Virus record (IMG/VR): IMGVR_UViG_3300045146_000098
Location: 1-49,330 of that record
Direction: 5' to 3' (one strand)
Length of the DNA: 49,330 nucleotides
Source of the DNA: a virus
In this document: in pieces, positions 1-49,330 of the stretch
Position numbering within the stretch: the stretch's first letter is position 1
How the letters are laid out: the number at the start of each line of letters is the position of its first letter
The notes under the pieces: model-generated
Database searches by the model: none
Seen by the model: only the letters and a program-made list of their open reading frames with translations
Told to the model about the DNA's origin: nothing
Made by a program: the position numbers and the translations under genes

Positions 1-1
1 T

Positions 2-961
2 GTGTATGATTTACAGCATAATAATAATACTGTATTTGACAAAGTAAAACGATATAGTATTGGTGGATATTCATGGTTAAAGGAAGCATTGGATTGGAAA
101 TTTAACGTTAAATCACCATACGAATACTTTGATAAGTGCAGCAATGATATGCGCAGACTTGCTGGTTTTGTTGTTAAGGATATGTATGGAACCACATTAG
201 AGTCGTGGCTGAATATAAGCAAGCCGCAAAAAGTGGGAATTAATAAGGTGAAAATTAATAAGAAAAAGAAAAAAGATGCAAAAATTAAAAATGAAGATGA
301 CACACGGAAAGGCGGCACGCGGAAAAATGGCGTATGGAATGGTGGCACATGGGATGGTGACACATGGGAAGGTGGCACATGGAAAGATGGTATATGGAAA
401 GGTGGCATATGGAAAGATGGCTGGTGGTATAATGGTACATGGGAATCTGGAATATGGAATAGTGGAGCATGGGGTGGTGGCACATGGAAAGGTGGCACAT
501 GGAAAAATGGCACATGGAATGATGGCACATGGGATAATGGCACATGGGATAATGGCTGGTGGTATAATGGCACATGGAAAAATGGCATATGGGAAGGTGG
601 CTGGTGGTATGATGGCATATGGAATGACGGCACATGGAATGGTGGCACATGGAATGGTGGCGCGTGGAAAGATGGCACATGGAATAATGGCATATGGAAA
701 AATGGCACATGGGAAGATGGCACATGGAATGGTGGCATATGGAAATATGGCACATGGTATAACGGCATATGGAAAGGTGGCATATGGGAATCTGGAATAT
801 GGAATAATGGAGCATGGGATGGTGGCACATGGAAAGATGGCATATGGAAAAGTGGCAGATGGAAAGGTGGAAAAATCTACGATGCAGAACTTAAAAAATA
901 TGTAATATCTAAAGTAGATCCAAAAACATATTTTGAAAACAAAAAAAAGAACAATAAATAA
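2..961 (+). CDS. GxW pentapeptide-repeat protein A (5' end probably outside window)
   Basis: The reading frame is open from the left edge; GTG at base 2 could be a start but there is no visible ribosome site, so I treat it as 5' partial. Residues 1-100 are non-repetitive (aromatic, then lysine-rich). Roughly residues 103-290 are about 37 units of a five-residue repeat, consensus G-[T/I]-W-[K/N/E/D]-[G/D/N], punctuated by GWWYN/GWWYD units. A conserved tail follows (GGKIYDAELKKYVISKVDP). The regular Gly and Trp spacing suggests a beta-solenoid or stacked-Trp rod, similar in period but not in consensus to classical A(D/N)Lxx pentapeptide proteins. The junction DAKIKN and the tail match the next two genes, while the first 90 residues do not. 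Function unknown: structural spike, surface adhesin or internal head protein are all possible. Confidence 0.75.
   Translation: MYDLQHNNNTVFDKVKRYSIGGYSWLKEALDWKFNVKSPYEYFDKCSNDMRRLAGFVVKDMYGTTLESWLNISKPQKVGINKVKINKKKKKDAKIKNEDDTRKGGTRKNGVWNGGTWDGDTWEGGTWKDGIWKGGIWKDGWWYNGTWESGIWNSGAWGGGTWKGGTWKNGTWNDGTWDNGTWDNGWWYNGTWKNGIWEGGWWYDGIWNDGTWNGGTWNGGAWKDGTWNNGIWKNGTWEDGTWNGGIWKYGTWYNGIWKGGIWESGIWNNGAWDGGTWKDGIWKSGRWKGGKIYDAELKKYVISKVDPKTYFENKKKNNK
310..872 (+). repeat. 15-bp tandem repeat coding for GxW units, copy A
   Basis: About 37 imperfect 15-bp units of the type ggTggcacAtggaaa. Each unit codes for one G-x-W-x-x pentapeptide. Stop codons are nearly absent in all six frames across it, which explains the long spurious antisense frames here. 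Confidence 0.9.
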
Positions 962-978
962 CGAATATGTTCATTATA

Positions 979-988
979 TCGTATATTG
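979..988 (+). promoter_or_regulatory. CGTATATT motif, candidate phage promoter
   Basis: TCGTATATTG lies in the intergenic space, about 60 nt before the ATG at 1046. It is one of several intergenic copies of CGTATATT (see findings). A near copy, CGTACATT, occurs at 2972-2979 before the PAS-like gene. Confidence 0.35.
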
Positions 989-1045
989 TATGTAGTGAGC
1001 ATTATAATCAATTGTAATTAGCTTAAAATAAAATAGGAAGGTAAC

Positions 1046-2023
1046 ATGAAAATTAAAAAATTATCAGAACCCAAGTCAGGTAGCTTTGACAACCTAGATC
1101 AGCAATTTATGGATCCTTACCTTATGTCTATATTAACAGAGGCAAATGTGGAAGTTAATAAAAAAGATGAAACAGGACATAATAAAGATGCAAAAATTAA
1201 AAATATGAAAGGTGGCACATGGAATGGTGGCACATGGAAAGGTGACACATGGAAAGGTGGCATATGGAAAAATGGCATATGGGAAGGTGGCATATGGGAA
1301 GGCGGCATATGGAAATATGGCACATGGAGAGGTGGTATATGGGAAAATGGCTGGTGGTGTAATGGCTGGTGGTGTAATGGTACATGGGAAAATGGCATAT
1401 GGAAATATGGCATATGGAAAGATGGCACATGGAAAGATGGCACGTGGAGAGATGGCGTATGGAATGTTGGCACATGGGAAGGTGGGAAATGGAAAGGCGG
1501 TATATGGGAAGATGGCTGGTGGTATAATGGCACATGGAATAACGGCACGTGGAGTAATGGCCGGTGGTGTAATGGCACATGGGTTGGTGGCACATGGAAA
1601 AATGGCACATGGGAAAATGGCATATGGAGAGATGGCACATGGGATAATGGCACATGGAAAAATGGCATATGGAAAGGTGGCGCATGGCATAGTGGCACAT
1701 GGAAAGGTGGCGCATGGAAAGGTGGCGCATGGAAAGGTGGCGCATGGAAAAATGGCCGGTGGTATAGTGGCATATGGGAAAGTGGCTGGTGGTTTAATGG
1801 CACATGGAATGGTGGCACATGGGAAAGTGGCATATGGGTTGGTGGCACATGGAAAAATGGCACATGGAAAAATGGCATATGGAGAGATGGCACATGGGAA
1901 GATGGCACATGGGATGGTGGCACATGGGATGGTGGAAAAATCTACGATGCAGAACTTAACAAATACGTAATATCTAAAGTAGATCCAAAAACATATTTTG
2001 AAAACAAAAAAAAAGAACTATAA
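1046..2023 (+). CDS. GxW pentapeptide-repeat protein B
   Basis: 325 aa, ATG preceded by AGGAAGG. Residues 1-54 form a non-repetitive leader shared almost exactly with protein C (MKIKKLSEPKSGSFDN, then MDPYLMSILTE|ANVEVNKKD). About 48 G-x-W-x-x units follow, including GWWCN, GRWYS and GWWFN variants, and then the conserved tail GGKIYDAELNKYVISKVDP. The leader contains LTE|A at residues 30-33 and LSE|P at 6-9, both fitting the gp21-type cleavage rule, so it may be a removable capsid-targeting leader (inference). Repeat number differs between the three paralogues, as expected from slippage or recombination. No function is assignable from sequence alone. Confidence 0.8.
   Translation: MKIKKLSEPKSGSFDNLDQQFMDPYLMSILTEANVEVNKKDETGHNKDAKIKNMKGGTWNGGTWKGDTWKGGIWKNGIWEGGIWEGGIWKYGTWRGGIWENGWWCNGWWCNGTWENGIWKYGIWKDGTWKDGTWRDGVWNVGTWEGGKWKGGIWEDGWWYNGTWNNGTWSNGRWCNGTWVGGTWKNGTWENGIWRDGTWDNGTWKNGIWKGGAWHSGTWKGGAWKGGAWKGGAWKNGRWYSGIWESGWWFNGTWNGGTWESGIWVGGTWKNGTWKNGIWRDGTWEDGTWDGGTWDGGKIYDAELNKYVISKVDPKTYFENKKKEL
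1211..1935 (+). repeat. 15-bp tandem repeat coding for GxW units, copy B
   Basis: About 48 imperfect 15-bp units, the longest of the three arrays. Local blocks such as four near-identical ggtggcgcatggaaa units around 1677-1750 look like recent slippage duplications. Confidence 0.9.
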
Positions 2024-2077
2024 ATAACGAATATGTTCACTATGTTGTACATTTATTAACTTAAAAATATAGGCAAC

Positions 2078-2953
2078 ATGAAAATTAAAAAATTATTAGA
2101 ACCCAAGTTAGGTAGCTTTGATAACATAGATCAGCAGTTTATGGATCCTTACCTTATGTCTATATTAACAGAGGCAAATGTGGAAGTTAATAAAAAAGAT
2201 GAAACAGGACATAATAAAGATGCAAAAATTAAAAATATGAAAGGTGGCACATGGAATGGTGGCACATGGGATGGCGACACATGGAAAGGTGGCATATGGA
2301 AAGGTGGTATATGGAAAGGTGGTATATGGAAAGATGGTACATGGAAAGATGGTACATGGGAAGATGGTACATGGAAAGATGGTATATGGGAAAATGGCTG
2401 GTGGTGTAATGGCTGGTGGTGTAATGGCTGGTGGGGTATTGGCACATGGGGTGGTGGCACATGGAAAGGTGGCACATGGAAAAATGGCACATGGCATGAT
2501 GGCACATGGAATAACGGCACATGGAGTAATGGCTGGTGGCATAATGGCACATGGAAAAATGGCATATGGAAAAATGGCCGGTGGTATGATGGCATATGGA
2601 AATATGGCATATGGAAATATGGCATATGGAATGGTGGCACATGGAATGGTGGCGTATGGAATGATGGCACATGGAAATATGGCACATGGTATAACGGCAC
2701 ATGGAATGGTGGCATATGGAAATATGGCACATGGAAAGGTGGAACATGGAAAGGTGGCATATGGGAATCTGGAATATGGAAAAATGGCACATGGAGAGAT
2801 GGAACATGGAAAGATGGCAAATGGAAAGGTGGAACATGGAAAGGTGGAACATGGGAAGGTGGAAAAATCTACGATGCAGAACTTAACAAATATGTAATAT
2901 CTAAAGTAGATCCAAAAACATATTTTGAAAACAAAAAAAAGAACTATAAATAA
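2078..2953 (+). CDS. GxW pentapeptide-repeat protein C
   Basis: 291 aa. The leader (MKIKKLLEPKLGSFDN, then SILTE|ANVEV) and the C-terminal tail are nearly identical to protein B. Between them lie about 41 G-x-W-x-x repeats in a different order, including GWWCN-GWWCN-GWWGI. The downstream flank (TATAAATAACGAATATG at 2945-2961) also matches the flank of copy B, so the duplicated unit is gene plus 3' flank. This is a tandem gene duplication with divergence confined to the repeat array. Function unknown. Confidence 0.8.
   Translation: MKIKKLLEPKLGSFDNIDQQFMDPYLMSILTEANVEVNKKDETGHNKDAKIKNMKGGTWNGGTWDGDTWKGGIWKGGIWKGGIWKDGTWKDGTWEDGTWKDGIWENGWWCNGWWCNGWWGIGTWGGGTWKGGTWKNGTWHDGTWNNGTWSNGWWHNGTWKNGIWKNGRWYDGIWKYGIWKYGIWNGGTWNGGVWNDGTWKYGTWYNGTWNGGIWKYGTWKGGTWKGGIWESGIWKNGTWRDGTWKDGKWKGGTWKGGTWEGGKIYDAELNKYVISKVDPKTYFENKKKNYK
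2242..2862 (+). repeat. 15-bp tandem repeat coding for GxW units, copy C
   Basis: About 41 imperfect 15-bp units. Near the 3' end the usual ggtggcaca becomes ggtggaaca in several neighbouring units, a local homogenisation not seen in copies A and B. Confidence 0.9.
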
Positions 2954-3014
2954 CGAATATGTTTACTATATCGTACATTGTATGTAGTGAGCATTATAGT
3001 CAATAGGGAATGTT

Positions 3015-3857
3015 ATGCTTTCAGGAAAAAAGATTTCAATATTGTGTGATAAAGAAAATTTTGACGAATATCACCCAATTAAAGACATATTAAAGAAACA
3101 TCATGCTGAATTGTGTATTAACTACGTCAATAAAGACACAATTGCTGAACGATGTTGTGATCATCAGCATATGTGTGATTGTGTTATCTTTGACTTTGAC
3201 GACCCACTTGCAGCATTATCTGTTGTAAAACGTCGTTGTGTTGGTTTTGCCAGCATTATGTATATGCGGAAGAAGTTATCAGATATATTACAGGAATTTG
3301 ACTGGAATTGTTTACAAAAATTCGATTTGGTTATCAATTCTCCGCATAATATATTAAGCATTACCGACTCAAGTGATGTATACAAAATTTACGAAAACGA
3401 GGTTATCCAGTCAATCTCTTCGGCGATAATGATACACAGAAAACGCCGTGATGATTATGATAAAATACTGAATGCATTTATTGAAAACTTTTCATCGTGT
3501 AGTAATTATATCGCGCTCACTGTTATTGATGAAAATGGCGTAATTGTTGCTACATCTGAAACGTTTAAAAATTTGTTTGGTGAAAATGTTGTTGGTGCTA
3601 AAGCAAACGATTTCAAGAATGGTTATTCTTCTTTTCATATTGGTGACACAAAAGTAATGAGAAACGCACATGGCACCCATGAACTTAAATTGGTTAATTC
3701 TTATGTGCTTCATAATGGTGTCATTTATTATTTGGAAACATGGGAGATAATCAGTGAAACTAATAAATACAAAAAAGCCATAAAAATTCTTGATAATGTT
3801 ATTGATAAGTGCAAATTAATCGCTAATGAATATAATGTTTTAAATACAGAAGAATAA
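3015..3857 (+). CDS. PAS-like sensory protein with receiver-like N-terminus
   Basis: 280 aa, ATG with AGGGAA upstream. Residues 1-120 look like an alpha/beta domain resembling a response-regulator receiver: KKISILCDK as strand 1, then CVIFDFDDP with acidic residues at the end of a strand. Residues from about 165 to 250 resemble a PAS fold: ALTVIDENGVIVATSETFKN, then NGYSSFHIGD and a final strand pair ending YYLETWEII. The C-terminus is helical. No histidine-kinase, GGDEF or DNA-binding domain is visible, so it could be a stand-alone sensor or scaffold. Fold assignment is from pattern only. It starts a block of closely packed genes (next gene 8 nt away). Confidence 0.5.
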   Translation: MLSGKKISILCDKENFDEYHPIKDILKKHHAELCINYVNKDTIAERCCDHQHMCDCVIFDFDDPLAALSVVKRRCVGFASIMYMRKKLSDILQEFDWNCLQKFDLVINSPHNILSITDSSDVYKIYENEVIQSISSAIMIHRKRRDDYDKILNAFIENFSSCSNYIALTVIDENGVIVATSETFKNLFGENVVGAKANDFKNGYSSFHIGDTKVMRNAHGTHELKLVNSYVLHNGVIYYLETWEIISETNKYKKAIKILDNVIDKCKLIANEYNVLNTEE

Positions 3858-3865
3858 GGACAATA

Positions 3866-4612
3866 ATGGAAGATTTTAACGAACAATTGTCATCAAAACT
3901 TATTGAAAGTGTTGTTCACATTATTGATACAATGTTTCCACTTTTAACACAAGTTCACGCCAAATTGGAAAGTTTGGAAAAAGATGTCAAAAAACAAGAC
4001 AAAGATGGTAGTGAGTTATTGGAAGAAATTCACGAACTTCAAAACGATGTTGCTGAATTAATAAAGCTGCATGATGATTTTGACTACGATAGTGTGGTCA
4101 AGAAAGCAGCTGAAATAATTACTGCACAGGATGTTTTATCTAAGAAGTTTGATGAGATTACACATAAAATTATTAAGAAAGACGACATAAGTATTCTTTA
4201 TCAAGAGTCGCTCAATAAGCTTAAGAACGACATATCGGAAGCGTTTAAAACAGCAGTGGCGAATGGGTCGTTTTCTCCAGAAGTTGTTAAAAAGATATAT
4301 GAGACAATACGCGAAGAAGAGAAACGTGAGATTGTCAAAATTCAAAAAGAGAAGAAAGAAGAAATTAAGTGGTGGGCAGGCAAGTGGTTTTATCTTATCG
4401 GTGCAATTGGACCAATGATAGTTATAACACTTGGCAATATGTGGATAACACAGCACCAACGCGAGGAAACAAAAAAGGAAATTGAGATTAACATAAGCCA
4501 GCAAAAAGAATTAAGCCAAAAAAACAATAAAGATATTCAAGAGCTTAAATCATTGGTTGAAAATCTAGCTAAAACAGAAGCGAATAAACTAAAAATGGAG
4601 AACAAGAAATGA
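3866..4612 (+). CDS. Coiled-coil protein with one membrane segment
   Basis: 248 aa, AAGGA 5 nt before ATG. Residues 1-165 are highly charged, heptad-like helices. A transmembrane segment follows at about 173-195 (KWFYLIGAIGPMIVITLGN), then a second charged helix to the end. Its last codons overlap the next gene by ATGA, so the two membrane proteins are probably co-translated. A role in lysis (spanin-like partner of the following holin-like protein) or in remodelling the host membrane is possible, but no family motif is seen. Confidence 0.6.
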   Translation: MEDFNEQLSSKLIESVVHIIDTMFPLLTQVHAKLESLEKDVKKQDKDGSELLEEIHELQNDVAELIKLHDDFDYDSVVKKAAEIITAQDVLSKKFDEITHKIIKKDDISILYQESLNKLKNDISEAFKTAVANGSFSPEVVKKIYETIREEEKREIVKIQKEKKEEIKWWAGKWFYLIGAIGPMIVITLGNMWITQHQREETKKEIEINISQQKELSQKNNKDIQELKSLVENLAKTEANKLKMENKK

Positions 4613-4887
4613 AACAAATTCTAGACTGGTTAATTGCCAATAAGAATACTATTTTGATGAACGTTGCCAGTGCCTTTTGGGTGCTTTATGGCGTCATTAA
4701 TACAGTGTGGTATCCTAATGGCACACTTCCGCAGCCATGGCAAAATATTCTGGTGTCGGCATCGTTAATATTAACCGCACTAGGTTATGGATCACAGGCA
4801 GCAACCAAAGTTAATACTACTATTAAAAACTTTAGGGCAAAAAAGGCAAAAGAGGTCGCTAAGAAAGTTCGTGGCATTAAGAAATAA
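4609..4887 (+). CDS. Small two-helix membrane protein, holin-like candidate
   Basis: 92 aa. Two hydrophobic segments (about residues 14-34 and 46-63) are separated by a short loop (YPNGTLPQPWQN), and the C-terminus is strongly basic (KKAKEVAKKVRGIKK). Size, two membrane spans and a charged tail fit a class II holin, but no endolysin is recognisable nearby, so this is only a candidate. The start overlaps the upstream stop (ATGA), and its own stop overlaps the next start (TAATG). Confidence 0.5.
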   Translation: MKQILDWLIANKNTILMNVASAFWVLYGVINTVWYPNGTLPQPWQNILVSASLILTALGYGSQAATKVNTTIKNFRAKKAKEVAKKVRGIKK

Positions 4888-5009
4888 TGGATCGAGAGCT
4901 TGATATATTCGACTTTACTTGTCCTATAGATATAGAGGATTATTCAAACATTTCTATAGACATAAGCGATTATACTCTGCCAATTGACATTAAGGATTAT
5001 GATAACTGA
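4887..5009 (+). CDS. 40-aa acidic mini-protein with IDI-x-DY repeats
   Basis: A short frame starts on the ATG of TAATG at the previous stop and ends inside the next gene. The product repeats a short motif: PIDIEDY, SIDISDY, PIDIKDY. Coupling at both ends and the internal peptide repeat support translation. It is too short for family recognition. It may be a small structural or regulatory peptide, or the displaced N-terminus of the next protein. Confidence 0.4.
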   Translation: MDRELDIFDFTCPIDIEDYSNISIDISDYTLPIDIKDYDN

Positions 5010-5361
5010 AGCTACAAAAAACAACATATGGGCGTTCATCGTCTATAAAGGTGAGGACAAGCCCATACCATTTCGTGTATGGTCAAGCCCGACAGCACCG
5101 CGAGATATAACCGGTTACACTTTTGAAGTAACCGGCAAGATAGCATTGGGTGATGTTACCGAGACGATGATGTTCAAATTGGATAACAACCACTTTACTG
5201 TTCTTGATGGAGCAAAGGGTTTGGCATATTTTCTAATTCCAAAAGATACATTGTTGGCATTGGATGCTGGCCAGTACATCACTCAAATAACCATTATCAA
5301 AGGTGATGGTTCGATAAGCAAATCTCATATGTTCACCGTTCGTATTCAAGATGCTGTTTAA
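4999..5361 (+). CDS. Small beta-rich (Ig-like) structural-type protein
   Basis: 120 aa from ATG 4999; a TTG at 4984 in the same frame is less likely. Beta-rich: IPFRVWSSPTAPRDITGYTFEVTG, then DAGQYITQITI and a last strand ending FTVRIQDAV. The layout resembles the N-terminal domain of phage upper-baseplate (BppU-type) proteins and other Ig-like phage proteins. This is a fold-level guess. It sits next to another Ig-like protein. Confidence 0.5.
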   Translation: MITEATKNNIWAFIVYKGEDKPIPFRVWSSPTAPRDITGYTFEVTGKIALGDVTETMMFKLDNNHFTVLDGAKGLAYFLIPKDTLLALDAGQYITQITIIKGDGSISKSHMFTVRIQDAV

Positions 5362-5364
5362 ATT

Positions 5365-6012
5365 ATGACTACAAGACCCGTATATCATAAAGGTGATAGT
5401 ATAGATTTATTTCTTTACTCTTACTTTAACCAAAAGCCGGAAAAGGTAGTGGTTTCTTCAATTGTTATCTTAAATAAAGATGCAACCACAATGACTACCA
5501 TAAGCGGCAGTGAGGTTATGTATGTTGAAAACGGTCTTGCAAAAGTTACTCTCACTGTTCCACGTGCATGGCCGAGTGGCACATATACTGATAAATGGAA
5601 TGTTGTTGTTGATGGTGAAGATAGATATATCGAAAATACGTTTACTATTCAAGATGGTGAATGGCTCATATCCTCTGATGATGCGCATAAAAATCTTGAC
5701 TTTTCTTGGAACCTCCTAACAAAAGAGTTTCGCAAGGGGAGTAAAGAGTATATCCGCATTATTGCTAAAGAGATTTATGATAGAGATTTTGAAATAACCA
5801 ACATTTCATGTAGTTTTATCTATTATAGCTCACCCTATAAGCAAGAGCAAAGTGAGTGGCAAAAGATGTATTGGGAGAACAATGTTATTATGTCATTAGT
5901 GGATACAGCCCATATGCGTGTTTCAGACAAATGGTATGTTCAGGTTAAGATTGTTGACGAAGCTAGTGAAACTATTTTATCACCATTAATGAAGTTTTCC
6001 ATCTATGATTAA
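5365..6012 (+). CDS. Two-domain beta-rich protein, probably structural
   Basis: 215 aa, starting 3 nt after the previous stop. Two similar beta-rich halves are visible: residues 1-98 with SGTYTDKWNVVVDGEDRY and FTIQD, and residues 105-215 with VSDKWYVQVKIVDEASE and MKFSIYD. Each looks like an Ig-type sandwich in which the Kw-v-V strand is repeated, pointing to internal duplication. Its end overlaps the gp4-like gene by 8 nt, which ties it to the late head and packaging operon. Precise role unknown. Confidence 0.55.
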   Translation: MTTRPVYHKGDSIDLFLYSYFNQKPEKVVVSSIVILNKDATTMTTISGSEVMYVENGLAKVTLTVPRAWPSGTYTDKWNVVVDGEDRYIENTFTIQDGEWLISSDDAHKNLDFSWNLLTKEFRKGSKEYIRIIAKEIYDRDFEITNISCSFIYYSSPYKQEQSEWQKMYWENNVIMSLVDTAHMRVSDKWYVQVKIVDEASETILSPLMKFSIYD

Positions 6013-6415
6013 AATACCAAAGCATCTTGGTCGTATTGCCAAAAGAGCGGGGTGTATAGGCGTTAGTGGTAAGGTGAAAACAGTTAAGGGCGGTGTGTGC
6101 CGATTTCGAAGTCTACTTGAACTAAAGTGTATCAAACTCATGGAGTCCTCAAAAAGGGTTAAGTCATTTAGAATAGAACCGTTCTCAATACCCTATACGG
6201 TAAAGGCTGGCAATAGAGTATACAAGAAAAAGTATAAGCCGGATTTTTTGGTTGAATATAACGATGGCACAAGAGATGTGTATGAAATCAAACCAGTGCT
6301 ACAAAATAAGTTTAGGCTTAATCAAATTAAATGGGAACACGCTCGAAGAATATTGCAGAAAAGCGGTGTCGGTTTCAGAATTATAAACGATAAACTACTC
6401 AAGAAAATAATATGA
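6005..6415 (+). CDS. 4: Head-completion nuclease-like protein (T4 gp4 / TnsA-type fold)
   Basis: 136 aa. It contains the expected order of a PD-(D/E)xK nuclease: FRSLLELKCIKLM (Glu), KPDFLVEY (Asp), VYEIKP (E-x-K), then a helix and the strand GVGFRII. T4 gp4 has the same YRS-x-wE, PDF and EIKP pattern and acts in head completion after packaging, and TnsA-like endonucleases share it. Length is close to T4 gp4 (about 150 aa). It lies two genes before the large terminase in an overlapping gene string, which fits a DNA-end or portal-closing role. Catalytic residues appear intact. Confidence 0.7.
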   Translation: MIKIPKHLGRIAKRAGCIGVSGKVKTVKGGVCRFRSLLELKCIKLMESSKRVKSFRIEPFSIPYTVKAGNRVYKKKYKPDFLVEYNDGTRDVYEIKPVLQNKFRLNQIKWEHARRILQKSGVGFRIINDKLLKKII

Positions 6416-6999
6416 AGCACAAAAGAATATTGTCAGAAACTACCTATGGTGAATTTGGCTCAGACCCATCGTTCACTGTTGCATCTGCATTTGTTGATGA
6501 TAGCGAAATTGAAGGAAAGAATTTTGTTCATATTATTAATGATGATCATATGATAAAGCTCAAAAAAGCATATGAGAAAAAAGAAGAAGACTCAAATTGG
6601 CTCTTTCATCTTTTTAATAAAGAGAATGAATTTCCTGGGTATCAAGAGGTCAATAACTTTATTGAAAAATATTTGGATAATATCAATATCTTTAAAAACG
6701 AAGACACATGGAATAAATACTTTAAATTTGTGTTATCTAATACTGAGAAAAGCGGCATATTTCGTTTAGACATTGCAGTTGATAACAAGATAGAAGAAAA
6801 AGATTTGCCAATACCATTTGAATATTTTCGTAAGATGTTTTATTCAATTGTCAAGAAGATGCCAAAGATAATTTATATATATCAAAAAGAAGAACCAGAC
6901 ACTAAGAAAGCAGCAAAGCCAGAAGTTGAAAAGCAAAAGAGTGAGCCTGTTAATGCTGTACAATCAGTTAAAAATAGAATTATCAATGCCGCAAAATAA
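6412..6999 (+). CDS. Unknown protein upstream of terminase; possible gp21-processed protein
   Basis: 195 aa, overlapping both neighbours (ATGA with gp4-like, 14 nt with terminase). The N-terminus MKHKRILSE|T fits the [L/I]-x-E cleavage rule. The middle is helical and rich in acidic and aromatic residues (NWLFHLFNKENEFPGYQEV), with a lysine/glutamate-rich tail. The small-terminase gene normally lies here in T4-like genomes, but I see no helix-turn-helix and no gp16 signature. Small terminase or internal head protein are both open. Confidence 0.5.
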   Translation: MKHKRILSETTYGEFGSDPSFTVASAFVDDSEIEGKNFVHIINDDHMIKLKKAYEKKEEDSNWLFHLFNKENEFPGYQEVNNFIEKYLDNINIFKNEDTWNKYFKFVLSNTEKSGIFRLDIAVDNKIEEKDLPIPFEYFRKMFYSIVKKMPKIIYIYQKEEPDTKKAAKPEVEKQKSEPVNAVQSVKNRIINAAK

Positions 7000-8662
7000 T
7001 TTAACTGTTTCACAAAAAGAATTGGAAATACAACGCTGTATTGCGGATCCAATTTATTTCATGGAGCATTATTGTTATGTGGTAACGGACATCAACAATA
7101 TAGCAGGCAGTAGGCGCTCTTTGATAAAGCTCTTTGACTTTCAGAAAAAGTTTATTGAATGCTGCAATAGTGCGACAAGAGTTATTGTATTGAAGCCACG
7201 TCAGGTTGGTATGTCAACAGTGACGGTGTTGTATTTATTACACCACTGTATTTTTACGACAGATGCACAGGTGGTGGTAGTTTCTATTAATGAAACTGAA
7301 GCACAAAAATTTCTATATAAAGCCAATGTTGCCTTTCACGAACTTCCAGAATGGTTAGTCGGAAAGATTAAGATAGAAAGTGCCAGTAAATTACAGTTTG
7401 CGTCAGATAGCTTTTTGGAAGTTCGTTCTGCGTCTGAACGGGCTGGTCGCGGATTGACTTGTACAAAGTTCGTCATGGATGAAGCAGCGTTCATTGATAA
7501 AAAGACGAGATTGAAAAGTGCTGATGATGATTTGGCCAGCAAGATATGGACAGGCGCAAAACCATCATTAGGTGCAAGCAATCAAGCCATTATTCTTTCA
7601 ACACCACAGGGAAGTGCTGGTTTTTATTATGAAACATGGCATCAAGCAATTCGAGGAACGCAGTATCAGGGAGAGTTTTGGAAGAACAATGCACCACTTG
7701 AAAATGGAGAAAACGGTTTTGTTCCATTTACGTTAGAATGGCGAGACTTCCCATCTTTTGATGATGCGTGGTATCAAAAGCAATTAATTGAGTATAAGGG
7801 TAGAGAACGCGCTCTTTCACAAGAAGTATTGCGCAGCTTTTTAGGTTCTGGCGATCTGGTTATTAAGGCGGCAGCAATTGAGAAAATTGAAAAAGAAGAA
7901 GTGCAAGAGCCTGTGCAAGTATTGGATGGTCTAAGAGTATTTAAACAACCGTCTATTGGCTCAAATTACTTTTTAGGTGTTGACACTGCGACGGCCAAGG
8001 GCAGTGACTTTTCGACCATAGAGGTATTTGACAGAAACTCCATGGAGCAGGTGGCAGAATATCAAGCCAAAGTTTCTACGACAGTATTTGGTAAGAAGGT
8101 GTATGATGTTGCAAAGATGTATAATAATGGTGTGATTATTTGCGAAACAAATGGTATTGGCCAGGCAACACTTGATACAGTTATACAATTATCGTATAAC
8201 AACATCTTCAAAATAAAAGACAAAGAAGGTATTCACTGTAACAATGAAATAAACGAAAATCGAGTTGGGTCTTTCAAAGAGATGTTAGAAAGTGGCATAA
8301 TCAAGATACATAGTAAATATCTGTTAGACGAGCTAAAGACTTTTATCTGGTCCGGCAATATTGGCGAAGCACAAGGTAATAGTCATGATGATTTAGTATC
8401 AGCTTGCACCTTAGTCTCATATGCGGCGAGTAAAGTAAATGAAAACCCGTATGATGCGCTACAATATTTAACTACTGCTGGCTCTCTTATTAACAACGAA
8501 TCTGGATGGAGCGTATATCTGAAAAAAATAAATGAGCATAACGATTCAACGGCAATGACACCAGAACGAAGGGAGAAGCTGAAACAAAGAGTTATTATGG
8601 ATTTGGGCGTCAGTAATGATTATTTAGAAAGCTACGATATGCTAATCAATAATAAGTGGTAA
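6986..8662 (+). CDS. 17: Terminase large subunit (T4 gp17-type ATPase and nuclease)
   Basis: 558 aa from ATG 6986. An upstream in-frame ATG at 6926 would add 20 residues buried in the previous gene and is less likely. ATPase domain: P-loop PRQVGMST at about 71-78, Walker B KFVMDEA at 161-167, coupling motif ILSTPQG at 203-209. RNase-H-fold nuclease: GVDTATAKGSDFS (Asp333), VIICETNG (Glu387) and HDDLVSA (Asp468/469). It packages DNA into the prohead through the portal and cuts concatemers. Length is slightly below T4 gp17 (610 aa). No N-terminal [L/I]-x-E site is present, as expected for a motor that is not packaged. Confidence 0.95.
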   Translation: MPQNNLTVSQKELEIQRCIADPIYFMEHYCYVVTDINNIAGSRRSLIKLFDFQKKFIECCNSATRVIVLKPRQVGMSTVTVLYLLHHCIFTTDAQVVVVSINETEAQKFLYKANVAFHELPEWLVGKIKIESASKLQFASDSFLEVRSASERAGRGLTCTKFVMDEAAFIDKKTRLKSADDDLASKIWTGAKPSLGASNQAIILSTPQGSAGFYYETWHQAIRGTQYQGEFWKNNAPLENGENGFVPFTLEWRDFPSFDDAWYQKQLIEYKGRERALSQEVLRSFLGSGDLVIKAAAIEKIEKEEVQEPVQVLDGLRVFKQPSIGSNYFLGVDTATAKGSDFSTIEVFDRNSMEQVAEYQAKVSTTVFGKKVYDVAKMYNNGVIICETNGIGQATLDTVIQLSYNNIFKIKDKEGIHCNNEINENRVGSFKEMLESGIIKIHSKYLLDELKTFIWSGNIGEAQGNSHDDLVSACTLVSYAASKVNENPYDALQYLTTAGSLINNESGWSVYLKKINEHNDSTAMTPERREKLKQRVIMDLGVSNDYLESYDMLINNKW

Positions 8663-8664
8663 GA

Positions 8665-8672
8665 CGTATATT
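8665..8672 (+). promoter_or_regulatory. CGTATATT motif, candidate phage promoter
   Basis: It lies just after the terminase stop and about 30 nt before ATG 8702, which also has a strong AGGGGG ribosome site. Part of the recurrent motif set. Confidence 0.35.
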
Positions 8673-8701
8673 TCTCACAATACAATAGGGGGTATTCAAA
8701 T

Positions 8702-9367
8702 ATGAAACGTAAAAAAAGATTAACCGAAGTAATGTCATCAGGCGACGTAACGGGTGTGCCTTCATCGTCAATGATGAGAAAGCCAGATACACTACGTTCA
8801 ATAGGATCACAGAATAGAGAGAAAATTGAAGATACAGAATATGAAGTGGAAAAATTTCTTGATGATGATAAGGATGAGGTTATTCTTATTGATACAGAAA
8901 CAGGTAAGAAAGAATTGTGGGCTAAACGCGACGATTTTTCTGGATATGTAATAGAAATTGACGGTATTGGTTATGAGTTTGTAAGCAGTAAGATAACAAA
9001 TGGAATTGAACATGTTCCACTTAATACAGCTGACTCGTTTGCGCATGGTGTTTATGAGAATACAACATTGCTAGATTATTCAGAGGGTGAAGAAGATGAA
9101 GATGTCTTTTCACCATTTCATCACCGAAATGATGGGTTATACGAGGAAGAGCCAAATGAAGGTGATATTATTTTGTCGGATGCAGGTCAACTCGGTTCAA
9201 AGGTAAGCGTTGGTGAATATGAAGGTACGCATTATGGTATATTTAATTCAGAAAAAGAGGCATTAAGTGCAGTAAAGAAAAGAATTGGTAAATATAGACC
9301 TTCCATATGGCGTCAATCAGATCATGGCAATTTCATCCTAACTGACTATAGTTGGGACGCTATTTAA
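8702..9367 (+). CDS. Unknown protein between terminase and portal
   Basis: 221 aa with a strong ribosome site. The N-terminus MKRKKRLTE|V fits gp21-type cleavage. The middle is acidic (FLDDDKDEV, SEGEEDEDV), and a more conserved-looking C-terminal domain reads HYGIFNSEKEALSAVKKRIG and WRQSDHGNFILTDYSWD. The position between gp17 and gp20 suggests a head protein, possibly a core or internal component. No named family recognised. Confidence 0.55.
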   Translation: MKRKKRLTEVMSSGDVTGVPSSSMMRKPDTLRSIGSQNREKIEDTEYEVEKFLDDDKDEVILIDTETGKKELWAKRDDFSGYVIEIDGIGYEFVSSKITNGIEHVPLNTADSFAHGVYENTTLLDYSEGEEDEDVFSPFHHRNDGLYEEEPNEGDIILSDAGQLGSKVSVGEYEGTHYGIFNSEKEALSAVKKRIGKYRPSIWRQSDHGNFILTDYSWDAI

Positions 9368-9445
9368 TGAAGCAAAAGATATGAATATCGAGATAAAATA
9401 TGTTATCTTATAAAACATATATAAAAATTAAACTATTGCAAAATT
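9368..9445 (+). other. AT-rich spacer with weak hairpin before portal gene
   Basis: Seven-base inverted repeat atatgtt/aacatat at 9398-9404 and 9414-9420, with no T run. The portal ATG at 9446 has no clear Shine-Dalgarno sequence, so the structure might affect its translation. Confidence 0.25.
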
Positions 9446-11500
9446 ATGCCATTATCAAATCAGACAGACTCGGTTGATAAAAACAGAAGCGTATTTGGAA
9501 AGCTGTTGTGGAGAATACAGAACTTTCTTAATAAGACTTCCGTGCGTGATGCAGAAATTGCAACACCACGTATATCAATTGAGCCACAACGAGAAATAGA
9601 TAAGCAAAGCGGCACCAAAGAGATTTTGCCGGATACCAGTTGGAATTTGGTTGATATAATTCGAGAAGGTGTTTCCTTTGAAGTCCCCAAGACAAGAGAA
9701 ATACGTTATAAACAATATCGTGAAATGGTTAAAACAAACGAGTTGCTGTCAACTGTTGTAGACATTTATGTTGATAATATTACTATATCAGACTCCGTTG
9801 ACGGTAACATTCTTCATATAGACTCAAAGAATGAAGATATTAAAAACGAGTTGGAAGGCTTGTTCTTTGACCGTATTAATATTGAAGATGCAATTAACGA
9901 TATTGTTTATGAAACAGTTCTTTTAGGCGAGTCATTCTGGGAAGTAGTGCCGACTGATTTAATGAATGGTATTAACTATATTCGCAAACTCTATTGTCCA
10001 GAAAAGATACACAGAATTGAAAAAGACGGTCGTTTGATTGCGTGGTATGTTTTAGATGATACTGCATGGACTGGGCCAACACTTAATCAAATGACAACAG
10101 CATTTGGTTCTACATATCAAGACGACTCGCGCAACACCGCAATTGATATCTCTTCATTGTCAAAATATTTCAAAGACGGCAATGTGCAGCAAGGAAGAAT
10201 ATTGGCACCGTGGCAAATTGTTCATTTTAGAATAGCAAATCGTATAGATGACTTTACCAGTTATGGACGCTCTATATTAGCACCGTGTATATATACGTGG
10301 CAATTATTGCGCCCATTGGAAGATTCGCTGGTGGTATATCGTATTATACGCGCACCAGAGCGTTATCGTTTTTATGTTGAGTGTGGTAATATGAGTTCAG
10401 AAGAGTCAATGGTATACTTGCACCGCTTAAAAGATGTCAACAACAAGGAGTCGTTTATTGATCCAGCTAGCGGCCAAATTAATAAAAAATATTTGGCCTT
10501 GGATGCTTTGTCAAATTATTATTTTCCAATGCGCAATGGTCAAAAATCAATTGAAATGGATACCATTGCTGCCGGTCAGAATTTAGGTGAGATAAACGAT
10601 ATAGAGTGGTTTGCCAAGAAACTACGTATTGCCAGTAAGGTTCCACAGGCATATTTACAAGAAGAAACTACTGACGCAAGAACACGACCATTATCGCAAC
10701 TGGATATTCAATTCGCAAAAACAATTCAACGTATTCAACGCTGTATTCTTAAAGGATTAACCAAAATTGCCATTGAACACTTATACTTGTCCGGTTATGA
10801 AGATAAGTTGAAAGAGTTTAAGTTGTCTCTTACTGTTCCTTCAGCATTGGAAAAACAAATACGTTATGAGTTGTTCGGCCAAAAATTCCAATTGGCCTCT
10901 TCAATTGCCAGTTCTAATATGTGGTCGCGTTATACCATTCAGAGAAAAATATTAGGCATGACGGCTGAAGAAGCAGAATACGAGTCGCAATTAATATTGT
11001 GGCAAGAAAACAATTTAATGCCATCAGAAGGTGCCGCTGCAAGTATGTTTATTGATAAGGACGTTAATGATATTAAGGACAGGATACAAAACATGGCAGC
11101 GCAAAAACAGGGCACTGAACCTAGTGGTATGGATTTGGGTGGCTTAGATCTCGGTGGTGGATCAGAAATGGGTGGTGGAATGGGGGCACCAGAGCCTACG
11201 GGTGGTGCGCCTGCTGGCGGTGAAGAGTTGCCAGAGTTGCCAGAAATGCCCGCTGGTGAAGCAGAACAACCGCCAATGCAGACCGCGCATCGGTTAAGAG
11301 ATACCTCTGGAACAATGCTGACAGAATGGAACAATGCACATGAGTCACTAAAGAATAGCTCATCGGTTAGTAGTAAGCGTGGTATCATTCACTTGTTTAA
11401 TGAAGGAGAAATTGATGGGCTTAGAAGGAGAGTTATACTTAGTGACAATAAAACAGTAGACGTGCTTTTTGAAAGTTTCTTAAAAAATAACTTAATTTGA
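9446..11500 (+). CDS. 20: Portal vertex protein (T4 gp20-type)
   Basis: 684 aa (T4 gp20 is 524). Portal signatures: EIRYKQYREMVKTNELLSTV, VDIYVDNITISD, INDIVYETVLLGESFWEV, the KIHRIEKDGR strand, LAPWQIVHFRI, GRSILAPCIYTWQLLRPLED, RIIRAPERYRFYV, and DIEWFAKKLRIASKVPQAYL. The extra length is mostly a Gly/Pro/Glu-rich C-terminal segment (GGLDLGGGSEMGGGMG onward) ending in a charged helix. The portal forms the dodecameric DNA gate and nucleates prohead assembly. No visible [L/I]-x-E at the N-terminus, consistent with an unprocessed portal. Confidence 0.93.
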   Translation: MPLSNQTDSVDKNRSVFGKLLWRIQNFLNKTSVRDAEIATPRISIEPQREIDKQSGTKEILPDTSWNLVDIIREGVSFEVPKTREIRYKQYREMVKTNELLSTVVDIYVDNITISDSVDGNILHIDSKNEDIKNELEGLFFDRINIEDAINDIVYETVLLGESFWEVVPTDLMNGINYIRKLYCPEKIHRIEKDGRLIAWYVLDDTAWTGPTLNQMTTAFGSTYQDDSRNTAIDISSLSKYFKDGNVQQGRILAPWQIVHFRIANRIDDFTSYGRSILAPCIYTWQLLRPLEDSLVVYRIIRAPERYRFYVECGNMSSEESMVYLHRLKDVNNKESFIDPASGQINKKYLALDALSNYYFPMRNGQKSIEMDTIAAGQNLGEINDIEWFAKKLRIASKVPQAYLQEETTDARTRPLSQLDIQFAKTIQRIQRCILKGLTKIAIEHLYLSGYEDKLKEFKLSLTVPSALEKQIRYELFGQKFQLASSIASSNMWSRYTIQRKILGMTAEEAEYESQLILWQENNLMPSEGAAASMFIDKDVNDIKDRIQNMAAQKQGTEPSGMDLGGLDLGGGSEMGGGMGAPEPTGGAPAGGEELPELPEMPAGEAEQPPMQTAHRLRDTSGTMLTEWNNAHESLKNSSSVSSKRGIIHLFNEGEIDGLRRRVILSDNKTVDVLFESFLKNNLI

Positions 11501-11508
11501 TATGCTAT

Positions 11509-11516
11509 CGTATATT
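11509..11516 (+). promoter_or_regulatory. CGTATATT motif, candidate phage promoter
   Basis: GCTATCGTATATTG lies in the 75-nt gap between the portal and the acidic core gene, 60 nt before ATG 11576. The gap has no other obvious feature except AGGAGA before the ATG. Confidence 0.35.
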
Positions 11517-11575
11517 GTTTTAAGATTTTGATGATTTAAAATTTTTGGTGGATAACAGACATAGGAGAAATTATA

Positions 11576-13594
11576 ATGAAGAACTATTCTTTAGAGAAGT
11601 TTAAAGAGATTTTGTCGGAAGATGTAATCAACAAGACCAACAAAATTAAAAAACAATTTGCAAAATATGCTCCAACATTAATACCATTTAGCTTTGTTCG
11701 TGACAGAGTATTTTTGTATGACATGAAAGAGTCAAAATCATATCTATGTTCTTATGTGCTTAATGAGAACTCTATTGTTCTTGATAATATTGAAAAGGTC
11801 TCTATTAATGACAATTATTTACAAGCACCATTGAAGAAAATTTTTGAAGCATTAGAAAACAATGGTGATCCTTATGAACATAAGCAAGAGTTATTGGATG
11901 CAATTCGTAATAAAGTTGCTTTTACAAAATCTTTGGAAACAGTTAAAGCAAACGTTCATGCCAGTGTAGTAGCAAACTCATTAGTGAACAGAAAGAAGAT
12001 AAGCAATAAGTTGATGGAAGCTATTAAACATAAATGGGAGAAGCTAACAAAACTGCAAAAGATGAGTATTGATAATGCAAATTCATTGCTATTTGTTCCC
12101 TATAAGCTACAAGAAGGTAAGAGTGTTGAAATATCTCTTGCTCCTGTTGCTTCTATAAACTTCAAGGATAAGTTTACATGGAATGTCCGCAAGGCGCGCA
12201 AGTCTATTGTGGAAAAGAAAGCGCAAGTGCCTCTAATTGAAAAAATACTGAACAGTGCCGTAGACAAGAAAGAAGATATTATCGAGTCGGCAAAACTATT
12301 TGTTGACAACTTGGTATTTCCATGGGTAATTACTCGTGCAGATATCACCAAGGGATTAGATAAAGTCGCCAAGAGCAAACTTATCAAGATTTCCAATGAG
12401 TCAATCGAAAAGGTGTCTGATAAGATTTACGCTATACTGGTTGAAAAAGAAAAGTCGAATATTCAAAAATTCTTAAAACATATTTATGAAGATTTGGATG
12501 GGATTAAAAGAGCGGAAGTATATAATGCTGTTTCTGTTGCGCGTAAAGTTCAGTTGCTTGAAGATGCAGGCCGTAATGTTGATGTAGATGCTGCGGCCAA
12601 GGAAGCAGAGAACAATGGTGATACAGAGGAAATTGTTGATTCAGATGTTGAAGATGCAACCAGCGAAAATTCTTCAGAGGACTATGAATATACTGCGGAT
12701 GATATTGAAGAGTATATCAGTTTATTGAAGAATATGTTAAAAGAAATTAATTTTGAGAAGTATAAAGAAATATTTGGTGAAGAAGAAGGTGAGGAAGAAG
12801 CAACAGAAGAGCCAATCGAAGAGCCGACAGAAGAAGTTCCAGAAGGCTCAGAAACAAAAGAAGGAGAAGACTTATTCGATGAAGAACCAGTTCAAGAGGC
12901 AAAGATTATCAAGAAGATCTTTGAGAACATTGATGACGAAGACGTTATCGCGTATGAAGAAAATGAGCCGATGGACACTGAAGATGATACGGAAGATATT
13001 CTTAGTGACACAGACGAAGAAGAAACAGTTGAAACTGATACGCAAAAGATTGTAGACATGATCCACGATCTTGAGGCGATGAAAGAAGAAGATCAAATTG
13101 ATGGCGAGCGTGTTTCTGAAATCGCCAAATTTGTTTATGAATATATGGAAAATCAAAAAGAAGATACAGAGACTGAAGAAAACGAAGAAGAGATGGGTGA
13201 AGAAACAACCGAAGCACCAGAGGAAACAGAAGAGGCAGAAGAACCAGCACCAGTTGCAGAGTCAAAAAAAAAATTGAATGAGTCGCCAATTCACCCCGAC
13301 GAGTCTGATGAATATGGCGCAAGGATAATTAAGATAGCAAAAGGCAGTCCTGGCGAAGACTTAGAGTTGATACTTGATGCGTTTGGATATGATGGACAAG
13401 AGATTCCACGTGATGAACATGAGATGTATGATTTAATTGTTAGTGCGGTTGAGGAGTCTGATGCGGAAACACTAAAGTCTGTGCTTGATCAATTGGAGGG
13501 TAGAGATCCTTCGGTGGCAGATACTGATGAAGTGAATGAAGAAAATGATGAAGTATTTGGCGAACTTGATGGCAAAGAAGAAAATAATTTGTAA
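11576..13594 (+). CDS. Large acidic prohead core / internal protein
   Basis: 672 aa, AGGAGA before ATG. It occupies the place of the T4 core genes 67 and 68 (between 20 and 21). The N-terminus MKNYSLEKFKEILSE|D looks like a T4 capsid-targeting and cleavage peptide. Residues 20-340 are helical and mixed-charge with a globular stretch (SVEISLAPVASINFKDKFTWN). Residues 345-565 are extremely Glu/Asp-rich low complexity. A compact C-terminal segment (IHPDESDEYGARIIKIAKGS, ELILDAFGYDGQEI) closes it. Acidic composition is typical of phage core proteins that are packaged and degraded. A named homologue is not recognised, so core protein is by position and composition. Confidence 0.6.
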   Translation: MKNYSLEKFKEILSEDVINKTNKIKKQFAKYAPTLIPFSFVRDRVFLYDMKESKSYLCSYVLNENSIVLDNIEKVSINDNYLQAPLKKIFEALENNGDPYEHKQELLDAIRNKVAFTKSLETVKANVHASVVANSLVNRKKISNKLMEAIKHKWEKLTKLQKMSIDNANSLLFVPYKLQEGKSVEISLAPVASINFKDKFTWNVRKARKSIVEKKAQVPLIEKILNSAVDKKEDIIESAKLFVDNLVFPWVITRADITKGLDKVAKSKLIKISNESIEKVSDKIYAILVEKEKSNIQKFLKHIYEDLDGIKRAEVYNAVSVARKVQLLEDAGRNVDVDAAAKEAENNGDTEEIVDSDVEDATSENSSEDYEYTADDIEEYISLLKNMLKEINFEKYKEIFGEEEGEEEATEEPIEEPTEEVPEGSETKEGEDLFDEEPVQEAKIIKKIFENIDDEDVIAYEENEPMDTEDDTEDILSDTDEEETVETDTQKIVDMIHDLEAMKEEDQIDGERVSEIAKFVYEYMENQKEDTETEENEEEMGEETTEAPEETEEAEEPAPVAESKKKLNESPIHPDESDEYGARIIKIAKGSPGEDLELILDAFGYDGQEIPRDEHEMYDLIVSAVEESDAETLKSVLDQLEGRDPSVADTDEVNEENDEVFGELDGKEENNL

Positions 13595-13610
13595 ACATTA
13601 GGTTGTTAAT

Positions 13611-13856
13611 ATGCCAACGTTTCAAAATATCATTAATAAATCACGCGAATTGTTAGAAGACAATACTTTAATGAATAAAGACTATGCTGTGTCAGTAAAC
13701 ATGATTACTGCTAAAAAATTAAATGTTGTTGATAAAATGCTTGAATTATCAAAATTGGAAACTAAAAAATCGGCTATTAACAAAGTCTATGAGTGGAGAA
13801 ACCATTTAGATATGGAACAATTTCGATTTTTAATAAACTTCATTCATAGCATATGA
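13611..13856 (+). CDS. 81-aa protein coupled to the radical SAM gene
   Basis: Small, helical and lysine-rich. The N-terminus TFQNIINKSRELLE closely matches TFENIIKESRNLL of the unrelated protein at 27484, suggesting a shared targeting tag; L-L-E|D at 14-17 fits gp21 cleavage. Its stop overlaps the radical SAM start (ATGA), so the two are translationally coupled. It might be the substrate or partner of the enzyme, or just another internal head protein. There are no Cys residues and no leader/core pattern typical of known RiPP precursors. Confidence 0.6.
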   Translation: MPTFQNIINKSRELLEDNTLMNKDYAVSVNMITAKKLNVVDKMLELSKLETKKSAINKVYEWRNHLDMEQFRFLINFIHSI

Positions 13857-14569
13857 ATAAAAGTTTTAAAGAATTTCTTCTAAACGAATATCTGCCAAAC
13901 ACTACATCGGAACATCCGACGTCGTTACGGCTCTTATTATTCTCTGCATGTAACCGCAATTGTGAAAAGTGCTGCAACAAACAGTATGATATTGAAAATC
14001 TTCCTGTTTGCCATAAGTCAATGTATAAAAACTTTCGCAGTGTTGTGCTTACTGGTGGAGAACCTATGTTACGACCTGGTTTAGTTACGAAAGTAGCTGA
14101 TAATATTAAGGCGGCTTCTCAAAAGACAAAAGTGTATTTGTATACTGCCAAAGTTGATGATTTGCCACAAACAATGCGTGTGCTACGTCATATAGATGGT
14201 ATTACATTGACACTGCATGAACAAAAAGATGTAGAACCATTTAAAAGACTTCAAGATGTCTTGCTAGAAAAAATTCGCAGAGATAAATTACAAAGCGATA
14301 ATGTTAGTGGCTGGAGATATGCCAACGACCTTAAAAGAGTAGCTTTCAGGCTCAACGTTTTCCACGGTGTTGATATACGTGGTGTTGATACAACGGGCTG
14401 GCAGGTAAAAACGATGCGCTGGCAAGATGATTGTCCAGTGCCAAAAGATGAGATATTAATGAAATATGATATGCAAAAAAGCGACAATGCCACTGGTGCA
14501 TTTCCAGCGATTAAAGAGACTTATGGCAACTATGCTTTTAATAACTGTATTTGTGCTTGCATATATTAA
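13853..14569 (+). CDS. Radical SAM protein inside the head-gene operon
   Basis: 238 aa. The [4Fe-4S]/SAM motif C-x3-C-x2-C is at Cys33, Cys37 and Cys40 (FSACNRNCEKCC) after a beta strand LRLLLF; the GGEP motif is at 68-71 (VVLTGGEPMLRPG), followed by alternating strands and helices (KVYLYTA, DGITLTLHE). This is a compact radical SAM core, size-wise like QueE or NrdG activases, but without the NrdG or QueE signatures I know. The C-terminus has three Cys at 232, 234 and 236, which may ligate metal. The first 12 residues (MNKSFKEFLLNE|Y) resemble the T4 capsid-targeting sequence MKTYQEFIAE|A. It sits between the core protein and the prohead protease. Substrate unknown: capsid or core protein, DNA base, or a host target after injection. 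Confidence 0.85.
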   Translation: MNKSFKEFLLNEYLPNTTSEHPTSLRLLLFSACNRNCEKCCNKQYDIENLPVCHKSMYKNFRSVVLTGGEPMLRPGLVTKVADNIKAASQKTKVYLYTAKVDDLPQTMRVLRHIDGITLTLHEQKDVEPFKRLQDVLLEKIRRDKLQSDNVSGWRYANDLKRVAFRLNVFHGVDIRGVDTTGWQVKTMRWQDDCPVPKDEILMKYDMQKSDNATGAFPAIKETYGNYAFNNCICACIY

Positions 14570-14587
14570 TTTTTAAGGGAATAGATT

Positions 14588-15202
14588 ATGGAAAAAACAT
14601 TATTGGTAGAAACGAATTTGTTTACACCAGAACTGTTTACTGAGAATGTTAATGGTATAAAGTTAACGAAAGTGCGCGGCATGTATCAACAAGCCAACGT
14701 TGTTAATGCCAACAAAAGAATTTATCGTCAAAATATTTTAGAGCGAGAGATTGCCAAACTTCAGAACAAAATAGAGTCACGAAGTTTGTTCAGTCAGTTA
14801 GATCATCCTAGCACTGGTGAAATTACACTTAAGGATGTATGTGCATTGACAACCAAATTGCAAATGGATGGCGATAAAGTTGTTGGAGAAAGTGAAATCT
14901 TAACAACACCAAATGGAAATCTGCTTAAAGAATTGTTCAATTGCAGAGCAACTGTTGGTGTGTCCAGTCGTGCCATGGGAAGTGTTTTTGAAAGCACTGA
15001 AGTTCCAGGGTGTTTGGAAGTCGCACAAGATTTAGATTTGATTTGCTGGGACTTTGTGGGCGAGCCAAGTGTTGGTGGTTGCGTTATGACATTAGCAGAA
15101 GCAAAGCAAAAATATCTGCATTGCGCAAAAAGCTATGGATTAAAAGATATTGATACGAAAAAAGCATTAATTCAGTATATTAAGCAAATAACTGGAGAAT
15201 AA
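14588..15202 (+). CDS. 21: Prohead protease (T4 gp21-type serine peptidase)
   Basis: 204 aa, close to T4 gp21 (212). The catalytic His is in QLDHPSTGEI (His73) and the Ser in ATVGVSSRAMG (Ser126/127), with ESEIL between them as in the herpes-assemblin-like fold. It matures the prohead by cutting scaffold, capsid and internal proteins after [L/I]-x-E. Its own N-terminus is MEKTLLVE|T, very like the T4 gp21 start (MNEPQLLIE|T), consistent with self-processing. AAGGGA lies before ATG. It is followed directly by scaffold and capsid genes, the T4 order. Confidence 0.9.
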   Translation: MEKTLLVETNLFTPELFTENVNGIKLTKVRGMYQQANVVNANKRIYRQNILEREIAKLQNKIESRSLFSQLDHPSTGEITLKDVCALTTKLQMDGDKVVGESEILTTPNGNLLKELFNCRATVGVSSRAMGSVFESTEVPGCLEVAQDLDLICWDFVGEPSVGGCVMTLAEAKQKYLHCAKSYGLKDIDTKKALIQYIKQITGE

Positions 15203-15373
15203 TTATACCAGTTAAAAGATTTTAAACAGATAGCTAATGAGTCAATAGCGAATCTGATTGGAAGTAAGAAAAGAATATTGGAAAATATCCTACCTTGAGA
15301 TAACGAGAGGTAGAGAAACAACGCAACAATTTAATTGTTGTTTATAACCCTTAAATTAATAAGGAGAAACGTA
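15203..15373 (+). promoter_or_regulatory. Spacer with two hairpins before the scaffold gene
   Basis: No gene seen. Two inverted repeats: CTACCT/AGGTAG around 15290-15313 and CAACAAT-TTA-ATTGTTG at 15324-15340. The second lies about 20 nt before the strong AAGGAG ribosome site of the scaffold gene. They may be processing or stability hairpins protecting the abundant scaffold/capsid mRNA. Not a clear terminator, as no T run follows. Confidence 0.4.
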
Positions 15374-16222
15374 ATGGATATCAAACAGTTTTTAACAGAA
15401 AAACTTGGAACAGAAGGCGTCAAGGAAATTGAGTCAGCGATTGTTTCCATAGTAAAGGAGAAGGATCAAAAAATTCTTACTCTTACGGAAAACGTCAAGA
15501 AAGCTGAAAACGAAAAAGGCTTTTTGATGCGCAAGATCAAAGCTCATACAAAGCTCAGTGAAGCACTTCTACAAAAGAAGCTCCAAGAACAAAAAGAGTT
15601 TATCATCGGCAAAGCAGAAGAGTATTTTGGGACAAAGCTAAAATCAAAAGAGAATATGATTGAATCACTCTGTAAGAAGTCTGAACAAAAGACAGAAACG
15701 CTTATCGAAAAAGCGAACAAGTTTTTCAACAGTATTATCGGCGATGTCAAGGGAGTAATTAAAGAGTCATACGAAAAAGAAGAGAAAGAACAGCGTGTGA
15801 TGAAACTTTTCAAGAAGGCAGTTGATTATTACAACACCAAAAAAGTTACCATATCAGACAATGTTTCAGATCTTCGTGAGAAAGTCAATAGTCTTCACGC
15901 AACAGTGCAGAAACTTACATTGGAAAACAACAACTTGAGAAAAAGCGTTCAATTTCTTAAAGAAACAAGAAATTTTAAAGATGAAGAACGTTCAATAGTT
16001 GCCAATAAGGTTAAAGATGTTGGTGATAACAAAGAATTTTCGAAGAAACTTTTGGAAGCAAAGAAGTTAGTTTTGGAAAAGAAACGCCGTCCTATTATTG
16101 AGCGCAACGACAGCAAGGAAGAAAAAGAACAACTTGTTGAAACTGTGCGCAATACTGTAAATAGTGGTGTTTCAATTGATTCAAAACTTGAAAGTAAGAT
16201 TATAGACTTAGTAGAGCTATAA
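15374..16222 (+). CDS. 22: Prohead core scaffold protein (T4 gp22-type)
   Basis: 282 aa from ATG 15374 (AAGGAG 13 nt upstream); an in-frame TTG at 15335 is unlikely. Almost fully helical and coiled-coil, Lys/Glu-rich, lying between protease and major capsid genes as in T4 (gp22, 269 aa). MDIKQFLTE|K fits the cleavage rule and parallels the T4 gp22 start (LIAE|A). It assembles the inner core that shapes the head and is later degraded by the protease. Assignment rests on position, length and composition rather than close sequence identity. Confidence 0.75.
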   Translation: MDIKQFLTEKLGTEGVKEIESAIVSIVKEKDQKILTLTENVKKAENEKGFLMRKIKAHTKLSEALLQKKLQEQKEFIIGKAEEYFGTKLKSKENMIESLCKKSEQKTETLIEKANKFFNSIIGDVKGVIKESYEKEEKEQRVMKLFKKAVDYYNTKKVTISDNVSDLREKVNSLHATVQKLTLENNNLRKSVQFLKETRNFKDEERSIVANKVKDVGDNKEFSKKLLEAKKLVLEKKRRPIIERNDSKEEKEQLVETVRNTVNSGVSIDSKLESKIIDLVEL

Positions 16223-16257
16223 TCTAATAACAAATTACAATAAAGGAGTTTAACTCT

Positions 16258-18030
16258 ATGGCTACTTCAAACAGTTATGTAAACAAGAGAATTGCGGCAA
16301 TTCTCGAACAGCGTTGGGGTAATATCCTTAATGCTGGCAAGGGTATTTCAAGCCCAGCCGTTCGTTACAACACAGCGGTTCTTTTAGAGAACCAACGTCA
16401 GTATATGGAACGTAATGGTCTGTTAAACGAAGTTGGCACAACCGCAGATGTAACCGGTTTACCAACAACGATTTTCCCAATCATTCGTCGCGTGTATCCA
16501 AACATTATTGCGAATGATATCGTGGGAGTCCAACCTATGACATCGCCATCGGGTGTAGTGTTTTATATGCAATACTACTCACCAACTGGAAAGACGTTGT
16601 ATGGAGCAGACAAGACATCGGACGCAGCGGAAAACGGTGAACTTTTAACATGGAATAGTCCAGGTCGCTTTGCGCTGGACGAGTCCTATGCGTCAACCAT
16701 GACTCGCAATGAGTTGATTACCCCAGGAACTGGTGACAGTATTTCTGGTGCGGGCAGCGTTTTAACAATTGACCTGTCAGTTTCTCCAAAGAAAGTCGCA
16801 GGTAATGCAAAACTAGAGACACTGAAAGCCAGTTTAATTAACGATCTTAATAAGATTGTTTTAAGAGTATTTTATAAGAGCCAATTTTTCGGTGAACAAG
16901 TTCTATATTTGAATGACCTTATTTCCGATGGTGAGTATTATACCGCAACTAACCATGGCGGCACGAAGACCTATACAACTGGTCTTGGGTTCATTGCTGC
17001 ACTTTCTCTGTCTAATGCAGCATTTGATTTCACTGGCGTAACAGTCAGCACATCAGATGTTGAGATTTATGCTGATTATACTTATCAAGTTGGCGTAACA
17101 GGCGCAACGGGTCATCAGTATAACGCAGAAGGCGATGCAACTTTTGGTGCAAACGACAGCGGTAACTTCCCAATTCCAGAAATGGAACTGAGAATTTATC
17201 AAGGTTCAGTTAATGCAACCAAGAAAGCGTTGAAGACTGCATGGACAATCGAGAACGAACAAGACATGAAGGCGTTCCATAATCTTGATGTTGAGAAAGA
17301 GTTAGTAACAGTTATGTCGTCAGAGCTTGCAGCAGAAATTGACCGCGAAATCATTACGGACCTTCGCAACAACGTTGGTTTCACAATGGTTCACGATTGG
17401 CAAACTGCAAACATTTCTGGCGTCGGCACTGCGACTGGTGGTTCAGGCTTAGGTCTGCACTATCAAGATTTGGCAACTGCATTAGCAACGACAATTCTTG
17501 CTGGTGCCAATCAAATCTATCGCAGAACGTTCCGTGGTGCTGGAAACTGGACCATTATGAGTCCGGTGCTTTCAGCGCGTCTTGAAGCTCTAAACATCTT
17601 TAAGTATAACGGTGGTGCAGATGCAGACAAGGGTGGTTTAGGAATTGAGTCTGTTGGTACATTGAATGGCCAAATCAAGGTCATCAAAGACCCGCTGACC
17701 TATAACAATCAAATTCTGATGGGTTATAAGGGTGGATCGTTCATGGATGTAGGTTATGTCTATTGTCCATATGTGCCAGTAACACAGATTGAAACACTAA
17801 CCGATCCAGGAGATTTAACCCGCAAGAAAGCAGTTGTGACACGTTACGGCAAGTTGCTGGTAAAGCGCGGCTACAACTTCTATGCTTCAATTAGCGTAAC
17901 CAACACACCGGAAGCATTTACGAACTACTATGCTCCAGTTGCTACACAATTGAATGGTGCAACAATCGGCGGTCTGCCAGGTTACACCAGCGGTAAGAAT
18001 CAATTGACGGGAACCCATAGTTTAGTATAA
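16258..18030 (+). CDS. 23: Major capsid protein (T4 gp23-type)
   Basis: 590 aa (T4 gp23 is 521). Family hallmarks: LLENQRQYM, then VTGLPTTIFPIIRRVYPN and ANDIVGVQPMTSPSG near the N-terminus, and VVTRYGKLLVKRGYNFYASI and NTPEAFTNYYAPV near the C-terminus. LLNE|VGTTADV around residue 57 fits the gp21 cleavage site that removes the T4 gp23 prodomain (65 residues). Strong AAAGGAG site. Codon choice is visibly less AT-rich than the neighbours, as expected for the most expressed gene. A terminator-like hairpin follows. Confidence 0.95.
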   Translation: MATSNSYVNKRIAAILEQRWGNILNAGKGISSPAVRYNTAVLLENQRQYMERNGLLNEVGTTADVTGLPTTIFPIIRRVYPNIIANDIVGVQPMTSPSGVVFYMQYYSPTGKTLYGADKTSDAAENGELLTWNSPGRFALDESYASTMTRNELITPGTGDSISGAGSVLTIDLSVSPKKVAGNAKLETLKASLINDLNKIVLRVFYKSQFFGEQVLYLNDLISDGEYYTATNHGGTKTYTTGLGFIAALSLSNAAFDFTGVTVSTSDVEIYADYTYQVGVTGATGHQYNAEGDATFGANDSGNFPIPEMELRIYQGSVNATKKALKTAWTIENEQDMKAFHNLDVEKELVTVMSSELAAEIDREIITDLRNNVGFTMVHDWQTANISGVGTATGGSGLGLHYQDLATALATTILAGANQIYRRTFRGAGNWTIMSPVLSARLEALNIFKYNGGADADKGGLGIESVGTLNGQIKVIKDPLTYNNQILMGYKGGSFMDVGYVYCPYVPVTQIETLTDPGDLTRKKAVVTRYGKLLVKRGYNFYASISVTNTPEAFTNYYAPVATQLNGATIGGLPGYTSGKNQLTGTHSLV

Positions 18031-18054
18031 TCAGTTTGTAAACAATAACGATAC

Positions 18055-18081
18055 AGGGAGGGAGAGGTTTTCTCCCTCCCT
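18055..18081 (+). terminator. Strong hairpin after the major capsid gene
   Basis: Perfect 11-bp stem AGGGAGGGAGA / TCTCCCTCCCT with a 5-base loop. The T run is weak (tatcat), so it may be partial termination or a 3' mRNA stabiliser. Confidence 0.7.
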
Positions 18082-18107
18082 ATCATAAAACTATGGAGAA
18101 ACAAAAT

Positions 18108-18743
18108 ATGAAAAGATTAATCATTGTTGCGGTAATGGCATTAACGACTGCTGCTATTGCTGCGCCTGCTCCTGTTACAACGTGGCTCTCAAGTCCAGTA
18201 ACGGGTGTTTTGGGTGTGGCACAGGTAAGCACGACAAAATATGTCATTGCTGCTGGCACTAATTATTGTAGATTTAATCCATCGCTTGGAACATTGTCAA
18301 ACTTGATTGGTTCGCCGTTGGTTGGTTTATATCAATCAACATTAGGTTGGACTGATGGTGGCAAGTTGCTGGCGGTAGACTTGGCAGGCAAACCAAAATT
18401 AGTAGGTTTATCAGATTTACTTTGGGTGAGCAAGCCAACGAAAGACACGACTAGCGCGACAACTGTTATATTAACAAATGGAACAGGTGCAATTACATCT
18501 GTTGTTACAAGCGTTAGAATTACAGGAGCCAATACAGTAAGTCTTCCAGCTACCAATACTATTACTATAGTAAACGTAGCTGCTACACGCACAAAATATG
18601 ATGCAAATGCGTCTGGCAGAGTTGGCTTTCTTGCAATTGGCCCAAGCACGAAGAGAGATGCGCCAACACTAATTTGTATTAGTGATAACGGCAAAGTGTC
18701 ACATGTTGAGTTCAAGGATGTGTTGACTGTTACTATCCCATAA
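18108..18743 (+). CDS. Secreted protein of unknown function after the capsid gene
   Basis: 211 aa from ATG 18108 (GGAGAA 7 nt upstream); ATG 18093 overlaps that site and is rejected. A classical signal peptide runs over residues 1-20 (MKRLIIVAVMALTTAAIA, then APAP). The mature part is Thr/Val/Ser-rich and beta-prone (VILTNGTGAITSV, NTITIVNVAATRTKYDANAS). Secretion is unexpected for a gene in the head operon. It may act at the host envelope or be recruited to the virion from outside. No family recognised. Confidence 0.6.
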   Translation: MKRLIIVAVMALTTAAIAAPAPVTTWLSSPVTGVLGVAQVSTTKYVIAAGTNYCRFNPSLGTLSNLIGSPLVGLYQSTLGWTDGGKLLAVDLAGKPKLVGLSDLLWVSKPTKDTTSATTVILTNGTGAITSVVTSVRITGANTVSLPATNTITIVNVAATRTKYDANASGRVGFLAIGPSTKRDAPTLICISDNGKVSHVEFKDVLTVTIP

Positions 18744-18750
18744 TCCCATA

Positions 18751-19128
18751 ATGAAGTATAAATTTAACAATACGTCGAATGTTCCTATAACGTTACCATC
18801 AAAAAATGGCGGTAAACTTATTATAGATAAAAATTCGAGTATTGTTTTAGATGAGTATTATGAACAATATGCTCCACACATTCTTACAGTAATTAAAAGA
18901 AATATAAGTAGTCGTCCGAAAGTGTTAATCAAAGCAAACACTGTGCTGTCGAAAAGTTCGTCAATAAAGGGTTTGTCGGCTTCTGTTTCACAAAATCAAC
19001 CTCGCAATATAGATACACAGAGTAAGGTTAATACAGAAGTTTGTAGTAAAGAGGAGAACAAAGAGGTTTCCAAGGAGGCCGACAAACCCTCCCTCAAAAA
19101 AATCAAAAAAACAAGAAAGAAGAAGTAA
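18751..19128 (+). CDS. Small protein with basic tail
   Basis: 125 aa. The N-terminal 60 residues are beta-rich (KYKFNNTSNVPITLPSKNGG, SIVLDEYYEQYAP), then a Ser-rich linker and a very basic end (KKIKKTRKKK). The first part resembles short phage head-proximal or connector-associated proteins, but no named match is claimed. It is tightly linked to the next gene (3 nt). Confidence 0.5.
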   Translation: MKYKFNNTSNVPITLPSKNGGKLIIDKNSSIVLDEYYEQYAPHILTVIKRNISSRPKVLIKANTVLSKSSSIKGLSASVSQNQPRNIDTQSKVNTEVCSKEENKEVSKEADKPSLKKIKKTRKKK

Positions 19129-19131
19129 GCT

Positions 19132-19887
19132 ATGGCGACAGCAATAACAAACAATACATCAACATATGATGCAATACTATCATGGGTCTTTACGCATTTA
19201 GGCTATCCTGTTATTGATGTTGAATTGCGCGAAGAACAAATCATCGCTTGCATAAAAGATGCTCTGGAAAGATTTTCAAAGTTTGCAGGCAATAAAGACC
19301 TCTATAAGAATTTTACCATAACCGCAGTACCTGGCCAATCTGAATATGAGTTACCGGAAGATTGCGATTATGTGTTTCAATGTTACCGCCAAAACTTCCT
19401 TACTTCAATTGATTTGGGCGGTCTTGGCTTTGCAGATGATTTAATTTTATTGTTCAACACACAAGGAAGAACAATAGACATGTTTAAAAATGGTGTTGGC
19501 TTCTTCAACGCAACATCATATCTCAAGTTTTTAGGTAGAACATTTGGGTATGAATTTTCTTGGGAAAATCTACCAAATCGAAAAATACGAATATATCCTA
19601 AGCCGAATATACAAATGACAATTGGCGGTATGTATGTGCCCAAGGTTGATTTACAATCAACATCATTGTATAACCTATGGATTAAAGATTGGACATTAGC
19701 GTGTTGTAAGGAAATACTTGGCAACATTTACCAGAAGTATAATGGAAATATTCCTGGTGCTGCCGGTGGTGCCGCAAGTCAGATAAGTCTTCGCACAGAT
19801 TTAGTTGCAGAAGGTAAAGAAATGAAAGATAAATTAATGGAACAATTAACTTCATGGCGCAATCCGGCTATTATGTTGGTGGGATAA
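19132..19887 (+). CDS. Neck / head-tail connector protein, T4 gp13-like candidate
   Basis: 251 aa. Opening helices LSWVFTHLGYPVIDVELREE and IIACIKDALERFSKFAG, then beta strands FTITAVPGQSEYELPEDCDY and IRIYPKP, and closing helices WTLACCKEILGNIYQKY. The LGYP-x-vdVEL-x-eQI-x-x-AI pattern recurs in phage connector proteins and marine T4-like neck proteins. Together with the gp14-like and gp15-like genes downstream it would complete a neck set. Assignment is moderate because T4 gp13 itself is not clearly recognisable. Confidence 0.45.
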   Translation: MATAITNNTSTYDAILSWVFTHLGYPVIDVELREEQIIACIKDALERFSKFAGNKDLYKNFTITAVPGQSEYELPEDCDYVFQCYRQNFLTSIDLGGLGFADDLILLFNTQGRTIDMFKNGVGFFNATSYLKFLGRTFGYEFSWENLPNRKIRIYPKPNIQMTIGGMYVPKVDLQSTSLYNLWIKDWTLACCKEILGNIYQKYNGNIPGAAGGAASQISLRTDLVAEGKEMKDKLMEQLTSWRNPAIMLVG

Positions 19888-19888
19888 T

Positions 19889-20296
19889 ATGATCAAAAAC
19901 ATTTTTGCAAGTTTTATTAATAATGTTTTAAACGAGTCGGTAAATGCATTGACTTCCGATAAAGTTGATGACATACATAAACTATTGAACGGCGATGAGC
20001 TTTTTGCGCAACTGAGTAAAGAGTTCACACCAAAAAGTTTATTGAAGTTTGCAGAAGAGCTTGACGTTGAATATAACGATTTTAGTCTTATAAAATTTTG
20101 CAACGTTTTCAACTCTCATATCAATAATGAAAATGTTAAAATAATAATAGGCAGAGAATATTCAGTAGTTATTTATGTTAGTGCGCTGCCTGATGTTGTC
20201 GAAAGAATGAAATTAATAGCAAAGAAAACAAATGCCAATGAATGTGATATAAAAGATACTCCGAAAGGTAAGTTTGTTCGATTTTGGTGGGATTAA
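19889..20296 (+). CDS. Unknown small protein with capsid-targeting-like N-terminus
   Basis: 135 aa. MIKNIFASFINNVLNE|S is an amphipathic N-terminal helix ending in L-x-E. The body is alpha/beta (VKIIIGREYSVVIYVSALPD, then a VVERMKLIAKK helix and KGKFVRFWWD). Start 2 nt after the neck gene stop, so co-translated. It could be a processed internal head protein. No family recognised. Confidence 0.5.
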   Translation: MIKNIFASFINNVLNESVNALTSDKVDDIHKLLNGDELFAQLSKEFTPKSLLKFAEELDVEYNDFSLIKFCNVFNSHINNENVKIIIGREYSVVIYVSALPDVVERMKLIAKKTNANECDIKDTPKGKFVRFWWD

Positions 20297-20317
20297 TATT
20301 TAAAGGAAAACACACAT

Positions 20318-21307
20318 ATGGCACAATTTAATAATTTTATGGATAAGTTTTGGAGTAAAGACCCTGATGCGGTAAAAGAAAAACAAGATTTTGAAGGACA
20401 AGAGAAGATTTTTAAGGTTAAGGAAAAATGGCATAGAAGCACTTGTGCAAAGTTAATCAAATTGGGTAAGCTGCTTAATCTTCATCCTCATAAAATTTCT
20501 TCAATTAAAGGTGGGCCAGCAGTCGGTGGAGAAGCTACTCTAATGGGTATGTTTGATAATAATGTTGGTGTATATGTGTCAATAAGTATGGACGATAATG
20601 GTAAGGGTTATACAGGAATGTCATTTTATCGCTCCATAAAGAACATGAAAGATTATAGTGGTGGCAGAAATATCGGTTTACAACCAATGGAATTAAACAA
20701 TCTCATTGACTTATCAAACAAAATACGTGAAGAAATTGCGCCAACGACAATAGGTGATAAAGGTTCAAAAGGAGAAAAGGTCATGGAACAAAAAAAGAAA
20801 GATGATTTATATGAGTTCATTAAGTCAACATCGGATAAGAAATTATTACAAGAGTTATGGTTTGTAGGCAGTGAAGAACTGGATATTGGACAAATGGGCG
20901 ATGAGCTTCCCGATAATGGTCTGGAAGAACTACCAAGTGAAGCGGCACCAGAAGATATTGCACCAGAAGTCACACCAGAAACCACACCAGAAACCACACC
21001 AGAAACCACACCAGAAGAATCGAGTTTTGATGATGATACAGAAGTTGAACAAGAAGAAACTGTTGAGGAATTTCCAGAAGACAATACACCAGATGATAAT
21101 CAACAGTTAGAAAAAATTAAATCGGACATAATGAACTTGATGCTAAAATATCAAATTGATGATTTCAATAAAGAAAGTATATTGACTGTCTTATCTAAGC
21201 TAGAAGCAAGAATTAACGGTTGGACAAATGATCTAAATAGCCCCATTACCGGCTATTTAGGTTCAGCACCACCAGCACCGATAACCTCTTCCCCAAAAAT
21301 CGGATAA
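20318..21307 (+). CDS. Acidic unknown protein with TPE repeats
   Basis: 329 aa, AAAGGA before ATG. Residues 1-150 are globular (FMDKFWSKDPDAVKE, then the beta segment VGVYVSISMDDNGKGYTGMSF). The middle is acidic with four T-T-P-E type repeats, and the C-terminus has a predicted helix (LEKIKSDIMNLMLKYQIDDF) and a Pro-rich end. No clear [L/I]-x-E in the first 20 residues. Probably virion-associated from its place between neck genes. Function unknown. Confidence 0.5.
   Translation: MAQFNNFMDKFWSKDPDAVKEKQDFEGQEKIFKVKEKWHRSTCAKLIKLGKLLNLHPHKISSIKGGPAVGGEATLMGMFDNNVGVYVSISMDDNGKGYTGMSFYRSIKNMKDYSGGRNIGLQPMELNNLIDLSNKIREEIAPTTIGDKGSKGEKVMEQKKKDDLYEFIKSTSDKKLLQELWFVGSEELDIGQMGDELPDNGLEELPSEAAPEDIAPEVTPETTPETTPETTPEESSFDDDTEVEQEETVEEFPEDNTPDDNQQLEKIKSDIMNLMLKYQIDDFNKESILTVLSKLEARINGWTNDLNSPITGYLGSAPPAPITSSPKIG
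20969..21016 (+). repeat. 12-bp tandem repeat inside the acidic gene
   Basis: Four units of accacaccagaa (the first is gtcacaccagaa), coding for repeated (T/V)TPE. The repeat keeps the frame, so copy number can vary without breaking the protein. Confidence 0.85.
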
Positions 21308-21308
21308 T

Positions 21309-21590
21309 ATGAAAAACTTAATTATTTGCACACTTTGCTTGTTTTTTGTCGGCTGTACAACCTTATCACATACGGAAAAAGGTTTTGTAACACCAGGAGG
21401 TCAAACGAATAGCGTTGGCACATACTTAACCGGTATATTGAATGCAAACGGTTATACTATTACAAACCTTGCTGCTCCTGCAAGTGCATCAACAGCGGCT
21501 ACAAAAGCATATGTTGATGCTATAGCGAGCACAAATTCAGCATTGTTTATAGCGTTGACCAATAGCTTAAAAGAAGTTGGCATATATTAA
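21309..21590 (+). CDS. Lipoprotein carrying a tail-fibre collar motif
   Basis: 93 aa. The signal peptide ends in a lipobox FVGC (Cys16). Mature residues 46-70 read NANGYTITNLAAPASASTAA then TKAYVDA. This is the repeat found before the tip of many phage tail fibres (ITNLA-x-P-x(5)-AATKxYVD). Finding it on a lipoprotein is odd: it may be a fragment of a fibre-like protein presented on the host surface. The ending (STNSALFIALTNSLK) resembles secreted proteins of Kiritimatiellae/Lentisphaerae-type bacteria (impression only). Confidence 0.65.
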   Translation: MKNLIICTLCLFFVGCTTLSHTEKGFVTPGGQTNSVGTYLTGILNANGYTITNLAAPASASTAATKAYVDAIASTNSALFIALTNSLKEVGIY

Positions 21591-21608
21591 TTTTATTAGG
21601 AGAAAGAA

Positions 21609-22130
21609 ATGTCAGATACATATACTTATACAGGTACATTAAGTAAAACAGTTGGAACGCTTCAAGAAGAGTTAAAACGTTTTACCTACAATTATACTGC
21701 CGATGAACAAGCTGCTCCTATTTTTGTCATTCCAGAAGTTGATGCTGCTGAATTATCTGTCAACACAGAAGTATTTAAGGTTGACATGTCCTACATCAAC
21801 TCAACGCCACCGCTCAATGGTAGAGTTAAATTTGTGATGATTGAAGTTATGACATCAGGCAAGCGCGTTGAAGTAAAGGTGAATGTGCCCTCACAAATCG
21901 TTACAGCCATGGAGTCAGGTTCACCAATTACGCCAGTTAGTGATGCAGCGGCAAAGTTTCATAACAGTGCCTATACAGATGTAACTGGTTCTTTGGTATA
22001 TGATGCTATGATCATTGGTGGCAAGATAGAAAATATTTACATTAACAGATTTCCTCTTACAAAAACTGGGCATGATGTAACTGCTGATGCTGGTGATTGT
22101 AGAGTTTCAGTAAGAGTCATTGGTGGATAA
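21609..22130 (+). CDS. Beta-rich protein, probably structural
   Basis: 173 aa with AGGAGA upstream. Beta-rich (RVKFVMIEVMTSGKRVEVKV, SLVYDAMIIGGKIENIYI, DCRVSVRVIGG). No signal peptide. The next gene starts on its stop codon (TAATG), implying coupling. Might be a head decoration or neck-associated protein. No family recognised. Confidence 0.5.
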   Translation: MSDTYTYTGTLSKTVGTLQEELKRFTYNYTADEQAAPIFVIPEVDAAELSVNTEVFKVDMSYINSTPPLNGRVKFVMIEVMTSGKRVEVKVNVPSQIVTAMESGSPITPVSDAAAKFHNSAYTDVTGSLVYDAMIIGGKIENIYINRFPLTKTGHDVTADAGDCRVSVRVIGG

Positions 22131-22447
22131 TGTTTACCATTGATATTAAAAATATAAATAAGATTTTCGATAAGAAACTCATACAACAAATTAAGGTTGT
22201 AGCAACAGAAGAAGCAGCAAAGTGTTTGGAGGCAAATAAGGAGTTTACTAGTAGAATAATCAATATAACGAAAATTGATGATACAGTAACATATGATGTA
22301 GAAGTTTCGAATACTGGTATGGTTTTAATAGATGAGGTAATAACGACATTGGAAAATATTTTTAAAGGAAAGAATATGTTTTTTGATGTATCGTTCAACA
22401 AACCAACCGGCAACGCGCCATTAACGATTAACTGCATGATAAAATAG
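22130..22447 (+). CDS. Unknown small alpha/beta protein
   Basis: 105 aa. An N-terminal helix (IQQIKVVATEEAAKCLEANK) is followed by strands and a helix (VTYDVEVSNTGMVLIDEVIT). No motif I recognise. Coupled to the upstream gene by TAATG. Confidence 0.5.
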   Translation: MFTIDIKNINKIFDKKLIQQIKVVATEEAAKCLEANKEFTSRIINITKIDDTVTYDVEVSNTGMVLIDEVITTLENIFKGKNMFFDVSFNKPTGNAPLTINCMIK

Positions 22448-22454
22448 GGAAAAT

Positions 22455-23219
22455 ATGGTAAACACTAATGAGGATATTTTTATGAATGAATTTGAAACAC
22501 ACCTGCTACAGGAAGCTGATAAAGTCGCTGCTAAGAAAAAGAAAGCTACAAACACACCAGAGTTACCTGATTCGGATGCACCAGAAGGACAACAATCGGA
22601 TGAAGAAGAGCCTTCCGATATTACTGGCACAGAAGGCGGCGAAGGGGATACAGACGCAGAAGAAGGTGGTGCAGATATTGGAGATTTGGGAGAAGAAGGT
22701 GAGGATGATAAAGAAGGCGGTGAATCAGGAGTGCCACCTGAAAAAGAAGAAAAACCTAAAATTGGAGAAAAAATACCTCCTGTAGATATTGATAAAGGTC
22801 TTGGGTTACGAAGAAGAGTAATGAATGATTTTGATGGTCAATTACCAGAAAAAATATCAGACCTTATGAGTATAATCGCAAAGAAAGTTGATATAGAAAA
22901 CAATGAGGCGAATACCAAAATATTATTTAAAGTACCGCCTATTGGTCAAGAAGTTATCAATGTAAGAGAACTTGAAGAGGAAGTTGGTGTAGAAATATTT
23001 TGGGGAACACTATATCAACGTATTGTATCAATCAAATATCCTCAACAAAACACTATTGGTATGGAGAAAGTTGAGGATAGCTTACAGGGTTTACAAGAAG
23101 AGTCAATTAACCGATTTTATGCGGTGTTAGGAGAAACGTTTGATATTCGTAAAGCAAAAGAGCTTAATGAAAATGTTAAGATAAGTAAAAAGAACAAAAG
23201 AAAAAACGCAAGGAAATAA
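22455..23219 (+). CDS. Acidic protein with processed-type N-terminus
   Basis: 254 aa from ATG 22455 (AGGGAA upstream) or 245 aa from ATG 22482 (GAGGAT upstream). The second start gives MNEFETHLLQE|A, an excellent match to the T4 capsid-targeting pattern. A Glu/Asp/Gly-rich tract of about 70 residues follows, then a globular C-terminal domain (KGLGLRRRVMNDFDGQLPEK, EVGVEIFWGTLYQRIVSIKY) and a basic tail. Predicted internal or core head protein. Function unknown. Confidence 0.55.
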   Translation: MVNTNEDIFMNEFETHLLQEADKVAAKKKKATNTPELPDSDAPEGQQSDEEEPSDITGTEGGEGDTDAEEGGADIGDLGEEGEDDKEGGESGVPPEKEEKPKIGEKIPPVDIDKGLGLRRRVMNDFDGQLPEKISDLMSIIAKKVDIENNEANTKILFKVPPIGQEVINVRELEEEVGVEIFWGTLYQRIVSIKYPQQNTIGMEKVEDSLQGLQEESINRFYAVLGETFDIRKAKELNENVKISKKNKRKNARK

Positions 23220-24008
23220 GTGCGTATAGAAGATTGCCAAAAGTTTCAAGACGTTAAGAATAGATGTAAGTCGTTCTTTGCAGATAAGTCATATGAAGAT
23301 GGTTTGATACCAGACAAAGATGAGTTACTCTTTGAACCTGGGTTAAAAGAGTATATTACTGCGATGGTTGAATGGTCGTCACGGTATAAAATAAATCGTG
23401 GCAAGAATACACCAATTGATATAAAAGTTTTCTTTGTGCAATCATTACGCCAATATGCGGAAATGTTGCAACCATTAAGAAACTCAAAAGCTGATTATCC
23501 AATGGTGTCGGTTGCATTGACAAATATAGCACCAGACTATAGTAGATATATACCACACACGCATAAGGCAATTGGCTATATTTATAAATGTGATTTGAAT
23601 AGTGATGGTAAAAACATTCAAATGAAGAATGCAGATATTCCCGTTACTCTTTCGTTTAAGGTGACAATGTGGGGAAAACTGTATGACGATATGTTCCAAT
23701 TTAATTATAGAATGACAAAACAATTCCATCATGGAGGGATTTCGTATATTTCAGTGAATAATGGCTTATGCCGATTGGAATTAAAATCTGTTAATGATGA
23801 GAGCACTTTAGAAAATTTATCTCAATCTGAAGAGCGTTTATTGCGTTGGAGCTATAGTATAGATTGTAAAGCATGGTTAAAAGAACCATTACATGATGTT
23901 AAAACTGTTTGGGAAATTCCCGTTACGGCTGTCGAGGAAAGCAAAAATCAATATTTGGATCATTACAACCATGATTTAATCAGTAAGGAAACAAAACATG
24001 AACAATAA
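23220..24008 (+). CDS. 15: Tail completion / sheath stabiliser protein (T4 gp15-type)
   Basis: 262 aa, GTG start directly after the previous stop with AAGGA upstream. Same layout as T4 gp15 (272 aa): a central strand with an invariant-like Pro (DYPMVSVALTNIAPDYSRYI), IPVTLSFKVTMWGKLYDDMF, QFNYRMTKQF, RLELKSV, then the conserved end RLLRWSYSIDCKAWLKEP (T4: RRRIEWSLTFEVNGWMYPP). It caps the tail tube and sheath and provides the neck-binding surface. Confidence comes from motif order rather than identity. Confidence 0.75.
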   Translation: MRIEDCQKFQDVKNRCKSFFADKSYEDGLIPDKDELLFEPGLKEYITAMVEWSSRYKINRGKNTPIDIKVFFVQSLRQYAEMLQPLRNSKADYPMVSVALTNIAPDYSRYIPHTHKAIGYIYKCDLNSDGKNIQMKNADIPVTLSFKVTMWGKLYDDMFQFNYRMTKQFHHGGISYISVNNGLCRLELKSVNDESTLENLSQSEERLLRWSYSIDCKAWLKEPLHDVKTVWEIPVTAVEESKNQYLDHYNHDLISKETKHEQ

Positions 24009-25974
24009 TAAACCTAGAATGTATTGGTTAAAGCGTATTCACAGTGTTGTGCTGGCAGAAGCAAAAATTGATTATATACGCCCGTCAATTACAGATGAAG
24101 AAAGTTTCATTACAAGTTTTTGTCGCTTAGTATTGCGCAAAAATGATGGCGAAGATATTGTTCATTGGGCTGCTGAATATAAAGAGTCAAATCCAGAAGT
24201 CGTTGATATGACTGCAAAGATCATGGCAGTTGGTGTGACTGATATTGATATTAATGCTAAAAGCGAAGCTATTCTTAAGACAGATAAAAACATCATACAG
24301 GCAGTAAAGGCGAATAAGAACTTATATCAAATGTTCAAATATCTTTATGAAGCAGTTGTGAGTGCCAACAGTATTGATTTAAGCGACAAAGAAAGTGAGA
24401 GCACAGGTGAAGAAATAACTGGTGATAATGAAGAAACTGAATTACCAGACTTGTCAGCAGAAGGAGAAGGCGAAGAAGATACCACTGCATTACGTAATGA
24501 AATAGAGCGCGCTTCAGAAGAAGGTTCAGAAACAAGAGAAGAACCAACTGAAATGGGAGGCCGCGAAAGAATTGCCGATAATCTTATTCGAGACGAGAAG
24601 CAACTGCGTGATATTTTTAGACCGATAGAAGAAACATATATTGCTGCGATGAACCTTAATGAGGCAACGCCAGCACCAACACCTACGTCCGCACCAACAC
24701 CCGCACCGGCTACGACCCCCGTTGATGTAGATGCATGGGTTTTGGATATAGTGAAAAAGGCTAAACAGTACAGTGATGAAGGTGGCAATAAAATGGATTT
24801 TATTAAACTTGTTAGAGAAAATCTTATTACTAAAACTCCAAAAATAAACCAAAAAACAATAGAAAATACGCTTGAGATAGTTGCTATGCTTTTTGATCGA
24901 GCAAAATCATTTACAGTAGGCATTCAACCATCAATGATTAAACCATTAACCAATGATGTTAAAAGAAAAATTGCTGAACAAAAAGATAATGTTTATTTTG
25001 GGTTGGACACCGTTTCAAATTTAATAGATGTTGCTAAAAAGGAAGGTGGGTTAGGCCTTGCACAACGCGCAATAAAATCAGGCACAAATAAATTGGCCAA
25101 GAGAATACAAGGCAAATCTTATGGCAAAGTAGGGGGTCTGGCAGATCTGACTCCAATAACTGCTTCAACAGAGCATACTCTAAACGATGAAATGCGTATG
25201 ATCAACGAAGCACTACGTAATGAAAAAGTAAACTTGAATGAAGAAGATGTTGAAGAAGGAACTGTTAAAACAGTATTGCCAGATACCTATGGCTCATTGC
25301 TAAAAGAAGCAGGATTGAGTAAAAAAGACGTAGAACCACGAGTTACACCAAAAAGCATTAACAAATATCAAGAAAGTAATGTTGATTTGGACATGGATGA
25401 GAATGAATGGTATAATAGTTTAACAGCAAAAGAAGATGAACACCCTGGTGAAGACACTATACCAACGTGGAACAAGGGCAAAGAGACTGATACGGATGGT
25501 GCAACAACAGGTAAAGATGATGCCAAACCAAAACGTAGAATAATGACACAACTTTCTGATGCTTGTGTAGTGTTCAAGGAAGTATGCAGACAAGATCCAG
25601 ACTTTGTGTCTTCTGCGGTTTCTATTAATAACAATGATTTATCCTTTACTGCTGTAGTAACAACACATGGCGATCAAAAATCATTAAGCAAATGCGCCGA
25701 TAAGTTTCTTACAATGATTGGCGTAAAAGATGGCGAATATGAAATCGAGGAATTTGAGACAGATGATGCCGATACTCGTTTATTCCATATTTACTTCTCC
25801 AACATTCTTGCGAAAAACTCTCACCGTGAATTGAGTGTGCCAGCCAAGAAGAGCTTGTCAAAGAAGCGTCAGGTAACACCATCGGGTAATTACTACAAAT
25901 CAGATGAAGTGAAAAAGGAAAGCACCGAATCGTTTACTAAAAAACTTATGAGAGAATTTAAAGATTGGTTCTAA
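23998..25974 (+). CDS. Large unknown protein, predicted processed internal head protein
   Basis: 658 aa, overlapping gp15 by 11 nt. The N-terminus ends in IHSVVLAE|AKID (Glu21), the best match in the window to the T4 FIAE|A cleavage peptide. Residues 125-195 are acidic; a Pro/Thr/Ala linker (TPAPTPTSAPTPAPATTP) lies near residue 225; helical segments follow, and more LNEE-type sites occur at about 410-425. The C-terminal domain (ACVVFKEVCRQDPDFVSSAV, FLTMIGVKDGEYEIEEF) looks globular. Possible pilot or core protein; no enzyme motif seen. Confidence 0.55.
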   Translation: MNNNKPRMYWLKRIHSVVLAEAKIDYIRPSITDEESFITSFCRLVLRKNDGEDIVHWAAEYKESNPEVVDMTAKIMAVGVTDIDINAKSEAILKTDKNIIQAVKANKNLYQMFKYLYEAVVSANSIDLSDKESESTGEEITGDNEETELPDLSAEGEGEEDTTALRNEIERASEEGSETREEPTEMGGRERIADNLIRDEKQLRDIFRPIEETYIAAMNLNEATPAPTPTSAPTPAPATTPVDVDAWVLDIVKKAKQYSDEGGNKMDFIKLVRENLITKTPKINQKTIENTLEIVAMLFDRAKSFTVGIQPSMIKPLTNDVKRKIAEQKDNVYFGLDTVSNLIDVAKKEGGLGLAQRAIKSGTNKLAKRIQGKSYGKVGGLADLTPITASTEHTLNDEMRMINEALRNEKVNLNEEDVEEGTVKTVLPDTYGSLLKEAGLSKKDVEPRVTPKSINKYQESNVDLDMDENEWYNSLTAKEDEHPGEDTIPTWNKGKETDTDGATTGKDDAKPKRRIMTQLSDACVVFKEVCRQDPDFVSSAVSINNNDLSFTAVVTTHGDQKSLSKCADKFLTMIGVKDGEYEIEEFETDDADTRLFHIYFSNILAKNSHRELSVPAKKSLSKKRQVTPSGNYYKSDEVKKESTESFTKKLMREFKDWF

Positions 25975-25975
25975 T

Positions 25976-26461
25976 ATGCCATTTAAAGACGATATAGATA
26001 AAAACAATCAGAAGTTTCGTTTTTGGGATAAAGAACGAAGTAATGACCTTAGCTTTTTCAATAGTGTTGCGCAAGAGATCAATCGAATAGGTTGCCCACC
26101 AGTTCTTTATAAAAGTTTACGAGTGTCTGATACACAAGTTGATGAGATTTTTGGCGACAGTCCAAATCCTGTATATGATGCGCCGGTTGAGATATTTTGT
26201 TCTTACACACCACAAGATATTATTATGGAGTTGATGCAGTTTGGTTTAAGTGGTCTTGATGAAGATTTGAATATTGCTTGTAATGCAAAGCACTTTAAAG
26301 AAAAGACTAATGGAAAAGAACCACATGAAGGCGATAAGTTTATAGACAGCCGCGATAAAGTTTACAAAATATCAAAAGTAGTTCGAGATACAGAAAACGT
26401 ATTCTTTGGAGAGCCGTATACTTATATTATGACGGCAAAATTAACAGAAGAGGAATTTTAA
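25976..26461 (+). CDS. 14: Neck protein (T4 gp14-type)
   Basis: 161 aa. Motif order matches T4 gp14: CPPVLYKSLRVSDTQVDEIF then GDS, a strand VEIFCSYTPQDI, FGLSGLDEDLNIACNAKHF, the E-GD element EPHEGDKFIDSRDKVYKIS, and FFGEPYTYIMTAKL (T4: FFQAGKLYTYELNCQLF). It is shorter than T4 gp14 (256 aa). gp14 joins gp13 in the neck that closes the filled head and receives the tail. It starts 1 nt after the previous stop. Confidence 0.7.
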   Translation: MPFKDDIDKNNQKFRFWDKERSNDLSFFNSVAQEINRIGCPPVLYKSLRVSDTQVDEIFGDSPNPVYDAPVEIFCSYTPQDIIMELMQFGLSGLDEDLNIACNAKHFKEKTNGKEPHEGDKFIDSRDKVYKISKVVRDTENVFFGEPYTYIMTAKLTEEEF

Positions 26462-26469
26462 ATATTTAT

Positions 26470-26477
26470 CGTATATT
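26470..26477 (+). promoter_or_regulatory. CGTATATT motif, candidate phage promoter
   Basis: TTTATCGTATATTTAACAG, 37 nt before the ATG of the secreted protein at 26514. The context TATT(t/a)AACAGA recurs at 35529 before another secreted protein. Confidence 0.4.
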
Positions 26478-26513
26478 TAACAGATTGTTTAAAATAATAC
26501 AAGGATTAAGAAT

Positions 26514-27458
26514 ATGAAAAAGATTTTTGCTTTAGCCGTAGCGTTAATGGTTTATAACACATTTGGAGTTGTATTGTTCGGCCAAATTTATGAAGTAACA
26601 AATGCGGCAGGAGTTATAATTAGTATCACTACAACTAATGGCACTGGCGCTTCTCCAACTGCCCCTGGCCATTATCTATTATATGATGACGTAGATACCG
26701 ACGATGCTGCAATAAACATAGCAGCATTTTTAACTAATTTGTCGCATCATATTGGAAGTAGATATGTCGTTTCAAACTCTCCTTCTTTGGCAGCTTTATT
26801 CGACGTTCAACAATCATCAATGTGGAAGGCATATTGGTATGGAGTAAAACTTCCGCTATATAATAATTCGATAACTCAGTCTATTAATAATAACATTTTT
26901 ACATGCTCAAATTCTTTAATGAATGTAAGCACACTTTTATCTGCTGTCGGCAGAGCATATGTACGATTAACATATGACACATATGGAAACGCTAACCCAT
27001 ATACAGATGTTCCAGGCTTACGTATAGGTCATACATTCACTGGAGTGATGACTAATCCTCCTATTGTTCTTTTTGGATTTGGTAATACTACACAGGATTT
27101 ATTGTTAGTAGTATGGAAGGATCCTTTTATGCAAATGACATTAACAAATACAGTCAACTATTCTTCTTTTCCAGCATCAATTATACAGTATGAAGGCACG
27201 AATTATCAAACTATAGCACAAGGTTTAGCTGGCTATGGTTTTGATACGCCCAATCAAGCAGAAATTGTTCTTGTAACAAATGGTTGTGCTACACCATGGA
27301 GATCACTGTCTGTTAGTAATTCATTTGCTTTAAACCATGGCTCAGTCAATCGTGCATGGTGGATTTATGATAAGGGAAGAGATTTTACTGGATTTAGAAA
27401 ACAAATTGTTGGTGACTATTCTGGGACAAATAATATTATCAACTATATGAAGCAGTAA
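26514..27458 (+). CDS. Secreted protein of unknown function
   Basis: 314 aa, AAGGA before ATG. A signal-peptide-like N-terminus (MKKIFALAVALMVYNTFGVV) lacks a clear AxA. The mature part is beta-rich with Asn/Thr/Ser/Tyr bias (NNSITQSINNNIFTCSNSLM, AWWIYDKGRDFTGFRKQI), as in surface or fibre proteins. Own candidate promoter and a gap on both sides, so probably an independently added gene within the tail module. No family recognised. Confidence 0.55.
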   Translation: MKKIFALAVALMVYNTFGVVLFGQIYEVTNAAGVIISITTTNGTGASPTAPGHYLLYDDVDTDDAAINIAAFLTNLSHHIGSRYVVSNSPSLAALFDVQQSSMWKAYWYGVKLPLYNNSITQSINNNIFTCSNSLMNVSTLLSAVGRAYVRLTYDTYGNANPYTDVPGLRIGHTFTGVMTNPPIVLFGFGNTTQDLLLVVWKDPFMQMTLTNTVNYSSFPASIIQYEGTNYQTIAQGLAGYGFDTPNQAEIVLVTNGCATPWRSLSVSNSFALNHGSVNRAWWIYDKGRDFTGFRKQIVGDYSGTNNIINYMKQ

Positions 27459-27483
27459 GTAAAATTAAAACATGGAGAAGAAC

Positions 27484-27906
27484 ATGAATAATCACACATT
27501 CGAGAATATAATTAAAGAGTCACGCAATTTACTTGATCGTGTATTTAATAAAACATTGTTAAGAGAAACTGGTGAATGGGAGGATGATGAAGAAGGGATC
27601 GCTCAAAAGAATTATCTTAAAAAATTAGTGGCTGAAATTGAGAAAAGAACATCAGATAGATTAAAATTAATTGATGTAAAAGGATTCGATAAATATCAAG
27701 GACCTTATGCAATTGTTAAAATTGATAGAAAAACATATCATATATGGCTTATTGCGGATAAGGACATACTGTGGATAGACCATTATGTAAAAGACAATAC
27801 TTCAAAACGTGGTTTTGAACCAGGCTTTGAGGGAACTGTTGATGATATTGTTGATATGTTAAACGATAGGAAAGATAGGGACGAAGTTTTTGGAAATAGA
27901 AAATAA
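27484..27906 (+). CDS. Small protein with tag-like N-terminus
   Basis: 140 aa from ATG 27484; the in-frame ATG at 27472 lies in the ribosome site GGAGAAG. The N-terminus TFENIIKE|SRNLL matches that of the 81-aa protein at 13611, although the rest differs: I-K-E|S and LLRE|T are possible gp21 sites. The body is alpha/beta (GPYAIVKIDRKTYHIWLIA, KDILWIDHYVKD). Predicted packaged protein (inference). Function unknown. Confidence 0.5.
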   Translation: MNNHTFENIIKESRNLLDRVFNKTLLRETGEWEDDEEGIAQKNYLKKLVAEIEKRTSDRLKLIDVKGFDKYQGPYAIVKIDRKTYHIWLIADKDILWIDHYVKDNTSKRGFEPGFEGTVDDIVDMLNDRKDRDEVFGNRK

Positions 27907-27956
27907 ATTAATCTGAATTGTAGAAAAGAACTATTAACACATGCAGGAGAATAGAC

Positions 27957-28436
27957 ATGCAAAGGAAATCAAGAATTAAAGGCATTATTGAAGAGTCAAT
28001 TGGTCTTCTCAACGAAATAGACGGAACTTTTCCAGAAGAAGAATTTGATGAAACTTCAAGTTTTGACGGCGCAGGAGATGAAGAAACCTCTGATACGTCA
28101 TTACCACCAGAAGAAGAGGAAAGTGATGAAGTAACACCAGATGAAGAAGTTGAAGATGTCGAAGGGGGCGAGTCAACTGAGTTTGGTGTTGATGTTGTGA
28201 AAAACCAGATTGCATTATGGTCAGAAGAATTTGGTATTGATGCAGAAGAAGTTGAAGCGACAGTGATGAATGCTCTTTCTGAAATCGAAGAGGAAGAAGG
28301 TGAGCCAGAAGAAGCAGAAGCACTTGCCGATGCAGCCGAAGAAGAAGAAGATGAAATTGGTGAAGAAGTCGAAGAAGATGTTGATGAAGAAAATGATGAA
28401 GTGTTTGAGTCAAGAACCAAAAAAAAAAGTAAATGA
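27957..28436 (+). CDS. Acidic protein, possible frameshift partner of the next frame
   Basis: 159 aa, AGGAGA before ATG. The N-terminus RIKGIIEE|SIGLLNE|I is related to the tag at 27484. The remainder is almost all Glu/Asp and ends FESRTKKKSK at an A10 run. Reading on in the +1 frame after one A is skipped would give KKKVNEAVGENYPTPEENA and a globular domain, so this may be the N-terminal half of one longer core-type protein. The ESxxKKKxNE end parallels ESKKKLNES in the acidic protein at 11576. Confidence 0.6.
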   Translation: MQRKSRIKGIIEESIGLLNEIDGTFPEEEFDETSSFDGAGDEETSDTSLPPEEEESDEVTPDEEVEDVEGGESTEFGVDVVKNQIALWSEEFGIDAEEVEATVMNALSEIEEEEGEPEEAEALADAAEEEEDEIGEEVEEDVDEENDEVFESRTKKKSK

Positions 28437-28950
28437 AGCAGTTGGGGAAAATTATCCAACTCCTGAAGAAAATGCTGCTAAAATAAAAGATAAAGTGATT
28501 AAAACATTTGAAACAAATTTAAGAAACGCTCTTGAAGAAGAACTTGGTGATAAGTGGAATATTTCAGATGCTGGACGAGGTGTTGAGGGTGATATGAAAA
28601 CACTATTAATCCAGAATAAAATGATTAAAGGAAAGATGGTTGAAGTTTCATCATATTTCATGAAAGTAAAAGAAATGTTAAAGGGCAAGAATGCGTATAA
28701 AGTTTTTATAGATATAACTGATGCAGAAGGTTTTTATTGGGACAAGTTATATTCCGTAAACAAGAAGACTATTGTGAATCTTGATAAGGAGTCTTGGGTT
28801 ATGACAGAAAAACTTTATAGATTAATTCAAGATTTTGTTAGCTCAGTTAAGAGTTTTCTTAAAGGCACTGGAGGTCGTGCAGAAATGGAAAAATCATGGT
28901 TAGTTGATGAAGAAGGCGTAGTTGAAGCAAAAACTCGTAAAAGAAAGTAA
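28396..28950 (+). CDS. C-terminal domain in +1 frame (separate gene or frameshifted end)
   Basis: 185 aa if begun at ATG 28396 (MKCLSQEPKKKVNEAV); no good ribosome site is seen there. An ATG at 28270 in the same frame gives a Lys-rich shadow of the acidic gene and is rejected. From about 28440 the protein is clearly real: helical VIKTFETNLRNALEEELGDK, SSYFMKVKEMLKGKNAYKVF and a basic end. Likely expressed by +1 frameshifting or transcript slippage at A10, or separated from 27957 by an indel. Confidence 0.55.
   Translation: MKCLSQEPKKKVNEAVGENYPTPEENAAKIKDKVIKTFETNLRNALEEELGDKWNISDAGRGVEGDMKTLLIQNKMIKGKMVEVSSYFMKVKEMLKGKNAYKVFIDITDAEGFYWDKLYSVNKKTIVNLDKESWVMTEKLYRLIQDFVSSVKSFLKGTGGRAEMEKSWLVDEEGVVEAKTRKRK
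28419..28428 (+). other. A10 homopolymer at the frame junction
   Basis: Ten consecutive A bases just before the stop of the acidic gene. Removing one A joins both frames into a single open reading frame. A -1 shift instead meets a stop at once (AAG TAA). Confidence 0.7.
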
Positions 28951-29044
28951 GTGATAAAAACTTCCTTCACATGCGACATATAAAACCAATAAAAGGAATA
29001 GAGATTACGGTGAAGAATTATAACAAAATTAAGGGAATAGATTT

Positions 29045-32000
29045 ATGAACATTCATTTAAGTCCAGGTGTATACACTTTTGAAAAGGATCTTTCACAGTA
29101 TGCTCCTAAGCTATCTACTACCATTGTTGGTTTATTAGGCATTACAGAACGTGGTCCAGTCAATAAACCAGTTCTGTCAACAAATATGTCGCAATGGTTG
29201 GCAACATTCGGTAAGCCAAAAGAGGCATACCCATATACTGCATTGGCTGCGGAACAGTATTTCCAATGGGGTAGCACATTATATACTGTTCGTGTAGTAC
29301 CAAACGATGCCGAAGTTGCACAATATAAAATAGCACCATTGTTCTGTGAAAATGCTGGTGACTATACTGGCATTGATCCAGATACATATATGATGAAGTT
29401 TACTACTGGTGGCAAATCTATTGTCGCAAAATTGGACGCAGTAAGAATATTAGCCGCTGATGTAGTGGTTAATTATCCTGTGGTTATTGATTCAACCAAT
29501 CGCATAATGAAGTTTGACCACATTACTGTTGGACTCAGCCAAGTTGCTGCATTTTATGTTATTGCCAAGGGTGTTTACCACAATGCAAGTTCTTTCTCAA
29601 CTGCGATTAACACTGCTCTTGAAACTGGCTATGATGAAACTCCGGTATTTAATACAAGCGATGTAGTTACCACGGCAGAGTCAACAACTGTTTCTGGTAA
29701 GAAAGTATATTCAATTGTTTCTGGCGGAAGAATTACGCTATGCTCTCATTATGATTTTGCATTCAGTACAAATAATGCCAATGGAGCAACACTTGGATTT
29801 GCGCAAAAGTTACTGGCAAAAATTAATGATACTTTAATCATAGCACCAGCTTCAACTAAGAGAATAACATTTGACTTACCATCCGTCATTGGTGGTATGC
29901 AAAACTATGTTGAACTATCTGGCGGCACAGGTGGTGTTAGTTATACGCCTGCCGAATTAGTTACAGCATTGAATTATCAATTCCGTAGCAATGTTCGCAA
30001 GCCAAACGAAAATAGAAGTTATGGTGCATTTGGATTAATTACAGCTACATTGGTTGATGAGGTGGCCGATACGGACTCGGAAGACCCATTAACCGGTTGT
30101 CGTTATTCAATTAAGTTGAATACAGCAACACCTATGGCTATAACCAGTGATGTTAGCAAGAGCACCATATTTAATCCAAACGAAAGTGGTTATTTGATAT
30201 GGTCTGAGTTAGTTTATCTTGACACGAATAAGTCATTTACTGCACAGGAAGTTGTTGACGCGATTAATGCTGCAACTCCAAATGGTGAAGTAATTGCATC
30301 AACATATGGAACTGTTGACGGCACATCAGTATGTATTCAAGCGGCTGATGATTTGTATGTTGATTATATCGCCAACAATTGTTATAGTGTTCTTGGTATT
30401 GCAAACGATGCAGGAGAGACAACATGGGCAGTTGGCACACGTAAAACTATTGTCGCAACACCACAACATGTCTTCGGTAATTCACTGCAATTCGCAACCA
30501 AGGGCACATTTACAATTGGTCCAGGTGCCGACACAATGTTAATAAGAATTGGCGAAGATATTGACGAAGAAAGAGAATTGGATGGTTATAGCAACATTCA
30601 AAGAGTATGGGATTGCCAAAAAGCAAAATTGGATTTGTCCTATGCTGTTGACGAAGCTGGAACCTCTTATACAATGCGTCAGAACATTAAGAATTACTAT
30701 ACATACTACAAGCTGCACTTCTCAGACTCGGCTTATGGTGTTTATACTGTCGGTAAGATGTGCAAAGTATTGAACGATACGCTTAAGTTAAATGTCACTT
30801 CTGATGCTTCTAACTGGGAACGTTTGAGCTTTATCACACCGCCATTAGCACCAACGCTGCCATATCCAAAATGGGTTTCTTCGGAGTCATCAGCACCGCC
30901 GGTTAAATTCATTAATTATAATGGTTATATTGTAGCAGTGTGTCAAGCAATCAATCCGCATTTAAGTCTGACTGATTCACATTATAATACAGTAGATATG
31001 AAATTTGGACAAGCCATTGTATTTTACCGTGATGAAGGAGAAACAGATTTTGATACGTATTACACAGAATCGGTGGACGTGACAGATAATCTTGGTTCAA
31101 TTCTTGGCTATGAAATTAGCGAAGCTGTGCCAGAAAATATACAAGCCGCATTGGATGTCGGCGTAGACCCAACTGCTCCATATTACTTCTTATGTATCGG
31201 TAATGGTGGTCAACTCGCCGATGCTTCTGCAAACACAAATCCAGTGATTGATTCAATTACTGCGACAAGTGCTGGAACATGGGCTAATAATCTTAGATTG
31301 GTTGTTTATTACAGCGATTATACAGGCTGCAACTTATCAGTGCAAGAACTTAACGAAACAACACTTGAATATGATGAAGTTGAACGCTATTCTAATGTTG
31401 TCTTTAATGAAACACTGAAAGACACAACGCATACATACATTGGTGATATTAAATCATCATATCTAACATTTGATTTAACGCCAGATGTCCCATATGAACC
31501 AATATATGAATTTCCTGTTGCGGGAACATATCGTTTAGCTGGTGGAAGCGATGGAACAGTAAGTGGTGACTTAACTGCTGAGTTAATAGGAACACCAGAA
31601 GTTGATAGCACAACTGGCTGGGCAACTGGATTACATATTTTTGCGGTTCCAGAAAAAATAGATATTAACACTATTATTTGTCCTTACTATGGTGCAATAC
31701 ATTGGCAAGTGGGTATTGAAGCAACTGCAATGTGTGCAGCGCGTGGTGATGCTATGTATATTTGGGATACGCCACAAGGTCTGTCAGCACAAGAAGCAAT
31801 TGATTGGCATAATGGTGAATATCGTGGTGGACCGGAAACATCTCTGTCGCCAGGAACATCATTGAATTCAAGCTATGCTGCACTATACTGGCCATGGATT
31901 AAGGTATATGACACCTATAACGGTAAGAACCGCTGGGTGCCGCCATCAGGTCTCATTGCTGGACAATATGCGTTTAACGATAACGTTGCCGAAAGTTGGT

Positions 32001-32512
32001 ATGCTCCTGCTGGTATGCGCAGAGGCCACTTGGATATTGCGTTAGACACAGAATACGTGCCGACACTTGGTGAACGTGATATGCTCTATGGCAATGGTAA
32101 TGCAGTTAACTCCGTCGTTGACTTTAGAAGAGAAGGTGTTATAGTGTGGGGACAACGCACACTGCAAAGAATGCCATCCGCACTTGACCGTGTTAATGTT
32201 CGTAGATTGTTGTTATATCTGCGCAAGGTCATTTCAACTGTGTCTATGTATTTCGTCTTTGAACCTAATGACGCATTTACATGGAATGCGTGGAAGGCAG
32301 CAGTAACGCCATTCTTAGAAGATGTCCAACGTCGTAGAGGTCTGGAAGAGTATAAGGTGTTAATGGATGAAACAACTGTGACCGATCAAGCAAGATCAGA
32401 AAACAGAATGCCAGGTAAGATATTTATTGTTCCGACAAAAGCAGCAGAAATGATAGAAATTACGTTTGTTATCAATCGTAGTGGAAATCTTGGTGTTGAT
32501 TTTGAAGAATAA
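29045..32512 (+). CDS. 18: Tail sheath protein (T4 gp18-type), enlarged
   Basis: 1155 aa against 659 in T4. The N-terminal sheath signature is present (LSPGVYTFEKDLSQY, STTIVGLLGITERGPVNKP, then YPYTALAAEQYFQWGSTLY and TVRVVP), as is the conserved C-terminal domain (WVPPSGLIAGQYAFND, VDFRREGVIVWGQRTLQ, LDRVNVRRLLLYLRKVIS, FEPNDAFTWNAWKAAVTPFL). Several hundred extra residues in the middle are beta-rich and probably form additional surface domains on the sheath. It contracts to drive the tube through the envelope. Leader 28951-29044 has two purine-rich AAGG/AGGG sites. Confidence 0.92.
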   Translation: MNIHLSPGVYTFEKDLSQYAPKLSTTIVGLLGITERGPVNKPVLSTNMSQWLATFGKPKEAYPYTALAAEQYFQWGSTLYTVRVVPNDAEVAQYKIAPLFCENAGDYTGIDPDTYMMKFTTGGKSIVAKLDAVRILAADVVVNYPVVIDSTNRIMKFDHITVGLSQVAAFYVIAKGVYHNASSFSTAINTALETGYDETPVFNTSDVVTTAESTTVSGKKVYSIVSGGRITLCSHYDFAFSTNNANGATLGFAQKLLAKINDTLIIAPASTKRITFDLPSVIGGMQNYVELSGGTGGVSYTPAELVTALNYQFRSNVRKPNENRSYGAFGLITATLVDEVADTDSEDPLTGCRYSIKLNTATPMAITSDVSKSTIFNPNESGYLIWSELVYLDTNKSFTAQEVVDAINAATPNGEVIASTYGTVDGTSVCIQAADDLYVDYIANNCYSVLGIANDAGETTWAVGTRKTIVATPQHVFGNSLQFATKGTFTIGPGADTMLIRIGEDIDEERELDGYSNIQRVWDCQKAKLDLSYAVDEAGTSYTMRQNIKNYYTYYKLHFSDSAYGVYTVGKMCKVLNDTLKLNVTSDASNWERLSFITPPLAPTLPYPKWVSSESSAPPVKFINYNGYIVAVCQAINPHLSLTDSHYNTVDMKFGQAIVFYRDEGETDFDTYYTESVDVTDNLGSILGYEISEAVPENIQAALDVGVDPTAPYYFLCIGNGGQLADASANTNPVIDSITATSAGTWANNLRLVVYYSDYTGCNLSVQELNETTLEYDEVERYSNVVFNETLKDTTHTYIGDIKSSYLTFDLTPDVPYEPIYEFPVAGTYRLAGGSDGTVSGDLTAELIGTPEVDSTTGWATGLHIFAVPEKIDINTIICPYYGAIHWQVGIEATAMCAARGDAMYIWDTPQGLSAQEAIDWHNGEYRGGPETSLSPGTSLNSSYAALYWPWIKVYDTYNGKNRWVPPSGLIAGQYAFNDNVAESWYAPAGMRRGHLDIALDTEYVPTLGERDMLYGNGNAVNSVVDFRREGVIVWGQRTLQRMPSALDRVNVRRLLLYLRKVISTVSMYFVFEPNDAFTWNAWKAAVTPFLEDVQRRRGLEEYKVLMDETTVTDQARSENRMPGKIFIVPTKAAEMIEITFVINRSGNLGVDFEE

Positions 32513-32549
32513 TATAGAAAATTTGAATAATCCTTAAAGGAGAAAATTT

Positions 32550-33194
32550 ATGGCACGAGCAGGAAGTATATATGGAGATCTTAATTTGCCGGTAACGGGT
32601 AGTTATGAGCCAAAACAACAAAATAGATTTTTGTTTATTGCATATCCACCAGACGGAAGATTGACAGGATTGCCCAATAGCGCAATTATGTCTAGAGCGC
32701 GTGGTATGGTCGGTATGGTTAAGAGTACCAGCCGCCCAGAAATAACACCATCCGAGGCACCAGTTTCCGTGAAGTTTATCCATGAAGAAAAAATGTTTGC
32801 AGGTAAGCCAAAAGTAGCTGGAACTATTGATGTTGTTTTTCGTGATGGTATGAACCCAGTTCCAGAAAATAATCTACCAGACACAATGAGCGACTATAAC
32901 AGCATGAAGTTCTTTTATAGTTGGTCACGTTCAGTCTATGATCCTTATACTGGTAAAATGGGATATAAGCTAGAATATATTGGCGAAGGGCTATTGGTGA
33001 TGTTGGATCCTCACGGTGTAGCAATTGAAGAGTGGACATATAAAAATATTTGGCCATCTAAAGTTACAGGTGGTACGGTTAATTACGAAACTGCTGCCGA
33101 AGCCGATTGCACAGTGACCTTTCAATATGATAAAGTTGAAATGGGCAACATGATTGGCGTAAGTGAATATAGTAATCCACCGTTTACTGTTTAA
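32550..33194 (+). CDS. 19: Tail tube protein (T4 gp19-type)
   Basis: 214 aa (T4 gp19 is 163). AAAGGAG before ATG, directly after the sheath gene as in T4. Beta-rich with SVKFIHEEKMFAGKPKVAGT, YNSMKFFYSWSRSVYDPYTG, KLEYIGEGLLVMLDPHG, EEWTYKNIWPSKVTGGTVNY and CTVTFQYDKVEMG, the strand order and KNIWP/G-x-VNY end of the gp19 family. It polymerises into the inner tube inside the sheath. Confidence 0.88.
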   Translation: MARAGSIYGDLNLPVTGSYEPKQQNRFLFIAYPPDGRLTGLPNSAIMSRARGMVGMVKSTSRPEITPSEAPVSVKFIHEEKMFAGKPKVAGTIDVVFRDGMNPVPENNLPDTMSDYNSMKFFYSWSRSVYDPYTGKMGYKLEYIGEGLLVMLDPHGVAIEEWTYKNIWPSKVTGGTVNYETAAEADCTVTFQYDKVEMGNMIGVSEYSNPPFTV

Positions 33195-33210
33195 TTAAAA
33201 AGAAATTCAT

Positions 33211-33537
33211 ATGAAAACATACTCATTCATAAGCAAAAAACCAATAAAGTTAAAAGACGGAACTTCCTTTAATGCCAACTCAAGATTTGAAGTAAATGGA
33301 TTTCTCAGTAATTCCTTAAAAGTAATGTTGGCAAAACATATTGATACCGATAGGGAATTTAAGCTCTCTGTTGCTGGGTATTTATACATGGTATCTAAGA
33401 AAGCTCCATCAATTACTACAATGCGAAGTTGGGAGTCAGATGGTATTGCAAAAAGTGTTTTTGGTAAGCGTGTCGAACTGGATGGAATGGATGAATATGG
33501 CAGTCCAAGCTGGTTTCTTGTTATGGGTTTAATATAA
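33211..33537 (+). CDS. Small conserved tail-module protein
   Basis: 108 aa. The C-terminal half (SWESDGIAKSVFGKRVELDG, then MDEYGSPSWFLVMGLI) looks like a conserved element of small proteins beside tail tube genes in T4-like phages of aquatic bacteria (from memory, unverified). The N-terminus is beta-rich. A strong hairpin follows, so it closes the sheath-tube operon. Confidence 0.5.
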   Translation: MKTYSFISKKPIKLKDGTSFNANSRFEVNGFLSNSLKVMLAKHIDTDREFKLSVAGYLYMVSKKAPSITTMRSWESDGIAKSVFGKRVELDGMDEYGSPSWFLVMGLI

Positions 33538-33568
33538 AAGACATACTATGATTTTTAATCGTTTTAAA

Positions 33569-33597
33569 TTACAAGAGGTTCAATGAACTTCTTGTAA
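33569..33597 (+). terminator. Rho-independent-type terminator after tail tube operon
   Basis: 13-bp stem (one G-U) TTACAAGAGGTTC / GAACTTCTTGTAA with a 3-base loop, followed by ttatttt. It lies between the small tail protein and the next strong ribosome site. Confidence 0.7.
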
Positions 33598-33617
33598 TTA
33601 TTTTGCAAAGGAGATAT

Positions 33618-34001
33618 ATGGAAACATCAAAAACTGTCAAAAATATTATACCAGTCAATTCTTTAGACCGCTGGAATACATTACTTGAGTCAGAACTTGA
33701 AGCAGAAGAATTATCAATGCAGGATGAAGAAGCACCATTGGATGATTATAGCAATAAAACAATTGCAGAGTTGGCGATGAATATATCTAAAGATTGGAGC
33801 AAGAATGGCAAAATAAATAATGCGGCAAAACCGTATATTCAAGCGATGTATAGTTTGAGGTCAATAGAAGATACGTTCTATCTTGATACAGGAACAATGA
33901 TTGTTTCATACTTTCTCAGCAATGCAAGCTCATGGAAGGGAAAAATTGCCAAAGCTATTAAACAGGAACTTCGTAAAAGACTAAAAGAAGCAAGGAACTA
34001 A
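33618..34001 (+). CDS. Unknown helical protein
   Basis: 127 aa from ATG 33618, AAAGGAG 5 nt upstream. An acidic N-terminal third (ESELEAEELSMQDEEAPLDD), then helices (YIQAMYSLRSIEDTFYLDTG) and a basic end. Possible cleavage site TLLE|S at residue 24. It might be a tail-assembly chaperone or small internal protein; the place after the tube gene would suit a chaperone, but there is no frameshift architecture. Confidence 0.45.
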   Translation: METSKTVKNIIPVNSLDRWNTLLESELEAEELSMQDEEAPLDDYSNKTIAELAMNISKDWSKNGKINNAAKPYIQAMYSLRSIEDTFYLDTGTMIVSYFLSNASSWKGKIAKAIKQELRKRLKEARN

Positions 34002-34003
34002 TC

Positions 34004-34336
34004 TTGAAAACTAAAAGCACAATACGGTTTAATACCGACAACATCAATTGGGTTAATAACCTATTTGGTGATGATCTGCTTATTGAAAAGATGACACAAA
34101 GAGAGAAGGAAGCAATTGGTCGGCTTTCTTCAAGAGCAATAGACTTGTTCTCTTGGGGTGAGGAGGACTCGAAAGAAGCGCGAGAAGCAATCTGTCAGTT
34201 CGCTATGGCTATTTTAATGAACAAAGATAAAATACGAAGTGCTTCTATTCGCTTAAGAAAATTAGCCAAGAAGAAAGCAGAAGAATACCTACAAGATAAC
34301 AAAACTTCCACGATACGAAAACGTGTTGTTAAATAA
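34004..34336 (+). CDS. Unknown small basic protein (TTG start)
   Basis: 110 aa. TTG start 2 nt after the previous stop; GGAA upstream within the previous gene. Helical and basic (LRKLAKKKAEEYL). Sits as the second gene of a pair downstream of the tube, where baseplate-hub chaperones occur in T4-like phages, but there is no sequence support for that. Confidence 0.45.
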   Translation: MKTKSTIRFNTDNINWVNNLFGDDLLIEKMTQREKEAIGRLSSRAIDLFSWGEEDSKEAREAICQFAMAILMNKDKIRSASIRLRKLAKKKAEEYLQDNKTSTIRKRVVK

Positions 34337-34393
34337 AGAAAATCAAATTATTTGGTTTTAAGACAATAAGAATAAACACAATGGAGAGTGTCT

Positions 34394-34861
34394 ATGCCAG
34401 AAAAGATAATCAAAAAATTTCAGGACGAATATGGTAAGGAAAAAGGCAAAAGTGTATACTATGCCACTGCCAGAAAGCAAAAGCGTAATCCTGAAACATT
34501 TAAGAAAAAGAAAAAAAAGAATGAAGGATATTTAGTAATTGATGGATTTAAAAAATTCCTACGTGAAAAGACTAATTATCTTGAAAGAGACAGAATAGAA
34601 AACGAAAGAGAGCGATTTGGCATAACTAAAACAGACTTACCAGTTATCACAAAATTTGGCGCAACATATAATATCAAATACCCGAATGGCCAAACAGATA
34701 CGCTATGGGATATTAATAGAGTTAGTAGCGCCATTATGGACAATTATACAAGTTTTAATTGCAGCACTAGGGTTGATGAAGGCACTATGGAAAATCTATT
34801 AAGCTTACAATCAAAAGCGTTAAAATTTGTCAAACTATTAAATCAACAAAGAAGAGGGTAA
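34394..34861 (+). CDS. Unknown protein with YG-EKGKSVYYATA motif
   Basis: 155 aa from ATG 34394 (GGAGAG 5 nt upstream; GTG 34388 is inside it). The N-terminus KFQDEYGKEKGKSVYYATAR then RNPETFKKKKKKNEG is a motif I have seen at the start of short proteins in many phages. The rest is alpha/beta (FGATYNIKYPNGQTDTLWDI). FLRE|K at about residue 52 could be a protease site. Role unknown. Confidence 0.5.
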   Translation: MPEKIIKKFQDEYGKEKGKSVYYATARKQKRNPETFKKKKKKNEGYLVIDGFKKFLREKTNYLERDRIENERERFGITKTDLPVITKFGATYNIKYPNGQTDTLWDINRVSSAIMDNYTSFNCSTRVDEGTMENLLSLQSKALKFVKLLNQQRRG

Positions 34862-34904
34862 CGAATAAGATAACGCTAATATAAATTAACAGCAAGGATG
34901 TCTA

Positions 34905-35573
34905 TTGAAGATTAGTAAATTATGGAGGTCATATCGAGCAGGAAGTTGCGTATATTTTGATCATGATGAAATAACACGCATACTTCCTTTAAAATTTTTA
35001 AAAGAATTTTGTTTTAGTAGAGGTGACATGTCGTTTAAAATAGGCCAGCCAGTTATTGTGTATCAGCGTAGAAAGGAAAATCCATTAAAGGATAAAGTCT
35101 TTATGGGGTTTGTTACACACATTAACAGCAATCACCGTAAAGAACGAAAAATGATAAAGGTATATCGCTGTAATCTTCTGGACTTGTCGGAAGAAGAATA
35201 CGATAAGGCTATGAAAGAATGCGACGGCGTGTATTATCGCAAAAATTTCTTACTACCATATTCACCTGAACTGTATAGAAACATATTGGAATGGTTCTGG
35301 CAGGTTCGTTATCTTCTTGTTGAAAAGGTCTATGATTTCTTTCCTCTTACATTGAAAAATGATGAAGGATTTCTCAATAAAATAAAGTCTTTGGACGCAG
35401 AGCAATATAGGCAAGAGGCCATTAATGCAGTTGGATTTGAAACTACGTTATTAACACCACTGCAAGAAAAGCGCGGTTATAACCGGCTTGACTATCGTAA
35501 AATTACTAAAAGGAATGCCTATAAAAAGCGTATATTAAACAGAACAAACAATAAGGAATTTCAAAATGAATAA
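34905..35573 (+). CDS. Unknown protein, possible baseplate or tail component
   Basis: 222 aa, TTG start with AAGGA upstream. N-terminal beta part (SFKIGQPVIVYQRRKENPLK, VFMGFVTHINSN), a middle helical region rich in Tyr/Phe (YSPELYRNILEWFWQVRYLL), and a basic C-terminus. No enzyme motif. Its last 8 nt overlap the next gene, the secreted 756-aa protein. Confidence 0.45.
   Translation: MKISKLWRSYRAGSCVYFDHDEITRILPLKFLKEFCFSRGDMSFKIGQPVIVYQRRKENPLKDKVFMGFVTHINSNHRKERKMIKVYRCNLLDLSEEEYDKAMKECDGVYYRKNFLLPYSPELYRNILEWFWQVRYLLVEKVYDFFPLTLKNDEGFLNKIKSLDAEQYRQEAINAVGFETTLLTPLQEKRGYNRLDYRKITKRNAYKKRILNRTNNKEFQNE
35529..35536 (+). promoter_or_regulatory. CGTATATT motif, candidate phage promoter
   Basis: AGCGTATATTAAACAGA, 30 nt before ATG 35566 and inside the end of the previous gene. 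Closely similar to the copy at 26470. Confidence 0.35.
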
Positions 35574-37836
35574 AGTTTTAGTAGTATTATTTTGTTTTAC
35601 TTCATTGATATACGCTTCTGGTATTCGAGATACATTGGATGTACAGAAATCAGCAGCCACAACGCCATCTGGTCTTGTGCGCTTTTATCCCACTGAGTCA
35701 ACAGCGTTTTCAACACCACGCGCAGTTATCGGATGGGATAATTTAAAAGGATTAAGCGCGTTCGATGCACTTTCTTATGCACAAGTTCCTCAATACCTGA
35801 TTTATTCCATTAAGTTTTCACTGCCAAACTTAATAGCACGTCCAAGCACAAATACACCACGATTAGGGGGTATGATAACTGGATTGATGGACGGCGGTGT
35901 AGATGAAAGAAACTTACTTAATAATCCGACGTGGATACCTATGCCATTTACTGCCGATGGCGATAACACTAGTGCTGGATTATATGAAATACCAGCTTCT
36001 TTAAAATCATTGTCATCGCTCTATGCAGTTAATAAAGGATTTAGTCCAGAAATTGTTTATGATGCAGTTAACTTTGGACAGTTTTATGTATTGTATGCGT
36101 ATTCTATTCGTAACATATATCAATTTAACGATAGCGGAAAGCGTGGCACTAGCAAATTAACATTTGGTAACGGTTCTTCATCGCCAGTATATTTACAGGG
36201 GCAAGGTGCTGCCAACAATATTAACTCACTTAAAATTGCAGCAAGTGCTTATATTAACGCAGAAGTTGCGCCCAATCAAGAGTATTTAAAAATTGCTACA
36301 AATGGTGTTTACGGTTCTTCCTATAAGAACGTAGATATTGTATCACCAAAACTTAATTTTCACAACCACTCAAGCACTGCTTTACTTGGTTTGAATAGCA
36401 GTAATACTGTTTATCTTAAAACAGATAACACTATTTTGGCAGAACAAAAGACTGGCAGTAAAATCAACAGTATAGTTATTTCTCCGAATGGCATCATTAT
36501 GACTGGGACGTTTTTCAGTTCATCAAAGCAAAATTATTCGATATTCAATTATAATGCATCAGAAGAGAAATTGACTATTGGTGCAGACTTTGTGCCTGTA
36601 GCGAATACAATGCCTGCTAAAATCGAAATGAATTATGCCAACGCAAGTAACGACCCTTCCAGCACTGATGTTAATTTTTATGGTGGTGATAAAATAACCT
36701 TTGATGCTGTGAATGGTTATAATGGTAGCGGCAAACAGTTTAACAATATCGGTGCAGCAGCGTTACCGTCACTTGCAATTACACCACTTCAAGATGGAGG
36801 TGTAATGACCAACATTACCGAATTGTTATCGGCTGGTGCTCTTAATGCAAATCAATTACCATACTTTAATAGTTCTGTTGGTGAACGCCCAATAAGCATT
36901 ACCTATGATCCAGTGCGAAGTTCTGCATCATATCGCCCTATTTATAACATTACTTATAATGCAGCAACAACCAATATTGTTGCGAGCACTACTGGCCCAA
37001 TATTGGTTGGTATGGTTGAGCTTATTGCTGGTGATTCAAAATTAAATGGAGAAGCAAACAATATCCAAAGAGGCTGGCGTAAATTTGGCGTCGAAAATAC
37101 GATTGGCCAAAAGGTAGCATCAGGAGATATTGTAGTCAATTGGCCTCTTTATGGCGCATCGTTTCAAGCACCATTAAGAGTAAGAATAGTAAAAGTTAGT
37201 GCTAACAGCACCTATATAAATAATATTGCTCCAGCGAGTGTGTTATTGACAATACCAAAATATGCTAATGGTTCCATTAACATTGAGAAAACTTTACTTT
37301 ATAAAGGTGTTGCTATAAAAACAGCCGGTGGAAAACCGATTGGCAATTTTAGAGTAACAATACAAGCATGTGTAGATGATATTAATTATCTTAATACACT
37401 TCGTAATACTGCTATGACGGCAGACAATGCAGATGATGATATCTATAATTGCGCTTTTGATACTGCATATTGTTTTAAAAATGGTTTAATTACTTTATTT
37501 GAAAATGTGATAAATATGGGAACATATTTTAAAGGAAACGATACAGTGTATTATGTTACACGAAAAATTCAATTTAATTTTAAAATGGACGATATACGAC
37601 CGTTAATCACTACAAATGTAAATGTAAAACTTGCATTCGGCACTAAAAAACAACCTGTTACTACAAACGGATGGCCTTATATTAAATGTGAATATTATTT
37701 GCCTAATGGTAGTAATATAGACACACTACCGCTTTCTGGAGACCCATATGCTTTTGTCGTATTGCCAACGGTTGAACGAACCTACGCTTTTGCAATTGCC
37801 ACACGTCTTGTTTACAGCATTTATTACGTTCCTTAA
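35566..37836 (+). CDS. Large secreted fibre-like protein A
   Basis: 756 aa, AAGGA before ATG. Signal peptide MNKVLVVLFCFTSLIYASG (cleavage after YAS likely). The mature part is Asn/Ser/Thr/Tyr-rich and beta-prone, with VYDAVNFGQFYVLYAYSIRN and KRGTSKLTFGNGSSSPVYLQ, both echoed in the next gene, so the two are distant paralogues. Such composition fits a surface adhesin or fibre. A signal peptide on a late-region phage protein is unexpected. It may act on or decorate the host surface, or be a virion protein assembled after export. No named family. Confidence 0.6.
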   Translation: MNKVLVVLFCFTSLIYASGIRDTLDVQKSAATTPSGLVRFYPTESTAFSTPRAVIGWDNLKGLSAFDALSYAQVPQYLIYSIKFSLPNLIARPSTNTPRLGGMITGLMDGGVDERNLLNNPTWIPMPFTADGDNTSAGLYEIPASLKSLSSLYAVNKGFSPEIVYDAVNFGQFYVLYAYSIRNIYQFNDSGKRGTSKLTFGNGSSSPVYLQGQGAANNINSLKIAASAYINAEVAPNQEYLKIATNGVYGSSYKNVDIVSPKLNFHNHSSTALLGLNSSNTVYLKTDNTILAEQKTGSKINSIVISPNGIIMTGTFFSSSKQNYSIFNYNASEEKLTIGADFVPVANTMPAKIEMNYANASNDPSSTDVNFYGGDKITFDAVNGYNGSGKQFNNIGAAALPSLAITPLQDGGVMTNITELLSAGALNANQLPYFNSSVGERPISITYDPVRSSASYRPIYNITYNAATTNIVASTTGPILVGMVELIAGDSKLNGEANNIQRGWRKFGVENTIGQKVASGDIVVNWPLYGASFQAPLRVRIVKVSANSTYINNIAPASVLLTIPKYANGSINIEKTLLYKGVAIKTAGGKPIGNFRVTIQACVDDINYLNTLRNTAMTADNADDDIYNCAFDTAYCFKNGLITLFENVINMGTYFKGNDTVYYVTRKIQFNFKMDDIRPLITTNVNVKLAFGTKKQPVTTNGWPYIKCEYYLPNGSNIDTLPLSGDPYAFVVLPTVERTYAFAIATRLVYSIYYVP

Positions 37837-37851
37837 ACTTTGGAGATTTTT

Positions 37852-39252
37852 ATGACTAGACTTCTTATAGGACTTATCGTAGCATTATTATCATGCAGTA
37901 TTTACGCTGCTGGTTTTAATGAAAGTGTAAGTATAAAAAACAATAATTCACTTCTGTTTTATCGTAGTGGTGGAATACTATCGCCAGGAGTAAGTGAAAA
38001 TCCTGCTATAACCTTGAACGCCGGTGGACTTATCTTCAATGATGATAATGGGTATATCACTGGTATTCGAGATGGTGGAATGGGCACCGGCTTATTTTAC
38101 ATTCCGTCAACAAACATAGGCCCAGCTACATATGAAGCAGTAAACTTTGGTCAGCTTTTATCGGTTGCAAATAGTTTGGGTGATGTTATCTCACAAAGTG
38201 AAGATGATGGCAAGAAAATGGGCAAGAGATTACTGTTTGGCGATTTGGTAAATTACATTGTCAATATTAATGATATGTTAAGCATTAATGCTGAAAAGAA
38301 ATTTGCACTATATGCAAACACTATTCAAATAGGAAGGGAAAGTTCTTTTTCGCCAACAGCATCTATAACAATCTCCTCAACAACAAATACCCAAACTGGT
38401 AGTGCAGCAATCCGAAATTTCACCACAGTAGAAGATACTGCGTCTGATTACACTATTCGTGCCAATTCTTTTTTCAATGTAGCAGATATGTTTTCGGTGA
38501 CGCCCAATGCACAAAACAGTCAAGGGGCATATGGTGTAGTAAGAATGGATCGTCCGCTTAATATGGCCGGTAATATTATCGAACAAGTGGCACCAGGTGC
38601 TGAATTTATGTTCTCAATGGCAGACGAGTCACAGCCGGTTACAGACTTGAGAATGTACCAAGCTATTAATGCCGGTCAGTTACAGTCTGTATATCAACAA
38701 TTAGTAGATATGTCAAAAGCGTATACAGAACAACGCATAGCAGAAATAGCTGGTCTTACCAATATTGTGCCGATAACAATCAACAACGCACCAATTGGCA
38801 CAATCATTCCATGGACGCCGCTTGGAACTGGTCAAGGATTTCCGCGCTTGGCATCCGGCAGCTTCACGCTTACGGAGGCATATCCTGTTGTTAATCCTAA
38901 TACACGCGAATTGACAAATGTTTCTATGTCAGTTTCGACCAAATATCTTATTGAAGGAAATAATATGATATGGGCATTATGCGATGGTACGATGTGGCAG
39001 GCAAAAGAATATGAATTGCAAAATCAACAAGATCAAACTGTGCGTATAACATTAGACTCGCCAGTAACAACGCCTGATTTTTATTTTGCGCAACAAGGTG
39101 TAATGTTGTCAAGTCACTTACAGGCAAACATTGGCAGTCAGTGGAGAACGAACACATATGGCCGCAATAACTGTGTGTCGAATGTTGATGATGCAGTTGT
39201 TGGTCCAAAGTTCTATGTTGCTACGGTTAATTACTTGATAAGGATACACTAA
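37852..39252 (+). CDS. Large secreted fibre-like protein B
   Basis: 466 aa from ATG 37852 (GGAG 7 nt upstream; TTG 37840 rejected). Signal peptide MTRLLIGLIVALLSCSIYAA then GFNES. It shares with protein A the segments LFYIPS..ATYEAVNFGQLL and GKKMGKRLLFGDLV, and carries a second copy, YQAINAGQLQSVYQ. A late Trp/Asn-rich end (GSQWRTNTYGRNNCVSNVDD) could be a receptor-binding or tip region. The -NFGQL/-NAGQL motif recalls secreted Verrucomicrobia-type proteins. It ends coupled to the next gene (TAATG). Confidence 0.6.
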   Translation: MTRLLIGLIVALLSCSIYAAGFNESVSIKNNNSLLFYRSGGILSPGVSENPAITLNAGGLIFNDDNGYITGIRDGGMGTGLFYIPSTNIGPATYEAVNFGQLLSVANSLGDVISQSEDDGKKMGKRLLFGDLVNYIVNINDMLSINAEKKFALYANTIQIGRESSFSPTASITISSTTNTQTGSAAIRNFTTVEDTASDYTIRANSFFNVADMFSVTPNAQNSQGAYGVVRMDRPLNMAGNIIEQVAPGAEFMFSMADESQPVTDLRMYQAINAGQLQSVYQQLVDMSKAYTEQRIAEIAGLTNIVPITINNAPIGTIIPWTPLGTGQGFPRLASGSFTLTEAYPVVNPNTRELTNVSMSVSTKYLIEGNNMIWALCDGTMWQAKEYELQNQQDQTVRITLDSPVTTPDFYFAQQGVMLSSHLQANIGSQWRTNTYGRNNCVSNVDDAVVGPKFYVATVNYLIRIH

Positions 39253-39581
39253 TGCCACAAATTTGGAACAGGCTTCAACGCATAAAAGTAAAAGACAACG
39301 TATGTGATTTGTGTCGCAACCACAAAGTGTTTAAAACCATTCCACCTATTGCGGGTGTAACAAACCGGCAATGGCGACTTTGCGCAGGATGTTTGTCGGT
39401 TAATCAACACATTCTTTTTAACAAGCATACAACGCCATTAATCTCTGCTGTTAATACAATTCGTAAAATGCTCTTTCCTGATGAAGCTCTTACAAATGAT
39501 GAGGGCAATATTGAGAAGAGCGAATTTTTCACGCCAGTATCAAAGAAAAAACAAGCGAAGAATATAGATTTCGCCGTGTAA
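39252..39581 (+). CDS. Small zinc-ribbon-like protein
   Basis: 109 aa starting on the previous stop (TAATG). Two CxxC pairs, VCDLCRN and LCAGCLS about 25 residues apart, form a likely zinc-binding treble-clef or ribbon. The basic residues around it (RLQRIKVK, NRQWR) suggest nucleic-acid or protein contact. Possible small transcription factor or nuclease-associated protein; target unknown. Confidence 0.55.
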   Translation: MPQIWNRLQRIKVKDNVCDLCRNHKVFKTIPPIAGVTNRQWRLCAGCLSVNQHILFNKHTTPLISAVNTIRKMLFPDEALTNDEGNIEKSEFFTPVSKKKQAKNIDFAV

Positions 39582-39583
39582 TT

Positions 39584-39919
39584 ATGAATAAAGAACCGTC
39601 AAATGATAATAAAAGGTATACGAAGTTTACTCTCAATGGGTATAAGTGGCGAATTGCCTATACGAAAAAAGATGATATAACAAGCTCTGCTCACTTCGAT
39701 GCAATAAATAAAGTCATTACTCTTAACGAGAATTATATAAAAGACTATGCCACCTATGTTGAGTCGCTACGGCATGAACTATTTGAAGCATGTCTGACTA
39801 TCAATGGCTGTAGATATATCAGCTTGGATATGAACGATAATGTGCAGATTATCATGCAGCACAAACAGTTGGATATAGTCTTGGGAGCGTATCACCACGC
39901 GCTTGAAACGCTTGAATAA
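39584..39919 (+). CDS. Small protein resembling a degenerate metallopeptidase
   Basis: 111 aa. Pattern INKVITLNENYIKDYATYVE, then SLRHELFEACL, resembles short phage zinc peptidases of the ImmA/IrrE-SprT type (LRHEixHa), but the second zinc His of HExxH is replaced by Glu (HELFE). It may be inactive or use a different ligand set; two His occur near the end (YHHALE). Follows the zinc-ribbon gene by 2 nt. Confidence 0.4.
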   Translation: MNKEPSNDNKRYTKFTLNGYKWRIAYTKKDDITSSAHFDAINKVITLNENYIKDYATYVESLRHELFEACLTINGCRYISLDMNDNVQIIMQHKQLDIVLGAYHHALETLE

Positions 39920-39946
39920 TTTCCGAAACTAATTTCATAGTTAGTT

Positions 39947-39954
39947 CGTATATT
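39947..39954 (+). promoter_or_regulatory. CGTATATT motif, candidate phage promoter
   Basis: AGTTCGTATATTAATTTAG in the 100-nt gap before the Hsp20 gene, 66 nt before its ATG. Confidence 0.35.
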
Positions 39955-40019
39955 AATTTAGAAATGGTATCCCAATATGGAGCCATAATTATAATTTCAT
40001 CCAAATAAGGAGAAAAGCT

Positions 40020-40508
40020 ATGAAAAACACCAATAGTTTCGTTCCGTCTGTTTACTTTCCAAAAGAAATCGAACGCCTCTGGCAACCAGATAGCATTCAA
40101 TCGTGGTTTGATGACTTGCAAAGAAGTCTGTTTCCGAGCAGCTTTTTCGGCTGGCTATCTGACTCAAAGTATCCAACAATGAACGTCAAGAATGCTAAAA
40201 ATGCATTTATTGTTGAAATGGCTGTTGCAGGCCACACCAAAGACTCAATTACTGTTCAATTAGATAATGATGGTTGGTTGGAAGTAAGAGGAAAAAGCGT
40301 AGTTAATAACACTGAAGAAATTGAATCGTATCTGTTGAATGAAATGAAGTTGAGTTCATTTTCAAAGAGGGTTAAAATTAGCAATATCAATTTGATTGAT
40401 GTTGATAATATTACATCTACATGTGAGAACGGCATATTGTCTATAACGTTGCCGAAGAAGGAAATTAAAGAAGAGTTGCCGAAAATCAAGACAATTGCCG
40501 TTCAGTAA
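40020..40508 (+). CDS. hsp20: Small heat-shock protein, Hsp20 / alpha-crystallin family
   Basis: 162 aa, AAGGAG before ATG. Alpha-crystallin domain: MNVKNAKNAFIVEMAVAGHT, ITVQLDNDGWLEVRGKS, LLNEMKLSSFSKRVKISN, and the hallmark CENGILSITLPKKE (G-x-L); a C-terminal I-x-I-type tail (IKTIAVQ) follows. It prevents aggregation of unfolded proteins. T4-like cyanophages carry Hsp20 genes in the late region, so the location is not unusual. A probable role is aiding virion-protein folding late in infection. Confidence 0.9.
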   Translation: MKNTNSFVPSVYFPKEIERLWQPDSIQSWFDDLQRSLFPSSFFGWLSDSKYPTMNVKNAKNAFIVEMAVAGHTKDSITVQLDNDGWLEVRGKSVVNNTEEIESYLLNEMKLSSFSKRVKISNINLIDVDNITSTCENGILSITLPKKEIKEELPKIKTIAVQ

Positions 40509-40517
40509 CTAAAACAT

Positions 40518-40547
40518 ATGGCAGCAGAGCATCGGTTCTGCTGCCAT
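40518..40547 (+). terminator. Hairpin after Hsp20
   Basis: 11-bp perfect stem ATGGCAGCAGA / TCTGCTGCCAT with an 8-base loop. No T run on the plus strand, so termination is likely but not certain. Confidence 0.6.
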
Positions 40548-40576
40548 TAATAAATTAAATCATATGATTAATTTTG

Positions 40577-40582
40577 TATAAT
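40577..40582 (+). promoter_or_regulatory. Possible promoter -10 (TATAAT)
   Basis: TTGTATAATTG between the Hsp20 hairpin and the next gene. The -35 position reads ATTAAA, a poor match, so strength is doubtful. Confidence 0.3.
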
Positions 40583-40614
40583 TGATGAATAAATATATTA
40601 AGATTAAGGAAGCT

Positions 40615-41040
40615 ATGAGACTATTTATTTTACTGGTTATATTCGTCTTACCGCTTATTGCACAAGATATAACTGTTCGCATTAAAACACCCAAGCAAAA
40701 AGCAGTTTATCAAACAATTGACTCGTTGTTGTTAATTACAAACAGTAAAGAAAGGACGACCATCAAGTTATTAGGCAATAAACCATATTCAAAAGCACAG
40801 GTCATGGATCCTATAGACATTCAGTGTAATGCGGCACGGTTGGTGTCGTCCAATCCAAAATTATATGGTGATGTGCGTAATCTTCAAGTGGATAAAAACC
40901 TCAGAAATGTTCGTTTGAAAGGTGTGAATGTTGGTACGGTAATTGGTGATATGACAACACTGAAATCAATTCTTGTTAATAAATTGGTAAACAAGAGTAA
41001 TATACCGGCTGGAGTTAAGGTCAAAGAGTTTAACAAATAA
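40615..41040 (+). CDS. Secreted protein of unknown function
   Basis: 141 aa from ATG 40615 (AAGGA 4 nt upstream); a TTG at 40582 would add 11 polar residues before the signal peptide and is rejected. Signal peptide MRLFILLVIFVLPLIAQ then DITV. The mature part is alpha/beta and basic (RLVSSNPKLYGDVRNLQVDK). Small periplasmic or surface protein; possibly involved in superinfection control, by analogy with other secreted phage proteins. No family recognised. Confidence 0.5.
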   Translation: MRLFILLVIFVLPLIAQDITVRIKTPKQKAVYQTIDSLLLITNSKERTTIKLLGNKPYSKAQVMDPIDIQCNAARLVSSNPKLYGDVRNLQVDKNLRNVRLKGVNVGTVIGDMTTLKSILVNKLVNKSNIPAGVKVKEFNK

Positions 41041-41052
41041 GGAGAAACGATA

Positions 41053-41556
41053 ATGAAAAAAGTATTAACACTCATTCTATGGATACTGACATTGGTAGGT
41101 TTATACGGTTGTAATTTGAAAGAAAAGGTTGCACCGCTGGTAAGTGCTGGTTATGTGGCAGTCAACAACACAATTGGCTTCGTTAGAGGAGCAGCTAGTG
41201 ACCCCAATATTATAGCAGAAAAGGTTGATTTACTTCTAACTGCCGCTACAACAATTAGTAAAACGTTACAGTTGCTAACAGTATATATTGATAAACCATA
41301 TGTCGGACAGGCATATCAAGTTTCTGTGGAAATCGTTGCAGTGCTAACAGAGATTAAGAACAATCCAGAATTGGTTACAGACAAAATTGCAGTGTTGCTA
41401 GCCAAATTGGAACAAGTTCGAATGGTTTTTGTTACTATCAACGACAAATTGAGCCTCGGCATTGTTTTCCCAGATCCGAAATCGTTGGTGAGCGAGGAAG
41501 AATTGATTATTTCTGTGGAAGCACTTAAGGTTGAAAACGAAAAGGCTGTTCAGTAA
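41053..41556 (+). CDS. Lipoprotein, helical
   Basis: 167 aa, GGAGA before ATG. Lipobox LYGC (Cys about residue 23) after a hydrophobic segment. The mature part is predicted helical (AEKVDLLLTAATTISKTLQL, AVLLAKLEQVRMVFVTINDK). Last gene of the rightward block. Phage lipoproteins often alter receptor access (for example T5 Llp), but nothing here identifies a receptor. Confidence 0.55.
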   Translation: MKKVLTLILWILTLVGLYGCNLKEKVAPLVSAGYVAVNNTIGFVRGAASDPNIIAEKVDLLLTAATTISKTLQLLTVYIDKPYVGQAYQVSVEIVAVLTEIKNNPELVTDKIAVLLAKLEQVRMVFVTINDKLSLGIVFPDPKSLVSEEELIISVEALKVENEKAVQ

Positions 41557-41565
41557 GAAACAGCC
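41544..41565 (+). terminator. Hairpin at the lipoprotein stop
   Basis: GGCTGTT/AACAGCC stem with an 8-base loop containing the stop codon, followed by cttta. Weak-to-moderate terminator just before the stronger one at 41586. Confidence 0.5.
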
Positions 41566-41585
41566 CTTTATAACAAAATAAAATC

Positions 41586-41622
41586 AAACGGCAGGGGTGG
41601 CCTATGCCTCCCTGCCGTTTTT
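41586..41622. terminator. Bidirectional terminator between converging gene blocks
   Basis: 11-bp stem AAACGGCAGGG / CCCTGCCGTTT followed by TTTTT on the plus strand and preceded by A bases, so it can end transcripts from both sides. All genes left of it in this window are rightward and all genes right of it leftward. Confidence 0.88.
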
Positions 41623-41660
41623 CTTGTCTTAAATCAAAAAATAATTATAATTAAGGCATA

Positions 41661-42002
41661 TTATGGAGCGCATTTGGCAGCAAATTCAATGCACTTTTGA
41701 ACAAAGTCGAGAAGTGTCGCCACGGAATTGATGACATTTATCTTGACCTTCATATTATGAATTTGAAACTCCATCAGATAATTGATGCTTTCAATATTGT
41801 TAATCAACTCACTCGCTTGTTGTGAAAGCTCCTCGTTGGCTCTATTTTTCAATACGTCAATTTGCTGAAACATATCTGTCAGCTTTTTATCCAACGCATC
41901 AGAAAGCTCTTGGTTCCCCTGTTCATCCGCAACAGCTTTGGCAACAAACAAATTAACAACAGTTTTAGACAGCGCATCCATTAGTCTTGCGTTTTCGTTC
42001 AT
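41661..42002 (-). CDS. Helical protein coupled to a lipoprotein gene
   Basis: 113 aa. AAGGAGCT site; the start overlaps the upstream stop (ATGA). Nearly all alpha-helix (MDALSKTVVNLFVAKAVADE, QGNQELSDALDKKLTDMFQQ), with no membrane segment. Probably functions with the lipoprotein encoded just before it. Unknown family. Confidence 0.5.
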   Translation of the reverse strand: MNENARLMDALSKTVVNLFVAKAVADEQGNQELSDALDKKLTDMFQQIDVLKNRANEELSQQASELINNIESINYLMEFQIHNMKVKINVINSVATLLDFVQKCIEFAAKCAP

Positions 42003-42775
42003 TGTAGCTCCTTAATTTTGTTACTAACATCATGTAACTTGTAAATATAGTAGTAATGGCCTCGAACATACCATCCTTTCTTTTCGGCCTTTCGTAGTTC
42101 CTCATGCGCCAATGGCAACAATCTGTAATACTCATTGATATACGCAATAAGTTCCTTGCTTTTGTTCAACCGGTTATTCGCCTTAACAAGATATGCAACA
42201 GTTGCGACCTTATCCTGTGCGTAAATAGTGGGGTTCAGATAATTGGCAATTTCAACATAGTCTTTAACTAACGAGCTATTAACCACTTTCAATTGGTCTT
42301 TGGCAATCGCAGCATATGCTTCAATGTTTGGTTGATTACTTAAAATTGCCGCACTAAAATAGTTAAAATTCTTGTTCTGAACATACTTTTTGGCACCATA
42401 GAGAAAAGGCATGGAGAATACGCCATAATGCGCATCGTTAATTGTTAATGAGTTAATATATTGTTCATTGATTGGGTCATCCGAGGCAAGACAGAGCAAT
42501 GCTGTGTTATATTTCTTAATCGCAGTCTGTAATTCATAGAATGCATCATCATGCTTTTTATCTTGTAACGCAATAAAGGTTGATGAAAATGTGCTTTGAG
42601 GTTTCGAATATTTATACACATTACGGTCATCTTCCATTTGTTGTGAGTTTTTTGAGACAGTTTTAATGGCACTACATACCGGCGTAAAGGAGTCGGAATA
42701 TAACCGCACAGCACTTTTATCAACGGATGAACAACCGACAAGTATTACTGCAACCAACAGGACAAGATTTTTCAT
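41999..42775 (-). CDS. Lipoprotein with helical repeats
   Basis: 258 aa, AAGGAG before ATG. Lipobox LVGC (Cys15) followed by SS. The mature part is helical with a TPR-like rhythm (FIALQDKKHDDAFYELQTAI, KQLKVVNSS..DYVEIANYL, KELIAYINEYYRLLPLAHEE), ending in WYVRGHYYYIYKLH. Outer-membrane or periplasmic protein by the lipobox rule. Unknown function; probably a host-like acquired gene. Confidence 0.55.
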   Translation of the reverse strand: MKNLVLLVAVILVGCSSVDKSAVRLYSDSFTPVCSAIKTVSKNSQQMEDDRNVYKYSKPQSTFSSTFIALQDKKHDDAFYELQTAIKKYNTALLCLASDDPINEQYINSLTINDAHYGVFSMPFLYGAKKYVQNKNFNYFSAAILSNQPNIEAYAAIAKDQLKVVNSSLVKDYVEIANYLNPTIYAQDKVATVAYLVKANNRLNKSKELIAYINEYYRLLPLAHEELRKAEKKGWYVRGHYYYIYKLHDVSNKIKELQ

Positions 42776-42797
42776 AGGTGTTTCTCCTTAAAATAAA

Positions 42798-42831
42798 ACC
42801 GGCACAATCAGCAATCGCCAACTGTGCCGGT
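42798..42831 (-). terminator. Terminator on the minus strand
   Basis: 9-bp stem ACCGGCACA / TGTGCCGGT. On the minus strand the stem is followed by TTTTATTTT, a good rho-independent pattern. It separates the methyltransferase-side genes from the lipoprotein pair. Confidence 0.75.
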
Positions 42832-42858
42832 AAGTTTCGCTATTGCTGAATTACAGTC

Positions 42859-42866
42859 AATATACG
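42859..42866 (-). promoter_or_regulatory. CGTATATT motif (minus strand)
   Basis: On the minus strand it reads GTATCGTATATTGAC and lies 84 nt before the lipoprotein start, but upstream of the terminator hairpin, so a promoter role is doubtful for this copy. The sequence between 42832 and 42919 shows nothing else. Confidence 0.2.
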
Positions 42867-42919
42867 ATACTTATCTGTTTTTATTTGTTACTTTTGTGGT
42901 GCTGGAAACGCCGCTGGAG

Positions 42920-43522
42920 CTACCGCACAGCTATTATATTGGGGCTATCAAAGAGATCACTCACCACCTTGCGCTCTGCCATGCAAATCGTGTCGCTGTG
43001 GCCCGCTCCGTGGCATACAAGCCGAATCTCCTCAATCACCCATCCTCGCTTCTTGCCCATCCCCATGCTGTCCCATCCGAACGACAGACACACGCCACCC
43101 ACCGGCACAAGCCGATGGATAATGTCGCGTTCCGCCTTCCAACTGTGCGTCCTCCATCCGTCCTGTTGTGTCATTTTCCTCCCGATCCCATCGTATAGTT
43201 CCTTGACCTGGCGCGGGCTGTACGGTGGATCAAACAGAATCAGGTCGGCGGATACACCTTCCGACTCCATCTTCCTCAGGAAGTCGAGCGCGTCCAAGTG
43301 GAACTGCGCGGCGGTCTCCGGGTTCAAGTCGTTTGTCCATGTTGCCAGCCTCTTGTTCCGTGCAAACGGGTCAATGGACACCTTCGCGCCGCGCAACCAT
43401 CGCCTCACAAATTCGCCAATCGGCGGACAGTCGAACGTGTCGCCAGTAGGCATCCCCCATTCGCGGGAGAATCGGAAAGCACCAACAAAAGCGTCGAGGT
43501 TACGGCCATTCGCTGCGCTCAT
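42920..43522 (-). CDS. DNA methyltransferase (DPPY type), GC-rich
   Basis: 200 aa. Motif IV DPPY at residues 98-101 (ADLILFDPPYSPRQVKELYD) and the AdoMet-side motif KVSIDPFARNKRLATWTNDL then NPETAAQFHLDALDFL. This combination is known from stand-alone phage amino-methyltransferases that modify A (N6) or C (N4). Length suits an orphan phage enzyme without a restriction partner, and no nuclease lies beside it. Base composition is visibly much richer in GC than the phage around it, indicating recent transfer. Likely protects phage DNA from host restriction. Confidence 0.8.
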   Translation of the reverse strand: MSAANGRNLDAFVGAFRFSREWGMPTGDTFDCPPIGEFVRRWLRGAKVSIDPFARNKRLATWTNDLNPETAAQFHLDALDFLRKMESEGVSADLILFDPPYSPRQVKELYDGIGRKMTQQDGWRTHSWKAERDIIHRLVPVGGVCLSFGWDSMGMGKKRGWVIEEIRLVCHGAGHSDTICMAERKVVSDLFDSPNIIAVR

Positions 43523-43531
43523 GTCCGAACC

Positions 43532-43867
43532 TCACAAAGCGGGGCGTTCCAAGCGAGTCGGCACCAGACAAAACGCATCATAGGGATTTGACGAATCCGG
43601 TAACAGACCAAGCGTGACAAAATCGGCAAAGCCAGCCAGAAAACGCCCGACGCCGACGACACTGCCCTTTGCCATGCCGGTAAACACGCCAACCACGCTA
43701 TAGGTTTGGCAATCCTTAAAAATACCCACTGGCGGTTCGGCAAATGCACTTGCCATATTAATAGTTCCACGTGACATGCCCTTGAGCATAAGAGCACCAG
43801 TTTGGCTATCTGCCATTACTGAAACAGCAAGCACGGTTACTGCAACCATCATAAACAACTTCATCAT
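43532..43867 (-). CDS. Small secreted protein resembling TIGR04073 (exosortase-associated)
   Basis: 111 aa, AAGGAG before the double ATG. Signal peptide MKLFMMVAVTVLAVSVMA. The mature part KGMSRGTINMASAFAEPPVG, then VVGVFTGMAKGSVVGVGRFL and AGFADFVTLGL, matches my memory of the TIGR04073 pattern (RGxxNxxx..E.P, Gly-spaced amphipathic helix, R..G..D..T) found in exosortase-bearing Lentisphaerae/Verrucomicrobia. The 3' two-thirds share the high GC of the methyltransferase. Probably host-derived cargo. Match is from memory and moderate. Confidence 0.45.
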   Translation of the reverse strand: MMKLFMMVAVTVLAVSVMADSQTGALMLKGMSRGTINMASAFAEPPVGIFKDCQTYSVVGVFTGMAKGSVVGVGRFLAGFADFVTLGLLPDSSNPYDAFCLVPTRLERPAL

Positions 43868-43890
43868 GTTTTTCTCCTTTGTTGATTAAA

Positions 43891-44286
43891 TTACTGAACC
43901 ACTAATATACGACCTTCACGGCTTTTCCTTTTTGCATTTTGAACATCGGCACATTTTTGGCTCAACTCAGCCATATACTCCAGAATATACGGTTTAAATA
44001 TATCATCAGATGATAATCCAATCGAGTCTGGCGCAGCATAGATAACGCTAGCTTCAATTTTATTTTTGTTTATATATACAACAAAATTAGGAGTATTGCC
44101 TAAAGAACAATTACTTTGGAGGATGTCATATGTAATTCTAAAATAACCCTGTTTTATTTGCAATGTTTTTATCCATAACATTATTTTACGGAAATCTTCA
44201 TTACTAAGACATTTGATATAAAGGGCACCAGTATTAGAAATGAGACCATTCTGTTTAAGCCTTCTTGCAAGGTTACTGTCTTTCAT
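43891..44286 (-). CDS. Unknown small protein downstream of ligase
   Basis: 131 aa from ATG 44286 (1 nt after the ligase stop, AAGGGAT upstream); a longer frame to 44385 would overlap the ligase. Alpha/beta with a helical N-terminus (MKDSNLARRLKQNGLISNTG), beta middle (TPNFVVYINKNKIEASVIYA) and a basic helical end. Coupled to the ligase gene. No family recognised. Confidence 0.5.
   Translation of the reverse strand: MKDSNLARRLKQNGLISNTGALYIKCLSNEDFRKIMLWIKTLQIKQGYFRITYDILQSNCSLGNTPNFVVYINKNKIEASVIYAAPDSIGLSSDDIFKPYILEYMAELSQKCADVQNAKRKSREGRILVVQ
43904..43911 (-). promoter_or_regulatory. CGTATATT motif (minus strand), candidate promoter
   Basis: On the minus strand GTCGTATATTAG lies 37 nt before the start at 43867, the same spacing as several plus-strand copies. 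Confidence 0.3.
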
Positions 44287-44287
44287 A

Positions 44288-45190
44288 TCACATATCCCTT
44301 GTGTCACGAAACCCTTTAAACACCGGCAGACGTGGTGCATCAACGCTTCCAATCGGTTGATACTTGAATGTAACAATTCGGCCAATATATTGTTTACGGT
44401 TGTTCCACCATTCTTGTCGCATTTCTTGTGTCACACCTTTTGCCGTGCCAAGACCAAATTCAACACCTTTAAACTGACCATTAATTGCCTTGACAATCCA
44501 TTTGCCAAGTGTCCCCTTGCCGACCATACCTGCTTTTGCCGAGGAACGTTTTGTCAGTCCGAAATTATCCTTGGTCTTTTCGTTGGTATTCTCCCGCTGT
44601 TCTACATACCCGATAATGACTGCTTCTGCATCGGAAAAACGTTTAATCTTGAGCAAGTCTTGTGCGCGTAGAGTGCCACGGCCACACTTATAAGGACTTT
44701 GTGGATTACGTAACATCAGACCTTCGTAACCATCCGCAACGAATTTCTGTTCCAGCAACAGCAACTCTTCGATATTTTTTACCGTTACAGGAAGAACTTT
44801 CTTGCAAAACCACGGCAAAGGAAGTTTCTTCAAATCTTCCATTCGTTCATCATACGGCTTAGTCAGCTTCTCTTTAACATAATCAAATACATAGTATGCA
44901 AATTGCGGCTCTCCATCGAATCTCATAATAGACGATGCAGTATGTTCCCAACCGCGCACGTCCATCAACTCGCCATCCACGCCATTCGGCACATTATCCT
45001 CCAACAATGCGCGAATATATTGATTTGGAATTGGCTTAAATGCGCGTGTAAGAGCTTTGCCATTAACGACCAGACAGCGGATACCATCGAACTTTGGTGT
45101 GCAAAGCAGAGGAAAGTTCAAGTCTTTGCTTTCCACATCAAAATTATCAAACTTTCCGCTCAACATTGGTTTTGTAATTTGTTCTTGCAT
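44288..45190 (-). CDS. ATP-dependent DNA ligase, small phage type
   Basis: 300 aa from ATG 45190 (an in-frame ATG at 45238 would give 316 aa and overlap the upstream gene). Nucleotidyltransferase motifs in order: I CTPKFDGIRC (adenylated Lys), III GVDGELMDVRG, IIIa FAYYVFDYV, IV ADGYEGLMLRNP with YKCGR, V LLKIKRF. The OB domain contains GKGTLGKWIVKAINGQFKGV and IVTFKYQPIGS. Seals nicks during replication and repair; similar in size to T7-type ligases. First recognisable replication gene of the leftward (probably early/middle) block. Confidence 0.9.
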   Translation of the reverse strand: MQEQITKPMLSGKFDNFDVESKDLNFPLLCTPKFDGIRCLVVNGKALTRAFKPIPNQYIRALLEDNVPNGVDGELMDVRGWEHTASSIMRFDGEPQFAYYVFDYVKEKLTKPYDERMEDLKKLPLPWFCKKVLPVTVKNIEELLLLEQKFVADGYEGLMLRNPQSPYKCGRGTLRAQDLLKIKRFSDAEAVIIGYVEQRENTNEKTKDNFGLTKRSSAKAGMVGKGTLGKWIVKAINGQFKGVEFGLGTAKGVTQEMRQEWWNNRKQYIGRIVTFKYQPIGSVDAPRLPVFKGFRDTRDM

Positions 45191-45194
45191 AGTT

Positions 45195-45500
45195 TTATAG
45201 AGAGGTAACTTGTTTAGCGAGTTTTTGAATTTCTTCATCCGTTACGAAATGTTTAATATTAATTTTTGTATTACAACAAAGGTTTTTTACAAATGCCATC
45301 ATTACTTTTGTAGACGCAGTAATTTTATATTCACATGTGCTCTTAAACCAAGTATTTGATATATACACATATTTAAAATAGTCATCCTTAAATTTTACAC
45401 GTTGTTGTTTTTTAAGACGAGCAAGTGCATCTCGTGTATAACGAAGTGTATTCGACACAGAAAAGTCATGAATATTAATTTCAACAATTGTTATTGTCAT
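45195..45500 (-). CDS. Small orphan protein upstream of ligase
   Basis: 101 aa. Helical first half (NTLRYTRDALARLKKQQRVK), beta middle (YFKYVYISNTWFKSTCEYKI), helical end (TDEEIQKLAKQVTSL). No ribosome site is obvious. Overall plan (beta, helix, beta, helix, about 90 aa) resembles the small proteins at 48484 and 48812. Function unknown. Confidence 0.45.
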   Translation of the reverse strand: MTITIVEINIHDFSVSNTLRYTRDALARLKKQQRVKFKDDYFKYVYISNTWFKSTCEYKITASTKVMMAFVKNLCCNTKINIKHFVTDEEIQKLAKQVTSL

Positions 45501-45526
45501 AGATTATTATACTGTTGAGTCAAATT

Positions 45527-45754
45527 TCACAAAACATCATTTATAAACGCCTGCAATTGTTGGAATGTTCCTTTGACGAGAATGCTATTATTATAATTAT
45601 CTTTTACAATCATTGTATAGTAATTATAGTTTACTCTTTTAGCTTTTTTGACTATTTTATTTCGTTCCGGTTCTAAAAAATAAATAATCATCCAACACAT
45701 ATTGTTGTCCTTTTTATCTTTTCCGGCTTCAATCCCATTCAATAAATATTTCAT
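45527..45754 (-). CDS. Small orphan protein
   Basis: 75 aa, mixed beta/alpha: MCWMIIYFLEPERNKIVKKA, NYYTMIVKDNYNNSILVKGT, FQQLQAFINDVL. The C-terminal pattern of a YYT strand, a G-turn and a closing helix also appears in the protein at 48484. Possibly a member of the same expanded family. Stop-start distance to the upstream gene is 1 nt. Confidence 0.45.
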   Translation of the reverse strand: MKYLLNGIEAGKDKKDNNMCWMIIYFLEPERNKIVKKAKRVNYNYYTMIVKDNYNNSILVKGTFQQLQAFINDVL

Positions 45755-45755
45755 C

Positions 45756-46007
45756 TTAAAGATTCTGGATAAGTTTCATTAATTCCTGCGCTGGAGCCGT
45801 TGCACTCACCGCCTTTTTATCTCCTTTCTCATAGACATATTCAAGCATCAGTGTCGCACCCAAGTGCAGTGCATGTTTCTTACGGATAAGCATATACATC
45901 AGATTATTCAACAACCATTCATCAGCCGCCTCATAACGAAACAGAACTTCCCAAGTGCGGCAGTGTGGTTCTGTCCTACAAATTACAGTTGCTGATGGTC
46001 TTTTCAT
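45756..46007 (-). CDS. Small orphan protein, first gene of the ligase operon
   Basis: 83 aa from ATG 46007; an in-frame TTG four codons upstream is possible. Beta/alpha: TWEVLFRYEAADEWLLNNLM, HALHLGATLMLEYVYEKGDK, ELMKLIQNL. A near-consensus promoter lies about 50 nt upstream, so it heads the leftward ligase transcript. Function unknown. Confidence 0.45.
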   Translation of the reverse strand: MKRPSATVICRTEPHCRTWEVLFRYEAADEWLLNNLMYMLIRKKHALHLGATLMLEYVYEKGDKKAVSATAPAQELMKLIQNL

Positions 46008-46065
46008 TTTAGTAATCAAATATCCAATATGAGTTACAATTCCATTAGTTTTTAACTACATTACT

Positions 46066-46094
46066 ATTATACCATTTTTGCCGTTATTTGTCAA
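46066..46094 (-). promoter_or_regulatory. Consensus extended -10 sigma70-type promoter
   Basis: Minus strand: -35 TTGACA (46094-46089), 17-nt spacer ending TGG, -10 TATAAT (46071-46066). Every element is consensus. Expected start near 46059, reading into 45756-46007 and the ligase operon. Confidence 0.8.
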
Positions 46095-46114
46095 CCCCCC
46101 CTCAAACTTACATT

Positions 46115-46274
46115 TCAGTCGGGTGTCATCGTAATATTTTTCTTACAAGATTGACAATGTAATATTTCCACTTTATAATATTCTTTGTTAAGGACTATAT
46201 CTTTAATTTCTATTACTTTCTCAACAAAACAATAATTGCCTTTATTCTGTCCAGTAAGAATGGCAATTTTTTTT
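46115..46274 (-). pseudogene. Out-of-frame C-terminal extension of the solenoid protein
   Basis: Past the T8 run at 46267-46274, the other minus frame reads KIAILTGQNKGNYCFVEKVI, then EIKDIVLNKEYYKVEILHCQ and SCKKNITMTPD, before stopping at 46115. This looks like genuine protein with Cys pairs (zinc-ribbon-like). One base fewer in the homopolymer would join it to the gene at 46242-47039. It is either a recent frameshift, an assembly indel or a slippage site. Confidence 0.45.
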
Positions 46275-47039
46275 GAAACAATATACTTCTGTTACTACTG
46301 GTGCATATTCTCCGTGCTTATAAGATTTTCCGCCCGAACGCTTAATTTGGGGGATGCTTAAGCCATATGCATATATTTCTCCATCTTTTTGCTCAATCTT
46401 TGGGGCACTTGAGTCACATGCGCGTATAACACCGCCTAATTGTTCAATCACTGGGACACTTGAGTTACAAGTGTATACATATCCTCCTAATTGTTTAATC
46501 TTTGGGGCACTTGAACCATATGTATATATACTGCCACTTGATTGCATAATATTCGGTTCGCTTAAACCATATGTATATACAACACCGTGTAATTTATTGA
46601 TTACAGGAGAACTTAAACCATATACGCATATTTTACCACTTGATTGTTTAATTGTTGGAGAGCCACTAAGGACAATCAATATTTGTCCATGCTCACAAGT
46701 ATGATCCCCTTCTGTCACGAATCTGGTTTTAGCCCACATCGGTAAAGCGGCTCTGCATTGTTCTTCCGCCCACTTCGCATTGTACCAATCAGGCAAAACC
46801 TTTTGATCTACTTTATATTTCCATTCTGAAAATGGTAGTGAATAATCACAACTATCACCATTATCACCATTATAGCCATTATTACCATTATCGGCGGGAC
46901 TAATCTCCACTCGAACAAAATCGGGGGTTAAAATCTTATCATTAAGATTATTGCTTTTAATTATCCATTCATGGCTGTCACAAATCGGATCGAACAGAAC
47001 ATCATACTTCGTCACTATCATTGACGCTGGGCTACACAT
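46242..47039 (-). CDS. 17-residue beta-solenoid repeat protein A
   Basis: 265 aa, GGAGAA before ATG. N-terminal domain of about 120 residues (MCSPASMIVTKYDVLFDPIC, FVRVEISPAD, YSLPFSEWKYKVDQ, LPDWYNAKWAEEQCRAALPM, TRFVTEGDHTCEHGQILIVL). Then seven 17-residue units of the form S-x-P-x-I-x-Q-x-x-G-x-I-y-x-Y-x-S, a classic right-handed beta-solenoid rhythm. I recall similar SPASxIVT proteins with short solenoid repeats in phages and gut bacteria; function there is unknown to me. Paralogue of the gene at 47095. It may continue out of frame to 46115. Confidence 0.65.
   Translation of the reverse strand: MCSPASMIVTKYDVLFDPICDSHEWIIKSNNLNDKILTPDFVRVEISPADNGNNGYNGDNGDSCDYSLPFSEWKYKVDQKVLPDWYNAKWAEEQCRAALPMWAKTRFVTEGDHTCEHGQILIVLSGSPTIKQSSGKICVYGLSSPVINKLHGVVYTYGLSEPNIMQSSGSIYTYGSSAPKIKQLGGYVYTCNSSVPVIEQLGGVIRACDSSAPKIEQKDGEIYAYGLSIPQIKRSGGKSYKHGEYAPVVTEVYCFKKNCHSYWTE
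46282..46650 (-). repeat. 51-bp repeats coding for 17-residue solenoid units (copy A)
   Basis: Seven degenerate 51-bp units; conserved codons specify (S/A)-x-P-x-I-x-Q and G-x-I-Y-x-Y-x-S. Confidence 0.75.
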
Positions 47040-47094
47040 ATTTTTTCTCCATATAAATATTCATTATACTCACTGTTATGAAATTTTTGGCGTA

Positions 47095-47904
47095 TTAGAG
47101 CCACGTGTGCATATACATTGATTCATATGCATAATATGATTCATTTAATTGAATTACAGGAGTACTTGATTTGTATATTTTTATCTTACCACTTAATTGT
47201 TTGATTTGGGGAGCACTTGAGTCATATGTGCATATACTCCCATTTGATTGTTCAACAACTGGAGTGTTTAATGCGTACATATTTGATTGTTGGATCACAG
47301 GGGCACTTAATTCATATGTATATATAACACCATTTAATTGTGTAATCTTTGGGGCACTTGAGTCATATGTACATATACTACCACTTGATTGTTCAATTAC
47401 AGGAGTGCTTAAACCATGTGTGTATATAAATCCATCTGACTGGTTAATCACAGGGGAACTTGAGTCATATATTTCTATAGCACCATTTAACTGTTGAATC
47501 TCTGGGGTGCTAGAACCATATGTAAATATACAGCCACTTGATTGTTTAATTGTTGGAGAGCCACTAAGGACAATCAATATTTGTCCATGGGCACAAGTAT
47601 GATCCCCTTCTGTCACGAATCTAGTTTTAGCCCATTCCGGTAAAGTGCCTCTACATTGTTTTTCCGCCCACGTAGTATTGTACCAATCAGGCAAAAAATC
47701 CTGGTCTACTTTATATTTCCATTCTGAAAACGGCAAAGAATAATTACGTTTACACCCTTCAGGAACAATCTCCACTCGAACAAAGTCTGGGAACGGCACT
47801 TTATCATTAAGTTTATTTTTCTCGATTATTTTTTCATGACTATCATAAATTGGATCGAATAAAACATCGTTCTTAGTTACTATCATTGACGCTGGCAGGC
47901 ACAT
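47095..47904 (-). CDS. 17-residue beta-solenoid repeat protein B
   Basis: 269 aa, same GGAGAAAAAAT leader and start (MCLPASMIVTKNDVLFDPIY) as copy A, with the N-terminal domain highly conserved between them (PFSEWKYKVDQ, LPDWYN, WAKTRFVTEGDHTC, HGQILIVLSGSPTIKQSSG). About eight solenoid units follow, one internally shortened (VIQQSNMYALNTPVVEQ). The final unit decays into YYAYESMYMHTWL. Near-consensus promoters lie upstream. Likely expressed before the late genes; function unknown. Confidence 0.65.
   Translation of the reverse strand: MCLPASMIVTKNDVLFDPIYDSHEKIIEKNKLNDKVPFPDFVRVEIVPEGCKRNYSLPFSEWKYKVDQDFLPDWYNTTWAEKQCRGTLPEWAKTRFVTEGDHTCAHGQILIVLSGSPTIKQSSGCIFTYGSSTPEIQQLNGAIEIYDSSSPVINQSDGFIYTHGLSTPVIEQSSGSICTYDSSAPKITQLNGVIYTYELSAPVIQQSNMYALNTPVVEQSNGSICTYDSSAPQIKQLSGKIKIYKSSTPVIQLNESYYAYESMYMHTWL
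47130..47530 (-). repeat. 51-bp repeats coding for 17-residue solenoid units (copy B)
   Basis: About eight units, one with a deletion of several codons. Several units in the two paralogues are more alike within a gene than between genes, suggesting homogenisation. Confidence 0.75.
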
Positions 47905-47956
47905 ATTTTTTCTCCATTATACTTCTGTTGTTACCGATGCACATTCTGATATACCC

Positions 47957-47985
47957 ATTATACCATATTTGTTTCCAAAAGTCAA
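47957..47985 (-). promoter_or_regulatory. Extended -10 sigma70-type promoter, proximal copy
   Basis: Minus strand: -35 TTGACT, 17-nt spacer ending ATGG, -10 TATAAT. Expected start about 45 nt before the ATG of solenoid protein B. Part of a direct repeat with 48063-48091. Confidence 0.8.
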
Positions 47986-48020
47986 GCATATATTTGTGTA
48001 AGTAAAACAGGTGTTTCTCA

Positions 48021-48070
48021 ATTTATACCCAGTTATACCCATTTATACCCAGTTATACCCATTTATACCA
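48021..48070 (+). repeat. Decamer array A(T/G)TTATACCC
   Basis: Five units alternate atttataccc and agttataccc, forming a 20-bp higher-order repeat. The last unit merges into the distal promoter copy. Confidence 0.85.
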
Positions 48071-48090
48071 TATTTGTTTCCAAAAGTCAA
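48062..48090 (-). promoter_or_regulatory. Extended -10 sigma70-type promoter, distal copy
   Basis: Same -35 and spacer as the copy at 47957, but -10 is TATAAA. The direct repeat (47958-47986 and 48063-48091) is identical apart from flanking bases, implying promoter duplication. Confidence 0.7.
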
Positions 48091-48248
48091 GAATAGCATA
48101 GGTAACACTGTTTTCTAAAGGATATAGGTATAGAATAGTGGTTAGGTATAGAATAGTGGTAGTGGTAGTGGTTAATAGGGTAATGAAGGTGATAATAGGG
48201 TAATACATAGACTTTAATAGGGGCATGTGGGAAATAGCAGCTATAAAA

Positions 48249-48300
48249 GGGGCAAAAAAGAGCAAAAAAGGGGCAAAAAAGAGCAAAAAAGGGGCAAAAA
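48249..48300 (+). repeat. 21-bp purine repeat GGGGCAAAAAAGAGCAAAAAA
   Basis: About 2.4 units of a strand-biased purine repeat. A leftward reading frame spanning it is Phe/Leu repeats of no protein-like character. Confidence 0.8.
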
Positions 48301-48383
48301 TGGGATAAAGTGGGAAATTGTGGGCTGAAACCCTACGTTTTAGGGGGCAAATTTTTTATTTTAATTTTGAAATGCCCGCCCCC

Positions 48384-48415
48384 GAACTTCAGAACTTCCG
48401 AACTTCAGAACTTCC
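48384..48415 (+). repeat. 16-bp tandem duplication GAACTTCAGAACTTCC
   Basis: Two perfect copies, themselves built from GAACTTC half-units. Confidence 0.85.
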
Positions 48416-48483
48416 AATATTTAATTTTCCGCCGATCAATGCGCCCCCAACTCATTAAAAAAATTCTCATTGCGCGCCGAATT

Positions 48484-48771
48484 TCATAGAATTTCTTTAA
48501 TCATTCTCGTTATGCTTTTTTCGCTACCCGTTACAATTGCTATGACATTAGTATAATATGAAGATACTGTATTATTAATAATTGGTTGCCAATGCCATGA
48601 AATTTTTATGTCATTCAAGGAATAATTTAATACTTCATCATGTAATTCACCAAACAAAGGAATTAGATTGAATGTTGTCGGCACCATGTTAATTTGAAAC
48701 TCCAGCATTACTATATTGTTTTCACATGTGCACTTATTAAGAACAGCCAAGTTTTTTAGGATATTACTCAT
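48484..48771 (-). CDS. Small orphan protein
   Basis: 95 aa. Beta (NIVMLEFQINMVPTTFNLIP), helix, beta (DIKISWHWQPIINNTVSSYY, TNVIAIVTG), closing helix SEKSITRMIKEIL. Similar secondary-structure plan to the next gene and to those at 45195-46007. Function unknown. Confidence 0.45.
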   Translation of the reverse strand: MSNILKNLAVLNKCTCENNIVMLEFQINMVPTTFNLIPLFGELHDEVLNYSLNDIKISWHWQPIINNTVSSYYTNVIAIVTGSEKSITRMIKEIL

Positions 48772-48811
48772 AGTTGCCGTTTATTGTTATGGGTTTTCAG
48801 CTACCAGACAC

Positions 48812-49069
48812 TCACAATAGCCAATTCAGCAAGTTTATCAAGTTCATCAATGGTTTTGTTTTTATAACAATTGAATTAAAGATGTAACCTATTTCTACTG
48901 AAAAGCTATAATCAATTTTTTTGTAGACGAATAATCTCTCTTCAAACAGTTTCAAGTTCTTAAGAGTATTAAAACGAATAGTAAGACATATGACCGGTGA
49001 TGATTTTTGATCCCCATATAGCCTAAGTAAGGAAATACTACGTATGGCGTTTTCAGGAAATTTTGTCAT
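48812..49069 (-). CDS. Small orphan protein, complete member of a duplicated pair
   Basis: 85 aa. Contains SISLLRLYGDQKSSPVICLT, IRFNTLKNLKLFEERLFVYK and SVEIGYIFNSIVIKT. A clear second copy with the same frame lies immediately upstream (49152-49330), so this is a real, duplicated gene. Function unknown. Confidence 0.55.
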   Translation of the reverse strand: MTKFPENAIRSISLLRLYGDQKSSPVICLTIRFNTLKNLKLFEERLFVYKKIDYSFSVEIGYIFNSIVIKTKPLMNLINLLNWLL

Positions 49070-49151
49070 AATATAGTTCTTTTTAGATATGGAATTAGGG
49101 CATCAACCGGACACAACAACATAATTTATAACAATGTATTCATCAAGTTTA

Positions 49152-49330
49152 TCAAGTTAATGATCTTGTTCTTAAAATAACTGAATTAAAATAAACTACC
49201 GAAAAGTCAATGTTTTTGTAACAAGATAATCTTTCTACAAACAGACGTAAGTTCTTAAGAGTGTTAAAACGAATAGTAAAACACAACGTCGCCGATTGGT
49301 ATAACCTGAATATGGAAATATGTTGTATAG
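49152..49330 (-). CDS. Second copy of the small orphan gene (runs off the right edge)
   Basis: The minus frame is open from the right edge to TGA at 49152: SIFRLYQSATLCFTIRFNTL, KNLRLFVERLSCYKNIDFSV, VYFNSVILRTRSLT. It aligns along its length with the protein at 48812 (TIRFNTLKNL identical), but ends earlier. The N-terminus is outside the window. DNA identity to the complete copy is high at 49245-49282. Confidence 0.55.
   Translation of the reverse strand, partial: IQHISIFRLYQSATLCFTIRFNTLKNLRLFVERLSCYKNIDFSVVYFNSVILRTRSLT

What the first reader, a model, noticed from the sequence alone, without database searches (positions are those of the whole stretch)
13611..14569. Radical SAM enzyme embedded in the capsid-maturation operon
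A 238-aa radical SAM protein (Cys33, Cys37, Cys40; GGEP at 68-71; three extra Cys at the C-terminus) lies between the acidic core protein and the prohead protease, coupled by ATGA to an 81-aa protein. Its N-terminus MNKSFKEFLLNE resembles a capsid-targeting peptide. If packaged, it would be an oxygen-sensitive enzyme carried in the virion, acting on capsid or core proteins, on DNA, or in the host after injection. No deazaguanine-pathway or anaerobic reductase partner is visible in this window.
Basis: partly seen in the sequence, partly recalled or inferred. Interest (0 to 1): 0.8.

Follow-up and report, generated by a model that had tools for sequence, protein, structure and literature searches.

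The report
Radical SAM enzyme with capsid-entry tag
A large T4-like phage has placed a small phage-specific radical SAM enzyme in its head-building operon with an N-terminal tag like the one T4 uses to load proteins into its head, which suggests that this normally oxygen-sensitive enzyme is carried in the virus particle and injected into the host.

Summary
At 13853-14569 a 238-aa protein with CxxxCxxC, TGGEP and an ATGA overlap with an 81-aa ORF lies between an acidic core protein and a gp21-type protease, in a T4-type head module. It belongs to a small (~165 aa) radical SAM family, PHROG 31524, found here only in phages (crAss001, LoVEphage, about 20 IMG/VR contigs, a 735-kb phage). It is not NrdG, QueE or HxsC: scores are far below cut-offs, and no NrdD or QueC was found in the records searched. 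In almost all relatives the gene sits outside the head operon and the protein begins directly at the core. Three members carry an extra N-terminus resembling the T4 capsid-targeting sequence (MKTYQEFIAE): the window (MNKSFKEFLLNE), the 735-kb phage (MKTKFNEFLFE) and its relative L111 (MVINFKNYIFE). The 735-kb phage puts the motif on about 50 unrelated proteins. A motif model trained on those ranks this protein first of 62 in the window if one inserted residue is allowed (second without). Best reading: a packaged, protease-processed, injected enzyme. Its substrate is unknown; nearest solved relatives are the peptide epimerase EpeE and viperin-like enzymes. Packaging itself is not shown.

The parts
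13853..14569 (+). radical SAM enzyme, 238 aa, PHROG 31524 family
13853..13888 (+). putative capsid-targeting sequence MNKSFKEFLLNE, predicted cut after Glu12 (L-x-E)
   Evidence: T4 CTS and cleavage rule from PMC9026906
13949..13975 (+). cluster-binding motif C33-x3-C37-x2-C40-C41
14051..14065 (+). TGGEP (SAM-binding motif), residues 67-71
14429..14443 (+). DCPVP motif, residues 193-197, with conserved Cys194
13611..13856 (+). 81-aa protein of unknown function, translationally coupled (ATGA); no family match at threshold
14588..15202 (+). prohead protease, Peptidase_S77 (gp21 type), proposed to remove the tag
11576..13594 (+). acidic core protein, 672 aa, starts MKNYSLEKFKEILSE
15374..16222 (+). 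coiled core/scaffold-type protein, starts MDIKQFLTE
16258..18030 (+). major capsid protein Gp23; predicted propeptide cut after ...GLLNE58, the same LLNE as in the enzyme's tag (nt 16420-16431)
9446..11500 (+). T4-type portal protein

Best explanation
The gene encodes a small phage-specific radical SAM enzyme that has acquired a T4-type capsid-targeting sequence. The first 12 residues (MNKSFKEFLLNE) dock the enzyme onto the prohead core. The gp21-type protease encoded next door cuts after Glu12 in the L-x-E context. The mature enzyme stays in the head with the DNA and is ejected at infection. In the host cytoplasm its [4Fe-4S] cluster (Cys33/37/40) is reduced by host electron carriers and cleaves SAM to a 5'-deoxyadenosyl radical that modifies an early host or phage target. 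Shown: family, motifs, fold class, tag resemblance, operon position. Inferred: packaging, cleavage, ejection. Unknown: substrate. A conserved Cys194 could serve as hydrogen-atom donor, as a cysteine does in EpeE and in spore photoproduct lyase, but this is only a lead.
For: Family and core. Tag: the 22-residue extension is absent from all 19 IMG/VR relatives in A3 as aligned, which start at the core. The 735-kb phage LR756501 (MKTKFNEFLFE) and L111 (MVINFKNYIFE) have a tag at the same place. Between those two, tag identity is about 4 of 15 against 75% overall, yet the motif positions F5, F/Y8, L/I9 and E11 are kept. LR756501 carries the motif on about 50 unrelated proteins, including PPK2, DeoC and a methyltransferase, and has a gp21-like protease and Gp23. 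A motif model trained on those proteins, with the rSAM left out, scores T4 IPII/IPIII 14.3 and the window protein 14.3: rank 1 of 62 window ORFs, 0 of 1514 internal segments as high, 0.06% of shuffled N-termini. In T4 IPIII targeting depends on residues 4 and 7 and processing on 8 and 10, and gp21 cuts after L/I-x-E (PMC9026906); F5/F8 and L10-N11-E12 fit. The phage's own capsid protein has LLNE at its predicted cut.
Against: No virion proteomics exists for this phage. A general excess of [LIVMF]2-x-E in window N-termini was not significant (11 of 44, p 0.15). Two relatives in T4-head phages (L060, L071) lack the tag on the enzyme, although a neighbouring phosphoribosyltransferase there carries a similar one. 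The substrate is unknown.
Confidence: 0.6

Rival explanations
1. An ordinary cytoplasmic phage enzyme that landed in the late head operon; the N-terminal helix is incidental and the protein is not packaged.
For: Most relatives lack a tag and lie in early or replication regions. Syntenic head modules lack the gene, so it is an insertion.
Against: The added N-terminus matches the T4 tag pattern closely and occurs on three members, in phages with a T4-type head (window, LR756501) or a close relative of one (L111).
Confidence: 0.22
2. The enzyme enters the prohead and works there, modifying capsid, core or packaged DNA during maturation.
For: Gene position beside core and protease genes and the tag. 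Nearest solved relative EpeE modifies peptides.
Against: Relatives occur in phages without T4-type heads and away from head genes; related head modules do without it. SAM supply and reduction inside a prohead are hard to picture (inference).
Confidence: 0.1
3. A NrdG, QueE or HxsC enzyme serving a known pathway.
For: Weak profile similarity: phrog_626 NrdG 3.7e-4; HxsC 7.1e-5, NrdG 1.3e-3. GenBank calls crAss001 gp56 'HxsC-like'.
Against: Scores are 13-22 bits against cut-offs of 126-268. No NrdD or QueC in the records searched, including complete crAss001 and LoVEphage. No conserved peptide neighbour.
Confidence: 0.04
4. A decaying gene with a read-through C-terminus and no function.
For: The C-terminal 30 residues are unique and disordered.
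Against: All catalytic and family-conserved residues are intact; no stops or frameshifts.
Confidence: 0.04

Closest known systems
T4 internal proteins IPI, IPII, IPIII and Alt (capsid-targeting sequence cargo)
   Same: N-terminal 10-12 residue tag with paired aromatics and L/I-x-E cut site, with a gp21-type protease; Alt is also an enzyme injected into the host
   Different: Cargo here is a radical SAM iron-sulfur enzyme; gene lies inside the head operon; packaging not shown
PHROG 31524 ('HxsC-like' crAss001 gp56, LoVEphage protein)
   Same: Same enzyme family: CxxxCxxCCN, TGGEP, DGITLTLH, RLNVF, W..DCPLP
   Different: Those have no tag and lie in early or replication regions
EpeE/YydG radical SAM peptide epimerase (PDB 8ai1-8ai6)
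   Same: Best solved relative by sequence profile (7e-5) and fold; shares the CxxxCxxCC motif
   Different: Larger enzyme (about 320 residues) with two clusters and its own peptide substrate; TM-score only 0.44; no peptide partner here
Viperin-like enzymes
   Same: Second-best fold match (E about 1e-4)
   Different: About 280-residue core, CTP-bound structures; profile match weak (E about 0.003-0.014)
NrdG / QueE
   Same: Small radical SAM size; Fer4_12 domain class
   Different: Far below family cut-offs; no partner genes found

Membership tests
Radical SAM superfamily | CxxxCxxC cluster motif and GGE(P) SAM motif in a partial TIM barrel | tested here: met
   Motifs conserved in the family; AlphaFold model matches radical SAM structures; Pfam Radical_SAM over cut-off for the 735-kb-phage member but only 12.7 bits for the window protein
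Radical SAM superfamily | [4Fe-4S]-dependent SAM cleavage | not testable with these tools
   needs biochemistry
PHROG 31524 | profile match over the core | tested here: met
   8.1e-24 over residues 27-209; all 20 members of A3 match
HxsC (TIGR03977) | score above curated cut-off | tested here: not met
   21.8 bits against 267.9
NrdG | score above cut-off and NrdD partner | tested here: not met
   18.7 against 126.1 bits; no NrdD in 23 records; the window record may be a fragment
QueE | QueE profile and QueC/QueD partners | tested here: not met
   13.2 against 260.1 bits; no QueC in 23 records
T4-type capsid-targeting-sequence cargo | N-terminal tag matching the T4 CTS | tested here: met
   14.3 bits, equal to T4 IPII/IPIII, with one inserted residue allowed; 7.4 without
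T4-type capsid-targeting-sequence cargo | gp21-type protease and gp23 in the same genome | tested here: met
T4-type capsid-targeting-sequence cargo | present, cleaved, inside virions | not testable with these tools
   needs mass spectrometry

The most novel reading that the evidence does not exclude
T4-type phages with large genomes deliver a radical SAM enzyme from the capsid: the same phage-specific enzyme family received a capsid-targeting tag in at least two lineages (the window; LR756501 and L111), and in L111 it is also fused to a methyltransferase-like domain, as part of a wider injected set of enzymes.
Probability: 0.5. Interest if true: 0.78.

Novelty: new variant of a known kind. Interest (0 to 1): 0.6.

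Why it matters
T4 internal proteins show that phages inject proteins along with DNA, and the cargo is described as a diverse set of host-takeover and anti-defence proteins. A radical SAM enzyme as cargo would add oxygen-sensitive iron-sulfur chemistry to that set and implies that the cluster is rebuilt or re-reduced in the host. The tag motif also gives a sequence-only way to list candidate injected proteins in huge phages: about 50 in one 735-kb genome, including PPK2, DeoC and a methyltransferase. It also identifies a phage radical SAM family, present in crAssphage, whose public name 'HxsC-like' is not supported.

Tried and rejected
Peptide-maturase pairing with the 81-aa protein: no conserved neighbour of the enzyme across loci, and the 81-aa protein has no PHROG match and only sub-threshold Pfam matches. 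RNA-repair link: an RNA ligase gene lies within about 5 kb of the enzyme in 4 of 22 records (W01, G001, G006, G018) and in L111, but the other 18 records have none, so it is kept only as a lead. Close relatives of the window phage by protease or capsid protein in IMG/VR: none. L012 proved to be QueE by its sequence and neighbours and was dropped. Excess of L-x-E-type sites in window N-termini: not significant. Shared N-terminus of the 81-aa protein and the 27472-27906 protein: score 41 against a null maximum of 40, marginal. Methyltransferase homologs L114/L115 have weak tag scores (2.9, 3.2) and were not counted as tagged.

Full report
What is there. ORF 13853-14569 encodes a 238-aa protein that overlaps the 81-aa ORF 13611-13856 by ATGA and sits between an acidic 672-aa protein and a Peptidase_S77 protease, in the order terminase, portal, acidic core protein, 81 aa, enzyme, protease, core protein, Gp23. 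The record is a 49,330-base IMG/VR virus record, possibly a fragment. Pfam gives Fer4_12 just over its cut-off (23.8 against 22 bits) and Radical_SAM below cut-off. PHROG 31524 matches at 8.1e-24.

Which enzyme family. tblastn against phages found crAss001 gp56, LoVEphage, Phocaeicola phage PV4-TP1 and the 735-kb phage LR756501. Pattern scans gave 20 IMG/VR contigs; L012 from an earlier scan turned out to be QueE and was dropped. The alignment of 20 sequences defines a core of about 165 residues: LRLL, CxxxCxxCCN, TGGEP, Y-T/S, DG-x-T-x-T-x-H, RLN-V/I-F, W-x-V-K, W-x-x-D-C-P-x-P-x-x-E. All 20 match PHROG 31524. The structure model is good over the core (mean pLDDT above 90 for residues 51-140) and low at residues 1-20 and 214-238. 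Solved relatives by profile and by fold are EpeE/YydG (7e-5; Foldseek 8.5e-6, TM 0.44) and viperin-like enzymes. HxsC, NrdG and QueE models score far under their cut-offs, and NrdD and QueC are absent from all records searched, including the complete crAss001 and LoVEphage genomes.

Where relatives live. In crAss001 the gene lies between a small hypothetical gene and a HicA-like gene, near flavin-dependent thymidylate synthase and DNA polymerase. In LoVEphage and PV4-TP1 it is next to a Holliday-junction resolvase and a cytosine methyltransferase. In LR756501 it is next to an RNA ligase and EF-G. A DNA-polymerase family is the only neighbour shared by five loci. Head modules syntenic with the window (LR756511, Mel-JY01, immuto) have no such enzyme between core protein and protease. 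The enzyme therefore looks like an insertion into the head operon, not a head-maturation component.

The tag. In A3 the window protein alone has 22 extra residues at its N-terminus. No alternative ATG, GTG or TTG start exists before the core. Its first 12 residues, MNKSFKEFLLNE, resemble the T4 CTS of IPII/IPIII, MKTYQEFIAE (T4 sequences read). T4 work places targeting at residues 4 and 7 and processing at 8 and 10, with gp21 cutting after L/I-x-E (PMC9026906). The window's capsid protein has GLLNE|VGTT at the position corresponding to the propeptide ends of related capsid proteins (the cut itself is inferred). The 735-kb phage begins its version with MKTKFNEFLFE and has about 50 unrelated proteins with the same motif, among them PPK2, DeoC and a methyltransferase. 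It has a gp21-like protease adjacent to Gp23. A relative, L111, begins MVINFKNYIFE: the residues differ but the motif positions are kept.

Test of the tag. A nine-column motif model was trained on 735-kb-phage N-termini with the enzyme left out. It scores T4 IPII and IPIII at 14.3 and L111 at 15.7. The window enzyme scores 14.3, rank 1 of 62, with 0 of 1514 internal segments as high, when one inserted residue is allowed at a cost of 3 bits. I allowed the insertion after seeing the sequence; the null was scored by the same rule. In 319 N-termini from loci of untagged relatives none reached 14.

An unexpected fusion. In L111 the enzyme is joined in frame to a C-terminal domain with weak but consistent methyltransferase matches (Methyltransf_25, 1.1e-5). 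Stand-alone homologs of that domain occur in other huge phages. Whether the two activities act on one substrate is unknown. An RNA ligase gene lies just upstream in L111 and close to the enzyme in four other records, which keeps an RNA target possible.

Mechanism. Shown: enzyme family, intact motifs, fold class, tag resemblance, matching protease and capsid genes. Inferred: docking to the core, cleavage after Glu12, retention with DNA, ejection. Unknown: substrate. The conserved Cys194 could be a hydrogen donor as proposed for Cys223 of EpeE and a cysteine of spore photoproduct lyase (PMC8326336), but I could not align the two positions.

What is known. T4 internal proteins are described as a diverse set sharing only the CTS (PMC3012670). 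No paper in the library holds both 'capsid targeting' and 'radical SAM'. Radical SAM genes in phages are not new: Campylobacter phages CP220 and CPt10 have 11 and 12 (PMC2853527). The new element is the tag on such an enzyme and the recurrence of that pairing.

Noticed in passing
L017-L053 (LR756501, 735 kb), e.g. record positions 62965-64050, 65144-66169, 130798-131622: About 50 proteins share an N-terminal [FY]xx[FY][ILVM]xE motif resembling the T4 capsid-targeting sequence; cargo includes PPK2, DeoC and a methyltransferase.
   Followed up: partly
L111:6001-7341: The radical SAM enzyme is fused in frame to a methyltransferase-like domain whose stand-alone homologs occur in other huge phages.
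   Followed up: partly
L016:13685-17394 (LR756508): Five consecutive genes downstream of the capsid protein begin with short tags such as MRLKEILLE and MKLKGILKE; several look alike and might be injected ADP-ribosyltransferase-type proteins (by eye only).
   Followed up: no
window 2-2953: Three consecutive paralogous genes made largely of GTWxxG/GIWxxG-type short repeats.
   Followed up: no
window 46242-47904: Two paralogous minus-strand genes with repeated SSGxIYTYGxSxP-type units.
   Followed up: no
window 43532-43867: Minus-strand 111-aa protein matches exosortase-associated TIGR04073 (6.5e-7, below cut-off), a possible host clue, in a stretch that also holds a possible DNA methyltransferase (42920-43522).
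   Followed up: partly
window 40020-40508: Phage-encoded Hsp20 small heat-shock protein (4.8e-15).
   Followed up: partly
L007:8627-9436 and L071:6131-7009: Phosphoribosyltransferase-domain protein with a capsid-tag-like start (MTTFKEFLLDE; MKTNFKLFLEE) a few hundred bases upstream of an untagged radical SAM gene.
   Followed up: partly
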